Part shown: positions 1 through 64,000 of the stretch, piece by piece
Position numbering within the stretch: the stretch's first letter is position 1
Layout: every line of letters begins with the position of its first letter
DNA from: an uncultured Bacteroidales bacterium
GTDB taxonomy: Bacteria > Bacteroidota > Bacteroidia > Bacteroidales > P3
Assembly (NCBI GenBank): GCA_947175635.1
Contig: CAMWNM010000004.1
Coordinates: 34,131 to 98,130 of the forward strand
Length of the DNA: 64,000 nucleotides
Direction: 5' to 3'
Position numbers and translations under genes: made by a program
Notes under the pieces: model-generated
Seen by the model: the letters and a program-made list of their open reading frames with translations, nothing else
Database searches by the model: none
Told to the model about the DNA's origin: nothing

Positions 1-1337
1 GGATCAACACTATCTTCCACAATATTTACGAAGGCCGCGCCTCCTATGCCAAAACCGAATTCCGATTGCTCTCTTCCAAAGAAAACGCACATATCTATTG
101 GCTGGAAATCAACGCTTCCGTTACCGCTTACGATGAGCAGCATCATCCCTCCGCTCTGTCGGGTTCCCTCTTGCTTATCACCGAACGCAAAAAAAAGGAG
201 CAGGCTTTGATAACGGCCCGTGAAAAGGCGGCCGAATCCGATCGCATGAAATCGGTGTTTCTGGCCAACATGAGCCACGAAATACGTACCCCGCTCAATG
301 CCATCGTGGGCTTTTCGGATTTGATCGGCCGCACCGATGATGAAGCCAAGAAACAAAAGTTCATGAACATCATCAAAACCAACAACCAACTGCTTCTCCA
401 ACTCATCAGCGATGTGTTGGATCTTGCCAAGGTGGAAGCCAATACGCTTGATTTCTACTATCAGCCGGTGGATTTGAACGAACTTTTGCAAACCATCGAA
501 AAATCGGTAAGTCTGCGTGTCAAACCCGAAGTGAAACTCACCTGCATTCTCGGGGCCGAGAAATGTATTATACAGGGGGAACCCAACCGTCTCTCGCAGG
601 TTTTGATAAACCTGCTTACCAACGCGAATAAATTTACCACACAAGGCCGTATCGACTTCGGATATGCACTGAAAGGCAAGGAAATCTATTTCTTTGTAAA
701 AGACACCGGACTGGGTATATCCAAAGAGAATCAGGCAAAACTGTTCCAACGGTTTTCAAAGCTCAATAATTTTGCCCAAGGCACTGGATTGGGTCTTTCC
801 ATCTGCAAGGGAATCATCGAAAAGATGGAAGGCCATATCGGTATGGAATCCGAAGGCGAGGGTTGCGGAAGTAAATTCTGGTTCACCATTCCCTACCTGC
901 CCGTCAAAGACGAGACAACGGAAGCGGCAACGGAACAGCAACCCGTCAAAACGGTGAAGAAAAAGAATATAACCATTCTTGTTGCCGAAGACAACGAAAA
1001 CAATTACATGCTCTTCCAATCCATTCTCGAGCCCGAGTACAAACTGATCCACGCATGGGATGGAAAAGAAGCCGTGGAAATGTTCAAAGAGCAGAATCCG
1101 CAACTTATCCTGATGGACATCAACATGCCGAAAATGGACGGATACGAGGCCACCCGGGAAATCCGCAAAATCTCGGCCAGCGTTCCCATCATCGCCATTA
1201 CGGCATACGCTTTCGCCTCCGATCAGAAACGGGTGCTTGAAAACGGATTCAACGGTTTCATGCCCAAGCCTATCGAAGCAGACAGACTTTTGGGTGAGCT
1301 CAGATCCATTATCGGAAAAAGCTTTATCCTCCTATAA
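1..1337 (+). CDS. Hybrid sensor histidine kinase (PAS remnant-HisKA-HATPase-REC), 5' end truncated by window
   Basis: Frame is open to the left edge (INTIFHNIYEGRASYAKTEFRLLSS...), so the ORF-track TTG start at 66 is probably not the real start. Motifs: MSHEIRTPLNAI (H-box), DTGLGISKEN/GTGLGLSICK (N/G boxes), REC with AEDNENN, LMDINMP and KPIE. Confidence 0.93.
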   Translation, partial: INTIFHNIYEGRASYAKTEFRLLSSKENAHIYWLEINASVTAYDEQHHPSALSGSLLLITERKKKEQALITAREKAAESDRMKSVFLANMSHEIRTPLNAIVGFSDLIGRTDDEAKKQKFMNIIKTNNQLLLQLISDVLDLAKVEANTLDFYYQPVDLNELLQTIEKSVSLRVKPEVKLTCILGAEKCIIQGEPNRLSQVLINLLTNANKFTTQGRIDFGYALKGKEIYFFVKDTGLGISKENQAKLFQRFSKLNNFAQGTGLGLSICKGIIEKMEGHIGMESEGEGCGSKFWFTIPYLPVKDETTEAATEQQPVKTVKKKNITILVAEDNENNYMLFQSILEPEYKLIHAWDGKEAVEMFKEQNPQLILMDINMPKMDGYEATREIRKISASVPIIAITAYAFASDQKRVLENGFNGFMPKPIEADRLLGELRSIIGKSFILL

Positions 1338-1362
1338 CTTTTAACCGGAAAATCCTATCGCC

Positions 1363-2016
1363 ATGACAAAAGAACAGCTTGAGGCTTTTTTGAAGAATAT
1401 ACGCACACCGCTGAACATGATTCTGGAGTACGCCAGACAGATTGCCGAAACGGATAACGGAGAGACCCGACGGCTCTATGCCGGCATCATAGAGACCAAC
1501 AGCACACTGCTGCAACAACTCCTGAAAACGCTCGACAACGAACAGCCGTCGGATCCGGCACCCGCTCCGGCTGCAAGCGTGCAGGCCGTAAGCCAACCTG
1601 CACCCGTTCCGCCCCCTGCACCGGCAGAACCCAAAAAGGAAATGATCCGGAAAGAACCCGGTGACCGCCCCACCCTTCTGATTGCCGAAGACAACGAAAA
1701 CAACTATCTCCTCCTGCAGGCCCTCCTGGAAGACAACTATCAACTTATTCACGCATGGGATGGGGTGGAAGCGGTGGAACTGTTCAAAGAACACCAACCC
1801 CGCCTGATTCTGATGGATATCAGTATGCCGAGAATGGACGGATATGAAGCCACTAAAGAAATCAGGAAAGTGTCGGATAGCGTGCCCATCATCGCCGTAA
1901 CGGCATACGCCTTTGCCTCCGACAGGGAACGCATTATGGAGATCGGGTTCAACAGTTATATTTCCAAGCCTATCGATTCGATAAAGCTGGAAAACGAGAT
2001 ACTGCGTTTCTTGTAG
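1363..2016 (+). CDS. Response regulator with N-terminal vestigial HisKA-like segment and C-terminal REC domain
   Basis: REC motifs LLIAEDNENNY, LMDISMPRMDGYEA and SKPID, closely similar to the REC of the upstream kinase. The N-terminus reads FLKNIRTPLNMILEYARQI, resembling an H-box without His. No HATPase motifs. Confidence 0.85.
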   Translation: MTKEQLEAFLKNIRTPLNMILEYARQIAETDNGETRRLYAGIIETNSTLLQQLLKTLDNEQPSDPAPAPAASVQAVSQPAPVPPPAPAEPKKEMIRKEPGDRPTLLIAEDNENNYLLLQALLEDNYQLIHAWDGVEAVELFKEHQPRLILMDISMPRMDGYEATKEIRKVSDSVPIIAVTAYAFASDRERIMEIGFNSYISKPIDSIKLENEILRFL

Positions 2017-2094
2017 AAGCCTCCGTTTCCATAAAGCACCACGAAAAAGCGTTTTGCTTACGCCACACCGCAAACCAAGGCGGATGGACACCGA

Positions 2095-2955
2095 CTATTT
2101 CTTGCAGAATTTTGCCGCTGTCCAGCGCTCATGCGCCACATGCCGGCGGTAAAACAGGCGGCAAGCGTTGCACGCACGCTCGACAATCTCCATATCCTCT
2201 TCGTAGAATCCGCTTAGATAGAGCGTGCCGCCCACCGGCAGCACCGCTGCGTAAGAAGCCATATCCCTTACCAAAATATTGCGGTTTATATTGGCCAGTA
2301 CACAATCGAAACGCATATTCTCCAAAAGGGCGGCATCCCCCAACTTGATTTCCACCTGCGGCCGAACAACCTTGTTCCGGTCGATAGCCTCCCTATTGCG
2401 GTTCACATTTTCCAGCGCATTGCGATAAGCCCATTCGTCCACATCGATTCCCAACACACGCTCCGCTCCCTGCATGGCGGCCAGAATCCCCAAAACCCCC
2501 GTTCCACACCCCATGTCCAGCACTGCCTTACCCACCGGAGGTTCTTCCTCCAAAAAGCGTATCATAAGCGAAGTGGTGGGATGATGCGCCGTACCGAACG
2601 ACATTTTGGGCTCTATCTCGATGTTGTATTTCACTTCCGCCAGCGGCGTATGGAAGGGCGCATGCACAAAGCAGAAATTCCCGAAACGCACCGGCTCGTA
2701 AGAACTTTCCCACACCGCGTTCCAATCCCGGTCGGGAATCAACTCATCCTTGCGTTCTTCTATGGGTGCATACCCAGCCAGAACCGCATCGATTTCCCCC
2801 CGCCGTCTTTCATATTCCGGCTGCGGAATATAGGCCGTCAATAGGTTCCCTTCTGTTTCAAAACTTTCAAAGCCCGCGCCGGCCAAGGCATCCACACATA
2901 GATCGGTGTCGATTTCACTCATGGCATGGCGGAGTTTAAGGGCGATGTAGTTCAT
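2095..2955 (-). CDS. prmA: Ribosomal protein L11 methyltransferase
   Basis: SAM motif VLDMGCGTGVLGILAAM, DCVLANINRNIL, PKMSFGTAHHPTTSLM; about 286 aa. Confidence 0.93.
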   Translation of the reverse strand: MNYIALKLRHAMSEIDTDLCVDALAGAGFESFETEGNLLTAYIPQPEYERRRGEIDAVLAGYAPIEERKDELIPDRDWNAVWESSYEPVRFGNFCFVHAPFHTPLAEVKYNIEIEPKMSFGTAHHPTTSLMIRFLEEEPPVGKAVLDMGCGTGVLGILAAMQGAERVLGIDVDEWAYRNALENVNRNREAIDRNKVVRPQVEIKLGDAALLENMRFDCVLANINRNILVRDMASYAAVLPVGGTLYLSGFYEEDMEIVERACNACRLFYRRHVAHERWTAAKFCKK

Positions 2956-2961
2956 ACCGGC

Positions 2962-3744
2962 CTATTCAAAAGCGTTGATGATGCGGATAAAATCATCGGC
3001 TTTCAAGGAAGCGCCTCCAATCAGACCGCCGTCGATATCGGGACAGGCAAACAACTCCGGTGCCGTAGCCGCATTACAGCTGCCACCATAGAGCAAGGTA
3101 GTCTGGCGTGCCATTTCCTTGCCGTATTTCTCCTGTATCAGGTTGCGGATAAACGCATGTACTTCCTGCGCTTCGGCAGGCGTGGCCGTCTTGCCCGTAC
3201 CGATGGCCCATACAGGTTCATACGCTATCACCAAACGGGCAAAATCAAGCGGTTTGAGTTGAAACAGACTCTCGGCAAGCTGTTTTTCTATCACCTTGAA
3301 ATGATTGCCCGATTCCCTTTCTTCCAAAGATTCGCCACAGCACACGATAGGCACGATTTCGTTTTGCAGGAGGATCTCCACCTTGCGCGCCACCTGCTGG
3401 TTGGATTCGGCATAATACTTGCGGCGCTCCGAATGCCCCACGATACAGTATTCAACATTCATCGAAGCCAGCATGGAGGCCGATATCTCTCCCGTATAGG
3501 CGCCTTTGTCGTGTTCGTTCACATTCTGGGCGCCCACACTGAAATACACCTGATTCTCATCTTCTTCCGATGTACCCAAATCGTAGGCCATCTCCAGATA
3601 AGGCGCGGGCGGACACACAACCACGTCCACATCATGCCCCTCCAGCTCCTTATCGAGGCGATCCACCAGCTCGTCCAGCAATTCCTCGGCCTCCTGGAAG
3701 TTCATGTTCATTTTCCAGTTGCCGGCCACCATTTTTCTTCTCAT
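2962..3744 (-). CDS. tpiA: Triose-phosphate isomerase
   Basis: MRRKMVAGNWKMN start, CIVGHSERRKYYAE, VIAYEPVWAIGTGKTATPAEA, LYGGSCN, DIDGGLIGGASL. The ORF-track start at 3828 is extended; the MRRKMVAGNWKMN start maps to 3744. Confidence 0.96.
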   Translation of the reverse strand: MRRKMVAGNWKMNMNFQEAEELLDELVDRLDKELEGHDVDVVVCPPAPYLEMAYDLGTSEEDENQVYFSVGAQNVNEHDKGAYTGEISASMLASMNVEYCIVGHSERRKYYAESNQQVARKVEILLQNEIVPIVCCGESLEERESGNHFKVIEKQLAESLFQLKPLDFARLVIAYEPVWAIGTGKTATPAEAQEVHAFIRNLIQEKYGKEMARQTTLLYGGSCNAATAPELFACPDIDGGLIGGASLKADDFIRIINAFE

Positions 3745-3773
3745 AGCTTTCGGTTTTAGCGATTTTTCGGTTT

Positions 3774-5054
3774 TCAGAATGCGGCGAAATCCACGCATTC
3801 CGGAGCGGGAAGCCGTCTCCAATCCCACAGTTTCAGCACACGGGCGCTTTTAAGCAACACTATGCCCGGATTAGACCTTATAATGGCCTTTATCGCGGTA
3901 TTGTCCGCATAATAAAACGGAAAATCCGTCAAGTCATATTCCTTCCTGATGCTTTCGGCCTTTTCCACAGGAGAGGCGGTCAGAAAACAGCTTTCATAGC
4001 CGGCTTCCCTCATACGGCGCACGAAAGCCGCCGTTTTTTCCAGCCCCTTTTTATCGGCGGCATCCAAATCATATACGGCTATCAGAAACAGGAAGCCCTC
4101 GCGTTCCAATAAATCGCGGGTGATGTCATAGCCCGGATCTTCCTCTTCGGATTTTTCCAGAATATTGATGTTGGCCTTCTTGGGATTGGGGTCGAAATCC
4201 CGGCGCGAAACGAATGTCCATTCCGCCAACCATCCGGCATCCGAAAACGGACAATCCTCCATCAGATATTCTTTCTCCTCTCCTGTGGCTTGGTTGCGGT
4301 AGGTTAGATAATGCGCCACCGGAAGCGGATTTTCAGGAAAAAGCCGCTCGCCTTCTTTCCAATCGAGAAAATTGACAACCGGCAGGTATCGGTAGTTGTA
4401 TGACTCAAAGCCGAGAAACAGCACTACCGTAGCCACGGCAATACCCAGATCCACCCGCGGGGGCTTATGACTTTTCACCCTATTCTGCGCGAACAGCAAC
4501 ACCAGCACGCAGGCATCCAGCACCAGATTCTTGTAGAACGTCTGCCAGTTGGTAATCACCCATGCCTTGCCGAAACAACCGCAATCGGGCACAGGTTCGG
4601 CAACGACATCGTACCAGGTAACGCATGTAAAGAAAAGCATCATCAATGCCGCCAAACGCACCATAAACTTAAAACGCACATTGCAAATCAACAGCACCCC
4701 TACCGTGAATTCCACCAGATTGAGCGCGAATGAACCCAAGAGGGAAAGCCCCGTAAGCCAGGGCATATTGTATGCTTCCAGATAATCATGAATCTGGTAG
4801 GCGGTACCCAGCGGATCCACGCCTTTGGAAAAACCCGAGAATACGAAGACCGCCCCCACCAGCGTGCGGACTATCACCACGACCGAATAGGAAAAATATT
4901 TGCGGTTCACGATACAGAAGAGCAGATCAAGCACCAACACGCCTAAAAAGAGCAGGCTTTTCTCAGGAACGAACGGAATGGCGGCCGCGGCCGCAAGGGT
5001 CAAAAGCAGGATGCCGTAAGAGGGAATCCAGGCAGGAAGGGATGTGCGGTTCAT
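3774..5054 (-). CDS. DoxX/MauE-like membrane protein with C-terminal thioredoxin-like region (BT_3928-type family)
   Basis: Four-helix DoxX-like N-terminus (VRTLVGAVFVFSGFSKGVDPLGTAYQIHDYLEAY...PDCGCFGKAW), C-terminal domain without a CxxC motif. Confidence 0.8.
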   Translation of the reverse strand: MNRTSLPAWIPSYGILLLTLAAAAAIPFVPEKSLLFLGVLVLDLLFCIVNRKYFSYSVVVIVRTLVGAVFVFSGFSKGVDPLGTAYQIHDYLEAYNMPWLTGLSLLGSFALNLVEFTVGVLLICNVRFKFMVRLAALMMLFFTCVTWYDVVAEPVPDCGCFGKAWVITNWQTFYKNLVLDACVLVLLFAQNRVKSHKPPRVDLGIAVATVVLFLGFESYNYRYLPVVNFLDWKEGERLFPENPLPVAHYLTYRNQATGEEKEYLMEDCPFSDAGWLAEWTFVSRRDFDPNPKKANINILEKSEEEDPGYDITRDLLEREGFLFLIAVYDLDAADKKGLEKTAAFVRRMREAGYESCFLTASPVEKAESIRKEYDLTDFPFYYADNTAIKAIIRSNPGIVLLKSARVLKLWDWRRLPAPECVDFAAF

Positions 5055-5722
5055 TATCGAGATTTATTTTTTCTTTTGCCGGCGGATAGACAATCCCGGC
5101 TTGCTTTCTTGGTCTTAAACGGATTTGTTTTGTCGGGCAGGGCGTCCGTGCCGATACCTCCCCCCAGTTGAATAAGGGCGAACACCGCGTAATTGAGCAT
5201 GTCGTAATAGTTGGCATCCAAACCTTCCGACACCAAGGTTTTTCCGCCGGCATCTTCAATCTGTTTGGTCCGCAATATCTTCATCAGGATGATATCCACA
5301 AGGGAACTGATACGCATGCTGCGCCAGGCCTCCCCGTAATCGTGATTTTTACGCACCATCAAATCGAAAGCCTTCTTGGCGTATTCATCATATTTCCGGG
5401 CCGCCGTGGATGCAGGCAATACGGTATCCTCAAAGCCGAGCTCAAGCTGAATCAACGCCATGATCGAATAGTTGACGATGGCCGCGAAAGCATCGCGGAT
5501 ATCTTCCTCCACCTTCTGTTCGCCCGTAATCTGGAACGTGCGGATCCGTTTGGCCTTGATAAAGATTTGGTCGGTAAGGGAGGGAGAGCGGAGGATATGC
5601 CACGCCGCGCCGTAATCCTGCAATTTTGCCATATATAAGCGGCGACATAAAGATATTACCTGTTCAAATTCCAAATTGGTCTGGTTGTCCTGCATATCGT
5701 GTTTGCTTACGCTGTCTTGCAA
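5054..5722 (-). CDS. DUF1599 domain-containing protein
   Basis: Duplicated motif KLQDYGAAWHILRSPSLTDQIFIKAKRIRTFQ / RKNHDYGEAWRSMRISSLVDIILMKILRTKQIED. Confidence 0.85.
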   Translation of the reverse strand: MQDSVSKHDMQDNQTNLEFEQVISLCRRLYMAKLQDYGAAWHILRSPSLTDQIFIKAKRIRTFQITGEQKVEEDIRDAFAAIVNYSIMALIQLELGFEDTVLPASTAARKYDEYAKKAFDLMVRKNHDYGEAWRSMRISSLVDIILMKILRTKQIEDAGGKTLVSEGLDANYYDMLNYAVFALIQLGGGIGTDALPDKTNPFKTKKASRDCLSAGKRKNKSR

Positions 5723-5727
5723 AAGTA
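5720..5727 (-). promoter_or_regulatory. Bacteroidota -7 box (TACTTTTG) for the DUF1599 gene
   Basis: caaaagta on + reads TACTTTTG on -, matching TAnnTTTG just 5' of the 5722 start. Confidence 0.4.
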
Positions 5728-5739
5728 AGCATGTTTAGG

Positions 5740-5747
5740 TACTTTTG
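5740..5747 (+). promoter_or_regulatory. Bacteroidota -7 box (TACTTTTG) for folP-cdaA
   Basis: tacttttg directly upstream of folP, divergent from the box at 5720-5727. Confidence 0.45.
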
Positions 5748-5770
5748 CAACTTGGTAATTCCATTTGAAA

Positions 5771-6643
5771 ATGGCGTATTCTCTCAATCTCGGTGGTTCT
5801 TTTTATTCGCTCGACGAGCCGAAAGTGATGGGAATACTCAACCTCACGCCCGACTCCTTTTTTGAGCAAAGCCGTGTTCCCGATCCGGAAGATGCCGTTG
5901 AAAAAACGCGGAAGATGCTTTCCGACGGCATGGATATTTTGGATCTGGGTGCCGTTTCTTCACGTCCCGGCGCCGAATTGCCCGATGCCGAAGAAGAATG
6001 GAGAAGATTGGAGAACCCGCTGAAAGCCATCGTTAAGGAATTTCCGCAACTGCCTGTCTCTGTCGATACTTTCCGGGCCGAAATAGCGCGCCGTTGCGCC
6101 GACTGCGGGGCAAGCATCATCAACGACATATCGGGCGGCAGCTACGACAGCGGGATGTTCCCTACCGTAGGCAAACTGCAACTGCCCTATATTCTGATGC
6201 ACCTCAAGGAAAAACCGGTCAACATGCAACAAAATCCCCATTACGGGGATGTGGTGGCCGATCTCCTGACCTATTTTTCCGGGAAACTGCACCAAGCCCG
6301 CATGGCAGGCATCCACGACATCATCATCGATCCCGGTTTCGGCTTTGCCAAAACTTTGGAACACAACTACCGCCTGCTGGCGCACCTGCGCGATTTCGCC
6401 GTGGCGCTGGACGTGCCGATACTGGCGGGCATGTCGCGCAAATCGATGCTGTATAAACTTTTGGACTGCACGCCTCAAGAAGCGCTTAACGCCACCACCG
6501 CGGCCAATATGCTGGCATTGGAGAACGGGGCGCAGATCCTACGCGTACACGACGTAAAGGAAGCTGTCCAATGCGTCAAGATTTTTTGCCACTACCGTCA
6601 TTACCACGACCTCAATCCCGATGCCGTGGATACGGGAGCCTAA
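5771..6643 (+). CDS. folP: Dihydropteroate synthase
   Basis: VMGILNLTPDSFFEQSR, DILDLGAVSSRPGAE, VSVDTFRAEIARRC, IINDISGG, DIIIDPGFGFAKTLEHNY. Confidence 0.95.
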   Translation: MAYSLNLGGSFYSLDEPKVMGILNLTPDSFFEQSRVPDPEDAVEKTRKMLSDGMDILDLGAVSSRPGAELPDAEEEWRRLENPLKAIVKEFPQLPVSVDTFRAEIARRCADCGASIINDISGGSYDSGMFPTVGKLQLPYILMHLKEKPVNMQQNPHYGDVVADLLTYFSGKLHQARMAGIHDIIIDPGFGFAKTLEHNYRLLAHLRDFAVALDVPILAGMSRKSMLYKLLDCTPQEALNATTAANMLALENGAQILRVHDVKEAVQCVKIFCHYRHYHDLNPDAVDTGA

Positions 6644-6653
6644 ACAAGCCCAC

Positions 6654-7469
6654 ATGGAAACACTGCTCCGCTGGACCGAGAACATCACCATACCTCAGAT
6701 ACTGGATATCCTTATCGTGGCCTTTTTGGCCTATCAGTTCTACAAACTGGTAAAAGGCACTTCCGCGCTCAACATCGTGTTGAGCATCATCGGCATCTAC
6801 ATCCTCTGGAAAATAGCCCAGCAGTTCGCCATGCCCTTTACCACTGAAATTCTGGACCGTGTTATCAGCGTGGGGGTTTTGGCGCTGGTGGTTGTTTTCC
6901 AACCCGAAATCCGACGCGCCCTTTTCATGCTCAGCACCCCCTCCGCCATCAAGAACCGGAAAAAGAATTGGTGGTTCGGCATATTCAGAGGCCGCGGCAC
7001 CCAAGGCCGGGAACTCAATATAACCCCGCTTATCCAGGCCTGTATGCACATGAGTCAGGAAAAGACAGGGGCCTTGATTATCCTTACCCAACTGAACCGG
7101 TTGCCGGGTACGGTGGCTACCGGCGAAAGAATCGATGCGGTGGTGTCGGCCGCGCTTATAGAAAATATATTTTTCAAGAACAGCCCGTTGCACGACGGGG
7201 CCGTGATCATAGAACGCAACAAGATCATCGCCGCCCGCTGCATCCTTCCCGTAACTTCCAATAAAAAGGTTTCGGCCTCCCTGGGATTGCGGCATCGCTC
7301 GGCCATCGGCGTTACCGAGCAATCAGACGCACTGGCCATCGTATGTTCGGAAGAAACCGGAGCCATCTCCTATTGCATGTTCGGCAACGTTACCTACAAC
7401 GTCTCCCTGGCCCAATTACGAGCTAAAATAGAGGAATTCTTTTCCGAGAAAACAGTGGGACAGCAATAG
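6654..7469 (+). CDS. cdaA: Diadenylate cyclase (c-di-AMP synthase, CdaA type)
   Basis: Three N-terminal TM helices, DAC motifs LHDGAVII and LGLRHRSAIGVTEQSDALAIVCSEETG. Start placed at METLLRW. Confidence 0.94.
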   Translation: METLLRWTENITIPQILDILIVAFLAYQFYKLVKGTSALNIVLSIIGIYILWKIAQQFAMPFTTEILDRVISVGVLALVVVFQPEIRRALFMLSTPSAIKNRKKNWWFGIFRGRGTQGRELNITPLIQACMHMSQEKTGALIILTQLNRLPGTVATGERIDAVVSAALIENIFFKNSPLHDGAVIIERNKIIAARCILPVTSNKKVSASLGLRHRSAIGVTEQSDALAIVCSEETGAISYCMFGNVTYNVSLAQLRAKIEEFFSEKTVGQQ

Positions 7470-7476
7470 CCACCCG

Positions 7477-8580
7477 CTACACATTGAATCTGAAATGCAG
7501 GATATCACCATCTTGCACCACATAGTCTTTTCCCTCTACCGACAGTTTACCCGCCTCTTTGCAGGCCGCATCGGTTCTGTAACGGATATAATCCTCATAC
7601 TTGATCACTTCCGCCCTGATAAAACCTTTTTCAAAGTCGGTATGGATGATGCCGGCCGCCTGAGGGGCTTTTGTCCCTTTCACAAAGGTCCAGGCCCGGC
7701 TTTCATCGGGTCCCGTGGTAAAATACGTCTGTAGGTTCAACAAGGCGTAAGAGGACTTTATCAAACGGTTCACGCCCGATTCCTCCAACCCGATTTCCTG
7801 CAAGAACATCTGCCGCTCCTCGTAGGTTTCCAATTCGGCGATTTCGCTTTCGGTTTTGGCCGCCACCACCAACAGCTGCGCATTCTCGGCGGCAATAGCC
7901 TTGCGGACCGCTTCCACGTGCGCGTTGCCGTCTTTGGCCGAGGCCTCGTCCACATTGCACACATACAGCACCGGCTTGTTTGTCAGAAGAAACAGCTCTC
8001 GGGCCAATTTCATATCATCCTTGTTGTCCCACTCCACCGTGCGGGCACTCAGGCCCTGGTTCAGCACTTCCCTGTACCTTTGCAGGATCCCCAACATCCG
8101 TTTGGCCACCTTGTCGCCACCGCTCTGCGCCTGTTTCTCCACCTTGCCGATACGGCTTTCGATGGTTTCCAAATCCTTGAGCTGAAGTTCGGTATCGATA
8201 ATTTACTTGTCGCGCACCGGATCCACACTGCCATCCACATGCGTTACGTTGTCGTCTTCAAAACACCGCAACACATGAATGATGGCATCCGTTTCCCGTA
8301 TATTGGCCAAGAACTTGTTGCCCAATCCTTCGCCCTTGCTGGCCCCCTTTACCAAACCGGCGATATCCACTATTTCCATCGTGGCCGGCACCACGCGTTG
8401 GGGATGGTCTATCTCCACCAGTTCGTTGAGCCGTTCGTCCGGCACGGTAATCACCCCCACATTGGGCTCTATCGTGCAGAAAGGAAAATTGGCCGCCTGT
8501 GCCTTGGCATTGCTCAAACAATTAAACAAAGTTGACTTTCCCACATTGGGCAATCCCACGATACCGCAGTTCAAAGACAT
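7477..8580 (-). pseudogene. ychF: Redox-regulated/ribosome-associated ATPase YchF, ORF interrupted by an in-frame TAA (8203-8205)
   Basis: N part [42 protein letters not shown]...DPVRDK*; C part in the same frame, IIDTELQLKDLETIESRIGKVEKQAQSGGDK...FRFNV. 7477-8580 is exactly 1104 nt (368 codons), so only a stop codon breaks an otherwise full-length gene. Confidence 0.9.
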
Positions 8581-8630
8581 ATCTTTTCGATTTTAAAACA
8601 AAAAAAAACGATGTATCCCATCTATAAAAT

Positions 8631-8662
8631 TTGAGCCTCCCTATTTGCATAGAAAGGCTCAA
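8631..8662 (-). terminator. Stem-loop between gcvH and ychF
   Basis: TTGAGCCT...AGGCTCAA 8-bp inverted repeat 3' of gcvH, with A/T-rich flanks on both sides. Confidence 0.5.
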
Positions 8663-8683
8663 AAAACTGTTTTTCAACAAAAA

Positions 8684-9064
8684 TCAGGCACCGATTTTGG
8701 ATTTGTAGTCGGCGGCCGAAAGCAAAGATGCCACTTGTGAAGCATCGCTGAGCTTGATTTTGATGATCCAGCCTTCACCGTAAGGATCGGTGTTCACCAA
8801 TGCCGGATTGTCGGCCAAAGCGGGGTTGAGTTCCAACACTTCGCCACCGGCCGGCAACAGCAGTTCGGATACCGTTTTCACCGCTTCGATATTACCGAAA
8901 ACTTCGCCCGCACCGAGCGTTTCACCTTCAGAGGTAACATCTACAAATACAATGTCGCCCAATTCTTTCTGTGCATAATCGGTAATGCCGATCAGAGCGG
9001 TCTCACCTTCCACCTTGATCCATTCGTGATCTTCGGTGTACTTCAGATTTTCAGGAAAGTTCAT
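8684..9064 (-). CDS. gcvH: Glycine cleavage system H protein
   Basis: [58 protein letters not shown] (lipoyl Lys), [13 protein letters not shown]. Confidence 0.96.
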
Positions 9065-9132
9065 ATACGTACTGTTGTTTAGTTGTTTTCAAATCTCTTC
9101 ATAGGCCGCGGCCTGTCTCAGACCACAATATG

Positions 9133-9140
9133 CAAAGGTA
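9133..9140 (-). promoter_or_regulatory. Bacteroidota -7 box (TACCTTTG) for gcvH
   Basis: caaaggta on + strand upstream of gcvH. Confidence 0.45.
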
Positions 9141-9170
9141 AGTTTTTTTTGCCAAATCCCGTTACCCCGC

Positions 9171-12100
9171 TCATTGCGTAAACTTGTAGGTAACATTGAT
9201 CCCGCCCCGGCCATTGCTGTTGTAGTATTGATTGGCGATATAGGGCTTGTTGAGCGTCATATCGTAAAACAGCCGGACCGAAAGCTGCTGCGTGATTTCA
9301 TATTCGGCATACACGTTGATGGATGTAATCAGAGCGCCCTCGGAAGGCGTGTTGTACCTTTGATCGATCTTGCGCAAGAGCCGGATATTGTCCCGGATGC
9401 TGAAATCGCCTCTGAGCACGATATCGCTGCTGATACGGCGTTTGCCCGATCCGCCGCCTGAATTGACCTTGAAGCCCACGTTCTTGATACGGTAACCGGC
9501 CCCCACGATCCATTCGCGGGTACGCAACTCGGTGATCTGGTTGTTCACGAAACTCAGTCCTATCTGACGGCTTTGCCGGTATTCGAAGTTAAAGGAAAGG
9601 TCGTTGACAAAGGTCATGCTGAGTTTGATAAGGGGGGAGAACTGTTCGCTCAACATAATCCCGTCCATCACATAACGGGAACGGAAGTTTTCGTTCTCGT
9701 CCAGATTCTGCAGAAAGTCCGCCACATCTTTGTAAAGCAGGTTGTTGCTATAGGACCCCACGCTATAAGAGGATGTGTAGGCATGAGAGATGGAAAAATT
9801 CTTGAACACCTTCCGCATGGCTTTGATCTTGGTAAGCCCCGAATAGGTTACCGACCAGTTGGGCATCGGGAACTTATCGAAGGCCGAAAGCGAAACCTTC
9901 TGCGGATCCCGCCCCGTGTAAGCGGCAATCAAAGCGGGAAGCAGCACATCCGGATTGGAAGAATTGTAACCTTGCGGGAAATAGCCGCCGGCCACCGTAT
10001 CGTACACATATACGGAAGGATCATAACCGGGCGTCTTGTTGTCTTGCGCCAGACGTTCGGCTATCACGATACGGTTGTCGAGAAAGGCCTGATAGGTTTT
10101 GTCGAAATAATCCTTGTCGTACTGCCGGAAAGCGGTTCCTATCATCACGTTGGTAACCGTATAGCTTCCGGTCATGATCGGGTTGGTCTCGAAGAAATCT
10201 CCGTATTGGCTGTTGTAGGTATAGTAGGAAGAATTGTTTTCCACCTTGCTGTAGCCGAAATTCACCGTGACGCGGAAATCGTTGAATGGTTCAAGCGATA
10301 CTTGGGCGGTAACATTTTCGGTAAACATCTTGTAATACGGCTGCGTAAGCAGACTGTCGGTAGAAAGCCAGCCGTTCAGGGCCGCCCGCCGACGGATGTC
10401 GGCTTGCGAACCGAACAAGGCGAATCCCGCTCCGGGCGCATCATGGGAAAAGTTTATCCCGAAAAGATCCGGCTCCGGCATAAAACCGGGCAGCGAGGTA
10501 CCCTGATTACGGGTCCAGCTGATATTGGCATCGCGCACCATCATCAAGAAACGCAAGGCTCCCTTATAGAAAGTCTGCCAGCCCCGGCCTTTCTCTTTTT
10601 CTTCCTCCTGCGTCTGCCGTCCCATCACCGTATTGCTCCGCGTGTTACGGCCCTTGCGCCGGTTGGCTTCGTTTATCTTCTTCAGGAACGGCACCTTGTT
10701 GTACAGACCCACCAGATTCGCCGAACCGTTGGCCGAAATGTCCATCGAGTTCGAAATCGTGTTTCCCAGCCGCGCCTGCGTGGCCAAAGCGCCACCCTCC
10801 CAACGGTACAGGGCATTGTAGGCCGCACTTCCCTCAATCCAGTCGAAAATGGGTATCTTGTTGATGGGCAATGTGTAGGTAGCCCCCACATTCTGGTCGT
10901 AGTTGGTTTTCCGGCCGCCTTGGATGAAACTCCGCCATACCGAATCCCGTTTGTCGGCGGTATTGATGCGGCCCGGAGGTTCGTTCAGATAGGAATTGGC
11001 GTTGGCCGAATAATTGAAGCTGAGCGATTTGGTAATATCGTAGCGGAAATTGTAATTGCGGTTCCAATCGAAACGCTTGTAGCTTGTGGCCGGCATCACG
11101 ATATCCCAATCGGCGTTTTTGTTGCGCATCTTGCTTTCCGAATATTCGCGTTCCAGATCCATGTTGAACGAGAACATATTGGGTATATAGTTCACATTGA
11201 AATCCGTGATGATCGCCGCCCACGGACTGGAGGCCATTTTGGTTTTTTCCAACGGTACAAAGAACTTGGATGCCGTGGAATAATCGTATCCGAAACCGCC
11301 CCGGTGCGTTACCTGATCATCGTATTCCATATCCTCGTCGCGATGTTTCACGCTGGAGTAGGCATAGGAGAAATTGAAGTTCTCGATATCCCAGAACTGC
11401 GGCATCTTCTCGGCATTGGTACGTTCCTTGCGCACGTTCATCAAGTTCACGTTCTGACGGATGGTGTAATCCTGAATCTGTTTCTTGAACGCTTTTTTCT
11501 CTTCCTTGGTCTGCAGGTTCTGCAATTCGTGCTTGGTCTTTACGTCCGGATCGAGCGGATTGTATTTGGGATCACTCACGGTAGTGGACAAATCGTAGTG
11601 TACGGGCAATTTAACACCGGCTTTCTCGGGCAGGAAACGTCCCATTTCCAAATCCACGGCTATATCGTAAGAGCCGGTATTGCTTTGGGAAAGTTCGGTA
11701 AGCTTCTGCTCCAACTGTCCGAAATTGGCCTGCGTATAGGAACCGGCTACCGAAATGGAGCCTACATCGCCCAAGGTAAGCCGTGCACGTGCCATGGCCG
11801 CCACCCCGCCCTCTTTCTTAAACTCATTGAGACTGAATTCGTTTATCCAGACTTCCACGTTCTTGGCCCGTCCGTCATCCGAGTCGCCTTGCCGTTTCTT
11901 TGGATTGCGCAGACCTATCGTGATACATTTCACCGCGCTGATGGAGGGCGTACCTTTGATGGAGTACACAGCCTTGCCTATCTGCTCGGAATACACGGCA
12001 GTATAAGACGTGGTACCCTGTTCGCGCATCAACTGGTTCCGCCTTTCCTTCACGCCCACCAACTGGCTCAAGTCTATTTCGACCTTGTTGGCTTCCGGCC

Positions 12101-15100
12101 ACACCAACTCCCTCGCGCTCTGCCCCCATTCGGTATAACTGAGCGGTATCTCATATTCGTAAAAATTGGTGATGTTGTCGGCCCCCAGACGAACGAAAAG
12201 GGTAACGTCTCCATCCACGGCATTGTCCAATTCGTTCACCTTTTCCATGTGCACGAACATCTCCACCTTCTTGAACTGCCGCATGTCGTAAGAGGTGTTC
12301 TTATAGATTCCGCGGGCATCGCCGTCGGCCAGATTGGTTACCCGCAGACTCAACGACTGTTCGTTCATCTCCACATTATTCTGCGCCGAAGGATCGAGCA
12401 TACGTTCGATACCCGGAGGCAATACATAGCGGATAGGCGTGCGCTGGCCGTTTTCCTCCACATTGACCGTAGATACCTCAAATGTGGTTTCACCCGATCC
12501 TGACACGTATTCACCATCCTCCAGAAGCGAATTCTCGTACTTACGCCAATCGGAACGCACCAAATCGAGCGAAGCGAAACGCAGAATCACCGGTTCCTTA
12601 AATCCCTTGAGGAACATACGCAGAAAACGCACAGATTGCAGGTTCTGCATCTGCCCCACCACCCGGCTCGGCTCCTTTACCGGCACTTTAAACTGATACC
12701 ATTTCACCCGCTCGGTATTGTTGTTGCTCAGCTTCACGCTGGCCTCATACATATCGGTGATAAAGTTTTCCCCCACCCTCATATGCTCGGGATCGAGCTG
12801 TATCTCGTATTGGTAGTAGTTTTCGGCTTCGTTGAGCGTATTGTCTTCGCTGATGTCTTCGGTATTGGGATAATTGCTCTGCTGGGTAGGATAACTTTCG
12901 GGATTGTCGGCATTGGAGGGAGAGTTGCCCTCGGGATTGTTGTAGTATTTGTAGCGGTCGGCGATTTTGTTGGACGAATGCTGCACGGTATCCCAGAAAC
13001 CCCGGCGGAAGTAAAAATAGTCGTCGGAAGCCGGGTCGTTGTAGAGTTTGCGGTAAGCCTCCGAATTCTGCCCCGCGATCTGCCCCATTTCGTTGAGGAA
13101 AGTGGCGAAGAACGCCCTTTCGTCCGTACTCGAAAGCCCGTCAAGCCCCACGTCCTGATATTTCCGCGAGGCGGGGTCGTTGTCGAAACTGTTTACGATT
13201 GCCTGAATGGAAGGCACGCGTCCCCATTGGGTCTCATCCACATTCTCCACCACAGCCGATGTGGGCAGACCGTTCTCGAAAGACTTACGTCCGTCGCGCA
13301 ATACATCTTCGGATATATCGCCCAGATTGAAATACAGCTTACCGCCCGAATGCATCGGATTGCCGTTTGTGCCGTCCATATCGATAAAGGGATCCATCAC
13401 CCAGAACTCTATGTATTCCACATTGGCGGCTTCAAAATCGGTGTTGCTCATCTTACGCATGACCCCGCCCCAACGGCTTTCGGGCTCCTTCAGGCTTCCG
13501 TCCGGATTGGCACCGGCCGTTACCGCGGTGGGTAAAGCATCGTAGTTGTACGGTCCGCGTTCGGATGGATAGAAAGCAAGATTGAGCACCGTCAAGGCCT
13601 GGGCTTCGCTGGAAGAAAGCTGACGTCCGGGAAAAACCTCGTTTACCAGCACCCGGCGGGAATAATGGTTGGACAGATCTTCCTTGGTAATGTTACCCGG
13701 ACGGGCACTGCTGTAAAAGATGGGATCGATGGTGTACCAGGCCAGCTTGGCGCGGTTCCGCCCCGTGATGGTGGTAGAGGCGTATCCGTCGGCCGACTCG
13801 GGGAACAAATCATTTTGCTTCTGCGGCGTGCTGGCCAGATACCACGAATAAGGTTCCTTGAGATTGATCGTGCTCTTGCTGCTCTCGAAATCATCGATAT
13901 AGGTTGTACCCGATTTACCGATGGCGCGGGAATGTCCCGGCAGGAAATGGGCGAATTCCCCGTACAGGCTGATACGGGAAGCGGCCTTGCTGTCTTCAAA
14001 AGGCAGTATGGCGTCCACCGCCTTGGTAAGCCAACGGCTTTCGCGGTCGTATGAGGCATCGAAACCGTATATGGTATTGGATATAGGCTCTTCGCCGTAA
14101 TTTACCTTTTGCGTAAGCGAACTTTGGCGGAGGTTCATCAACGTACCGCCCACATAGAAATGCTCATCGAAGAAATGTTCCACCCGCAAGCCCATCATCC
14201 GTTTGGTGAGCAGACTGTTCGACATGCTTTCAGTCTTGATGTCGATAGGCACGCCTGAATTCAACACCCCCTGATTGATGATCTGCACGATACCGGAAGC
14301 ATAGTTCACCGTATAGTCCTGATTCTCCACCAACGGGGTGTTGCCGGCCATCACCTTTACCGAACCTTCGGGCAGATTGTAAGCGCCCAAGCTGATCTCG
14401 CTACCGCCCGAAGACTGGTAGCTGCCCACAAACGAATACTTGTTCTTTTCGCTGTATTGCTGCGCTTCCGTTTTGGTCTTGCGGTAGAGTTCGTCGAAGC
14501 GGTACTTGGCCGCCTGCACGCTGTCTCCGCCGAACATTTCCACCAAGTCCTTCCCGAAAGGTTCCGGCCATGGCAGATACACCAGTCCCTTGTCGGCCTG
14601 TATGTAGCCCGCACCCGTGGCCGCCCCGTCCAGATAGTCGAAAAGTCCGTCCGGATTCCGGTTCTGCCGGGTATCGAGATTATCCACGCCAAAAACCTGT
14701 ATCAGCGGAACACCGCTTCTCGGACCGTCGGTAAAATAGCCGCTGGGCACCCCGCGTTCATTGCCCGAATACATGATATTGAAACGGAATTTGTCGCCGC
14801 TCAACTGGTAGGTGTTGAGCGAATACACGTTCTTCATCATCAGGTCCCAGAGCGGAAGCTCGGTATTGAGAACCGAAGATTTAAGCAATTTCACTATCAA
14901 CACCTGCGGGTCGTTGATACCCTGGTCGGAAAATTCCCCCACCTGATACACCGCCGTATCGCCCACTATCTGGTACTGGAAGGCCACGGCCAACACCTGA
15001 TCGCTGCTTAAGGACTGATTGAGCGTGATGAAACCCAGACGCGGGTTGTACGTATACTCGGAGGCGTCCAATCTACGGGCGCTTTCCACTTTCTCGAACT

Positions 15101-16466
15101 CCTGTCCGTTGGTGATGCCCCTTCCTGTCAGATACTGCCCCACCGAATTGAGATTCCGCAAACTTCCCTTCGGATAAACCTGCAAAAGGTTGTTCGATCT
15201 GTTTTGATCGGGATAACGCACCGTAGGGTAAGCGGTCAGATTCTTATCCATCGGCTTACTTTCGCCCAAATCGGTAAAGGCCACGATATTCCTGTTGTTC
15301 TGCACCGGAGAGCCGATGTTGGTAACCCAAACTTCTATTTTGGTGATATTCAGACGGCTGTTCACCAAAGGCAGTTCAGCCAAGGCTTCATGATAATGCT
15401 CGCGGAAATACTGGGCGATGAAAAAGTGACGATTCTCTTCGTAATCGTCTGCGTGAATATCGAAATCGGTGCTCTGCGCCCCGCCTTCGATGCGGATGCT
15501 GGTGCTTTCGGAACGTTGTTCGGAGAAAACACCGGTGATAAAGGTTTTGCCGAATTGCAAGCGGGCCTTCAAACCAAAAAGTTCCTGCACCCCGCTGATC
15601 AAGGTGGTGTTGAGCGGAAAATCGATATTGCCCGCGCTGATGGTCTTTACAATCTCATCTTCCTTGCCTTCGTATTCGAGCTTGAATTTGTTGTCGAACT
15701 GAAACAAAGCCTCGGTATTATGGCTGATGTTGAATTTGAGGCGGTCGGCGATGGTGGCCGTAAGGTTGATGTTGATATCGGAAGAAAAGTCGAAGTTGAA
15801 GGTTTTGCGGTGCTTGATATCCAGAGAGGGATCGTCGCGCCGGGTTCCCACCAAGGCGAAATCAAGCCCGATGGAACCGTTGAGATCGAACTTGATAAGG
15901 TCCTTGCCCAGTTTGTCGTCCAAAAAATCCAGATTGAGGTTCAATCCGGGAATCAGGCCACCCAGACCCGAAGAGGTGGTGGGGGTGTAGTCGGCTTTGG
16001 TTTTCCAGTAGTCCCGAATGGCCTTTTCGTTGTTGTACCTGAGATACTCGGCCATGGTCATGGTGCGCGAGGACAGCACCAGTTCGCCCAGTCTGCGGGT
16101 CAGAACATATTCGCCCGTGACAGGATCGAACGCAGCCTCCTCCACGATGTTGTCTTTGATGTAAAGGCTCTTGTCGGCAGGCAAGTCTTCATGGGGAGCG
16201 GTCTGCGGGATGGGATAGCGCAAGGAATCGTTATCGGCCGTTTCAAGATCAACCGCATACGGCACTTCCAGGCTGTTCCGGGATGCCGCCGCACCGTAAT
16301 AAGCCTTGTAAAGCATTCCCGCCACACCGGGCATATCCTCCCAACTCGGCGGCATGGGAATCCCTGTCCGGCAAACCGGTACGCTTGCATACGACAAACT
16401 CACCCCCGCAGCGAGAATCCACGCTCCGAGTACGGTCAATATGCTACAAAACCAATACTTCCACAT
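9171..16466 (-). CDS. sprA: Cell surface protein SprA (type IX secretion translocon)
   Basis: 2431-aa ORF with signal peptide; SprA-like segments such as YIDDFESSKSTINLKEPYSWYLASTP, FEAANVEYIEFWVMDPF and GKLYFNLGDISEDVL; aromatic-ended C-terminus (YKFTQ); flanked by ruvA and gcvH as in many Bacteroidota. Confidence 0.95.
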   Translation of the reverse strand: MWKYWFCSILTVLGAWILAAGVSLSYASVPVCRTGIPMPPSWEDMPGVAGMLYKAYYGAAASRNSLEVPYAVDLETADNDSLRYPIPQTAPHEDLPADKSLYIKDNIVEEAAFDPVTGEYVLTRRLGELVLSSRTMTMAEYLRYNNEKAIRDYWKTKADYTPTTSSGLGGLIPGLNLNLDFLDDKLGKDLIKFDLNGSIGLDFALVGTRRDDPSLDIKHRKTFNFDFSSDININLTATIADRLKFNISHNTEALFQFDNKFKLEYEGKEDEIVKTISAGNIDFPLNTTLISGVQELFGLKARLQFGKTFITGVFSEQRSESTSIRIEGGAQSTDFDIHADDYEENRHFFIAQYFREHYHEALAELPLVNSRLNITKIEVWVTNIGSPVQNNRNIVAFTDLGESKPMDKNLTAYPTVRYPDQNRSNNLLQVYPKGSLRNLNSVGQYLTGRGITNGQEFEKVESARRLDASEYTYNPRLGFITLNQSLSSDQVLAVAFQYQIVGDTAVYQVGEFSDQGINDPQVLIVKLLKSSVLNTELPLWDLMMKNVYSLNTYQLSGDKFRFNIMYSGNERGVPSGYFTDGPRSGVPLIQVFGVDNLDTRQNRNPDGLFDYLDGAATGAGYIQADKGLVYLPWPEPFGKDLVEMFGGDSVQAAKYRFDELYRKTKTEAQQYSEKNKYSFVGSYQSSGGSEISLGAYNLPEGSVKVMAGNTPLVENQDYTVNYASGIVQIINQGVLNSGVPIDIKTESMSNSLLTKRMMGLRVEHFFDEHFYVGGTLMNLRQSSLTQKVNYGEEPISNTIYGFDASYDRESRWLTKAVDAILPFEDSKAASRISLYGEFAHFLPGHSRAIGKSGTTYIDDFESSKSTINLKEPYSWYLASTPQKQNDLFPESADGYASTTITGRNRAKLAWYTIDPIFYSSARPGNITKEDLSNHYSRRVLVNEVFPGRQLSSSEAQALTVLNLAFYPSERGPYNYDALPTAVTAGANPDGSLKEPESRWGGVMRKMSNTDFEAANVEYIEFWVMDPFIDMDGTNGNPMHSGGKLYFNLGDISEDVLRDGRKSFENGLPTSAVVENVDETQWGRVPSIQAIVNSFDNDPASRKYQDVGLDGLSSTDERAFFATFLNEMGQIAGQNSEAYRKLYNDPASDDYFYFRRGFWDTVQHSSNKIADRYKYYNNPEGNSPSNADNPESYPTQQSNYPNTEDISEDNTLNEAENYYQYEIQLDPEHMRVGENFITDMYEASVKLSNNNTERVKWYQFKVPVKEPSRVVGQMQNLQSVRFLRMFLKGFKEPVILRFASLDLVRSDWRKYENSLLEDGEYVSGSGETTFEVSTVNVEENGQRTPIRYVLPPGIERMLDPSAQNNVEMNEQSLSLRVTNLADGDARGIYKNTSYDMRQFKKVEMFVHMEKVNELDNAVDGDVTLFVRLGADNITNFYEYEIPLSYTEWGQSARELVWPEANKVEIDLSQLVGVKERRNQLMREQGTTSYTAVYSEQIGKAVYSIKGTPSISAVKCITIGLRNPKKRQGDSDDGRAKNVEVWINEFSLNEFKKEGGVAAMARARLTLGDVGSISVAGSYTQANFGQLEQKLTELSQSNTGSYDIAVDLEMGRFLPEKAGVKLPVHYDLSTTVSDPKYNPLDPDVKTKHELQNLQTKEEKKAFKKQIQDYTIRQNVNLMNVRKERTNAEKMPQFWDIENFNFSYAYSSVKHRDEDMEYDDQVTHRGGFGYDYSTASKFFVPLEKTKMASSPWAAIITDFNVNYIPNMFSFNMDLEREYSESKMRNKNADWDIVMPATSYKRFDWNRNYNFRYDITKSLSFNYSANANSYLNEPPGRINTADKRDSVWRSFIQGGRKTNYDQNVGATYTLPINKIPIFDWIEGSAAYNALYRWEGGALATQARLGNTISNSMDISANGSANLVGLYNKVPFLKKINEANRRKGRNTRSNTVMGRQTQEEEKEKGRGWQTFYKGALRFLMMVRDANISWTRNQGTSLPGFMPEPDLFGINFSHDAPGAGFALFGSQADIRRRAALNGWLSTDSLLTQPYYKMFTENVTAQVSLEPFNDFRVTVNFGYSKVENNSSYYTYNSQYGDFFETNPIMTGSYTVTNVMIGTAFRQYDKDYFDKTYQAFLDNRIVIAERLAQDNKTPGYDPSVYVYDTVAGGYFPQGYNSSNPDVLLPALIAAYTGRDPQKVSLSAFDKFPMPNWSVTYSGLTKIKAMRKVFKNFSISHAYTSSYSVGSYSNNLLYKDVADFLQNLDENENFRSRYVMDGIMLSEQFSPLIKLSMTFVNDLSFNFEYRQSRQIGLSFVNNQITELRTREWIVGAGYRIKNVGFKVNSGGGSGKRRISSDIVLRGDFSIRDNIRLLRKIDQRYNTPSEGALITSINVYAEYEITQQLSVRLFYDMTLNKPYIANQYYNSNGRGGINVTYKFTQ

Positions 16467-16490
16467 AACCGCAATTTCAAAAAGTCGGTT

Positions 16491-17078
16491 TTACAGCATC
16501 CGCAAAGCTTGTTTGATTAAATCCTCCGTGCTCAAATCGGGTAATTTCGCCAAAAGGCCATCCACGGTCTTTTCCGCGGCATTCTTGGCAAAACCCAGCG
16601 TCACAAGCGCCGATACGGCTTCATCCCGTTCGGGACGGAGCTGGGGCAAGAGAGAGGAAGAAGCCGAAACCACTTCCATTTTGGCTATTCTGTCGCGCAA
16701 ATCCACAATGATACGTTGCGCTGTCTTAAGGCCTATTCCCTTTACCGACTGCACTTTCTTTACATCGCCGTCGAGAATGGAACGGACGGCAATTTCCGGA
16801 CCGAGCGTGGAGATAATCATACGGGCCGTATTCGCCCCCACACCCGAAACGGAAATAAGTTGCAGGAAAAGTTCCTTTTCCGTTTTGTCGGCAAAACCAA
16901 ACAAGAGCAGCGCGTCTTCGCGCACCGCCTGATACACCCAAAGCCTTACCGTCTGCTTGTCTTTGATCTGGGTGTAAGTGTGAAGCGATATGTGTATCTC
17001 GTACCCGACCCCTCCGCAATCCACCGTTACACATGCCGGATTTTGCTCCGTCAGCTTCCCTTCTATATATGCGTACAT
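16491..17078 (-). CDS. ruvA: Holliday junction branch migration protein RuvA
   Basis: MYAYIEGKLTEQNPACVTVDCGGVGYEIHISLHTY, LISVSGVGANTARMIIS, VKGIGLKTAQRIIVDLRDR. Confidence 0.95.
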   Translation of the reverse strand: MYAYIEGKLTEQNPACVTVDCGGVGYEIHISLHTYTQIKDKQTVRLWVYQAVREDALLLFGFADKTEKELFLQLISVSGVGANTARMIISTLGPEIAVRSILDGDVKKVQSVKGIGLKTAQRIIVDLRDRIAKMEVVSASSSLLPQLRPERDEAVSALVTLGFAKNAAEKTVDGLLAKLPDLSTEDLIKQALRML

Positions 17079-17247
17079 GCCTTCTTTTGCAAAAAAATCC
17101 AACAAATGTAACGGATTATCCCCATATATGCAACCCCAAGGCCCCACAAAAGCATATCTGCCGCCCTACACACGGCATTTTCAGCGCCTTATTTTCTGTC
17201 AAACGGCAAAAAGCCCGGCTTTCCTTCAAGCTTTAACTTATCTTTTG

Positions 17248-17255
17248 TATCTTTG
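17248..17255 (+). promoter_or_regulatory. Bacteroidota -7 box (TATCTTTG) for ftsK
   Basis: tatctttg about 36 nt upstream of the ftsK start. Confidence 0.4.
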
Positions 17256-17290
17256 TAGTTTGGCCTTTAACCATTCCATTGTCGCCTACA

Positions 17291-19993
17291 ATGTCGAAAA
17301 ACAAAAGAAGACTCCCGCCCCCCGAGCCGGAACCGGAAACAACGCCGGCCGGACTTGCCCAAGAGGAAACCTCCGGGAATACGGAACCCGATACCGATTC
17401 GGAAGATCCGTTTTTTCGGGAAGAGTCCTCACTTGCGGGACGCATCAAAAGCGCGGTATCAGCGCTTCCTTCCGACAAAACCCGCCGTATAACAGGATTT
17501 TTATGCCTGTTTGCCGGCCTTTTCTGCGCCATAGCCTTTATCTCCCACCTGCTCGTATGGTGGAAAGATTACGACAAGCTCCTACCCATGCTTGCCGACG
17601 GTCCTTTCCGCAACGCGGATTTGCAACTCTACAACCGCGGCGGCAGCTTAGGGGCATGGCTGGCATTCCAGTTCATCAACCGGGGTTTCGGCATCGCCTC
17701 CCTCCTTTTTCCCTTTCTTCTCATCGCGCTCTCCCTGCAACTTCTCAACCTTAAGAAATTCAATTGGTTAGGAATGTCGCTCCGCTCGCTTTTCTTCCTC
17801 GTATGGGTTTCCATCCTCTCCGGATGTCTTTTCAGAAGCGGCCGCGCCTGCATTATCGGCGGTTCAGCCGGATTTCACGCAAGCCGCTATATGGAGGGAC
17901 TTTTAGGCATATTGGGGCTTTGGGGGCTGCTTTTATGCACCTTGATCTGCTATCTGATCCTCAACTACAATTTCCGCCACCTTCATTTTTCGTTGCGCAA
18001 ACCCATGCCGGCGCCCTTTGCGCAGAACAAGGCCGGCAAACCGGAAACGGCTTCCGACGCACACGCCGCCCAATCGGCTTCACCTCTGCCCGACAACGAG
18101 GCAAACAATGAAAACGAAATACCCGGCGGGGAGGGCATGACAGTCAGCCTCCGGGTCAAATTGCAGGAAAACGAAGAAACTCCGCCCGAAAAACCGGACG
18201 GAGCATCACCTGAGAGACAGATTTTCACCTTGGACATTGCCGACTCGCCTGAAGAAACCGCCTTCGCCGCGCCCTCTGTCTCAGCAATTCCTGTAGCAAC
18301 AACAGTATCTGAAGCGGCCGCCGCTTCAGCTGAAACCGCCCTTCCTGTGTCCGAAGACCCGCAAACGCCGGCGGAACAGGATGTGGCGGAAATGAAAATC
18401 GTAGATACCCGTACCCTGCCTGAAAACAGACCTACCGTTCCGCCGCCCACGCATTTGGGCATCGATACGCCGTTTGATCCGCGTTTGGAACTTTCCCAAT
18501 ACCGGATGCCCGGCATCGACCTGCTGGCCGACTTCGGCGACCAGTCGCAGAAGATACAGGACATGAACGAGGAACTGCTGGCCAATAAGAAGCGGATTGT
18601 GGACACCCTGCAGAACTACGGCATCGGCATCAGTCAGATTTCAGCCACCATCGGTCCGACGGTTACGCTCTACGAAATAGTGCCGGCTCCGGGTATCCGC
18701 ATCAGTAAGATCAAGAACCTCGAAGACGATATCGCGCTCAGCCTCTCCGCGCTCGGCATCCGTATCATCGCCCCGATTCCGGGCAAAGGCACCATCGGTA
18801 TCGAAGTGCCCAACAGCAAAAAGCAGATCGTGCCGATGCGCGACATGATTACCTGCGGAAAATTCCGCAACAAAGACTTCGCCCTGCCTATCGCCCTGGG
18901 AAAAACCATTTCCAACGAAGAGTATGTAACCGACCTTGCCAAAATGCCGCATCTTCTGGTGGCCGGCGCCACCGGACAAGGTAAATCGGTGGGGCTGAAC
19001 GCCATCATCGCCTCCCTGCTCTACTCCAAGCATCCCTCCGAACTCAAATTCGTGATGGTGGATCCCAAAAAGGTGGAATTAAGCCTCTTCAACAAGATAG
19101 AGAACCATTTTCTGGCCAAACTCGCCGATTGCGAAGACGAATCTCCCGTCATCACCGATACCCGCAAGGTTGTGCGCACCCTCAATTCGCTCTGTATCGA
19201 AATGGACAACCGTTATGATCTGCTTAAAGAAGCGGGCGCGCGCAATATCAAGGAATACAATCAGAAATTCATCAACCGCCAGCTCAATCCCGAAAACGGA
19301 CATAAGTTCCTGCCCTATATCGTGCTGATTATCGATGAATTCGCCGACCTCATCATGACCGCCGGCCGTGAAGTGGAACAGCCTATCGCCCGTCTGGCGC
19401 AGTTGGCCCGTGCCATCGGCATCCATCTGGTCATCGCCACCCAACGGCCCTCGGTCAATATCATCACAGGGCTTATCAAAGCCAATTTCCCGGCACGGAT
19501 CGCTTTCAAGGTGAGCCAAAAAATCGACTCCCGCACCATTCTCGACGCAGGCGGCGCCGACCAATTGATCGGACGCGGCGATATGCTGATTTCGGTAGGC
19601 GATGGCCTTACCCGCCTGCAATGTCCGTTCATCGACACCCCCGAAATTGAAAAGATTACCGATTTCATCAGCAACCAACACGGTTTCGGAAACGCTTATC
19701 TCCTGCCCGAATGTCCGGACGAAAACGAAGAAGGCGGAAAAGGCGATATCGGTTCCGATGAATATGATCCCTTGTTCCGGGAAGCGGCGCAGTTGGTGGT
19801 AAGTTCCCAACAGGGTTCCACCTCCATGCTGCAACGCAAGTTCAAACTGGGCTACAACCGGGCAGGACGTATCATGGACCAACTGGAAAACAGCGGCATC
19901 GTGGGCGGATTCGACGGCAGAAAGAACCGCGAGGTGAAAATAAAAGACACCGCCACGTTAGAACAGATGCTGAATGCTCTCTTACCCGATTGA
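17291..19993 (+). CDS. ftsK: DNA translocase FtsK/SpoIIIE
   Basis: 4-TM N-terminus, Walker A VAGATGQGKSVGLNAI, Walker B IVLIIDEFADLIMTAGREVE, C-terminal gamma winged-helix (STSMLQRKFKLGYNRAGRIMDQLENSGIVG). Confidence 0.96.
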   Translation: MSKNKRRLPPPEPEPETTPAGLAQEETSGNTEPDTDSEDPFFREESSLAGRIKSAVSALPSDKTRRITGFLCLFAGLFCAIAFISHLLVWWKDYDKLLPMLADGPFRNADLQLYNRGGSLGAWLAFQFINRGFGIASLLFPFLLIALSLQLLNLKKFNWLGMSLRSLFFLVWVSILSGCLFRSGRACIIGGSAGFHASRYMEGLLGILGLWGLLLCTLICYLILNYNFRHLHFSLRKPMPAPFAQNKAGKPETASDAHAAQSASPLPDNEANNENEIPGGEGMTVSLRVKLQENEETPPEKPDGASPERQIFTLDIADSPEETAFAAPSVSAIPVATTVSEAAAASAETALPVSEDPQTPAEQDVAEMKIVDTRTLPENRPTVPPPTHLGIDTPFDPRLELSQYRMPGIDLLADFGDQSQKIQDMNEELLANKKRIVDTLQNYGIGISQISATIGPTVTLYEIVPAPGIRISKIKNLEDDIALSLSALGIRIIAPIPGKGTIGIEVPNSKKQIVPMRDMITCGKFRNKDFALPIALGKTISNEEYVTDLAKMPHLLVAGATGQGKSVGLNAIIASLLYSKHPSELKFVMVDPKKVELSLFNKIENHFLAKLADCEDESPVITDTRKVVRTLNSLCIEMDNRYDLLKEAGARNIKEYNQKFINRQLNPENGHKFLPYIVLIIDEFADLIMTAGREVEQPIARLAQLARAIGIHLVIATQRPSVNIITGLIKANFPARIAFKVSQKIDSRTILDAGGADQLIGRGDMLISVGDGLTRLQCPFIDTPEIEKITDFISNQHGFGNAYLLPECPDENEEGGKGDIGSDEYDPLFREAAQLVVSSQQGSTSMLQRKFKLGYNRAGRIMDQLENSGIVGGFDGRKNREVKIKDTATLEQMLNALLPD

Positions 19994-19999
19994 TATATC

Positions 20000-20695
20000 A
20001 TGAAAAGACTCGTTTTATCCTGCACATTCGCCTTGGGACTGCTGTTTTCAAGCGCCAGCCTGACAGCCCAGACAGCCATGCCGCAGGCCACGGTGAAAAC
20101 GCCGGAGGGGGCCAATGATCCCCAGGCGCACGCCTATCTTTCCAAAACCCGCAAATGGCTCAATGCCTGCAAAAGCATAGAGTTCCGCTTTTCGGCCGCC
20201 ATGCTGGAAAACGGCAGCGACAAGCCGTCCGACAGCCGGCGGGGTTCTATCCTGATACAAGGTAACCGTTATCGCCTGATTACCGGCGCCGACGAATATT
20301 ATTGCAATGGCAAGGAACTCTGGGCCTATTCTCCGGCCTTGAAAGAAGTTGCGGTCTACGACTGCAACGAATCGCTTTCGGACATGAACCCGGCCGTACT
20401 GCTGCAAGACTATGAAAAGCATTACCGGGCCAAATACATCCGCCAGCAAACCATTGACGGCAGCGCGCGCAATATCATCGACCTCACCCCCATAGAAAAG
20501 GCCGAAGTGCTCAAAATCAGGATTTACCTCAACAACAGCGACAACCGTATCTTCAAGATGGAAATGTACCTGCCCCAAAACCACCGTTTCGATTACAAAA
20601 TCCTTTCCATTCAGGAGAATGTATCCGTTTCGGAATCCGATTTCGTATTCGACAGCAAGAAATACCCACAGGTGCAGATCAACGACATGCGTTGA
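20000..20695 (+). CDS. LolA-like outer membrane lipoprotein carrier protein
   Basis: Signal peptide; GSILIQGNRYRLITGADEYYCNGKELWAYSPALKEVAVYD...PQNHRFDYKILSIQENVSVSESDFVFDSKKYP; directly downstream of ftsK. Confidence 0.85.
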   Translation: MKRLVLSCTFALGLLFSSASLTAQTAMPQATVKTPEGANDPQAHAYLSKTRKWLNACKSIEFRFSAAMLENGSDKPSDSRRGSILIQGNRYRLITGADEYYCNGKELWAYSPALKEVAVYDCNESLSDMNPAVLLQDYEKHYRAKYIRQQTIDGSARNIIDLTPIEKAEVLKIRIYLNNSDNRIFKMEMYLPQNHRFDYKILSIQENVSVSESDFVFDSKKYPQVQINDMR

Positions 20696-20709
20696 AATAT
20701 CGGATTTCA

Positions 20710-20757
20710 TCCGTAAAAAAAATCCGGCACCGATAAGAATCGATGCCGGATTTTTCT
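20710..20757 (+). terminator. Rho-independent terminator, probably bidirectional (lolA + / ribBA -)
   Basis: aaaaaaAATCCGGCACCGATaagaATCGATGCCGGATTtttct: long stem, short loop, A and T tracts on the two sides. Confidence 0.85.
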
Positions 20758-20789
20758 TTATACAGGCAACATCTCCACCCTACCCGGAA

Positions 20790-21995
20790 CTAGAACTTGA
20801 GCTTATGCCCCATCTTATCTTGCTTGGTGCGCAGATAAGCCTCGTCGTACTGGTTGGGCTGTTCGATAATGGGCACGGTCTCCACAATCTCGATACCGTA
20901 GCTTTCCAACCCCACTCTCTTGGCCGGATTATTGGTGATAAGGCGAATCTTGTGCGCTTCGAGGGCGCGCAGAATCTGGGCGCCGATACCGTAATCACGT
21001 TCATCGGGCTTGAATCCCAACAATACGTTGGCTTCCACCGTATCCTTTCCCTCATCTTGCAGCTTATACGCCTTCAGTTTGTTGAGCAAACCGATGCCGC
21101 GGCCTTCCTGATTCATGTACAACACGATACCCTTGCCTGCTTTCTCCACCATATCCATCGCATCGTGCAATTGTTCGCCACAGTCGCAACGGCAGGAAGA
21201 AAGCACGTCGCCGGTGAGGCAACAGGAATGCACCCGAACCAAAATCGGTTCGTTTTCTTTCCATTCTCCTTTCACCAAGGCCAGATGCAATGTACCGCTA
21301 TTGTTTTCAGTAAAGGCATAGAGCTGGAAATTGCCGTGATGCGTGGGCAGTTTCACCACCACCTCTTCCTTTACCAGACTTTCGGTCTTGATGCGGTAGG
21401 CAATCAAATCCGCAATCGATATCAGCTTGATGCCATACTTGTCGGCGAACTCCCGCAATTCGGGCAGACGGGCCATGGTTCCGTCTTCACTCATGATCTC
21501 CATCAGTGCGGCGGCCGGATAAAGCCCTGCCAGACGGGCCAAATCCACGCAAGCTTCGGTATGGCCGGCTCTCCTCAAAACACCCATATCCTGCGCATAA
21601 AGCGGATTGATATGCCCCGGACGACCAAAATCCTCGGGTCTGGCATCGGGGTCGGCCAATGCCAAAATGGTGGCCGCCCTGTCGGAGGCCGAAACACCGG
21701 TGGAGCAGCCTTTCAGTTTGTCTATCGTTACTGTAAAGGGCGTACCCAATACCGAGGTATTGTTTTCTACCTGATGGGGAAGGTTGAGTTCGGCGCAACG
21801 CGACAGCGTGACGGGCGCACAAAGCACTCCCCTGGCATGCTTGAGCATGAAATTGATTTTTTCAGGCGTAACCTTTTCGGCGGCAATCACCAGATCGCCC
21901 TCGTTCTCGCGATCCTCGTCATCCACCACTATCAGGAACTTACCTTCCTTAAAATCTTTAATTGCGTCTTCCACGCGATCCAATTGTATTTTCAT
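20790..21995 (-). CDS. ribBA: Bifunctional 3,4-dihydroxy-2-butanone-4-phosphate synthase / GTP cyclohydrolase II
   Basis: [39 protein letters not shown] cyclohydrolase II zinc site [42 protein letters not shown]. Confidence 0.95.
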
Positions 21996-22226
21996 CGGGT
22001 CTTTATTTCGGGCTTCGGAAAACCGTTGCAAAGGCAACGCTCCTCGCGGGGCAAAGGTAATACTTTTTGATTTTTTTCCTACCTTTGCACACGTGTGCAG
22101 AAGTGCACGAATAACCAAATCATATACCGGCATGTAGTCGATTTTCAACAAAGAAAACCTTTCTCCGCATCTTGACCACACCGTGTCGCATGCAGGAAAA
22201 ACGTTTTCGCAAAGGGGGGTAACGTC

Positions 22227-23150
22227 ATGATTGAAAGCCTTGACTTGGGTGCCTTGAAATGGCACTATATACAGAATCCCACGGAGGAAGATTTAACATT
22301 TCTGGAAGAGAATTTCCATTTTCACCCCCTCGATATCGAAGACTGCCGGAGTATGGCGCAGCGTCCCAAGATAGACACCTACGACGACTACAACTTCCTT
22401 ATCCTCCACTTTCCCGGTTTCGACAGATTGGGCAAAATACTCAAAGTTCGCGAAGTAAAGATATTCTGGGGAAAATCCTACATCATCACCCTTACCCGTT
22501 CCCAATGGATGCTCAAGAATATTTTCGAGCAGACCGAAAAGTTGCCTGAAAAACTGGGGGACGACTTCAAACAGGCCAATTCCGACAACCTGCTCTATAC
22601 CATCATCGACAGACTGCTGGTAGATTCCTACTCTCTCCTGTTGCGCGTAGGGGCCAACATAGAGAGCATCAACCGGGAACTGTTCAATAAAAAACAAGCC
22701 GATCTCACCATCGAACGGATGTCTATCACCCGCAGAAACATCATCCTGCTCAATACAATCTTCAAACCCCAGCTGCGGCTTTTCCAGCGGCTCGAATCCG
22801 GCTCCATCGCAGGCTTTACCGAAAACAGCGACTTCATGGAAGTTTACTGGGGCAACATCGTCGACTACTATCAGAAAATGTGGGATATGGTGGAAGACAA
22901 CGGCGAGCTTATCGAAGGTCTGTCGAAAACATTCGATTCGATGCAGACCAACCGCATCAACGAAGTGATGAAAATCATGACCCTCATCTCCACCATCTTC
23001 CTGCCGCTCACTTTTATCACCGGGGTTTACGGAATGAATGTGGAACTGCCCTTCATGTCCCGTATCTATGTCTTCTGGTGCATCGTGGGATTCATGGCCC
23101 TCGTGGCAGGCTTCTTCATCTTCTTTGCCAAAAAGCGGCGGTGGATGTAA
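22227..23150 (+). CDS. corA: CorA family magnesium/cobalt transporter
   Basis: Two C-terminal TM helices with the YGMN signature: [20 protein letters not shown]. Confidence 0.93.
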
Positions 23151-23173
23151 GCCTTTTACCTTCCGGCAGGCAA

Positions 23174-24163
23174 CTACTTGTAAAAATTTTTCCGAAAGGC
23201 GGAGAACTCGTCTTTACCCCGTACACAGCGCTTCCACCATGCCCGCAGGAAGCCCGTTCCATAACCGACAAGCTGGATAAAAGAAGCGGCGATGGAAAGC
23301 AGGCCTATCTTCAGGCTTTTGTTCTTGACGGAGGCATCTATACCCACCGCCAAAGCGAACAGCAGCAAAAGCGAAAGAATCCATCTTGAATAAACGGCGC
23401 CCGCTATCACCAAAACCACTCCAACGGTAAATACGGCCGGAAGCAGATGCACCAACTTTAAGGATTCCGGATATTTTTTATACAGATTGATCCGGGCGAT
23501 ACCCGAGTTATGCACTTGTCTGAAGAATTTCTTCAGATCCGTGCGCCGTTTATGCCACACCCATGCTTCCGGAAACAGACGGCAGGAATATCCGCCCTTG
23601 AAAATCCGGATACTGAAATCGATATCCTCGCCGAAGCGCATTTTTGAAAATCCGCCCAAAGTGCGGTAAACCTCCGCGCGGATGCCCATATTGAAACTTC
23701 GCGGATAAAATTTGTCCAACTTCTTTTTTCCGCCGCGAATCCCGCCGGTGGTGAAGAAAGAGGTCATGGCATAGTTGATGGCCTTCTGAACCGGGGTGAA
23801 AGACGGATGCGCCCTGTCGGGTCCGCCGAAAGCGTCGGCAGGTTCCCGCGCCAGTTCCGCCTCAACGGCACGGAGATAATTCTCTGGCAGGATACAATCG
23901 GAATCCAATACAATCAGGTATTCGCCCTTGCTGCGCTCGGCCCCGTAATTGCGGGTCTGCCCCGGCCCTGAATTGGACTTTTCGTAATAGCGCACCTCCA
24001 TCCGGGAAGAATAACGGTCGCATACATCCTTGCAGGGTCGCGTGGAACCGTCTTCCACCACCACCACCTCAAAGTTCTTCAGGCTTTGTCCGCTCAGGCT
24101 CTCCAGCAGCTCCTCCACCTCCTCAGGGCGGTTATAAACCGGTATGATAAAAGAATACAGCAT
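23174..24163 (-). CDS. Glycosyltransferase family 2 (membrane-anchored)
   Basis: MLYSFIIPVYNRPEEVEELLESL, VVVEDGSTRPC, LIVLDSDCILPENYL; C-terminal hydrophobic helices. Confidence 0.88.
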   Translation of the reverse strand: MLYSFIIPVYNRPEEVEELLESLSGQSLKNFEVVVVEDGSTRPCKDVCDRYSSRMEVRYYEKSNSGPGQTRNYGAERSKGEYLIVLDSDCILPENYLRAVEAELAREPADAFGGPDRAHPSFTPVQKAINYAMTSFFTTGGIRGGKKKLDKFYPRSFNMGIRAEVYRTLGGFSKMRFGEDIDFSIRIFKGGYSCRLFPEAWVWHKRRTDLKKFFRQVHNSGIARINLYKKYPESLKLVHLLPAVFTVGVVLVIAGAVYSRWILSLLLLFALAVGIDASVKNKSLKIGLLSIAASFIQLVGYGTGFLRAWWKRCVRGKDEFSAFRKNFYK

Positions 24164-24204
24164 TGCACATTCCTCCACTTATGCATTCCATCAGGCCATT
24201 CGTC

Positions 24205-26652
24205 TCATCGGGATTCCACCGTGGGCGCACCGGCATTCTTTCTCCGCAACGTACCCCATGCGGTCAATCCCAATATCAACAGCACATTGATCACCGAACC
24301 CGCATTGGTAATCGGACCGCTGGCGGCCTTGATCGGATTGCGGCATTTTAATTCCAGCACATGGTTGCCTTCGGGCAGGGTTACACCGCGCAGGATATAA
24401 TCGACCCTGTAAAGCGGCACTTCCCGGCCATCCACAAACGCCTTCCATGTTTTGTAATACACTTCCGAGAATACGGCCGGACGCTGTGTCGAGGCGGTGT
24501 ATTCGTATTTGAGCGCATTGGGATAATATTCCACCAGACGGATATTATCCGCGACTGAATCGCCGCCGGGAAAAACAACCTGACCTACCGCACTTCTCCA
24601 CACTGTATCGATAACCGCATCCTTGGCGGGATCGAAGTCATAAAGGGCCCTGATCTCCTCATCGGGACTGTTGACCCAACGGATTTTTTCCACAAACCAT
24701 GCATTTCCCAATGCCGCCACATTACGCTGCACGGTAGGCTGACCGGAAGCGTCGGGCGCGATGAAATAACGGGTATTGAGCATATTGAGCACTTTCACAT
24801 TCAGATTGTGCGAAAGATGATAATCGATGATATCCTGATAGCGCCGCATCTTGATGGGACTGTACCCCCCCACGGATTTGTGGAAACGGGAGGTGGAGGC
24901 ATCGTTAAAGGTGTTCACCGTTACGTTGAACACCCTGTAATCGGGATCCGTATCGGCCAGAATCATATTGTCCAATGCCGTGGGCAGCACCGTATTTACC
25001 GAACGGGCGGAAAGAAAGCTATGATCGCCCACATACTTGCGGTCAAGCTGCCACAAATCCACCAATACGAATATCAAGAGAAGGGCGATGATCCGACCGG
25101 GCGCGAAACCGCGTTTGAGATAAAGCCAAAGCGTTCCCGCCGCCAAGGCGATAAAGAGCAATGAACGGAGCGCGCTGCCCGTAAGAAGTGCGGCCCTGTC
25201 CGCATATACAGCCTGCATAATCCAATCGGGAAGCTGGTAGGCGGCATCTGTTGCCCCCGAAAAATCAAAGATGCTTTTGCCGAACAAGGCAAAGAAAAGA
25301 CAAATGCCGCCCGTAATGCCGGCCGCATAGAGCAGATCACGGGTGTACCGTTGTTTTTCCTGCGGGTTGTCGAGCAATGTCTTTACCGCCAGCACCGCCA
25401 GCACCACCATCGAAAGCTCGGCCATCACCAAGGCCATGGAAGGCGTACGGAAACGGTTGTAGAGAGGCAGATGGTCAAAAAGAAAATTATTGAAACCTGG
25501 CAGATTACGCCCCCAGGAGAGCAGGAGCGAAAGCGCCGTAACTGCCAGAAGCCACCATTTTTCAGGCCCTTTCACCACAAAAAGTCCCAACAGAAACAGA
25601 AAGCAGATAACGGCCCCCATGTAAACCGGGCCCGCCGTAAAAGGTTGGTCGCCCCAATACATGGGTGCATTCTGGGCGAAAGCCGTCTGTCCGCTCGGAC
25701 GCAACAGCTGATACAACTCCGAATCCTCGCCCAGGCGATAATGGCTGCTGCCGCCATAAAAACCGGGAATCAACAAGGTAAAACTTTCCATTTTACCGTA
25801 ACTCCACTGAAAGGCATAGTCCCTTTCCAAGCCTGCGCTTTCGGATTTTCCTTCGGCGTTTTGCTGCAGTACGCTGCCCCCGCGCATGGTGTCTTTGCTG
25901 TAATCGTATGTTACCCACCAAGCCCCCAAAGAGGGAAGAAGTGAAATCAAAGCCATGGCCACCGCCACCACCCCGCCTTTAAGGTAAGTTTTCATACGCT
26001 TGTTGCGGAAAGCGTCCACCGCATAGGCGATCGCCACGATAACCAGTATCATCAACAGGTAGTAGGTTATCTGCTGATGGGAATACATGATATGCAGCCC
26101 CGTGAACACCAATGTGGTCAATGCCCCCCAGATGTATCGGCCTTTGAAACAGAGTATCACACCGGCCACAATCGGGGCCATGCAGGCCATCGCCCAACAT
26201 TTGTTGGCATGACCGGCATCGATGATAAGGATGTTGTAGGTGGAAAACGCATACGCTACTGCACCGATGACGGAAAGCCATGAACGACACCCCAGCACGC
26301 AAAGAAGGATGTAAAATCCCAGCATATAGAAAAACAGTATGCCGGCGTGAAGCACGGGCAATCCCCCCATCACGACCCGTCCCAGTTTCGAATAGACGTT
26401 CACGCCTTCCGAGCCCGTATTGGGCATCCCGCCGAACAGCATATTGCTCCAATCGGTATGTTGACCGGTGGCTTTCACACAATCCCGGTCTTCCTGATGA
26501 ATGCCATACACGCTATGGACGTCGCTCTGCCCCATCGACTTGTTCTGAAAGATCAGAGGCGCGAAATATCCCGCACTCAACACAAAAAAGATCAAAATCG
26601 CCCATACATGCGGCAGACTCCTTTTCACCAACGGTTTCACATCCATATTCAT
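24205..26652 (-). CDS. YfhO-like polytopic membrane protein (putative membrane glycosyltransferase)
   Basis: Multi-TM protein with LSAGYFAPLIFQNKSMGQSDV..., C-terminal YHLSHNLNVKVLNMLNTRYFIAPD and VFSEVYYKTWKAFVDGREVPLYRVDYILRGVTLPEGNHVLEL, typical of YfhO-like proteins. Confidence 0.85.
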   Translation of the reverse strand: MNMDVKPLVKRSLPHVWAILIFFVLSAGYFAPLIFQNKSMGQSDVHSVYGIHQEDRDCVKATGQHTDWSNMLFGGMPNTGSEGVNVYSKLGRVVMGGLPVLHAGILFFYMLGFYILLCVLGCRSWLSVIGAVAYAFSTYNILIIDAGHANKCWAMACMAPIVAGVILCFKGRYIWGALTTLVFTGLHIMYSHQQITYYLLMILVIVAIAYAVDAFRNKRMKTYLKGGVVAVAMALISLLPSLGAWWVTYDYSKDTMRGGSVLQQNAEGKSESAGLERDYAFQWSYGKMESFTLLIPGFYGGSSHYRLGEDSELYQLLRPSGQTAFAQNAPMYWGDQPFTAGPVYMGAVICFLFLLGLFVVKGPEKWWLLAVTALSLLLSWGRNLPGFNNFLFDHLPLYNRFRTPSMALVMAELSMVVLAVLAVKTLLDNPQEKQRYTRDLLYAAGITGGICLFFALFGKSIFDFSGATDAAYQLPDWIMQAVYADRAALLTGSALRSLLFIALAAGTLWLYLKRGFAPGRIIALLLIFVLVDLWQLDRKYVGDHSFLSARSVNTVLPTALDNMILADTDPDYRVFNVTVNTFNDASTSRFHKSVGGYSPIKMRRYQDIIDYHLSHNLNVKVLNMLNTRYFIAPDASGQPTVQRNVAALGNAWFVEKIRWVNSPDEEIRALYDFDPAKDAVIDTVWRSAVGQVVFPGGDSVADNIRLVEYYPNALKYEYTASTQRPAVFSEVYYKTWKAFVDGREVPLYRVDYILRGVTLPEGNHVLELKCRNPIKAASGPITNAGSVINVLLILGLTAWGTLRRKNAGAPTVESR

Positions 26653-26676
26653 CTCGCTGTTTTTTATATGCAGACG

Positions 26677-26684
26677 CAAAGGTA
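26677..26684 (-). promoter_or_regulatory. Bacteroidota -7 box (TACCTTTG) for the YfhO-like gene
   Basis: caaaggta upstream of the 26652 start. Confidence 0.4.
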
Positions 26685-26747
26685 AACAGATTCGCTCCTT
26701 TGCGTCTTCTTTTTGCGGTAAAATATTGCGGTTACAAAAAAAAAGCC

Positions 26748-26755
26748 TATTTTTG
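26748..26755 (+). promoter_or_regulatory. Bacteroidota -7 box (TATTTTTG) for tRNA-Gln
   Basis: tatttttg ending 15 nt upstream of the tRNA 5' end. Confidence 0.4.
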
Positions 26756-26770
26756 CCCCCTGTTTCCGAT

Positions 26771-26841
26771 TGGCCAATGGTGTAACGGTAACACAACAGA
26801 TTTTGGTTCTGTTATTCTGGGTTCGAATCCCGGTTGGCCAA
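26771..26841 (+). tRNA. tRNA-Gln (anticodon TTG)
   Basis: TGGCCAA...TTGGCCA acceptor stem, GGTTCGAATCC T-arm, anticodon loop ...TTTTGGT... with TTG. Confidence 0.93.
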
Positions 26842-26851
26842 CTTTCTTTCC

Positions 26852-27307
26852 TTATTCTCCCAATTTCAAGTATTCCCTCACATCCAGCACGTCTTTCACG
26901 ATAAAGGCGTAAGGATAGTCTTGCTTGAGCTCACGCAAAAAGAAACCGGCTTCTATCCTGTGTGTAAAATTGCCTGCTTTCACTTTGAAGTAAGGCTCTT
27001 CAAACAAGATATAACTTTTGTATTCGGGATACACCATATCAAAATCCGCCTTGGCTTCGATAGCCGCCGTTTTGGATCGGTTTCCGCTTTGAGAGAACAA
27101 CAGCACCCGATAGCCTGCGTCACGATATTGGATTCTGTAATCCATATTGTTCACCAACAAGGTATCCACCTGAGCGGGATATTCTATATGGGAAAGCACC
27201 GACGGCAATACCGCCGTACCCGTTTGCGGAAACACATCCGCTGTCTGCGCCTTGAGCGCATTTACGCCCAAAAACAGAAAAAGAATCAAAAACGCTTTAT
27301 TTTTCAT
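26852..27307 (-). CDS. SPOR domain-containing secreted protein
   Basis: Signal peptide MKNKAFLILFLFLGVNALKAQ; SPOR-like YRVLLFSQSGNRSKTAAIEAKADFDMVYPEYKSYILFEEPYFKVKAGNF. ORF-track start at 27469 is extended. Confidence 0.8.
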   Translation of the reverse strand: MKNKAFLILFLFLGVNALKAQTADVFPQTGTAVLPSVLSHIEYPAQVDTLLVNNMDYRIQYRDAGYRVLLFSQSGNRSKTAAIEAKADFDMVYPEYKSYILFEEPYFKVKAGNFTHRIEAGFFLRELKQDYPYAFIVKDVLDVREYLKLGE

Positions 27308-27327
27308 GACTTTCGCTAATGCAAGAT

Positions 27328-28587
27328 TTATAAATCGCCCGCGCCTACGGTAACGGAACAGAAGTTGTTGAGATCGAACCAACGTATGGCCGTACGGCGT
27401 ATCTGCGCGGGGGTGATGGAAAACAAGGTTTCTTCGTTCCTTTGATAAAACTCGGGGCCGATACCGCATTGGATAAAGAATTTCATACGCTCGGCAATAT
27501 CGAAGGTTCCGTCCAGATCCCGCATGAAATCCCCCATAAACGACTGGCGGACCAATTCCAGCTCCGACACCGGAATCTCTTTCTTCTGCAAGGCGGATAT
27601 CTCCTTCTCTATTTCAACAAAAACCTTCCGCACGCAATCGGCCTTCACTTCCGAACTTATCATCCATACCGGCTTGTAGCGCAATGGCACGATATAAGAA
27701 GAAATACCGTAGGTATAGCCCTTTTCTTCGCGGATATTGCGCATCAGACGGGAACCGAAATACCCGCCCAGCACATAATCGGCAATCTTGAAATCAGCAA
27801 AACCCTCGTCCTTGAAGCTGCAAATCGGCATCCCGATACGCACCGACGCCTGCAAGGAATCTTTCATCTCGATATCCTTTCGCCTTTCCGCGGGCAGAAA
27901 CACCTGCATGCCTTCTCCTGCCAACAGATCGGCGGCCGCTCCGCTCCAGTCCCCGCCGCCGAAACTTTGATCAAGCAACTTCAGATGCCGCTCGGTATAG
28001 CCGCCGGCCAACACGATCTTGCAGTTTTCAGAAACATAGTACCGTTTGTAAAAACCCGTGAGATCCTCGCGTTTCAAAGCCGCGAAGTCGGATTCCTCCA
28101 CCACCCTTCCATAAGGATGCCCGGGGCCGAACACCAACGAATAAAACGCCCGGCGCGAAACTTCCGACACCTTCCGGTTATTGACCAGAAACCGCCGGTG
28201 ATTCTTACGGAGATACGTATCGATTTCCTCTTGCGGAAATACGGAATGTTTCAAGGCCTCCTGGCAAAAGGGAATAATCTGCTCGAAATAGCGGCTCAGG
28301 CAGTAAAAAACAACCGATGCCTGATCCCTGTCGGGATAGCGTTCGATATAGGCGCCGTAATAATCCAGCTGTTCCGAAAGCGCATCGGCCGTAAAGTGCC
28401 GCGTACCGGCACCTATCAACGAACAGCAGGCGGCGGCCTGCATGGCTTTCTGCTGAAAATAACTGCCCGCTTCAAAAATAAACTCCAAACGCACCAATTC
28501 CAATTCCGAATCGGGAAAACCGTAAACCGGCACACCATTGGTCAGATGCCGGGTCTCAGGCTGCAATTTTGAATAATCGAATTTCAT
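27328..28587 (-). CDS. M16 peptidase family protein, non-catalytic subunit-like (no HXXEH)
   Basis: M16 fold segments (VRLEFIFEAGSYFQQKAMQAAACCSLIGAGTRHFTADALSEQLDYYGAYIE; EEKGYTYGISSYIVPLRYKPVWMISSEV) without a zinc-binding motif. Confidence 0.88.
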   Translation of the reverse strand: MKFDYSKLQPETRHLTNGVPVYGFPDSELELVRLEFIFEAGSYFQQKAMQAAACCSLIGAGTRHFTADALSEQLDYYGAYIERYPDRDQASVVFYCLSRYFEQIIPFCQEALKHSVFPQEEIDTYLRKNHRRFLVNNRKVSEVSRRAFYSLVFGPGHPYGRVVEESDFAALKREDLTGFYKRYYVSENCKIVLAGGYTERHLKLLDQSFGGGDWSGAAADLLAGEGMQVFLPAERRKDIEMKDSLQASVRIGMPICSFKDEGFADFKIADYVLGGYFGSRLMRNIREEKGYTYGISSYIVPLRYKPVWMISSEVKADCVRKVFVEIEKEISALQKKEIPVSELELVRQSFMGDFMRDLDGTFDIAERMKFFIQCGIGPEFYQRNEETLFSITPAQIRRTAIRWFDLNNFCSVTVGAGDL

Positions 28588-28606
28588 GGCGATCCTTTAA
28601 ATGGAA

Positions 28607-29848
28607 TTATTTTTTTGCCTGATAATACAAGGTGCTGCTGTTGGCGGGCGTCAGACAACGCTTCACCGCTTCCTGGATCTGCAAGGCCGTTACCCCCCGG
28701 TACCTGCCGTCTTCTGCGTTCAAGGCTGCCGCCGAACCCATCAGTTCGAAATACCCCAGATTCATGGCCTTGTCGATCGCTTTCATGTTCGAAAACAAAA
28801 GTGCCGTTTCCAGTTTGTTCTTTACCTTTTCCAACTCGCTTTCCCGTACCGGTTCAAGCATCAGTCGTTCTATTTCCTGATTAACGGCATCTTCGGCGCG
28901 GGCAAAGTCCACCCCTTCCTCCAAAAAGCCCGACACAAGGAACATACCCGGTTCGATATCGCCCGAGACATAGGCGTTGATGCTGTTGAACAGCTTCTTT
29001 TCCTTTACCAATGATGTATAGAAACGGGATGATTCCCCATTGGAAAGGATATCGGAAACAAGGTCGAACACATAAAAATCATCGCTCATGCGCGGCCCCA
29101 TATGAAAGGTCTTGTATATGGCATCTGCCGGTACCTTCCGGCCTACGGTCTTGGTACGGGCCTTGGTCTGAACCGGTTCCTGCGGCAAACGGCGGGGGGG
29201 ACGGTTACCCTTCGGAATGGCACCGAACCACTGACGGGCCATCTCGAAAACCGCATCGGCCTCCACCGGACCGGCCACGGTAAGGATAGCGTTGTCGGGT
29301 TTGTAGAATGTGTTGTAGAACGATTTCACTTCCGCCAGCGTTACCTGCTCGATATGCTCTATCTTTTTGCCGATGGTTGACCATGCGTAAGGATGTTTCC
29401 GATAGCACAGCGGCCGTACCAGAAGATCCGAATCTCCGTAAGGCTGATTGAGGCAACGCTCTTTAAACTCTTCTATCACCACCCCTTTCTGCACCTCCAG
29501 CTTCCGGGGAGTAAGGGTCAGATCCCGCATCCGGTCGCTCTCTACCCGGAAAGCCACTTGCAGCGCGTCGGGCGGAACGGTGATGTAGTAGTTGGTGAAA
29601 TCGTTGTTGGTGAAAGCATTGTTGGATGCCCCCACCTTTTCCAGTTCCATGTCGAAATCCTTCACGTTTTTGGATCCGCCGAACATCAAATGTTCAAAAA
29701 GATGCGCAAATCCCGTGCGTTGCGGATCTTCGTCTTTAGCCCCCACATCGTAGATAAGGTTGAATGCCACCATAGCCGTGCTGCGGTCGGTATGCACCAA
29801 CACTTTCAAACCGTTGTCTAAAACGGTTTCACGATAGTTTATCTGCAT
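28607..29848 (-). CDS. M16 family zinc peptidase (catalytic, HXXEH)
   Basis: MQINYRETVLDNGLKVLVHTDRSTAMVAFNLIYDVGAKDEDPQRTGFAHLFEHLMFGGSKNV; HLFEH motif. Confidence 0.93.
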   Translation of the reverse strand: MQINYRETVLDNGLKVLVHTDRSTAMVAFNLIYDVGAKDEDPQRTGFAHLFEHLMFGGSKNVKDFDMELEKVGASNNAFTNNDFTNYYITVPPDALQVAFRVESDRMRDLTLTPRKLEVQKGVVIEEFKERCLNQPYGDSDLLVRPLCYRKHPYAWSTIGKKIEHIEQVTLAEVKSFYNTFYKPDNAILTVAGPVEADAVFEMARQWFGAIPKGNRPPRRLPQEPVQTKARTKTVGRKVPADAIYKTFHMGPRMSDDFYVFDLVSDILSNGESSRFYTSLVKEKKLFNSINAYVSGDIEPGMFLVSGFLEEGVDFARAEDAVNQEIERLMLEPVRESELEKVKNKLETALLFSNMKAIDKAMNLGYFELMGSAAALNAEDGRYRGVTALQIQEAVKRCLTPANSSTLYYQAKK

Positions 29849-31122
29849 AGGTCTTTCCCTATATCTTTTCGGTAATACATCTTGTCGAAGCTGATTTTCT
29901 CCGCCTCGGCGTAAGTTTTTTCCATGGCCGCCGGCAAGGTGTCGGCCAAAGAGGTTAGGGCCATCACCCTTCCGCCGTCGGTACATATCCGCCCTTCCTT
30001 ATCCAGACAGGTGCCGGCATGGAAAACACAGGTTTCGGGAAGAAGTCCCTCAACGCCTTTCACCTCCAGCCCTTTGGTATAAGATTGAGGATAACCGCCG
30101 CTTGTCAGCATCAGGCAATGCGCATACGCGGGGCGGATCTTCAACTCGGCCGATCCTATCCGTTTTTCATGCAGGGCGATGAAAAGATCCACCAAATCGC
30201 TTTCTATGCGGGGTATCACCGCTTCCGTTTCGGGATCCCCCATCCGTACATTGTATTCAATCACATAAGGATCTCCGGCCACATTCATCAAGCCTATGAA
30301 CAAAAAACCCGAATAGGGAATATGCTCGGCCTTAAGCTGACCCAAAGTGGGTTTTATGATTTTTTCTTCCACTTTCTTCATAAACACCGCATCGGCAAAC
30401 GGCACCGGCGAAACGGCCCCCATGCCGCCCGTATTGAGCCCCGTGTCGCCCTCCCCCACTTTCTTGTAGTCTTTCGCTTCCGGCAATATCCGGTATCCCG
30501 TACCGTCGGTAAGCACAAACACCGACAATTCCACCCCGCATAAGAATTCCTCTATCACCACCTTTTCCGAAGCCGCCCCGAACTTGTGTCCTGCCAGCAT
30601 TTCCTCCACACAGGTCTCCGCCTCCGCCAGACCGGAGGCTATCACAACTCCTTTCCCTGCCGCCAGACCGTCGGCCTTCAGCACATACGGCGGACGCAAG
30701 GTACGCAAGAAATCCTTGGCCAAGTGTTCCTCTCCCCTGCCAAAAGCCCGATAGGCCGCGGTGGGAATCCCCGCCCGCCGCATAAAATCCTTGGCAAACT
30801 GCTTGCTGCCTTCCAGACGCGCCCCAGCCTTGCAAGGCCCCACGATTATCAGATCTCTGAAATTGACATCCGCCTGAAAATAATCCACTATGCCTTTCAC
30901 CAACGGCTCCTCGGGCCCCACCACCAACATATCCACCGCATGTTCGATAACGAACTCCTTCACCTGTGCGAAATTCATCGGATCCAAATCCGCATTCACC
31001 GCCCAGCGGGCCGTTCCGGCATTGCCCGGCGCCACAAAAAGCCCCGCTTTACGTTGGCTCTGCGCCAACTTCCATACCATCGCACTTTCCCTGCCCCCCG
31101 AACCTAAAACCAAAATATTCAT
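29839..31122 (-). CDS. purD: Phosphoribosylamine--glycine ligase
   Basis: MNILVLGSGGRESAMVWKLAQS, PYVLKADGLAAGKGVVIA, NTGGMGAVSPVPF, EYNVRMGDPETEAVIPRI. Confidence 0.95.
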   Translation of the reverse strand: MNILVLGSGGRESAMVWKLAQSQRKAGLFVAPGNAGTARWAVNADLDPMNFAQVKEFVIEHAVDMLVVGPEEPLVKGIVDYFQADVNFRDLIIVGPCKAGARLEGSKQFAKDFMRRAGIPTAAYRAFGRGEEHLAKDFLRTLRPPYVLKADGLAAGKGVVIASGLAEAETCVEEMLAGHKFGAASEKVVIEEFLCGVELSVFVLTDGTGYRILPEAKDYKKVGEGDTGLNTGGMGAVSPVPFADAVFMKKVEEKIIKPTLGQLKAEHIPYSGFLFIGLMNVAGDPYVIEYNVRMGDPETEAVIPRIESDLVDLFIALHEKRIGSAELKIRPAYAHCLMLTSGGYPQSYTKGLEVKGVEGLLPETCVFHAGTCLDKEGRICTDGGRVMALTSLADTLPAAMEKTYAEAEKISFDKMYYRKDIGKDLCR

Positions 31123-31172
31123 AATCCTATCTGCTAAAACACGGTTTTTCCGCGTGCAAAACACGCATATTG

Positions 31173-31180
31173 CAAAGGTA
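31173..31180 (-). promoter_or_regulatory. Bacteroidota -7 box (TACCTTTG) for purD
   Basis: caaaggta on + strand upstream of purD. Confidence 0.45.
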
Positions 31181-31211
31181 ATGAATTATTGTTTTTTTGC
31201 ATCATTCCGCT

Positions 31212-31219
31212 TACCTTTG
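31212..31219 (+). promoter_or_regulatory. Bacteroidota -7 box (TACCTTTG) for the lipoprotein pair
   Basis: tacctttg 24 nt upstream of the 31243 start; divergent with the purD box. Confidence 0.45.
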
Positions 31220-31242
31220 CAGGTTCACAACATTTTTCGGCT

Positions 31243-31782
31243 ATGAAATCGCATTTTTCCTTTCACCGTCTTTCCCTGCTCCTGCTTGCCGGAGCGGGAT
31301 GTCTGTGTCTGAGCCTCACCGCTTGCAGAACAGACCCCAAGCCTCTCAAGATTTTCGGAGAATGGCAAGAAAAAGAATACAGCCGCTACGACTCCACCAC
31401 GCATTCCCAATACCGACTTATCATCGACTGCGTCAGAGAGATACAGGACACCTGCAAATCAGGTGATTTTCAGCTCTACATCAACGCCTTTCACGCGCCT
31501 TCCCTGCAAGACGACCATTCCTACGCCTATATGGAATTCGTACAAGGCGAGTACTTTATGAACGAAGACCGGAAAACCATCCGTTTCGAAGGGCAGTATT
31601 ACACCGATTCCAACTTCACCACCCTTGCCACCAAGGAAAACTGGCCGTACAGCGTAGGCAACTACCATTCCGTATCCGACTACCGGCTCAACGACCTGTA
31701 CCTTACCCTCAGCCTTGACGACTCCACACGGCGGGATATCAATACTTTCTATCCCATTCAAATAAAAGAAGAGTGCTACTAA
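31243..31782 (+). CDS. Uncharacterised lipoprotein
   Basis: MKSHFSFHRLSLLLLAGAGCLCLSLTAC signal/lipobox; own promoter-like box. No family recognised. Confidence 0.75.
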   Translation: MKSHFSFHRLSLLLLAGAGCLCLSLTACRTDPKPLKIFGEWQEKEYSRYDSTTHSQYRLIIDCVREIQDTCKSGDFQLYINAFHAPSLQDDHSYAYMEFVQGEYFMNEDRKTIRFEGQYYTDSNFTTLATKENWPYSVGNYHSVSDYRLNDLYLTLSLDDSTRRDINTFYPIQIKEECY

Positions 31783-32774
31783 GAAAAGGTCTCAACCTAC
31801 TCTTTCACGGCTGTTCGCTGTTGCCGTACATCTTTCTCTTGTACGGTTGCGGAATTGCCGTGCATGTAACCGAAAGCGACAGCACCTCCCCGAACGATCT
31901 CTTCTACGAAAGCCTGGCCGATTGGTCCGATTCCACGATGCCGGCAGACGAACGCCTCGACTGGCTTTTGGCGGTATATTCGCGGGCACAACAGAATGAT
32001 CTGAACGCCATCGCACTTTTAAGAAAAACCGAAGCGCCCGAACGTTGGCCCAAAATATGGCAACATTACCAGAATATGGCCGAACGCGACAGTGCCTTGC
32101 AGGCTTTGCCCGACACTATCGCCGCCACCGTCTGGGGAAATTTCTCGGCCTCACATCCCGGGTATCAGGCCGATGCCCACCATGCCCGTTACCGGGCGGC
32201 CGGTTATTTCTATGCGGCCGCAGCCTACTTCATGCACCGGTCCGAACAAAGTGAAGACGGTATGGATGCCGCTGCACTCCGTTCCGCCTACCGGTATTTT
32301 TCAGCGCTCAATCTCTGCATTCCCGGCTTTAAGGATGCCGACAGCCTGCAAGGCTATTGCCTGCGCCACATGAATCCCGTGGTGGATATCGAATTTGTGG
32401 CTACCGAAGCTTTTTTGGCAGCCGATTTCGACTGGCAGCTCTCCCTGACCGACCTGCCCGATTTCGATTTGCTTTTCTCCGAAAGCGACACTGTTTCGTT
32501 TGTGGCTTTCCGCAACTTTACAGACAATACGGAAGAAGAGGCCGACTTTCAACTCAGGATCTTTATCGATGAAGTTTCCGCCCATTCCCTTTCGGCCTGG
32601 ATAGAACTGGACAATATCGCTACCGGTGAGATTCTTTTTGCCGATACCTTTTCCTGGCAGGAGGATACATCTTCCGATTCGGAACCTGCGGCCGTTCTCG
32701 CCGCACAGGCTTTTCATACCACACTGCAAAAAAGCATGCAGGAATGCTTTTCGCTCCGCGTGCCGCAGAAATAG
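31773..32774 (+). CDS. Uncharacterised lipoprotein
   Basis: GTG start overlapping the previous stop by 10 nt; hydrophobic N-terminus with lipobox-like LLYGC; followed by a terminator. Confidence 0.7.
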   Translation: MLLRKGLNLLFHGCSLLPYIFLLYGCGIAVHVTESDSTSPNDLFYESLADWSDSTMPADERLDWLLAVYSRAQQNDLNAIALLRKTEAPERWPKIWQHYQNMAERDSALQALPDTIAATVWGNFSASHPGYQADAHHARYRAAGYFYAAAAYFMHRSEQSEDGMDAAALRSAYRYFSALNLCIPGFKDADSLQGYCLRHMNPVVDIEFVATEAFLAADFDWQLSLTDLPDFDLLFSESDTVSFVAFRNFTDNTEEEADFQLRIFIDEVSAHSLSAWIELDNIATGEILFADTFSWQEDTSSDSEPAAVLAAQAFHTTLQKSMQECFSLRVPQK

Positions 32775-32806
32775 CAGAACCATCCTCCACCATAGGACAA
32801 AAATAT

Positions 32807-32840
32807 AAGCCTCGAAAGAACAAGTTCTTTCGAGGCTTTT
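32807..32840 (+). terminator. Rho-independent terminator
   Basis: AAGCCTCGAAAGAACaagTTCTTTCGAGGCTTTT strong hairpin with T tail, between convergent genes. Confidence 0.85.
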
Positions 32841-32868
32841 CCGTCATCTCCGCAGGAGCGCCACGGCT

Positions 32869-34848
32869 TTAGGCATCGATATTGGCATAGCGGGCATTCT
32901 GTTGGATAAATTCCCTGCGCGGCTCCACCTCATCGCCCATCAACATGGAGAAAACACGGTCGGCTTCCGTAGCGTTCTCTATCGTTACCTGCCGCAAAGT
33001 CCGTGTGGCGGGATTCATGGTGGTATTCCACAACTGATGGTCGTTCATTTCCCCCAAACCTTTGTAACGCTGCACCGCGATGCCCTTCACACGACCGCCC
33101 TCGCTGAGTTCATCCATCAAGGCGTTTCTTTCTTCTTCCGTCCAGCAATAACGCTCGTTCTTTCCTTTCTTCACCATATAGAGCGGCGGTGTGGCGATAT
33201 AGACATAGCCTTGCTCTATCATTTCACGCATGTGCCGGAAAAAGAAAGTAAGAATCAGCGTGGTGATATGGCTTCCGTCCACATCGGCATCGGTCATGAT
33301 AATCACCTTGTGATAGCGGAGTTTCTCCATATTGAGCGCCTTGCTGTCTTCTTCGGTGCCCAGACTCACACCCAAAGCCGTATAGATATTCTTGATTTCG
33401 TCGCTTTCAAATACCTTGTGCTGCATGGCTTTCTCCACGTTCAGAATCTTACCGCGCAAGGGCAGGATAGCCTGAATCTTGCGATCACGCCCCTGCTTGG
33501 CCGTTCCGCCTGCAGAATCCCCTTCGACCAAAAACAACTCGCATACCTCGGGATTACGTTCCGAACAGTCCGCCAGTTTCCCCGGCAGGCTTCCGCCCGA
33601 AAAAACGCTCTTGCGCTGCACCAATTCGCGTGCCTTGCGCGCCGCGTGCCTTGCCGTGGCCGCCAACACCACTTTTTCCACAATCATCTTGGCTTCCTTG
33701 GGATGTTCCTCGAGGAAGTAAGCCAATTTTTCGCTCACCAACTGCGAAACCACCGCCGAAACTTCGCTGTTTCCCAACTTGGTCTTGGTCTGCCCCTCGA
33801 ACTGAGGTTCGGAAACCTTTACCGAAATAACGGCCGTAAGACCTTCGCGGAAGTCATCGCCCTTGATCTCGATTTTTTGCTTGTCGAGTTTGTCGAGCAT
33901 ACCCGATTTGCGGGCATAGTCGCCCAATGTCTTGGTAAGTCCCAGACGGAACCCCGTAAGATGTGTACCGCCCTCTATAGTGTTGATGTTGTTTACGTAG
34001 GAATGCAGATTTTCGGAAAAACCGTCGTTGTACTCCATCGAAAGTTCTACCGGAATACCGTTTTTTTCACCCTCGATGTAAATGGGTTCGGGCATCAGCA
34101 CGGTACGGTTAGAATCCAGATACGAGATGAAGTCCTTCAGCCCCTCGGCCGAATAATAGCTGTCTGTCTTGAAACTGCCGTCCTCCTTCTTCTCGCGGCG
34201 GTCGGTAAGCGAAAGCCGCAACCCCTTGTTCAAAAACGCCAATTCCCGCAAACGGGCGGAAAGCACATCATAGTCGTAAACGGTAACCGAAAAGATCTCG
34301 GCATCCGGATGAAAGGTAACCAAGGTGCCGCGCTCTTCTTCCGTGGCATCGCCGGCCACCTTCACCTCGTACAAGGGGCGGCCTTTGGCATACTCCTGCA
34401 CAAAGTGCCTGCCTTCCCTGAATACATCCACCTGCAGGTGATCCGAAAGGGCGTTCACACAAGAAACCCCTACCCCATGCAGACCGCCGGAAACCTTGTA
34501 GGTACCTTTGTCGAACTTACCGCCGGCGTGAAGCACGGTCATCACCACTTCCAACGCGCTTTTCTTTTCCTTGGGATGCATGTCGGTGGGAATACCGCGG
34601 CCATTGTCGCGCACCGAAATCGAATTATCTTCGTATATGGTCACTTCCACATGGGTGCAGTATCCGGCCAAGGCCTCATCGATGGAGTTGTCCACCACTT
34701 CGTAAACCAAATGGTGCAAACCTCTCACATTCACGTCTCCGATATACATGGCCGGACGTTTGCGCACCGCTTCCAATCCCTCCAATACCTGGATATTTTG
34801 GGCGGTATATTCGCCGCGCTGCCCTTCCGTGTTTTCCATTTCGCTCAT
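32869..34848 (-). CDS. gyrB: DNA gyrase subunit B
   Basis: IQVLEGLEAVRKRPAMYIGD, GGLHGVGVSCVNALS, LPLRGKILNVEKA, MTDADVDGSHI, QRYKGLGEMN. Confidence 0.95.
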   Translation of the reverse strand: MSEMENTEGQRGEYTAQNIQVLEGLEAVRKRPAMYIGDVNVRGLHHLVYEVVDNSIDEALAGYCTHVEVTIYEDNSISVRDNGRGIPTDMHPKEKKSALEVVMTVLHAGGKFDKGTYKVSGGLHGVGVSCVNALSDHLQVDVFREGRHFVQEYAKGRPLYEVKVAGDATEEERGTLVTFHPDAEIFSVTVYDYDVLSARLRELAFLNKGLRLSLTDRREKKEDGSFKTDSYYSAEGLKDFISYLDSNRTVLMPEPIYIEGEKNGIPVELSMEYNDGFSENLHSYVNNINTIEGGTHLTGFRLGLTKTLGDYARKSGMLDKLDKQKIEIKGDDFREGLTAVISVKVSEPQFEGQTKTKLGNSEVSAVVSQLVSEKLAYFLEEHPKEAKMIVEKVVLAATARHAARKARELVQRKSVFSGGSLPGKLADCSERNPEVCELFLVEGDSAGGTAKQGRDRKIQAILPLRGKILNVEKAMQHKVFESDEIKNIYTALGVSLGTEEDSKALNMEKLRYHKVIIMTDADVDGSHITTLILTFFFRHMREMIEQGYVYIATPPLYMVKKGKNERYCWTEEERNALMDELSEGGRVKGIAVQRYKGLGEMNDHQLWNTTMNPATRTLRQVTIENATEADRVFSMLMGDEVEPRREFIQQNARYANIDA

Positions 34849-34879
34849 AACCAACTATTTATAGTATTGAAACAATACA

Positions 34880-34887
34880 CAAAGTTA
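34880..34887 (-). promoter_or_regulatory. Bacteroidota -7 box (TAACTTTG) for gyrB
   Basis: caaagtta on + strand about 32 nt upstream of gyrB. Confidence 0.4.
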
Positions 34888-35267
34888 GCATTTCCGCACC
34901 TTTTTTGCAAAGGCTTTCCGTATAGTTATCAACACAGATTCTACCGTGCCGCCGAAACCTTTCCGTACACACAAGCCTTATCGGAATGGAGCCCGGCACA
35001 TCCCTAAACTTCACATACCGGATGTCTTCTGTCTCAAAGCACAACACGCCCCGCACCGGATTGGGCCAAAGCTATCCCCCTCACCTTACCCCCTCCGTTG
35101 CCCAAACAACAGGTTGATCTGACAGTTCATCCCAATTCAGGGCAAAACTGCCGTCCCTCCTCGTTAAAGTTCACTTGGGGTATGCCGATGCGGTTAAATA
35201 CTGGATTCCGACCGACGTTTAAGCCAAGCCGCATGCAGAGACCGAACCTGAAAAGAATCCCGCCTTT

Positions 35268-37247
35268 TTAATCGAAGAAACGCCAGGAAACACCGAACCG
35301 GACACAGCGGTCCACCAGGGGATAATGCGGTGTTTGGATATAGTTGTATTTGAACAGGCCCTCCGCCACATTCAGACACTTGATAAACAGGTTGGCCCGC
35401 TTCACTTGGAAATTCAAGAACACGTTCATAAAAAAGAAATTGCCCGTCTTTATCTCATCCTGCCAATAATAGCCGGCCGTAGCGGGATTGTAGGCATCGG
35501 CATAATAACGCGTGTTATAGACAAACTCCAGACCGATCTGTATCTGCGCGATATTCTTTATCGGAATGATCCCGTACAGGCTTTCCTGCAACCCGAACAA
35601 GGGCAGATGCAGATAATCTTCGTTGGAACTGTAACCCAACATCAACAAATTATCCAAACCCACGTATCTGCCGATATGCAGATTCTTGCCCGCCACGGCA
35701 TTCACCACCCAGAATTCCTTATCCGCCTGCACGGGACCGTCTTTCTTCATAAACACGTAATCGTTCAACATCCCGGCCTTGGCCCTTAACCACCAACCTT
35801 TATAATTGAATTTCACCTGCAGATAGGCTTCCGTAGTTTTCCCGAAATCGTTCGACCAATAGAAATGATTGGAAAAATGCCATGTATAAAGCCAGTCCGC
35901 CTCGAAACGGTTCACCCCCAACATTACCTCTATCCCGTCGCGTTTGGAAAGCGTCCTTTCCCTGTCATCCCTGAAAAGATATTTGAACATGGCCCTGCCG
36001 CTGAAATCAAAATTATTGTACCCGCCGAAACCGAAATCGAGATAGGCGTCAAACACGAAACGGTCGGCAAAATCCACCTGAACCTGTGCGAAAGGAAACC
36101 ACTGCACACAATCTTTGCGGAGCATCCGGTCATGCCAGCGGATGTATTCGTTCTTGAAACCTGCGGCAAACTTGAACCGATAGCCGAAAGGCAGGTATTC
36201 CATATCCGAACTGCTGTAAAACACGCGGTTGGTCATCTTCATCATCACATTCTGTTCCGAACTCTGCGTCGGATCCAGAAAGAAATCGGTGTAGAATCCA
36301 TCGTCGGCCGTTGTCTTGTCGCGGTATTTGAGCAACATGTCCTCTACCTCGAAACTATGGGTGATATAACCGTAGCTGCGGTTATTTTCGGGAATGGAAT
36401 CTTTCTTGGTATCGTAAAAATGATAGGATTGCTTAAAAAAGTATTTGTTCTCCCGCCAACGGTTGGATGCGGAGGTCATGTACACAGGTATCTTGAGCCT
36501 GTTCGTCGATATATTCCGGGTAAAGAGGGAATCTTCCTTTATGCCGCCGTTCTCGCCTACCGCCACCACATTGTGGATATAACCGAAAACGATACGGTAT
36601 CGGGCATCCCGGCTGATATAATTGCCCGAAAAACGCACGTTGTATTGATTGCTGCGGCTGTTATAGTAGCGACCATACACGTCGTACACCCTGAAATCGA
36701 TATCCAGATTCAATCCCCGGGCCACATTTTGGCTATGGGTGGCCCTGAAAAAATTCAGGTCTTTCCCGAAGTTATTAACGAAATAAAGCGTTGTATAAGG
36801 ATTCTTGGTCTGATAAAAAGGGGTATTTTCCAAGGTGTAGAACCACGAAGAAAAAGGATTCTCCCGCAAGCCGAAACCGGCCACCTGTCTGGGCATGTAT
36901 TCCAGCAATTGGTCGGGCATCCCCAAACTTCCCCGATCCACCCGAAAATCATTGTGCTGATAGAGGGCATCGAATTTCTGAAATCCATCCAGCGGATACT
37001 GCATCGTATCGAATACAGGAAGACCGCTTTGCATATAGAGGTCGTAATACACCACGGTTTCGCCCCTGCTCTTTGCCAAACCGGCCAGCTTGGCCCTGCG
37101 GATAGAGTCACGCCTTTGTTGCGGCGTAAGTTCAGGTATTTCCTCTGAAACGGGCGCCGGTTCCTGGGCGTATGCAGCAAGCGGCCATATTCCCACCACC
37201 CCCGTCGCAAGGAGCAAGAATACCCTTATTTTAGCTCGAAGCCGCAT
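35268..37247 (-). CDS. Putative outer-membrane porin (Bacteroidota putative porin family)
   Basis: Signal peptide, long beta-rich protein with periodic aromatic strands, C-terminus CVRFGVSWRFFD. Confidence 0.8.
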   Translation of the reverse strand: MRLRAKIRVFLLLATGVVGIWPLAAYAQEPAPVSEEIPELTPQQRRDSIRRAKLAGLAKSRGETVVYYDLYMQSGLPVFDTMQYPLDGFQKFDALYQHNDFRVDRGSLGMPDQLLEYMPRQVAGFGLRENPFSSWFYTLENTPFYQTKNPYTTLYFVNNFGKDLNFFRATHSQNVARGLNLDIDFRVYDVYGRYYNSRSNQYNVRFSGNYISRDARYRIVFGYIHNVVAVGENGGIKEDSLFTRNISTNRLKIPVYMTSASNRWRENKYFFKQSYHFYDTKKDSIPENNRSYGYITHSFEVEDMLLKYRDKTTADDGFYTDFFLDPTQSSEQNVMMKMTNRVFYSSSDMEYLPFGYRFKFAAGFKNEYIRWHDRMLRKDCVQWFPFAQVQVDFADRFVFDAYLDFGFGGYNNFDFSGRAMFKYLFRDDRERTLSKRDGIEVMLGVNRFEADWLYTWHFSNHFYWSNDFGKTTEAYLQVKFNYKGWWLRAKAGMLNDYVFMKKDGPVQADKEFWVVNAVAGKNLHIGRYVGLDNLLMLGYSSNEDYLHLPLFGLQESLYGIIPIKNIAQIQIGLEFVYNTRYYADAYNPATAGYYWQDEIKTGNFFFMNVFLNFQVKRANLFIKCLNVAEGLFKYNYIQTPHYPLVDRCVRFGVSWRFFD

Positions 37248-37267
37248 GCGTGCCTAAGATATTTCTT

Positions 37268-37936
37268 TCAGGAAAGTTTAAAGGAGATATACTTGATGGT
37301 CCGCCCCTCGGCCAACCAACGGCGCTCGTAAAAAGTCTGCACTTGGCAAGCCTCCGCTATGGGCGTGGCTTCCGCATACAGATCCGGGCTGTCGTGCAAC
37401 ACCTCATACCCGGCCGGAAGCACCACTTCGTTGCGGCAATAGGCATACAGCTCCGTATCGTCTGTCTTGAGATGCACAACCCCCTTGCCCTCGGGAAAAA
37501 TCTTGCGGTAACGTTCCAGAAAGGAGGGGGAGCACAGCCGTTTGTTAGGTTTGGAGGGCTGGGGATCGGGGAAAGTTATCCAGATTTCCGACACTTCTCC
37601 CGGGGCAAACACCCGGTCTATGAATTCGGCACGGGTACGGATAAAAGCCACATTGGGCATATTTTCTTCCGTAGCTGTCTTGCATCCCCGCCACAAACGC
37701 GCGCCCTTGATGTCCAGACCTACAAAATTCCGCTCCGGATACCGGCGCGCCAAACCTATGGTGTAATCACCCTTTCCACAACCGATTTCCAATACGATCG
37801 GTCCCTCGTTCCCGTAATAATCGCTTTTCCATTTTCCCCGCAAGGGAGCCTGCCACGGCTGAATCGTGGCCGGAAACTGGAAAAGGTTGGCAAAGCTCAG
37901 ATTCTCTTCGAACTTTGCCAATTTATTTTTGCCCAA
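37268..37936 (-). CDS. trmB: tRNA (guanine-N7-)-methyltransferase
   Basis: IVLEIGCGKGDYTIGLARRYPERNFVGLDIKGARLWRG; EIWITFPDPQPSKPNKRLCSPSFLERY. Confidence 0.93.
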   Translation of the reverse strand: MGKNKLAKFEENLSFANLFQFPATIQPWQAPLRGKWKSDYYGNEGPIVLEIGCGKGDYTIGLARRYPERNFVGLDIKGARLWRGCKTATEENMPNVAFIRTRAEFIDRVFAPGEVSEIWITFPDPQPSKPNKRLCSPSFLERYRKIFPEGKGVVHLKTDDTELYAYCRNEVVLPAGYEVLHDSPDLYAEATPIAEACQVQTFYERRWLAEGRTIKYISFKLS

Positions 37937-37942
37937 ACCTCT

Positions 37943-39139
37943 TTAGTTTGCAAAAATCCAACAATCGATGTTCCTGTTGCGCAATGCGGTTCTTTCCCCC
38001 ACCGCCTCTTCGCGTGTGGCGCAGGTTTTCACACTCACATAAAAGAGGTTTTTCGCCTCGATATAGTATATGGTGGCCGCCAGACCATTGGCGCACATAT
38101 TCTGCGCCATCCTGCCGGCATTGGCTTCCGAAGCGAAACTTCCCACGATAAGGTAGAACTTCCCGGCCTGCGGCCGTTTCGCATCCACTTTCCTGCCCGA
38201 TGCGGATTCAACTTTCTTCACCGCTTCTTTCTTGGGGGCCGGAGCGGGTTTCGCGGCGGCTTTCGGCGCAGCCTGGCTTGCAGCCTGCATCTTTTTGGCC
38301 TGCGCTTCCTGCTCCTTTCTCTTTACTTCGCCCGCCATCACAGCCTGTGCCACCTGCGCGTTTTCTTCTTCCATGACGGTGGATTCCAATTCATCCTCCA
38401 TCATCTGATCCACAGCGGCTTCCACCATATCATCCGCCGGCAGCTGCATTTCCAAAGCGGGTTTTTCACCAAGGCCGAACAAGGCTTTCCGAACAGGCGC
38501 GACACCCAATATCACGGCAAGCAATACGGCAAGCACGCACAACAAGATAAACCAAGTGCGGGCATATACCGGCAGCGGTGCCTGCGGCGCAGGTCTTTTA
38601 CGCGACCCCAACACGATTTCCTTGCCTGAAGAAGCCGGCTGGGCGGCGGGTTGCAATTTGGGCTTTCCGATGGGACGGGGCGCATGTTTTCCCCGCGCCT
38701 TTTCTACCGGTACCGGCGGACGTAAAGGCCGTTCCTCCTTGGGTAATTCCGGCAGAACCGTCTGCGGAGCGGGCTGTTCCAATCCGAAATTGGCATTGTC
38801 CGCATTGACCGGTTCTTCGGAGGCCGATTTAAACAACACCTTGTCGTCCACAATCACAAAAGTGCCCACTTCGGCTATCGTAACCTTTCCCGTGCCCTTG
38901 AGCTCCTGCAATACCTTGCGCACCCATTTTTCGAGTTCGGTGCGGGCGTCTTCTTCGTTCAGATTCTCTTCAAAGGCAAAAAAGTTCAAAAAGGCCTTGT
39001 CGGTGGGCATCACTTCCTTGAACAAAATCTTGTTCCGGCCGTCTCGCTGTTCGGTATAAAAAACGCCCAGCCCCGGAACGGCGGCTTCCCTGCCGGGCTG
39101 TTCGTTCAAAAATTTCCGCAAATAATCTACAACGTTCAT
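37943..39139 (-). CDS. HU-CCDC81-like/SPOR domain protein
   Basis: N-terminal HU-like domain (YLRKFLNEQPGREAAVPGLGVFYTEQ), central TM, A/K-rich linker, C-terminal SPOR (KFYLIVGSFASEANAGRMAQNMCANGLAATIYYIEAKNLFYVSV). Confidence 0.85.
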   Translation of the reverse strand: MNVVDYLRKFLNEQPGREAAVPGLGVFYTEQRDGRNKILFKEVMPTDKAFLNFFAFEENLNEEDARTELEKWVRKVLQELKGTGKVTIAEVGTFVIVDDKVLFKSASEEPVNADNANFGLEQPAPQTVLPELPKEERPLRPPVPVEKARGKHAPRPIGKPKLQPAAQPASSGKEIVLGSRKRPAPQAPLPVYARTWFILLCVLAVLLAVILGVAPVRKALFGLGEKPALEMQLPADDMVEAAVDQMMEDELESTVMEEENAQVAQAVMAGEVKRKEQEAQAKKMQAASQAAPKAAAKPAPAPKKEAVKKVESASGRKVDAKRPQAGKFYLIVGSFASEANAGRMAQNMCANGLAATIYYIEAKNLFYVSVKTCATREEAVGERTALRNRNIDCWIFAN

Positions 39140-39207
39140 ATTGAAATTATTTTAAGGCTTTGCTTGCCTGATTCTAAATTTTCTTTTTTGCAAAAAAACA
39201 TTCCGTT

Positions 39208-39825
39208 TTAAAACAAACCGTTTATCTGGGCATCCACCTTGTCGATAATCGACCCCAGATCTTCAGGCTTGTTGCTGAAATCAAGGTTATTCACGTCCAC
39301 TATCAGCAAATTTCCCTGCTTGTAATGCCCTATCCAGCTTTCGTAACGATCATTGAGGCTTTTGAGATAATCCAGTCTGATGGAACTTTCATAGTCCCGG
39401 CCACGCTGCTGTATCTGCCTTACCAATGTGGAAATATCCGCACGCAGATATATCAGCAGATCGGGCGGCTGGAGAAAAGACTGCATAAGCTCGAACAGCG
39501 ACACGTAATTTTCAAAATCGCGCGTGGTCATCAGCCCCATGGCGTGAAGATTGGGGGCGAAGATGTAGGCGTCTTCGTAAATGGTTCTGTCCTGAATCAC
39601 ATTCTTGCCCTTTTTCCGTATATCGATAACCTGACGAAAACGGGTATTGAGAAAATATATCTGCAAATTGAACGACCATCTGCGCATGTCTTCGTAAAAA
39701 CTGTTCAGATAGGGATTGTCGTCCACTTCCTCATAGAGCGGTTTCCAACGGTAATGCTTGGAAAGCAGACCGGTCAGCGTGGTCTTGCCCGACCCTATGT
39801 TTCCTGCTATGGCAATGTGCATCAT
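39208..39825 (-). CDS. Deoxynucleoside kinase
   Basis: MHIAIAGNIGSGKTTLTGLL P-loop; YEEVDDNPYLNSFYEDMRRWSFNLQIYFLNTRF; QDRTIYEDAYIFA. Confidence 0.92.
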   Translation of the reverse strand: MMHIAIAGNIGSGKTTLTGLLSKHYRWKPLYEEVDDNPYLNSFYEDMRRWSFNLQIYFLNTRFRQVIDIRKKGKNVIQDRTIYEDAYIFAPNLHAMGLMTTRDFENYVSLFELMQSFLQPPDLLIYLRADISTLVRQIQQRGRDYESSIRLDYLKSLNDRYESWIGHYKQGNLLIVDVNNLDFSNKPEDLGSIIDKVDAQINGLF

Positions 39826-39888
39826 GATGCAAAATCTTTTCTTGTTCAACGCAAGGCGACCCCCTTGACAGCAATACGCCTAAGAATG

Positions 39889-39896
39889 CAAAGATA
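39889..39896 (-). promoter_or_regulatory. Bacteroidota -7 box (TATCTTTG) for the deoxynucleoside kinase
   Basis: caaagata on + strand upstream of the gene. Confidence 0.4.
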
Positions 39897-39931
39897 CGCG
39901 AAAAAGCGTTTTGCATTGAAACCCGTACAAC

Positions 39932-39986
39932 AAAAAAACCGGAATCCGCCAAAGGAAAAACTTTCTCCCCAGACGAATTCCGGTTT
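39932..39986 (-). terminator. Terminator of the rpoBC-DUF3467 transcription unit
   Basis: AAACCGGAAT...ATTCCGGTTT inverted repeat; on the minus strand the stem is followed by a T tract (39932-39938). Confidence 0.65.
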
Positions 39987-40005
39987 CGGCGCCTTTTTCA
40001 ATGCC

Positions 40006-40320
40006 CTACGCTTCGGTAGAAGGCATATTCATGAAAGACTCCATCGAAACCTCAGGTTCCTGAATCGTGCCAAAAGTGCTTTCATAGCGATGCACATTGT
40101 CTGACAAAGCTTTCATTAGCCTTTTGGCGTGATGCGGCGTGAGGATGATCCTCGATTTCACACGGGCTTTTTCAACGCCCGGCATCACCCGGATAAAATC
40201 CACCACGAACTCTGCCTGAGAATGCGTTATCATTGCCAGATTGGCATAGACGCCCTCAGCCACATCGGGCGAGAGTTCAATCTGGATCGAATGTTTTCCT
40301 TTAGCGTCTTTCTTTTCCAT
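40006..40320 (-). CDS. DUF3467 domain-containing protein
   Basis: IQIELSPDVAEGVYANLAMITHSQAEFVVDFIRVMPGVEKARVKSRIILTPHHAKRLMKAL. Confidence 0.9.
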   Translation of the reverse strand: MEKKDAKGKHSIQIELSPDVAEGVYANLAMITHSQAEFVVDFIRVMPGVEKARVKSRIILTPHHAKRLMKALSDNVHRYESTFGTIQEPEVSMESFMNMPSTEA

Positions 40321-40323
40321 TTT

Positions 40324-43300
40324 TTATTCTTCGGTGGAAGCATTCACCAAATCGGCGTATTCTTCGGTGGAATAAACAATATTGTCTTTATAGGCATCCA
40401 AACCCGTTCCGGCAGGAATCAGATGTCCTACCAAAACGTTTTCTTTCAAACCTTCCAGATAATCTACCTTGGCGTTGACAGCTGCATCGGTAAGCACCTT
40501 GGTGGTTTCCTGGAACGATGCGGCCGAGAGGAAACTGCGTACCTGCAAAGAAGCGCGGGTGATACCCTGCAGTATCTGACGGGCCGTAGCCGGCCGGGCG
40601 TCTCTTGCGGTAACAGGTTTCAAACCTTTGCGGCGCAATACCGAATTTTCATCGCGTAAGGCGCGGGCGGTAAGAATCTGACCCTCCTTGAGGTTTTCGG
40701 AATCACCGGCTTCCACCACCACTTTCTCTCCGTAGATACGGTCGTTCACTTCCACAAAGTCCACTTTGTTCACGTGTTCGCCTTCCAGGAAATTGGTATC
40801 GCCCGGATCAATCACTTCCACCTTGCGCATCATCTGACGCACAATCACCTCAAAGTGCTTGTCGTTGATCTTCACACCTTGCAGACGGTACACTTCCTGA
40901 ATTTCGTTCACGATGTATTCCTGCACTTTCATAGGGCCTTTGATGGCCAATATGTCGGCCGGTGTGATGGCACCTTCCGAAAGCGGCGTACCGGCTTTCA
41001 CATAATCGTTTTCCTGAGCCAGAATCTGTTTGGAGGTAGGTATCAGATAGGCTTTGGCCTCTCCCACCTTGGGGGTGATGATGATTTCGCGGTTGCCGCG
41101 CTTGAGCTTCTTTCCGAAACTTACGATACCGTCCACTTCGGCCACCACCGCCGGATCCGACGGATTACGGGCTTCAAACAACTCGGTAACGCGGGGAAGA
41201 CCGCCCGTGATATCGCCCGACTTGCCGAACGAACGCGGGATCTTCACCAATATGTCACCTGCCTGTATCTTGCTGTTGTCGTCCAACTGCACGTGCGCCC
41301 CCACGGGAATATCGTATATCTTGAGGATATTGCCGCTGCCGTCAACAATGTTGATGGAGGGATTCTTGGATTTCTGACGCGATTCGATGATGATCCGGTC
41401 TTTGTATCCGGTCTGGTCGTCGGAACCTTCGCGGTAGGTAACGTTTTCCACCAGATTCTGGAACGAAATCTTACCGGAATACTCCGATACGATGACCGCG
41501 TTGTAGGGATCCCAGTCGGCAATCAGTTTGCCGGCTTTCACCTCGTCGCCCGAAGCCACATACAAAGCCGCCCCGTAAGGGATATTGGCCGTGGTGAGCA
41601 CCGCCTTGGTATTGGGATCCACAATCCGCAATTCAGCCGAACGGCCAATCACCACTTCGTGCTTGCCCTTTTCTTCGCTGGTGTGCGAAACGCTTCTCAA
41701 TTCATCTATTTCCACCAACCCGTCATAAGAAGCCGTGATGTTGGAGGCGATACTGCTGCCACCGGCAACCCCCCCTACGTGGAACGTACGCAAGGTAAGC
41801 TGCGTACCGGGTTCCCCGATGGACTGGGCGGCGATAACCCCCACCGCTTCGCCTCGTTGAACCATTTTGTTGGTGGCAAGGTTCCGTCCGTAGCACTTGG
41901 CGCAGACCCCATGCTTGGATTCACAGGTAAGCACCGAACGGATTTCCACTTCTTCGATAGGCGATTCTTCTATCTGGCGGGCTATTTCTTCGGTAATCTC
42001 CTCACCGGCCTTCACAATCAGCTTGCCGGTTTGCGGATGAACAACATCGTCGATGGTGGTTCTACCCAAGATACGTTCGTAGAGCGATTCCACCACGTCG
42101 TCGTTTTTCTTCAGGGCCGTGGCAATCAAACCGCGCTGGGTATGGCAATCTTCCTCGGAAATGATGACATCTTGCGAAACATCCACCAGACGACGGGTCA
42201 GGTATCCGGCATCGGCCGTTTTCAAGGCCGTATCGGCAAGACCCTTGCGGGCACCGTGCGTGGAGATGAAGTATTCCAACACCGAAAGCCCTTCCTTGAA
42301 ATTCGACAGAATCGGGTTTTCGATAATCTCACCGCCGCTGGCACCGGCCTTCTGCGGCTTGGCCATAAGACCACGCATCCCGCAAAGCTGACGGATCTGC
42401 TCCTTGGAACCACGGGCGCCGGAATCCAACATCATGAATACCGGGTTGAAGCCCTGGCGGTCGGAAGACAGCTGCTTCATCACCGCATTGGTAAGCTTGT
42501 TGTTGGTATGTGTCCAGATATCGATGATCTGGTTGTATCGTTCGTTGTTGGTGATGAAACCGAGGTTGTAGTTGTTCATCACTTCGTCCACGTCGCTGTT
42601 GGCCTTGGCGATAAGCTCTTCTTTCACCTTCGGGATGATCACATCGCCGAGATTGAACGAAAGACTGCCCTTGAAGGCCGTGCGATACCCCATGCTCTTG
42701 ATATCGTCCAGGAACTTCACGGTCTTGGACATACCGCATTTCTTCAATACATCGGCAATGATATCACGCAACGACTTCTTGGTAAGAACCTCATTGATAA
42801 AACCGTATTCGGGCGGAACCACCTGATTGAAAAGGATACGCCCCACCGTGGTTTCAATCAAGGTAACCTTGCCATCGGCATCGGTCCGGCGGATTTTCAC
42901 CCACGCGTGGAGATCCACCTGCTTTTCGTTGTGAGCGATAATGGCTTCTTCGGGCGAATAGAAAACGGTGCCTTCCCCTTTCACCACATCGTTGCCCTCG
43001 GTCTTGCGGCCTTTGGTAAGATAGTACAGCCCCAACACCATATCCTGAGAAGGAACGGTGATAGGTGCGCCATTGGCGGGGTTAAGGATATTGTGCGAAG
43101 CCAGCATCAACAACTGGGCTTCCAGAATGGCGGCATTACCCAGCGGTACATGAACGGCCATCTGGTCACCGTCGAAGTCGGCATTGAAGGCCGTACAGCA
43201 CAAGGGGTGCAGACGCATGGCCTTGCCTTCGATCAACTTGGGCTGGAAAGCCTGGATACCCAGACGGTGCAAGGTCGGGGCACGGTTCATCAGAACGGGA

Positions 43301-44598
43301 TGCCCTTTCAATATGTTTTCAAGGATATCCCACACCACGGGATCCTTGCGTTCCACGATTTTCTTGGCCGATTTCACGGTCTTTACGATACCGCGTTCCA
43401 GCATCTTGCGGATGATGAACGGCTTGTAGAGCTCGGCCGCCATATCTTTGGGCAACCCCATCTCGTTCATCTTCAAATCCGGACCTACCACGATGACCGA
43501 ACGGCCCGAATAGTCCACACGTTTACCGAGCAAATTCTGACGGAAACGTCCCTGTTTCCCTTTAAGGCTGTCGGAGAGGGATTTGAGCATCCTCGCCCCT
43601 TCGCTCTTTGCCGAACGGGCCTTGCGGGAGTTGTCGAAAAGCGAATCCACGGCCTCCTGGAGCATACGTTTTTCGTTACGCATGATCACATCGGGCGCCT
43701 TGATTTCGATAAGTTTTTTCAAACGGTTGTTGCGGATGATGACCCTGCGGTAGAGATCGTTCAAATCCGACGTGGCGAAACGGCCGCCATCCAAAGGCAC
43801 CAAAGGCCGCAAATCGGGCGGAATCACCGGAATCACCTTCATGATCATCCATTCGGGACGGTTCTCCACACGCGTCTGGGAGTCGCGGAAAGATTCCACC
43901 ACGTTGAGACGCTTGAGAATATCCTGCTTGCGCTGTGCCGAAGTTTCTTTGCCGGCACGATCGCGCAATTCAAAAGAAAGTGCGTCCAGATCTATCTTCT
44001 TCAACAGACCATATAAAGCCTCTCCGCCCATCTTGGCGATGAACTTGTTGGGATCTTCGTCATCCAACAGTGCGTTGTCGGCAGGAAGCGTATCAAGAAT
44101 AGCGTAATACTCCTCTTCCGAAAGGAACTGGAGGGCTTCCACCCCGTCGGCGGCCTTGATACCGGGTTGGATCACCACATATTTTTCATAATAGATAATC
44201 GATTCCAGTTTTTTGGTCTGGATACCCAGCAAGGCGCCGATCTTGTTGGGGAGAGAACGGAAAAACCAGATATGCGCCACCGGCACCACCAACTGAATGT
44301 GTCCCATGCGTTCACGGCGTACCTTCTTTTCGGTTACCTCCACCCCGCAACGATCGCACACGATCCCCTTGTAACGAATCCTCTTGTACTTTCCGCAATG
44401 ACATTCCCAGTCTTTGGTCGGACCGAAAATCCTTTCGCAGAAAAGCCCGTCGCTTTCAGGCTTGTACGTGCGGTAATTAATCGTTTCCGGTTTGGTCACT
44501 TCCCCATGGGAACGTTCCAGAATCGTTTCGGGGGATGCCAGACTGACGGTGATTTTATTAAAGTCCAATGTTACCGGACCTTCTTTCTTAAACGCCAT
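40324..44598 (-). CDS. rpoC: DNA-directed RNA polymerase subunit beta'
   Basis: [15 protein letters not shown] catalytic motif, [24 protein letters not shown] zinc motif; 1424 aa. Confidence 0.99.
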
Positions 44599-44688
44599 TT
44601 TATGATGTAAAATTGATATTAAAAACTAAGCCCTCTCTATAAAAGCCGATGCGGAAACCGGAACAAGTCCGGCTCCCGCCCCGACAGT

Positions 44689-47600
44689 TTATTTGGAGAA
44701 AGTGATTTCCAAGCCCAGGCCTCTCAATTCGTTCACCAAAACGTTGAACGATTCGGGAATGGAGGGAGTGGGCATATTCTCGCCTTTCACAATGGCCTCG
44801 TAGGTTTTGGCCCTACCGGTTACATCGTCAGACTTAACCGTAAGCACTTCCTGCAGGATATTGGCCGCACCGAAAGCTTCGAGCGCCCAGATTTCCATTT
44901 CCCCGAAACGCTGGCCCCCGAACTGCGCCTTACCGCCAAGCGGCTGCTGGGTAATGAGCGAGTACGGACCGATGGAACGGGCGTGCATCTTGTCATCGAT
45001 CATGTGGTGCAGCTTAATCATATAGATATAGCCCACCGTGGCCGGCTGATCGAAACGCTCTCCGGTTTCCCCGTCGTAGAGATAGGTTCTACCGTAGCGC
45101 GGCAAGCCGGCTTCATCGGTATAGGAATCTATTTCCTCGGGGGTGGCGCTGTCGAAAATAGGCGTGGCGAACTGCAGGCCGAGACGTTTTCCTGCCCAAC
45201 CGAGCACGGTTTCGTAAATCTGTCCCAAGTTCATACGCGAGGGCACACCCAACGGGTTCAACACAATATCCACCGGAGTGCCGTCGGCCAGGAAAGGCAT
45301 GTCTTCGGCACGGACGATACGGGCCACGATACCTTTGTTACCGTGACGGCCCGACATCTTGTCTCCGATTCTGAGCTTACGCTTCTTGGCGATGGTAACC
45401 TTGGCCATCTGCACGATGCCGCCGGGCAGTTCATCGCCCACCGTAGCCACGAATTTGTCGCGTTGGTAACGGCCGAATATTTCGCGATACTTGATATTGT
45501 AATTGTTGAGCAGACGTTTTACCAACCCGTTCACTTCCTCGTTGTTGGTCCATCCCGAAGGATTGATGGTCTGGTAATCCAGTTCGCCCAATACTTTTGC
45601 CGTGAAACGGGCCTTTTTCGAAATAAGTTCTTCCTTGAGGTTGCTGTATACACCGGCGGAAGTATTGCTGCCGAGTACGGCAAGCAGTTTTTCCACCAAC
45701 TTGTTCTTTAAGTCCTGGCTTTCCTTGTTGAAGTCTTTCTCGAGCGCCTTCACCACGTCTTTGTCTTTGGCCTTGCTCTTGCGGTCTTTGATGGCGCGGC
45801 TGAACAGACGTTTGCCGATAACCACCCCGCTTACGGAAGGCGGCACTTTCAAGGAGGCGTCTTTCACATCGCCCGCCTTGTCGCCGAAAATGGCGCGGAG
45901 CAGTTTCTCTTCCGGCGTAGGATCGGATTCGCCCTTGGGGGTGATCTTACCGATAAGGATATCGCCTTCTTTTACTTCGGCCCCCACGCGGATAAGACCA
46001 TTGCTGTCCAGATCCTTGGTCGCTTCCTGACTTACGTTGGGAATGTCATCGGTAAGCTCTTCCATACCGCGTTTGGTCTCGCGTACGTCCAAAGTGTATT
46101 CTTCCACATGGATGGAGGTGAAGAGATCGTTTTTGATGGCATCTTCCGAAATCACGATGGCATCCTCGAAGTTGTAACCTTTCCAGGGCATGAAGGCTAC
46201 CATGAGGTTGCGGCCCAAGGCCAGCGAACCGTCTTTGGTGGCGTAGCCTTCGCACAACACCTGCCCTTTCTTCACCTTGTCGCCCTTGCGGACGATAGGG
46301 GTAAGGTTGATGCAGGAACTTTGGTTGGTGCGCTGGAACTTAGTGAGGTTATAAGTCTTCAGATCATCGTCGAAACTAACCATACGGTCTTCCTCGGCCA
46401 TATCGTAACGGATGCTGATGGTGGTGGCGTCCACGTAGGTAACCACCCCGTTGCCCTCGGCATTGATCAGAATACGGGAATCGTGCGCTACATAAGGCTC
46501 CAGTCCCGTGCCCACGATAGGCACTTCGGGATTGAGCAAAGGCACGGCCTGACGCATCATGTTCGAACCCATCAAGGCACGGTTGGCGTCATCGTGTTCC
46601 AAGAAAGGAATCAAGGAAGCGGCGATGGAGGCAATCTGGTTGGGTGCCACGTCCATAAGGGTAACGTCTTCCCTGTCTACAATGGGGAAGTCGGCCAAAC
46701 GGCGCACCTTCAATTTCTGGTCGTGAATGGTACCGTCGGCATCCAAACGGGTACAGGCCTGGGCGATAATCTGGTCTTCCTCTTTCTCGGCCGTAAGGTA
46801 AATCGGTGCCTGATCGATACGAACCTTGCCCTTCTCCACTTTGTAGTACGGAGTTTCGATAAAGCCGAGCTTGTCGATGACGGCAAATACGCACAAAGAC
46901 GAAATCAACCCGATATTGGGACCTTCAGGCGTTTCAATGGTACACAAACGACCGTAGTGCGTGTAGTGGACGTCGCGCACCTCGAAACCGGCACGTTCGC
47001 GGCTCAGACCTCCGGGGCCCAAGGCGGAGATACGGCGCTTGTGCGTTACTTCCGAAAGCGGATTGGTCTGATCCATGAACTGCGACAGCTGGTTGGTTCC
47101 GAAGAAAGAATTGATAACCGAGCTGAGCGTTTTGGCGTTGATAAGGTCGGCCGGGGTAAACACCTCGTTGTCGCGAACATTCATACGTTCGCGGATGGTG
47201 CGGGCCATACGGTTCAGCCCCACGCCGAACTGGGCGTAGAGTTGCTCTCCCACGGTACGGATACGACGGTTGCTCAAGTGGTCGATATCATCCACTTCGG
47301 CGTGAGAGTTGATCAACTTGATCAGATGCTTGATGATGCAGATGATGTCTTCTTTGGTAAGCACACGGGTTTCCAAAGAGATATTCAGATCCAGCTTGCG
47401 GTTGATGCGGTAACGGCCCACCTCTCCCAAATCGTAGCGTTTGTCGGAGAAGAACAGCTTTTCGATAATGCCGCGCGCCGTTTCTTCATCGGGCGGTTCT
47501 GCGTTGCGCAGCTGCCTGTAGATGAATTCCACCGCTTCCTTGGCATTGTTGGCCGCATCCTTCTGCAAGGTGTTGAAGATAATGGAGCAATCCAGATTGT

Positions 47601-48501
47601 TTTCGTTGTCGTCGCGGTGCACCAAAATCGACTTGATTCCGGCATCCACAATCAAATCGATATGGGTTTCCTCCAATTCCGTTTCACGATCGATGAGCAC
47701 TTCCGTACGTTCGATCGAAACAACTTCGCCCGTATCTTCATCCACAAAGTCTTCTACCCACGAACGAACCACACGTGCGGCAAGACGGGCGCCAATATAT
47801 TTTTTGAGACCCGAGCGACTTACTTTCACTTCTTTCGCCAGGTCGAAAATTTCCAGAATATCCTTGTCGGTTTCATAACCGATGGCACGCAAAAGCGTGG
47901 TGATGGGCAGTTTCTTCTTACGGTCGATGTAAGCGTACATCACGTTGTTGATGTCGGTGGTGAACTCCATCCAGGAACCCTTGAAAGGAATGATACGGGC
48001 CGAATAGAGCTGCTGACCGTTGGTATGGTAACTGGTACCGAAGAAAACGCCGGGAGAACGGTGCAACTGCGAAACGATAACACGTTCGGCACCGTTGATG
48101 ATAAACGAACCGCCGGGGGTCATGTAGGGAATCATACCCAGATACACTTCCTGAATGATTTCCTTAAAATCATCGTCCTGTTCGCGATCCTGGCAAGCCA
48201 GCTGAAGCTTGGCCTTGAGCGGCACACTGTAGGTGAGCCCTCTGTCCAAACATTCTTCTATGCTGTAGCGCGGGGGATCGATAAAATAATCGAGAAACCG
48301 CAATTCATAATGGTTGCGGGCATCGCTAATGGGAAAATTTTCCGCAAAAACCTTATACAGCCCCTCGTTTACACGATTCTCAGGATTGGTTTCCAACTGA
48401 AAGAAGTCTTGAAACGACTTAAGCTGAATATCCAAGAAATCAACGTGCTCGGCCGGTTTGGTCGATGCGAAATTTATCTTTTTAACAGCCTTTGTTGACA
48501 A
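44689..48501 (-). CDS. rpoB: DNA-directed RNA polymerase subunit beta
   Basis: [83 protein letters not shown]; 1270 aa. Confidence 0.99.
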
Positions 48502-48550
48502 AGTAGTATGTTTTAAATAAGACGATTGAAGACCGAGGTGGTAATATACG

Positions 48551-48588
48551 CAAAAAACACGAGGGGGGCGGACAAGGCCTTCCCCCTC
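48551..48588 (-). promoter_or_regulatory. Putative transcription attenuator hairpin in the rplL-rpoB spacer
   Basis: Minus strand reads GAGGGGGaaggccttgtccgccCCCCTC followed by gTGTTTTTTG, i.e. a GC stem plus U tract just before rpoB. Confidence 0.45.
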
Positions 48589-48614
48589 ATGTTCGAAAAC
48601 CGATAGGGTTAAAA

Positions 48615-48998
48615 TTATTTCATTTCAACTTCAGCACCGGCTTCTTCGAGGCTCTTCTTGAGCGCTTCGGCTTCGGCCTTGCTGATGCCTTCCTTAACCG
48701 GTTTGGGAGCCGCGTCAACGAGTTCCTTGGCTTCCTTCAAACCGAGGCTGGCCAATTCCTTAACCAGTTTAACTACGGCCAACTTGTTGGCACCACCCGA
48801 TTTGAGGATAACGTCGAAGTGCGTTTTTTCTTCGGCGGCACCACCGGCGGCAGCACCACCGGCAGCGGGAGCTGCAACGGCTACAGCGGCGGCTGCGGGT
48901 TCAATACCGTATTCGTTTTTCAATACGTCGGCCAATTCCTTAACTTCTTTAACGGTTAAACCGACCAATTGTTCTGCGATAGCTTTAATATCTGCCAT
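48615..48998 (-). CDS. rplL: 50S ribosomal protein L7/L12
   Basis: [71 protein letters not shown]. Confidence 0.98.
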
Positions 48999-49065
48999 TG
49001 TTTTGACTTTTTAAAGTTTCTAAATAATTTTTTTTGAAGGACACACCTTCCGTTGTTTTTATACC

Positions 49066-49593
49066 TTAAGCCTGTTCCGGTCTTTCGGCCAAAGCCTCCA
49101 CCAAGCCGGCAACCTTGTTGGGCGCCGATTCCAATGCACCCATAACATTCTGAATGGGAGACTGGAGGAGTGTGAGGATTTCGCCGATAAGTTCGGACTT
49201 GGATTTGATTTGTACCAAAGATTCCAGACTCGCATCGCCCAGATAGAAAGACTCTTCTACGTATGCGCCTTTCAGAACGGGTTTTTCCGCCCTCTTTCTG
49301 AACTCCTTGATAACGGTTGCCGGGGTCTTGTTTACGTCCGAAAGCATAATCGCCGTGGTTCCCTTGAATGCGGGAGCCAGTTCGGAGAAATCAATACCGG
49401 TTTTTTCCAAGGCTTTCTCAAGCAAGGTATTTTTCACCATGATCAACTTGACCCCGTTCCGGAAGCAAGCACGTCTCAAGTTACTTGTAGCAACGGCATC
49501 CATTCCTGTGATATCCGTTACATACATGTGAGGCTTGGCCATGATTTGCTCATAGACGGAATCTATGATCTTGGCTTTTTCTTCTTTTTTCAT
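49066..49593 (-). CDS. rplJ: 50S ribosomal protein L10
   Basis: YVTDITGMDAVATSNLRRACFRNGVKLIMVKNTLLEKALEKTG; position in the rplKAJL cluster. Confidence 0.97.
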   Translation of the reverse strand: MKKEEKAKIIDSVYEQIMAKPHMYVTDITGMDAVATSNLRRACFRNGVKLIMVKNTLLEKALEKTGIDFSELAPAFKGTTAIMLSDVNKTPATVIKEFRKRAEKPVLKGAYVEESFYLGDASLESLVQIKSKSELIGEILTLLQSPIQNVMGALESAPNKVAGLVEALAERPEQA

Positions 49594-49630
49594 ACCTCGT
49601 TTAAATTACCTGTTTTTACAAAATTCCGGA

Positions 49631-50320
49631 TTAGATGGATTTGGGGTCGATCTTGATACCGGGACTCATGGTACTGGACATGTAAATGCTGTTGATGTAC
49701 GTACCTTTCGCCGCCGACGGTTTCAATTTGACGATGGTCTGGAGCAATTCACGGGCGTTTTCGGCGATTTTTCCGGCTTCAAAAGAAGCCTTGGCCACGC
49801 TGGCGTGAACAATCCCCAGTTTGTCAACCTTGAAGTCGATCTTACCGGCCTTTACCTCCTGGACCGCTTTACCAATTTCCATGGTAACGGTTCCGGTTTT
49901 GGGGTTAGGCATCAAGCCGCGGGGGCCCAACACTTTTCCCAATGCCCCTACTTTGGGCATTACACTCGGCATGGTAATAACAACGTCAATGTCCGTCCAA
50001 CCGCCTTTGATTTTTTCTACGTATTCATCCAAACCGTAGTAATCGGCTCCGGCTGCTTTGGCTTCTTCTTCCTTGTCGGGCGTACAGAGAACCAACACGC
50101 GAACTTGCTTTCCGGTTCCGTGGGGAAGGGTTACCACACCGCGCACCATCTGGTTCGCCTTGCGGGGATCCACACCCAAGCGCACGTCCAAGTCGATCGA
50201 AGCATCGAATTTGGTATAGGTCAATTCCTTTACGAGAGCTGCCGCTTCGTTCAAGGCATAAACCTTGTCCTTTTCGACTTTGGCCAAAGCTTCTTTTCTT
50301 TTCTTAGAGATTTTTGCCAT
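49631..50320 (-). CDS. rplA: 50S ribosomal protein L1
   Basis: [54 protein letters not shown]. Confidence 0.98.
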
Positions 50321-50353
50321 TGTTGTTGTTTATAAAAGTGATGTCGCTAAACG

Positions 50354-50800
50354 TTAATTCAGCTCGGCAGGTTTCTCGCCTTTGACTTCGATACCCATAC
50401 TGCGCGCCGTTCCGGCCACCATGCTCATAGCCGAGCCGATGGTGAAACAGTTCAAGTCGGGCATCTTGCTTTCGGCAATCGTCCTTACCTGATCCCACGT
50501 CACGCTGGCCACCTTGTTACGGTTGGGTTCGGCCGAACCTTTCTTCGCTTTGGAAAGTTCTTTGAGCTGAACAGCCACCGGAGGGGTCTTTACTACGAAT
50601 TCAAACGATTTATCGGCGAACACGGTGATAATGACCGGAAGCACTTGGCCGGCCTTATCCTGCGTACGCGCGTTAAACTGCTTGCAGAATTCCATAATGT
50701 TGACACCCTTGGCACCCAACGCGGGACCTACCGGAGGTGAGGGATTGGCAGCACCGCCTTTGATCTGCAACTTGATTAAGGCACTAACTTGTTTTGCCAT
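50354..50800 (-). CDS. rplK: 50S ribosomal protein L11
   Basis: [50 protein letters not shown]. Confidence 0.98.
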
Positions 50801-50846
50801 TTTCTGTTAAAATTAAATGTGAAAAACACAATTCAATGAAACCAAA

Positions 50847-51389
50847 CTACTCTTTCTCTACCTGGGAGAAATTCAATTCGAGAGGTGTCTTTCGCCCGAA
50901 GATCTTCACCATCACCTTCAGCTTCTTCTTATCCTCGTTCACTTCTTCAATCACAGCCGAGAAGTTGTTGAAAGGTCCGTCGGTAACCTTTACCGGCTCG
51001 CCTACCATAAACGGTTCGATGGGCTTTTCGGGCGATTCGGCCAATTCATCCACCTTGTTCAGTATTCGCTGAACTTCGGCCGGACGCAACGGCACCGGAT
51101 CTCCGTGGTTGCCCAGAAAACCGAGTACTCCCGGAATGTTCTTGACCACGTGCTGGATTTCGCCGACCAAAAGAGCCTCTATCAGCACATAGCCGGGCAG
51201 ATAGGAGCGTTCTGTACTCACTTTCTTTCCGTTGCGGATAGTGTAAACCTTTTCTGTCGGAATAAGTACTTGCGAAATGTAATCTTGAATGTTCAATCTG
51301 GAAATCTCGCTTTGGAGATAATCCCTTACTTTCTTCTCCTCGCCGCTGGCGGCCCGGATAACGTACCAATTCTTCACTTGTTCGGTCAT
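50847..51389 (-). CDS. nusG: Transcription termination/antitermination protein NusG
   Basis: NWYVIRAASGEEKKVRDYL; RSYLPGYVLIEALL; FMVGEPVKVTDGPFNNFSAVIEEVNEDKKKLKVMVKIFGRKTPLELNFSQVEK. Confidence 0.97.
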   Translation of the reverse strand: MTEQVKNWYVIRAASGEEKKVRDYLQSEISRLNIQDYISQVLIPTEKVYTIRNGKKVSTERSYLPGYVLIEALLVGEIQHVVKNIPGVLGFLGNHGDPVPLRPAEVQRILNKVDELAESPEKPIEPFMVGEPVKVTDGPFNNFSAVIEEVNEDKKKLKVMVKIFGRKTPLELNFSQVEKE

Positions 51390-51418
51390 CTCTTTGTCGG
51401 ATTATCTGTCGCACTTCT

Positions 51419-51436
51419 CCGGTATTCGGATACCGG
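51419..51436 (-). other. Hairpin in the nusG leader
   Basis: Perfect inverted repeat CCGGTAT-CCGA-ATACCGG about 30 nt upstream of the nusG start; no U tract. Confidence 0.5.
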
Positions 51437-51570
51437 ATCACCTGAAGCGGACGGGCTGAATTTAATGGAACGGGAAAACCCGAAGTAATATTGGATTCGG
51501 TTCACCGTCGTCTCCGGCAGGCACTGGAAGCTGTACCCGGGATTCCGGACGTGCGGAAACCTATTCATTT

Positions 51571-51789
51571 CTATCTCAAAAGGTCGTAGATATAACCTAA
51601 CACACCTTTCCACGCCAAGTCGGGATGTGCACCGGCTATCATGTCCATTGCAAACACGATGACAGCAACGATAAGAGCGGCCACAAAAACCACCACCGCA
51701 CTGTTCTGGAGTTCTGAATACGTTGGCCACGATACTTTGTGCAGTAACTCATCCTTGCTGACCTTCACGTAGTTGATAAACTTTGACAT
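51571..51789 (-). CDS. secE: Preprotein translocase subunit SecE
   Basis: VKVSKDELLHKVSWPTYSELQNSAVVVFVAALIVAVIVFAMD. Confidence 0.95.
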   Translation of the reverse strand: MSKFINYVKVSKDELLHKVSWPTYSELQNSAVVVFVAALIVAVIVFAMDMIAGAHPDLAWKGVLGYIYDLLR

Positions 51790-51851
51790 CTTTCGGCGTG
51801 TTAAAAATTATCGCTTTTCCGCATTCGCCCAACGCGGGCGGAAAACTTGGC

Positions 51852-51921
51852 AGGAGCAGAGAGAATCGAACTCCCATCAACGGTTTTGGAGACCGCTATT
51901 CTACCATTAAACTATGCTCCT
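51852..51921 (-). tRNA. tRNA-Trp (anticodon CCA)
   Basis: Reverse complement AGGAGCATAGTTTAATGGTAGAATAGCGGTCTCCAAAACCGTTGATGGGAGTTCGATTCTCTCTGCTCCT. Confidence 0.94.
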
Positions 51922-52040
51922 CCATACTATTTGCGGGCTTATTCCTGAACGGGAACGGTTTATCGGCCACCCCCTCTGCCAGGAACAAACCCGCCCATAG
52001 TCGAGAGAAAAACTCTCTATCGAAACTAGTCCTTATAGGA

Positions 52041-53228
52041 TTAGTCAAGAATTTCAGTTACCTGACCGGCACCTACCGTTCTACCGCCTTCACGGATAGC
52101 GAAACGGAGGTTCTGGTTCATGGCGATGGGGGCAAGCAACTTAACTTCAATCGTCAAGTTATCGCCGGGCATAACCATTTCCACACCCTGCGGGAGAACG
52201 ATTTCTCCGGTAACGTCGGTTGTTCTGAAGTAGAACTGAGGACGGTAGTTGTTGTGGAACGGGGTATGACGACCACCTTCTTCTTTCTTCAGGATATAAA
52301 CCTGAGCCTTGAAGTGTTTGTGCGGAGTTACGGAACCGGGCTTGGCGATAACCATACCACGACGGATCTGGTCTTTTTCAATACCACGGAGCAACAAACC
52401 TACGTTGTCGCCGGCTTCGCCGCGATCCAAAATCTTGCGGAACATTTCAACACCGGTAACAGTAGACTTGAGCTTTTCTTCACCCATACCGATAATTTCA
52501 ACAGGGTCGCCCGAGTTGATGACACCGGATTCAACACGACCGGTGGCAACGGTACCACGACCGGTAATGGAGAACACGTCTTCGATAGGCATCAAGAAAT
52601 CTTTATCTACATCACGCTGGGGCAGAGGAATCCATTCGTCAACGGCAGCCATGAGCTCCATGATCTTTTCTTCCCATTTGGGTTCGCTGTTCAAACCACC
52701 CAAAGCCGAACCGCGGATGATAGGCGTGTTGTCGCCGTCATATTCGTAGAACGAAAGGAGTTCGCGGATTTCCATTTCAACGAGGTCGAGCAACTCGGGG
52801 TCGTCAACCAAGTCGACTTTGTTCATGAAAACAACGATACGGGGTACACCTACCTGACGGGCCAACAAGATGTGTTCACGCGTCTGGGGCATGGGACCGT
52901 CGGTGGCGGCCACTACCAGAATGGCACCGTCCATCTGAGCGGCACCGGTAACCATATTCTTAACGTAGTCGGCGTGTCCCGGGCAGTCTACGTGAGCGTA
53001 GTGACGGGCATCGGTCTGGTATTCTACGTGAGCGGTATTAATGGTAATACCACGTTCTTTTTCTTCAGGAGCGTTATCGATAGAATCGAACGATTTTACT
53101 TCTGACAGACCTTTCTTGGCCAAAACGGTGGTAATGGCGGCGGTCAGGGTCGTTTTACCGTGGTCAACGTGACCAATGGTACCAATGTTAACGTGGGGTT
53201 TGGTACGCACAAATGCTTCTTTTGCCAT
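52041..53228 (-). CDS. tuf: Elongation factor Tu
   Basis: [64 protein letters not shown]. Confidence 0.98.
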
Positions 53229-53299
53229 ATCTGAAAATGTTTTAAGTGTATATAAAAAAATTTGCGTGAAGCAAACCTTTTGCCCCCGCCTTAGTTAGA

Positions 53300-53370
<71 letters not shown>

Positions 53371-53381
53371 AATTCTTTGGA

Positions 53382-53453
53382 GCGGAAGACGGGGCTCGAA
53401 CCCGCCACCTGTAGCTTGGAAGGCTACCGCTCTACCAAATGAGCTACTTCCGC
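53382..53453 (-). tRNA. tRNA-Gly (anticodon TCC), CCA encoded
   Basis: Reverse complement GCGGAAGTAGCTCATTTGGTAGAGCGGTAGCCTTCCAAGCTACAGGTGGCGGGTTCGAGCCCCGTCTTCCGCTCCA. Confidence 0.94.
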
Positions 53454-53462
53454 GAAGTGGGT

Positions 53463-53543
53463 GGGAGGAGAAGGATTCGAACCTTCGAAGGCTAAGCCGA
53501 CAGATTTACAGTCTGTTCCATTTGACCGCTCTGGAATCCTCCC
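53463..53543 (-). tRNA. tRNA-Tyr (anticodon GTA)
   Basis: Reverse complement GGGAGGATTCCAGAGCGGTCAAATGGAACAGACTGTAAATCTGTCGGCTTAGCC...GGTTCGAATCCTTCTCCTCCC; long variable arm. Confidence 0.94.
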
Positions 53544-53583
53544 GGATTTTTGCACACCGCCACAAGCTTGTTGACCCGGTTGA

Positions 53584-53655
53584 GCCAATGAAGGGACTCG
53601 AACCCACGACCGGCTGATTACAAATCAGCTGCTCTACCAACTGAGCTACATTGGC
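53584..53655 (-). tRNA. tRNA-Thr (anticodon TGT)
   Basis: Reverse complement GCCAATGTAGCTCAGTTGGTAGAGCAGCTGATTTGTAATCAGCCGGTCGTGGGTTCGAGTCCCTTCATTGGC. Confidence 0.94.
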
Positions 53656-53686
53656 GTTTTCACGTTGCATAGCGCAAAAAGGACTG

Positions 53687-53694
53687 CAAAGATA
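53687..53694 (-). promoter_or_regulatory. Bacteroidota -7 box (TATCTTTG) for the tRNA-tuf unit
   Basis: caaagata on + strand about 30 nt upstream of tRNA-Thr(TGT). Confidence 0.45.
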
Positions 53695-53882
53695 CAACTA
53701 TTTTTTTTAAAACAAAATTTTCTGAAGAAAAATTTTTTCTCCACCGGCGGATGTTCAAAAAGCGAAAGCGAACAAACTCCTAATTTAAATTGTGTTGCAG
53801 CCTCTCTATGTTGTACGGGCGAAAAGGCTCCATCAAAACGGCGGCAGAAGAATGCCACTTTGGTTTATATATTCCTTATGCC

Positions 53883-53890
53883 TACTTTTG
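53883..53890 (+). promoter_or_regulatory. Bacteroidota -7 box (TACTTTTG) for the SulP gene
   Basis: tacttttg upstream of the 53924 start. Confidence 0.4.
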
Positions 53891-53923
53891 CCCCGTTTTT
53901 TCTGGTTCAAACCGACAAATCCG

Positions 53924-55630
53924 ATGAAAAACCTCGATTTTCAACCCAAATTATTCTCTTTGCTCAAGAACTACGACAGAAGCCGCTTCATGGCCGATTT
54001 GATGGCCGGCATCATCGTGGGCATCGTGGCCTTGCCGCTTGCCATCGCTTTCGGTATCGCATCGGGCGTGAGTCCTGAAAAAGGTATCATCACCGCCATC
54101 GTAGCCGGATTCATCATCTCCTTTCTGGGCGGCAGCAAGGTGCAGATCGGCGGCCCTACGGGCGCTTTCATCGTTATCATCTACGGTATCATCCAGCAAT
54201 ACGGCATCGAGGGGCTCACGGTGGCCACACTGATGGCAGGAGTGCTGTTGATACTGTTAGGGGTGTTCAAGCTCGGCACCGTCATCAAGTTCATTCCCTA
54301 CCCCATCATCGTGGGCTTTACCGCCGGTATCGCCGTTACCATTTTCACCACGCAGATAGCCGATATTTTCGGACTGGACTTTCAGGGCGAGAAAGTGCCG
54401 GGCGACTTTGTGGGCAAATGGATCCTCTACTTCAAATACTTCGGCAGCGTGAATTGGTGGAACGTGATCGTGAGCGTGGTCAGCGTGTTCATCATTGCCC
54501 TTACACCGAAATTGCTCAAGAAGATTCCCGGCTCGCTCATCGCCATCATCGTGGTAACCGTCGGAGTGTATTTCCTCAGGGCTTACGCGGGCATCACCTG
54601 CATCGACACCATCGGCGACCGCTTTACCATCGCCGCCGAACTGCCTGCGGCCACGATTCCTTCGTTGGATTGGGCAGCTATCAAGAACCTCTTTCCCGTG
54701 GCGATCACAATTGCCGTGCTGGGGGCGATCGAAAGCCTGCTTTCGGCCACCGTGGCCGACGGGGTTATCGGCGACCGGCACAACTCCAACACAGAATTGA
54801 TTGCCCAGGGGATTGCCAATATGGTTACTCCGCTCTTCGGCGGTATTCCGGCCACCGGCGCCATCGCCCGAACCATGACCAATATCAACAACGGCGGGAA
54901 AACGCCTGTTGCAGGCATCATCCATGCAGTGGTATTGCTGTTGATTCTGCTTTTCCTGATGCCGCTGGCCAAATACATTCCCATGGCCTGCCTGGCGGGC
55001 GTGCTGGTGGTGGTGTCGTATAACATGAGCGGATGGAGAACTTTCAAGGCCCTGATGAAAAACCCCGGAAGCGATGTGGCGGTGCTGCTCATCACCTTTT
55101 TCCTCACCGTTATCTTCGACCTTACGGTTGCCATCGAAGTAGGCCTGGTGATTGCCTGCGTGCTGTTTATCAAACGTGTGATGGAGACCACGCAGATTTC
55201 GGTCATCAAGAACGAACTCGACCCCAGCAACGAATCCGATCTGGTGATGCATGAAGAACACCTGAGCATTCCCGACGGCGTGGAAGTGTATGAGATTAAC
55301 GGACCTTATTTCTTCGGCATCGCCACCCGTTTCGAGGAAACGATGAACCAGCTCGGCGACCGCCCCAGGATTCGGATTATCCGGATGCGGCGCGTGCCTT
55401 TCATCGACTCCTCGGGTTTGCACAATCTGGAATCGCTCTGCCACATGTCGCATCAGAACGGTATCCGCATCATTCTCTCGGGCGTAAGCGAAAAGGTTCA
55501 CGAAACGCTCTCCAAATCGGGATTTTTCAGTATTGTGGGCAGCGAAAACGTCTGCGCCAACATCAACCTTGCCTTGGAACGCTCGCGCAAGATGCTGGAG
55601 GAACTGGACGGGACGGGAAACGCCGGTTAA
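53924..55630 (+). CDS. SulP family anion permease with C-terminal STAS domain
   Basis: MADLMAGIIVGIVALPLAIAFGIASGVSPEKGIITAIVAGFIISFLGGSKVQIGGPTGAFIVI; STAS-like MRRVPFIDSSGLHNLESL. Confidence 0.94.
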   Translation: MKNLDFQPKLFSLLKNYDRSRFMADLMAGIIVGIVALPLAIAFGIASGVSPEKGIITAIVAGFIISFLGGSKVQIGGPTGAFIVIIYGIIQQYGIEGLTVATLMAGVLLILLGVFKLGTVIKFIPYPIIVGFTAGIAVTIFTTQIADIFGLDFQGEKVPGDFVGKWILYFKYFGSVNWWNVIVSVVSVFIIALTPKLLKKIPGSLIAIIVVTVGVYFLRAYAGITCIDTIGDRFTIAAELPAATIPSLDWAAIKNLFPVAITIAVLGAIESLLSATVADGVIGDRHNSNTELIAQGIANMVTPLFGGIPATGAIARTMTNINNGGKTPVAGIIHAVVLLLILLFLMPLAKYIPMACLAGVLVVVSYNMSGWRTFKALMKNPGSDVAVLLITFFLTVIFDLTVAIEVGLVIACVLFIKRVMETTQISVIKNELDPSNESDLVMHEEHLSIPDGVEVYEINGPYFFGIATRFEETMNQLGDRPRIRIIRMRRVPFIDSSGLHNLESLCHMSHQNGIRIILSGVSEKVHETLSKSGFFSIVGSENVCANINLALERSRKMLEELDGTGNAG

Positions 55631-55716
55631 AGACCGTAACCAAACCAACCGATAGCGAACGATATCCTCCTCGAAAAATTGTAGTATATTCGCAAAACGA
55701 ACTCAATTTCAAGAAA

Positions 55717-56523
55717 ATGAGCGTAAATAAAGACAAGCAAAGACGAGAGGTTGTCGTATCCCTCACTTCCTTTCCGGCCGCCATATCCTACGCGACAGGC
55801 GCTGTCAAGTCTGTTCTTGCCGGTTCCGTGTTGCCCGACAAGGTGGTGCTTTATCTCACGTTCTCCCAATTTGATTCCGAAGGTATTCCCATTCCTGAAG
55901 CCTTGACCGAGCTGGCCAAAGGGAATCCATTGTTCGAAATACGCAACTACGACCCGGATATCCGCTCGTACCGAAAACTTGTTCCCGCCCTGCGGGACTT
56001 TCCCGAGGCCGTCATCGTAACCGTTGACGATGACGTGGACTATCATCCGCATATGCTGCGCGACCTGTTGCGTCTGCATGAAAGGTTTCCCGAGGCCATC
56101 ATCGCGCATAGAGCCAAACGGGTGTTGGCGGAGAAGCCTTATCGAAAATGGCCGAAGTTCAGATGGTATCACTTTTTTCCCAAAAAAATCCAGCTTGGTT
56201 TCGACTGCATTCAGACCGGCTGTGCCGGTGTGCTTTACCCACCCCATTCGCTGAAGAAGGAAATGATGGAGGTTGCGCTCTTTACACAATTGGCACCTAC
56301 CGCCGATGACTTTTGGTTCTGGGCGGCCGCAGTGGTGAACGGCACCAAAATTCTTCCCGTACCTTTCGGGCCGCACAACAAGCCGCGAGGATTGGGGAAA
56401 CCGCGCGAACTTTCGCTTAAAACGGTTAACTTCAAAGCGGGAAAAGACCGCAACGATGCCGCTTTCCATGCCATACTCGACAAATACCCGCTTATCAGAC
56501 AACGAATTGACGATGGAAAATAA
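55717..56523 (+). CDS. Putative glycosyltransferase (GT-A-like, DDD motif)
   Basis: REVVVSLTSFPAAISYATGAVKSVLAGSVLPDKVVLYLT...VIVTVDDDVDYHPHMLRDLL; overlaps the next gene. Confidence 0.75.
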   Translation: MSVNKDKQRREVVVSLTSFPAAISYATGAVKSVLAGSVLPDKVVLYLTFSQFDSEGIPIPEALTELAKGNPLFEIRNYDPDIRSYRKLVPALRDFPEAVIVTVDDDVDYHPHMLRDLLRLHERFPEAIIAHRAKRVLAEKPYRKWPKFRWYHFFPKKIQLGFDCIQTGCAGVLYPPHSLKKEMMEVALFTQLAPTADDFWFWAAAVVNGTKILPVPFGPHNKPRGLGKPRELSLKTVNFKAGKDRNDAAFHAILDKYPLIRQRIDDGK

Positions 56524-57469
56524 AACCCGACCGACCGAAATAGATCTGGTGTATCTGTGGGTTAACGGCAATGATCCGCAGTGGCGGGCCAAACATGATG
56601 CCGTTACAGGCAGGACCCAAATCCAGAAATCCCTGGATGGAAAAGGCCGCTATGCTGAAAACGGGGAATTGAAATACAGTCTGCGTTCCATTGAAATGTA
56701 CGCGCCGTGGATCCGTAAGATCTTTATCGTTACCGACAACCAGCGGCCTGAATGGCTGGACACTTCCCATCCCAAGATACAGATTGTGGATCACACGGAA
56801 ATCATGCCAAAGGAAAGTCTGCCCTGTTTCAATTCCTCCGTAATCGAACACTTCCTTCCCCGCATTCCCGGTTTGGCCGAACACTTCTTGTTTGCCAACG
56901 ACGATATGCTGCTGAACCGCCCGGTTACACCCTCGACTTTCTTTGCCCCGGACGGGCTTCCCATTATCCGTTTCCATTACAAGCCTTGCAGAAAACTGTC
57001 CTTATGGTTCAGGAAAAATTTCCTGAAAAGAAAGAAACTGGGCAACTACAACCAGATTATCAAAAACGCCGCGGATCTGGTGGAAAAGAAATACGGCATC
57101 TACTTCGGCAGCCGCTCGCACCATAACATAGACGCTTACCTGAAGAGCGACTACGCGCATACAGGCGAAATTTTCAAGGAAGCGCTTGCGCCGACTTTTC
57201 CCCACCATATACGTCATGACGAGGATATACAACGCCACCTTTATTCCTACTGCGCCCTCGCCGAAAAACGGGCGCATCTGCACTATGTAACCCGCAAGAC
57301 CTCGTTCCGGCTCCAGATCCACGAAGCACATCTCTACAGCAAGCTGGAAAGATACAACCCTACGTTTTTGTGCATGAACGACTCTCAGTTTGCCAACGAT
57401 GACGACCGTTTGCGATCCGCCGGATACTTAAAGAAACGATTTCCCCGCAAATCCCAGTTCGAGAAATAA
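56513..57469 (+). CDS. Stealth-family capsular polysaccharide phosphotransferase (copy 1)
   Basis: CR1 IDLVYLWVNGNDPQWRAK; CR2 LKYSLRSIEMYAPWIRKIFIVTDNQRPEWLDTSHPKIQIVDHTEIMP...FNSSVIEHFLPRIPGLAEHFLFANDDMLLNRPV; CR3-like region with HHNIDAY. Confidence 0.9.
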   Translation: MENKTRPTEIDLVYLWVNGNDPQWRAKHDAVTGRTQIQKSLDGKGRYAENGELKYSLRSIEMYAPWIRKIFIVTDNQRPEWLDTSHPKIQIVDHTEIMPKESLPCFNSSVIEHFLPRIPGLAEHFLFANDDMLLNRPVTPSTFFAPDGLPIIRFHYKPCRKLSLWFRKNFLKRKKLGNYNQIIKNAADLVEKKYGIYFGSRSHHNIDAYLKSDYAHTGEIFKEALAPTFPHHIRHDEDIQRHLYSYCALAEKRAHLHYVTRKTSFRLQIHEAHLYSKLERYNPTFLCMNDSQFANDDDRLRSAGYLKKRFPRKSQFEK

Positions 57470-57473
57470 AAAG

Positions 57474-58430
57474 ATGGACAATACGACAAAATCGACAGAT
57501 ATAGACTTGGTTTACCTTTGGGTAAACGGCAACGATCCGAAGTGGCGTGCCAAACGCAACGCCGTTATCGGAAAGACCGAAGAGGGGTCGGCCGTAAACT
57601 GCGAAGGCCGCTATGCAGACAATGATGAACTGAAATACAGTCTGCGCGCCGTGGAAATGTACGCGCCGTGGGTCCGTAAGATTTTCATCGTTACCGACAA
57701 CCAGCGGCCCGAATGGCTGGACACCTCCCATCCCAAAATACAGATTGTTGACCATACGGAGATCTTGCCGCCGCAAAGCCTGCCGTCTTTCAACGCCACG
57801 GTAATCGAACACTTCCTCTACCGTATTCCGGGGCTGGCGGAACATTTCCTGTTTGCCAACGATGATATGTTCATCAACCGACCGGTTACAGGCGCCGATT
57901 TTTTCGGAGCCGACGGCCTTCCCATCATACGGTTCAACCGCCGCCGCTTCCGCAGACTCACCTTGTTCTTGAAAGAAAAGGTGTTAAAAAAAGGCATGAG
58001 CAACTACAACCGGATCATTCAAAACGCGGCACGACTGGTGGAAGCAAGATTCGGCATCTATTTCGGAAGCAAGACGCACCACAATATCGACGCTTACCTA
58101 CGAAGCGATTATCAACATACCTACGAGAAAATCTTCAAGGACGATATCGAACCGACCCTTGTCAACCACATTCGCAGCGACAACGACATACAGCGCAACC
58201 TATACGCTTATGTGGCGATAGTGCGGAAAAGGGCGCACCTGCATTATGTTTCGCAACGAACATCGTTCAGGTTCCACATCGACAACCCCAAGCACTATCG
58301 GAAATTGGAGAAATTCAATCCGATGCTTTTCTGTATGAACGATTCCCAATATGCCAATCAAGCAGACAGGGAACATGTAACCGAATACCTCAGGCAACGG
58401 TTTCCGGAAAAATCAAAATTCGAGAAATAA
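57474..58430 (+). CDS. Stealth-family capsular polysaccharide phosphotransferase (copy 2, tandem paralog)
   Basis: IDLVYLWVNGNDPKWRAK ... IFIVTDNQRPEWLDTSHPKIQIVDHTEILP ... GLAEHFLFANDDMFINRPV; long near-identical DNA stretches with copy 1; 4-nt gap. Confidence 0.9.
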   Translation: MDNTTKSTDIDLVYLWVNGNDPKWRAKRNAVIGKTEEGSAVNCEGRYADNDELKYSLRAVEMYAPWVRKIFIVTDNQRPEWLDTSHPKIQIVDHTEILPPQSLPSFNATVIEHFLYRIPGLAEHFLFANDDMFINRPVTGADFFGADGLPIIRFNRRRFRRLTLFLKEKVLKKGMSNYNRIIQNAARLVEARFGIYFGSKTHHNIDAYLRSDYQHTYEKIFKDDIEPTLVNHIRSDNDIQRNLYAYVAIVRKRAHLHYVSQRTSFRFHIDNPKHYRKLEKFNPMLFCMNDSQYANQADREHVTEYLRQRFPEKSKFEK

Positions 58431-58433
58431 GCG

Positions 58434-59312
58434 CTACCGCGCCTCAATGTCATTGAGGTCGTAGCGGTCGAAATACGCCGACGGCACGGTCTTTTGCGTG
58501 CCGCTCGCCCTGCCGCGGTTCTGTTTTTCCAGAAACTCTTCCCGCGACCTTACCGCATAATGATTGATCCGTATCACATCTTGTTGCGGTTCGCGTTCAC
58601 GAAAATGCCTCCGGATAGGATTTCCGTGAGAATCGGCCGCATGGCCGGATATACGCGCCACTTCGTGGCATCCTATCATGGAGAATACCCGACGGGGATC
58701 AACGATGCTCTTGACATGACGGTTCAAGGGATGGGCCGGTTCGGAATGATACCGGAAGCGTGCCATCACCGGAGCATCGGACTTCTTGACCGCCCCGCCG
58801 CTGCCATAAATCAGCCAATTGATTTCCACAGCCGGAACATGCTCAAAACGATGGAGAAACATCGGTATCGAACTGTCTTGTACCGGAACGACAAACTCAT
58901 CGAGATCGATGAATGCCAGCCACCGCGTATCGAAACGATAATTCTCCAGACAATCATCGTAAGCGGCCAGCTGCCTGCGGTATCCGGGGAAATAGCGGTA
59001 TTCCACCAAACCCGAGGCGATATAAGGCTCCAGCACCTGACGGGTGCAATCGGTACTTTCATTGTCGTAGATATAGAACTTCTCCACCCCCATGCCGCGA
59101 TGCCACTCGAGCCATTCCTTGAAATAGGGCCCCTCGTCTTTGGCAATGGCGCAGACAGCCAGATAATATCTGGGCGAACCGGTATTTTTCCGGATCCTCC
59201 GCCTTAACTTCAAAGCGTTGAACACGCCGTAGCGCAAGATGCCACGCCATCTGTTCCGCGCCATCTTGCAGGGAATCATTCCCGCTATTATCTCCGCGGC
59301 CACCTTGTTCAT
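58434..59312 (-). CDS. Glycosyltransferase family 92-like protein
   Basis: YYLAVCAIAKDEGPYFKEWLEWHRGMGVEKFYIYDNESTDCT...RWLAFIDLDEFVVP. Confidence 0.85.
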   Translation of the reverse strand: MNKVAAEIIAGMIPCKMARNRWRGILRYGVFNALKLRRRIRKNTGSPRYYLAVCAIAKDEGPYFKEWLEWHRGMGVEKFYIYDNESTDCTRQVLEPYIASGLVEYRYFPGYRRQLAAYDDCLENYRFDTRWLAFIDLDEFVVPVQDSSIPMFLHRFEHVPAVEINWLIYGSGGAVKKSDAPVMARFRYHSEPAHPLNRHVKSIVDPRRVFSMIGCHEVARISGHAADSHGNPIRRHFREREPQQDVIRINHYAVRSREEFLEKQNRGRASGTQKTVPSAYFDRYDLNDIEAR

Positions 59313-60301
59313 CTTTCAAAACTTGATTTTGCAGGTAAGATATGGTCGAATGCCGCCTTAAGGCTTTCCATCACCTGTTCGTAATGGCGGATATGCACGT
59401 TATCGTTGAGACATATCAATTTGTAGGACTGGTCGTGTATCGCCTTGACAGCCTTTTTCGACTTGATCATGAGCGGGAACATCTTGGTGTCGGCATAGGT
59501 GTTGTAAGGCGCGAAATCGCCTTTGCAGATCTGCCAGGTGCGGAACAATTCCGGCGTGTAATCGGTTACAGCGCGGAATCGGTTGGCGGAGGTTTCGGTC
59601 AGTTCTTTTTCGGCCACCGCCCAAACTTCCTCAAAAGTACGCTTCAGATACGGCTGGGCATTATGGGGCGTACGGAGCGTGATGAACTTCCCGTACGGTT
59701 GAAGGATATAATTCCAACGCGCCCTTGCACCGTAACTTTTATCAAACCATTTGTCGCGGAAACGCGCCATCACTTCCTTTTTGTTGAAATGCCGGTTGAT
59801 TACGCGCAGGTTGTTCTTGATTCTCTTATACCATTGAGACCAAGCCGGATTATATTGAAAAGCCGCTATATCGCAAGGCAACCCGTTCTTAAAGAAACGA
59901 GCCGGACTTATGGCATCGGTAATATAAAAATCATCGTTGAAATAAACGAAATGTTCCGCCAACCCCGGAATCTTATGCATATACCGTTCGATTACCACAG
60001 AATTATAGGTAGGCAGGAATTGCAACGGAATAAAATCCCGATGATCCACCAGATTGATTTTGGGATTCGACGCATCCAGCCACTCGGGCTTCTGCCCGCA
60101 GGTAACAAAATGAATCTTGCGGACCCAGGGGGCGAACTTCTCCACGCCGCGGAACCAATATTTCAAGAATCCGTAATCCCGGAATCGGGCATGGCTAACA
60201 CCGTTTTTCTCATTCTTCTTCTCTCCGGCGTATCGGGCAAACTCTTCTTTCCATTCGGGGGTATCCATATCCACCCAGGTAACGATGAAGTCAATGTCCA
60301 T
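59309..60301 (-). CDS. Stealth-family phosphotransferase (divergent third copy)
   Basis: IDFIVTWVDMDTPEWKEEFARYAG; YGFLKYWFRGVEKFAPWVRKIHFVTCGQKPEWLDASNPKINLVDHRDFIP; HFVYFNDDFYITDAI. ATGA overlap with the GT92-like gene. Confidence 0.87.
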   Translation of the reverse strand: MDIDFIVTWVDMDTPEWKEEFARYAGEKKNEKNGVSHARFRDYGFLKYWFRGVEKFAPWVRKIHFVTCGQKPEWLDASNPKINLVDHRDFIPLQFLPTYNSVVIERYMHKIPGLAEHFVYFNDDFYITDAISPARFFKNGLPCDIAAFQYNPAWSQWYKRIKNNLRVINRHFNKKEVMARFRDKWFDKSYGARARWNYILQPYGKFITLRTPHNAQPYLKRTFEEVWAVAEKELTETSANRFRAVTDYTPELFRTWQICKGDFAPYNTYADTKMFPLMIKSKKAVKAIHDQSYKLICLNDNVHIRHYEQVMESLKAAFDHILPAKSSFER

Positions 60302-60386
60302 CTCTCGGTACTTTAGCGTTTCTCCACAAAACTAAACCTTATTTTCCGCACAAACAACTTTCCAAACAGACACTGCCTCCGCCAAC

Positions 60387-61064
60387 CTACCGGTATTCCA
60401 GTCCGAACACGCAGGCGAAGTTCCGGCGCAGGCAGTCGCAGACCTGTGCGAAATCCAAGGCACGGCCCAGTTCCTGCTGCATGGAGGTTACCCCTTTGTC
60501 GGTAAAGCCGCAAGGGTTTATCAGCCGGAAATAAGACAAATCGGTATTGATATTGAGCGCGAAACCGTGCATGGTAACATAGCGCGAACATTTCACGCCG
60601 ATAGCGCAGATCTTACGGGCACGGGGCGTATGCGGTTCAATCCACACGCCGGTGGCCCCCGGCAGGCGTTCACAGGCGATGCCGTATTCAGCCATGCTGC
60701 GGATAACCACTTCTTCTATCTTATCCACATAAGCCTTTACGCCCAAAGGGAATTCTTCCAGATTGAATATCGGATAGCCCACCAGCTGGCCGGGGCCGTG
60801 AAAGGTTACGTCGCCGCCTCTGTCCACATGGATAAACTCGGCGTTCTTGGCTTGCAGCAAGGCCGCCGATGCCAACATATTGCTGTCTTTGCCGCTTCGG
60901 CCCACGGTAAACACCGGATTGTGTTCCACAAACAGAAGGCGGTTGCAGCCTGTCTTTCCGGCGGCTTTGGCCTGCTTCACCTCCTCCAGCAAACTTTCCT
61001 GCAACGCCCACACCTCTCGGTAGGAACGTCTGCCCAGACTTTCAAATGTACAGGAAACCTTCAC
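60387..61064 (-). CDS. lipB: Octanoyltransferase
   Basis: LLFVEHNPVFTVGRSGKDSNML; FIHVDRGGDVTFHGPGQLVGYPIFNLEEF; GVTSMQQELGRALDF. Confidence 0.94.
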   Translation of the reverse strand: MKVSCTFESLGRRSYREVWALQESLLEEVKQAKAAGKTGCNRLLFVEHNPVFTVGRSGKDSNMLASAALLQAKNAEFIHVDRGGDVTFHGPGQLVGYPIFNLEEFPLGVKAYVDKIEEVVIRSMAEYGIACERLPGATGVWIEPHTPRARKICAIGVKCSRYVTMHGFALNINTDLSYFRLINPCGFTDKGVTSMQQELGRALDFAQVCDCLRRNFACVFGLEYR

Positions 61065-61087
61065 GGCAAAAGAATTTCAGAACATCG

Positions 61088-61939
61088 TTATACCGAAACA
61101 TGGCGTTCGGCATGGTAACTGGAGCGCACCAACGGACCGCTCTCCACAAACCGGAAGCCTTTTTCCTTGCCGATACGCGCGTATTCGGCAAAAGTTTCGG
61201 GCCTGACGTATTCCTGCACCTCCACGTTTTGGAGCGTGGGACGCAGGTATTGCCCTATCGTCATCACACGGCAGCCAGCCTGCAAAAGGTCGTCCATAAC
61301 GGCAAGAACCTCCTCGCGGGTTTCGCCCAAACCCAACATAATGCCGCTCTTGGCCGTGATACCGTTCCGGGCGATATGGCTTATCACCTGCAACGACCCA
61401 TCATAGGTGGCTTTACTGCGTATGGAGGGTGTAAGACGACGCACGGTTTCCATATTGTGCGAGATCACTTCCGGCTTTTCGGCCATCACTTGACCGATAA
61501 GTTCCGTCCGGCCTTGAAAATCGGGTATCAAGGCTTCCATCGTTACGGAGGGATTGAGCTTTTTAACCGCACGGATAACGGCCGCCCAATGCGCCGCACC
61601 CAAATCGGGCAAATCATCGCGATCCACCGAAGTCAGCACCACGTGTTTTATCTTGAGGCTCTTTACCGATTCCGCCACCCGTTGCGGCTCGCCGGAATCC
61701 AGAGGCAACGGTTTGCCGGAGGTAACGTTGCAGAAACGGCAGGAACGGGTACAGATATCGCCGCCTATCATGAAAGTGGCCGTACCGCAGCCCCAGCATT
61801 CGCCTTGGTTGGGACAACGGCCGCTGGTGCAGATCGTATGCAGCTCGTTGTTCCGGATCGTGTCCTGGACCTTGCGCGACAAATCGCCCATCGGCAACTT
61901 TATCTTGAGCCAGTCGGGCTTCTTTCGGCTGTTTTCCAT
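61088..61939 (-). CDS. lipA: Lipoyl synthase
   Basis: HTICTSGRCPNQGECWGCGTATFMIGGDICTRSCRFCNV (both Fe-S motifs); VVLTSVDRDDLPDLGA. Confidence 0.95.
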   Translation of the reverse strand: MENSRKKPDWLKIKLPMGDLSRKVQDTIRNNELHTICTSGRCPNQGECWGCGTATFMIGGDICTRSCRFCNVTSGKPLPLDSGEPQRVAESVKSLKIKHVVLTSVDRDDLPDLGAAHWAAVIRAVKKLNPSVTMEALIPDFQGRTELIGQVMAEKPEVISHNMETVRRLTPSIRSKATYDGSLQVISHIARNGITAKSGIMLGLGETREEVLAVMDDLLQAGCRVMTIGQYLRPTLQNVEVQEYVRPETFAEYARIGKEKGFRFVESGPLVRSSYHAERHVSV

Positions 61940-61951
61940 CCCCCTGCCTTT

Positions 61952-63772
61952 CTATTTTTCGGCGTTTTCGGCACGTTTTGCCTGACGCTTGCGTTCGTTT
62001 TCGTCCAAAATTATCTTGCGCAGGCGAAGATGCTGCGGGGTAATCTCGAGGTATTCGTCGGCACCGATGTATTCCATGTGTTCTTCAAGCGACATCTTGC
62101 GCGCCGGCGCAATATGGGTGGCCTCGTCGGCACCGGAAGCCCGCATGTTGGTAAGTTTCTTGCTCTTGCAAACATTCACCACCAGATCGTCGGGACGGAT
62201 ATGCTCGCCGATAACCTGACCGGCGTACACTTCTTCGTTGGGATCGATGAAGAAGACACCGCGATCCTGCAGTTTGTCGATGGCATAGGCATATGCCGTA
62301 CCGGTTTCCATCACCACCAAGGCGCCGTTGCGGCGGGAACCTATCTCTCCTTTCCAAGGGGCGTAACCGTCGAAACGGCTGGCCATCACGGCCTCGCCTT
62401 CGGTGGCGGTAAGCACGTTGTTGCGGAGCCCGATCATACCACGGGCGGGAATACTGAAAATGATATGCGTACGATCGGACTGGGCTTCTATCGACTTTAT
62501 CTCTCCTTTGCGCTGGGTGGCCATCTCGATGGCCTTACCCGAAAATTCCTCGGGAACCACAATGGTGAGTTCTTCCATCGGCTCGCACTTCTGCCCGTCT
62601 ATTTCCTTCACGATAACCTGCGGCTGGCCTACCTGCAGTTCATATCCTTCACGGCGCATGGTCTCGATAAGCACCGACAGGTGCAGGATGCCGCGTCCAT
62701 ATACCAGAAGCGAATCGGGCGAACCGGTTTCCTCCACCCTCAGGGCCAGGTTCTTCTCCAGTTCCTTGTCAAGGCGTTCACGCAAGTGACGGGAGGTTAC
62801 GTATTTGCCGTCTTTACCGTAAAAAGGCGAATTGTTGATGGTAAAGAGCATGCTCATCGTAGGCTCGTCAACCGAAATGGGTTTGAGGGCCTCCGGATTT
62901 TCAAAATCGGCTATCGTATCCCCGATCTCAAAATTTTCCAACCCCATCACCGCACATACTTCACCGGCTTCCACCGGCGTTTTAAGCTTTTCCTTACCCA
63001 AGCCTTCAAAAACGTAGAGTTCCTTGATCTTCTGCTTTTCGATCTTTCCGTCGCGTTTTACCAGACTTACATTCTGACCGGCCTGCAGGGTACCACGGGT
63101 AAGGCGGCCTACGGCGATACGGCCTATGTAGCTTGAATAATCAAGCGAGGTAATCATCATCTGGGTAGTGCCCTGGGTGATTTTGGGCGCGGGAATATGC
63201 TCGATGATCAAGTCCAGCAGATAGGTGATATCGGTGGTGGGCTTGCGCCAGTCTTCACTCATCCAACCGTTTTTGGAAGAGCCGAAAGCGGCAGGAAAAT
63301 CCAACTGTTCCTCGGTGGCCCCCAAGCTGAACATCAGGTCGAACACTTTTTCCTGCGTCAGTTCGGGATCGCAGTTGGGCTTGTCCACCTTGTTGATGAC
63401 CACAATGGGTTTCAGATTGAGCTGAAGGGCTTTCTGCAACACGAAGCGGGTCTGCGGCATAGGCCCTTCAAAGGCATCCACCACCAGCAACACGCCATCG
63501 GCCATATTGAGCACCCGTTCCACCTCACCCCCGAAATCGGCATGTCCCGGGGTGTCGATAATATTGATCTTTACACCTTTATACCGAACCGCCACATTCT
63601 TGGAGAGAATGGTGATGCCGCGTTCGCGTTCAAGGTCGTTGTTGTCCAAGATGAGTTCCTTCTTTTCCTGATTGTCCCTGAAAAGGTTGGATTGATAGAG
63701 GATTCTGTCCACCAAGGTGGTCTTTCCGTGATCGACGTGGGCGATAATGGCCACGTTCCTGATTTCTGTCAT
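61952..63772 (-). CDS. typA: Translational GTPase TypA/BipA
   Basis: [71 protein letters not shown]; 606 aa. Confidence 0.96.
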
Positions 63773-63792
63773 AGGTATTCTTTTTGCAGGTG

Positions 63793-63800
63793 CAAAAGTA
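63793..63800 (-). promoter_or_regulatory. Bacteroidota -7 box (TACTTTTG) for typA at the inner edge of the repeat array
   Basis: caaaagta on + strand about 21 nt upstream of typA; equivalent positions in the other units read TACTTTTA. Confidence 0.4.
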
Positions 63801-64000
63801 CATTATTCCGACCAATCTCAGGGTTATCGCCGTCATCATGTGCTTTCACGGACGGTTCCTGTGTCCGCTAAAAGTACATCATTCCGACCAATCTTAAGGC
63901 TATCGCCGTCATCATGTGCTTTCACGGACGCTCCCTGTGTCCGCTAAAAGTACATTATTCCGACCAATCTCAGGGTTATCGCCGTCTTCATGTACTTTCA
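63794..64000. repeat. 76-bp tandem repeat, about 2.7 copies visible, continuing past the window end
   Basis: Unit AAAAGTACATTATTCCGACCAATCTCAGGGTTATCGCCGTCATCATGTGCTTTCACGGACGGTTCCTGTGTCCGCT begins at 63794, 63870 and 63946 with few substitutions. Confidence 0.93.

Follow-up and report, generated by a model that had tools for sequence, protein, structure and literature searches.

The Stealth family of phosphotransferases includes CpsY of M. tuberculosis (PDB 8j2n), GNPTAB, and the A and X capsule enzymes of N. meningitidis. Mutation of CpsY showed that residues E305, N322, D324, and R419 are required for activity (PMC10668966). Stealth transferases have also been proposed for the sugar-phosphate-sugar bridges of LPS O-antigens, namely protein 20D of H. 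parainfluenzae strain 20 and WfgC of E. coli O152 (PMC3989065). Both sit in full O-antigen clusters. Among the Bacteroidales, to which the present organism also belongs, B. thetaiotaomicron makes an LOS without a repeating unit, using the many glycosyltransferases of a single large locus, BT3362-BT3380; Bacteroides species generally carry one LpxL, and Stealth proteins are unmentioned in the text of that report (PMC5850320).

The window, the 64,000-nt stretch of DNA from an uncultured member of the Bacteroidales analysed here, contains a block of five genes in which every enzyme class is known. The block differs from the known Stealth systems in carrying at least two Stealth genes, of two clades, together with two glycosyltransferases and no capsule machinery. 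Unlike the clusters of 20D and WfgC, the module is small, free-standing, and polymerase-free, and it is tied to lpxL in other genera. What appears to be new is a recurring, rearrangeable Bacteroidales unit close to lipid A acyltransferase genes. In the open-access literature searched, no description was found of a free-standing set of at least two Stealth genes, a KfiA-like glycosyltransferase, and a GT92 gene recurring near lpxL, and a search for Stealth and GT92 in Bacteroidetes returned nothing relevant.

The block spans nt 55717–60301. It lies between the housekeeping gene sulP on the left (nt 53924–55630, plus strand; Pfam PF00916, 1.9e-86) and lipB on the right (nt 60387–61064, minus strand; Pfam LplA-B_cat, PF21948, 2.3e-49), beyond which follow lipA and then typA. 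All five ORFs of the original prediction are present and intact at these positions. Gene A (nt 55717–56523, plus) encodes a 268-residue KfiA/GT45-like GT-A glycosyltransferase with a DDD motif at residues 104–106. Gene B (nt 56513–57469, plus) overlaps it by 11 nt, with its ATG inside the end of A; the longer ORF from nt 56456 reflects a mechanical start. Gene C (nt 57474–58430, plus) begins 4 nt past B, and both genes encode putative Stealth hexose-1-phosphate transferases of 318 residues. On the minus strand, gene D (nt 58434–59312; GT92 glycosyltransferase, 292 residues) and gene E (nt 59309–60301; Stealth phosphotransferase of a second clade, 330 residues) overlap by 4 nt (ATGA), and the pair faces C across a 3-nt gap. 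The layout is therefore as predicted, with three close-set genes converging on two overlapping ones. LipB is codirectional with E and D at a gap of 85 nt; several other genera have a gene of the lpxL family in this position. The GC content of the block, 0.47–0.54, is like that of the flanks, so composition gives no signal of foreign DNA. Pfam finds no flippase, polymerase, or ABC exporter in the block, in agreement with the earlier claim that Wzx, Wzy, and ABC-export genes are lacking there.

The assignment of B, C, and E to the Stealth family, originally made by inspection, is borne out by profile searches. Pfam Stealth CR2 matches B, C, and E with E-values of 6.2e-46, 1.2e-44, and 1.2e-42 (145–156 bits; cut-off 39.4), and CR1 with 3.5e-11, 1.2e-13, and 2.5e-7 (31–51 bits; cut-off 27.2). 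The two remaining regions fared less well: CR4 is marginal in all three proteins, at 21.9–26.3 bits slightly under the cut-off of 27.4, and CR3 is seen in E only, at 20.4 bits by hmmscan and 24.7 bits by six-frame search against a cut-off of 24.2. B and C are 66% identical. B matches CpsY over its full length (8j2n, E 8.2e-41), C matches it across residues 9–318 (E 3.7e-45), and E matches it at 4.5e-30. The counterparts of E305, N322, D324, and R419, numbered from the CpsY chain, are aligned and identical in B, C, and E. Like CpsY, the three proteins thus keep CR1, CR2, and the four catalytic residues, and B and C align with it full-length; all three are single-domain enzymes of 318–330 residues. 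In the Stealth tree, E belongs to a clade distinct from that of B and C (support 100/100). A search of the window's genome (G000) recovered B, C, and E as its only genes with Stealth CR2. Judged from these alignments and from the distribution described below, both the phosphotransferase class of B, C, and E and the accessory nature of the block are well supported, and we hold them with high confidence.

Gene A has no Pfam or NCBIfam family above cut-off. Its profile matches KfiA best (E 0.0015), and its predicted structure (pLDDT 84) has KfiA (5z8b) as the best PDB match, with a Foldseek value of 9.6e-9 at 18% identity. The DDD motif is unchanged in 20 homologues. KfiA is the K5 N-acetylglucosaminyl transferase. 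The earlier GT-A-like call for A is upheld by profile and predicted fold and can be narrowed to a relative of KfiA/GT45, membership of GT45 itself being putative. Gene D, predicted to be GT92-like, contains GT92 (PF01697) at 4.9e-27, 95.6 bits against a cut-off of 23. Its nearest structure is GalS1 (8d3t), which we take to be a GT92 enzyme, with a profile match of 3e-7 and a best PDB match of 1.1e-11 for the model (pLDDT 78). Because KfiA and GalS1, the nearest solved structures of A and D, share only 15–18% identity with them, donor and linkage are not transferable.

The original prediction regarded the block as an accessory islet, and a comparison of the sulP-lipB site among relatives agrees. 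Stealth CR2 occurs in 17 of the 190 genomes of the family, and a relative of gene C in 9 of the 13 genomes of the window's genus; the hypothesis that these are core genes was rejected on these counts. Stealth genes stand between or beside the two flanks in five of the 13 (G000, G003, G004, G005, and G010, the site being spread over two contigs in G010). SulP is 90–95% identical among the congeners that share the site, and lipB 72–92% identical across the genus. G010 differs sharply within this frame: its sulP and lipB are 95% and 91–92% identical to those of the window, whereas its Stealth genes are just 30–42% identical. Replacement of the glycan genes at this site would produce such a pattern. 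Two other genomes harbor related genes elsewhere: those of G008 are beside rimO-ftsY, and those of G006 adjoin a tyrosine recombinase gene. In the Stealth tree, B of the window clusters with B of Duncaniella (99/91), apart from the B genes of its congeners. This position is consistent with exchange between families; an old duplication followed by differential loss is also a possible origin.

The dN/dS values between the window and its congeners are 0.05–0.10 for A, C, D, and E, and lipB gives the same. The module is, by this measure, under purifying selection. Together with the conserved catalytic residues and DDD motif, these values indicate that the genes are not relics.

When gene C was used to search about 85,000 species genomes, related loci were found in Duncaniella, Leyella, other Prevotellaceae, Bacteroidaceae, and Muribaculaceae. 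They contain StE, the GT92 gene, usually the KfiA-like A, and one to three copies of B/C, and they sit compactly at unrelated sites in Bacteroidales. Some have the convergent layout of the window (for example L005, L006, L007, L011, and L012). In nine loci (L018–L026) the genes form a run in one direction, StE-GT92-A-B/C, which indicates that the two convergent halves of the window block correspond to one unit. It is thus very probable, from gene order, that the five genes form one functional module, and their distribution suggests a compact, horizontally mobile, rearrangeable unit. In the clusters of G185 and G187 an O-antigen-ligase-family gene is included, and G187 has a PAP2 phosphatase as well. 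Separately, at an alphaproteobacterial locus (L031), a Stealth gene overlaps a KfiA-like gene behind rseP-bamA-GT8.

Content does vary among the congeners, gene A being missing from G003 and G004 and G005 having two copies of A and one B/C gene, as might be seen if the five were unrelated, decaying glycosyltransferase genes caught between housekeeping genes. The low dN/dS and intact catalytic residues contradict decay, and the finding of the same set in other families, with all genes in one direction, contradicts a chance collection. We consider this explanation very improbable.

The commonest neighbor of the module is a gene of the lipid A acyltransferase family. Outside the window's genus, an lpxL-family (PF03279) gene is adjacent or at most three genes away in 20 of 24 loci. 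This count comprises 19 from reading the neighborhoods plus L010, whose lpxL had been masked by an antisense ORF; the set omits L013 and L015, which are ended by a contig edge, and includes L030, truncated on one side. Four of the lpxL-family genes were tested and gave PF03279 at 1e-27 to 1e-32. We estimate, from about 2,500 genes per genome, that chance would place an lpxL this close to the module with a probability of the order of a few per thousand per genome, noting that the loci are mutually related and that linkage was counted in module-bearing loci only. The gap between lpxL and StE is 11–55 nt in ten loci, often in a tight lpxL–StealthE–GT92 run, which suggests that the two genes are cotranscribed there. 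In some loci lpxL lies upstream of StE and codirectional with it; in others it converges on B/C, diverges from A, or sits upstream of C. The genes farther out are unrelated, among them glutamyl/glutaminyl-tRNA synthetase, EF-Ts, asparaginase, and a pseudouridine synthase. Given the varied orientation and the unrelated outer genes, the link is not explained by one inherited gene order.

The idea that the module-linked lpxL is always the sole copy of its genome was rejected. A second PF03279 hit, weak in some cases, is found in 7 of the 25 module genomes, so in those genomes the principal lipid A enzyme may be a copy other than the linked one. At L022, a Kdo-transferase-family gene (PF04413, 1.8e-18) overlaps lpxL by 4 nt. 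Taken together, the lpxL adjacency, this gene, the O-antigen-ligase-family and PAP2 genes of G185 and G187, and the precedents of Stealth enzymes in LPS point to a phosphoglycan linked to LPS or lipid A. The acceptor in most carriers is thus probably an LPS/lipid-A branch, rather than a capsule.

The window itself shows no linkage of the module to lipid A or Kdo genes, such linkage being seen only outside the genus. Moreover, Kdo genes appear to be lost in this lineage. PF04413 Kdo transferase is absent from 12 of the 13 genomes of the genus, G000 included. The sole genome with it, G012, has the order rpoC-dNK-kdsB-SPOR-trmB-waaA-porin-like. The window keeps rpoC, dNK, SPOR, trmB, and the porin-like gene in that order, with only 68 nt at the position of kdsB and 20 nt at that of waaA, and tblastn found neither gene within the window. 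Without Kdo transferase, waaA, and kdsB, a Kdo-core acceptor is unlikely in the window's organism.

The lone PF03279 protein found in G000 lies beside ketosynthase-like genes and an aromatic amino acid lyase; by these neighbors, the locus is an aryl-polyene-type cluster. LpxC-FabZ is retained in G000 and in 10 of the 12 other genomes of the genus, with active-site motifs present by eye, and lpxA is not adjacent to LpxC-FabZ at the site inspected. Since LpxC-FabZ is retained, total loss of LPS is not claimed; either lipid A would be made without Kdo in this lineage, or the Lpx pathway has been partly lost. That the module is maintained despite the Kdo loss suggests that its target here is either lipid A free of Kdo or a different lipid-linked glycan. 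An LPS/lipid-A branch as acceptor in the window's organism is therefore only tentatively proposed. A far more speculative form of the idea starts from a lineage that has lost Kdo transferase and CMP-Kdo synthetase as well as canonical LpxL: there the module might attach phosphodiester-linked sugars straight to lipid A free of Kdo, or to some other lipid of the outer membrane, and in the resulting LPS-like glycolipid a sugar-phosphate bridge would replace the Kdo core.

The missing Kdo pathway favors a different carrier, a Wzx/Wzy-type polysaccharide (capsule or O-antigen) on undecaprenyl phosphate, made elsewhere in the genome and decorated by the module. On contig C1 of G000, about 7 kb separates a Wzy_C gene from a Wzx-family gene, and the glycan that these would make is a possible carrier of this kind; moreover, those Stealth polymerases that have been characterised act in capsule synthesis (PMC5974469). 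The loci of other genera argue otherwise, however: the module is mostly outside polymerase clusters and near lpxL, and a Wzy_C-family gene is nearby in L028, L126, and L127 only. We regard such a carrier as rather unlikely.

The module could also act on the general O-glycoproteins of Bacteroidota, altering the outer glycan that they receive from an LFG-type pathway. This pathway occurs throughout the phylum, its outer glycans differ from species to species, and its genes are scattered in some taxa (PMC12871550); being Kdo-independent, it would outlast the loss of waaA. Yet no LFG-type metG/wzx pair was recognised among the identified module neighbors in the loci read, phosphate in these O-glycans is not mentioned in the review (PMC12871550), and the linkage to lpxL would be left unexplained. 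O-glycoproteins are accordingly an improbable target.

On balance we lean, by a little, toward a compact mobile phosphoglycan module that forms a short oligosaccharide on a lipid-anchored acceptor, lipid A/LOS in most Bacteroidales. A and D would act in the cytoplasm as GT-A glycosyltransferases, A probably using UDP-HexNAc and D probably UDP-Gal/Hex. B, C, and E are predicted to move hexose(NAc)-1-phosphate from a UDP-sugar to a sugar hydroxyl with release of UMP. The short oligosaccharide would be built or capped in this way, with two or three sugar-1-P-sugar bridges. Its acceptor would be produced elsewhere, probably as the lipid A/LOS branch in most Bacteroidales and, in the window's organism without Kdo transferase, as the Kdo-free lipid A or other lipid-linked glycan considered above. 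Export, and with it the presumed surface display, would be carried out by the carrier's own machinery, which would explain why the module has no flippase or polymerase. The original prediction of a phosphoglycan on a carrier assembled elsewhere stands in so far as three phosphotransferases and two glycosyltransferases occur without export genes; the carrier now leans toward the LPS/lipid-A type instead of capsule.

If this reading is true, many gut Bacteroidales have phosphodiester-bridged sugars on their LOS/LPS, and surface charge, phage reception, and immune recognition would be altered. The module also occurs in cultured species, among them Duncaniella muris and Leyella stercorea. For the window's own lineage, the question of the carrier is sharpened by what looks like a loss of Kdo genes. 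The module may serve as a transferable set of genes with which cells add phosphate-bridged sugars to their surface.

In the congener G010 (stretches L120 and L121), the genes flanking the Stealth module are close to those of the window, with sulP 95% and lipB 91–92% identical. The Stealth and glycosyltransferase genes of G010 beside sulP/lipB are only 30–42% identical to their window counterparts. Judging from these sequences, the glycan genes at this site have apparently undergone allelic replacement. A possible mobility gene is found in the congener G006, where a tyrosine recombinase (L119:10133-11158; PF00589, 4.1e-45) adjoins StealthE. Outside the genus, L011 carries within its Stealth module a Fic/DOC-domain gene (7185-7970) flanked by two Stealth genes, and the alphaproteobacterial L031 (4562-7241) has rseP and bamA followed immediately by GT8, Stealth and KfiA-like genes.

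Elsewhere in the window's own genome, G000, contig C1 holds a Wzx/Wzy_C polysaccharide locus (L163:7447-15864), and among its products is a protein that carries the C-terminal domain of glucuronyl C5-epimerase.

Contig C2 (L162:8884-9843) encodes the only member of the lipid A acyltransferase family that was detected in G000; the gene is part of an aryl-polyene-type cluster, which also contains genes resembling ketosynthases and one for an aromatic amino acid lyase. The LpxC-FabZ fusion on contig C11 (L167:9242-10666) has no adjoining lpxA or lpxD, as is also the case in the other readable genomes of the genus and, besides these, in G014, G017 and G145. In contrast, lpxC is followed by lpxA in G185, G187 and those g4 genomes whose contig continues.

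The congener G012 harbors the Kdo transferase gene waaA (L168:7110-8366, minus strand) and the CMP-Kdo synthetase gene kdsB (L168:10464-11252, minus strand), whereas both are missing from the respective syntenic window sites, 37248-37267 and 39140-39207. The Kdo transferase family PF04413 is missing from 12 of the 13 genus genomes. Together, these two absences suggest that the window belongs to a Bacteroidales lineage without Kdo-LPS.
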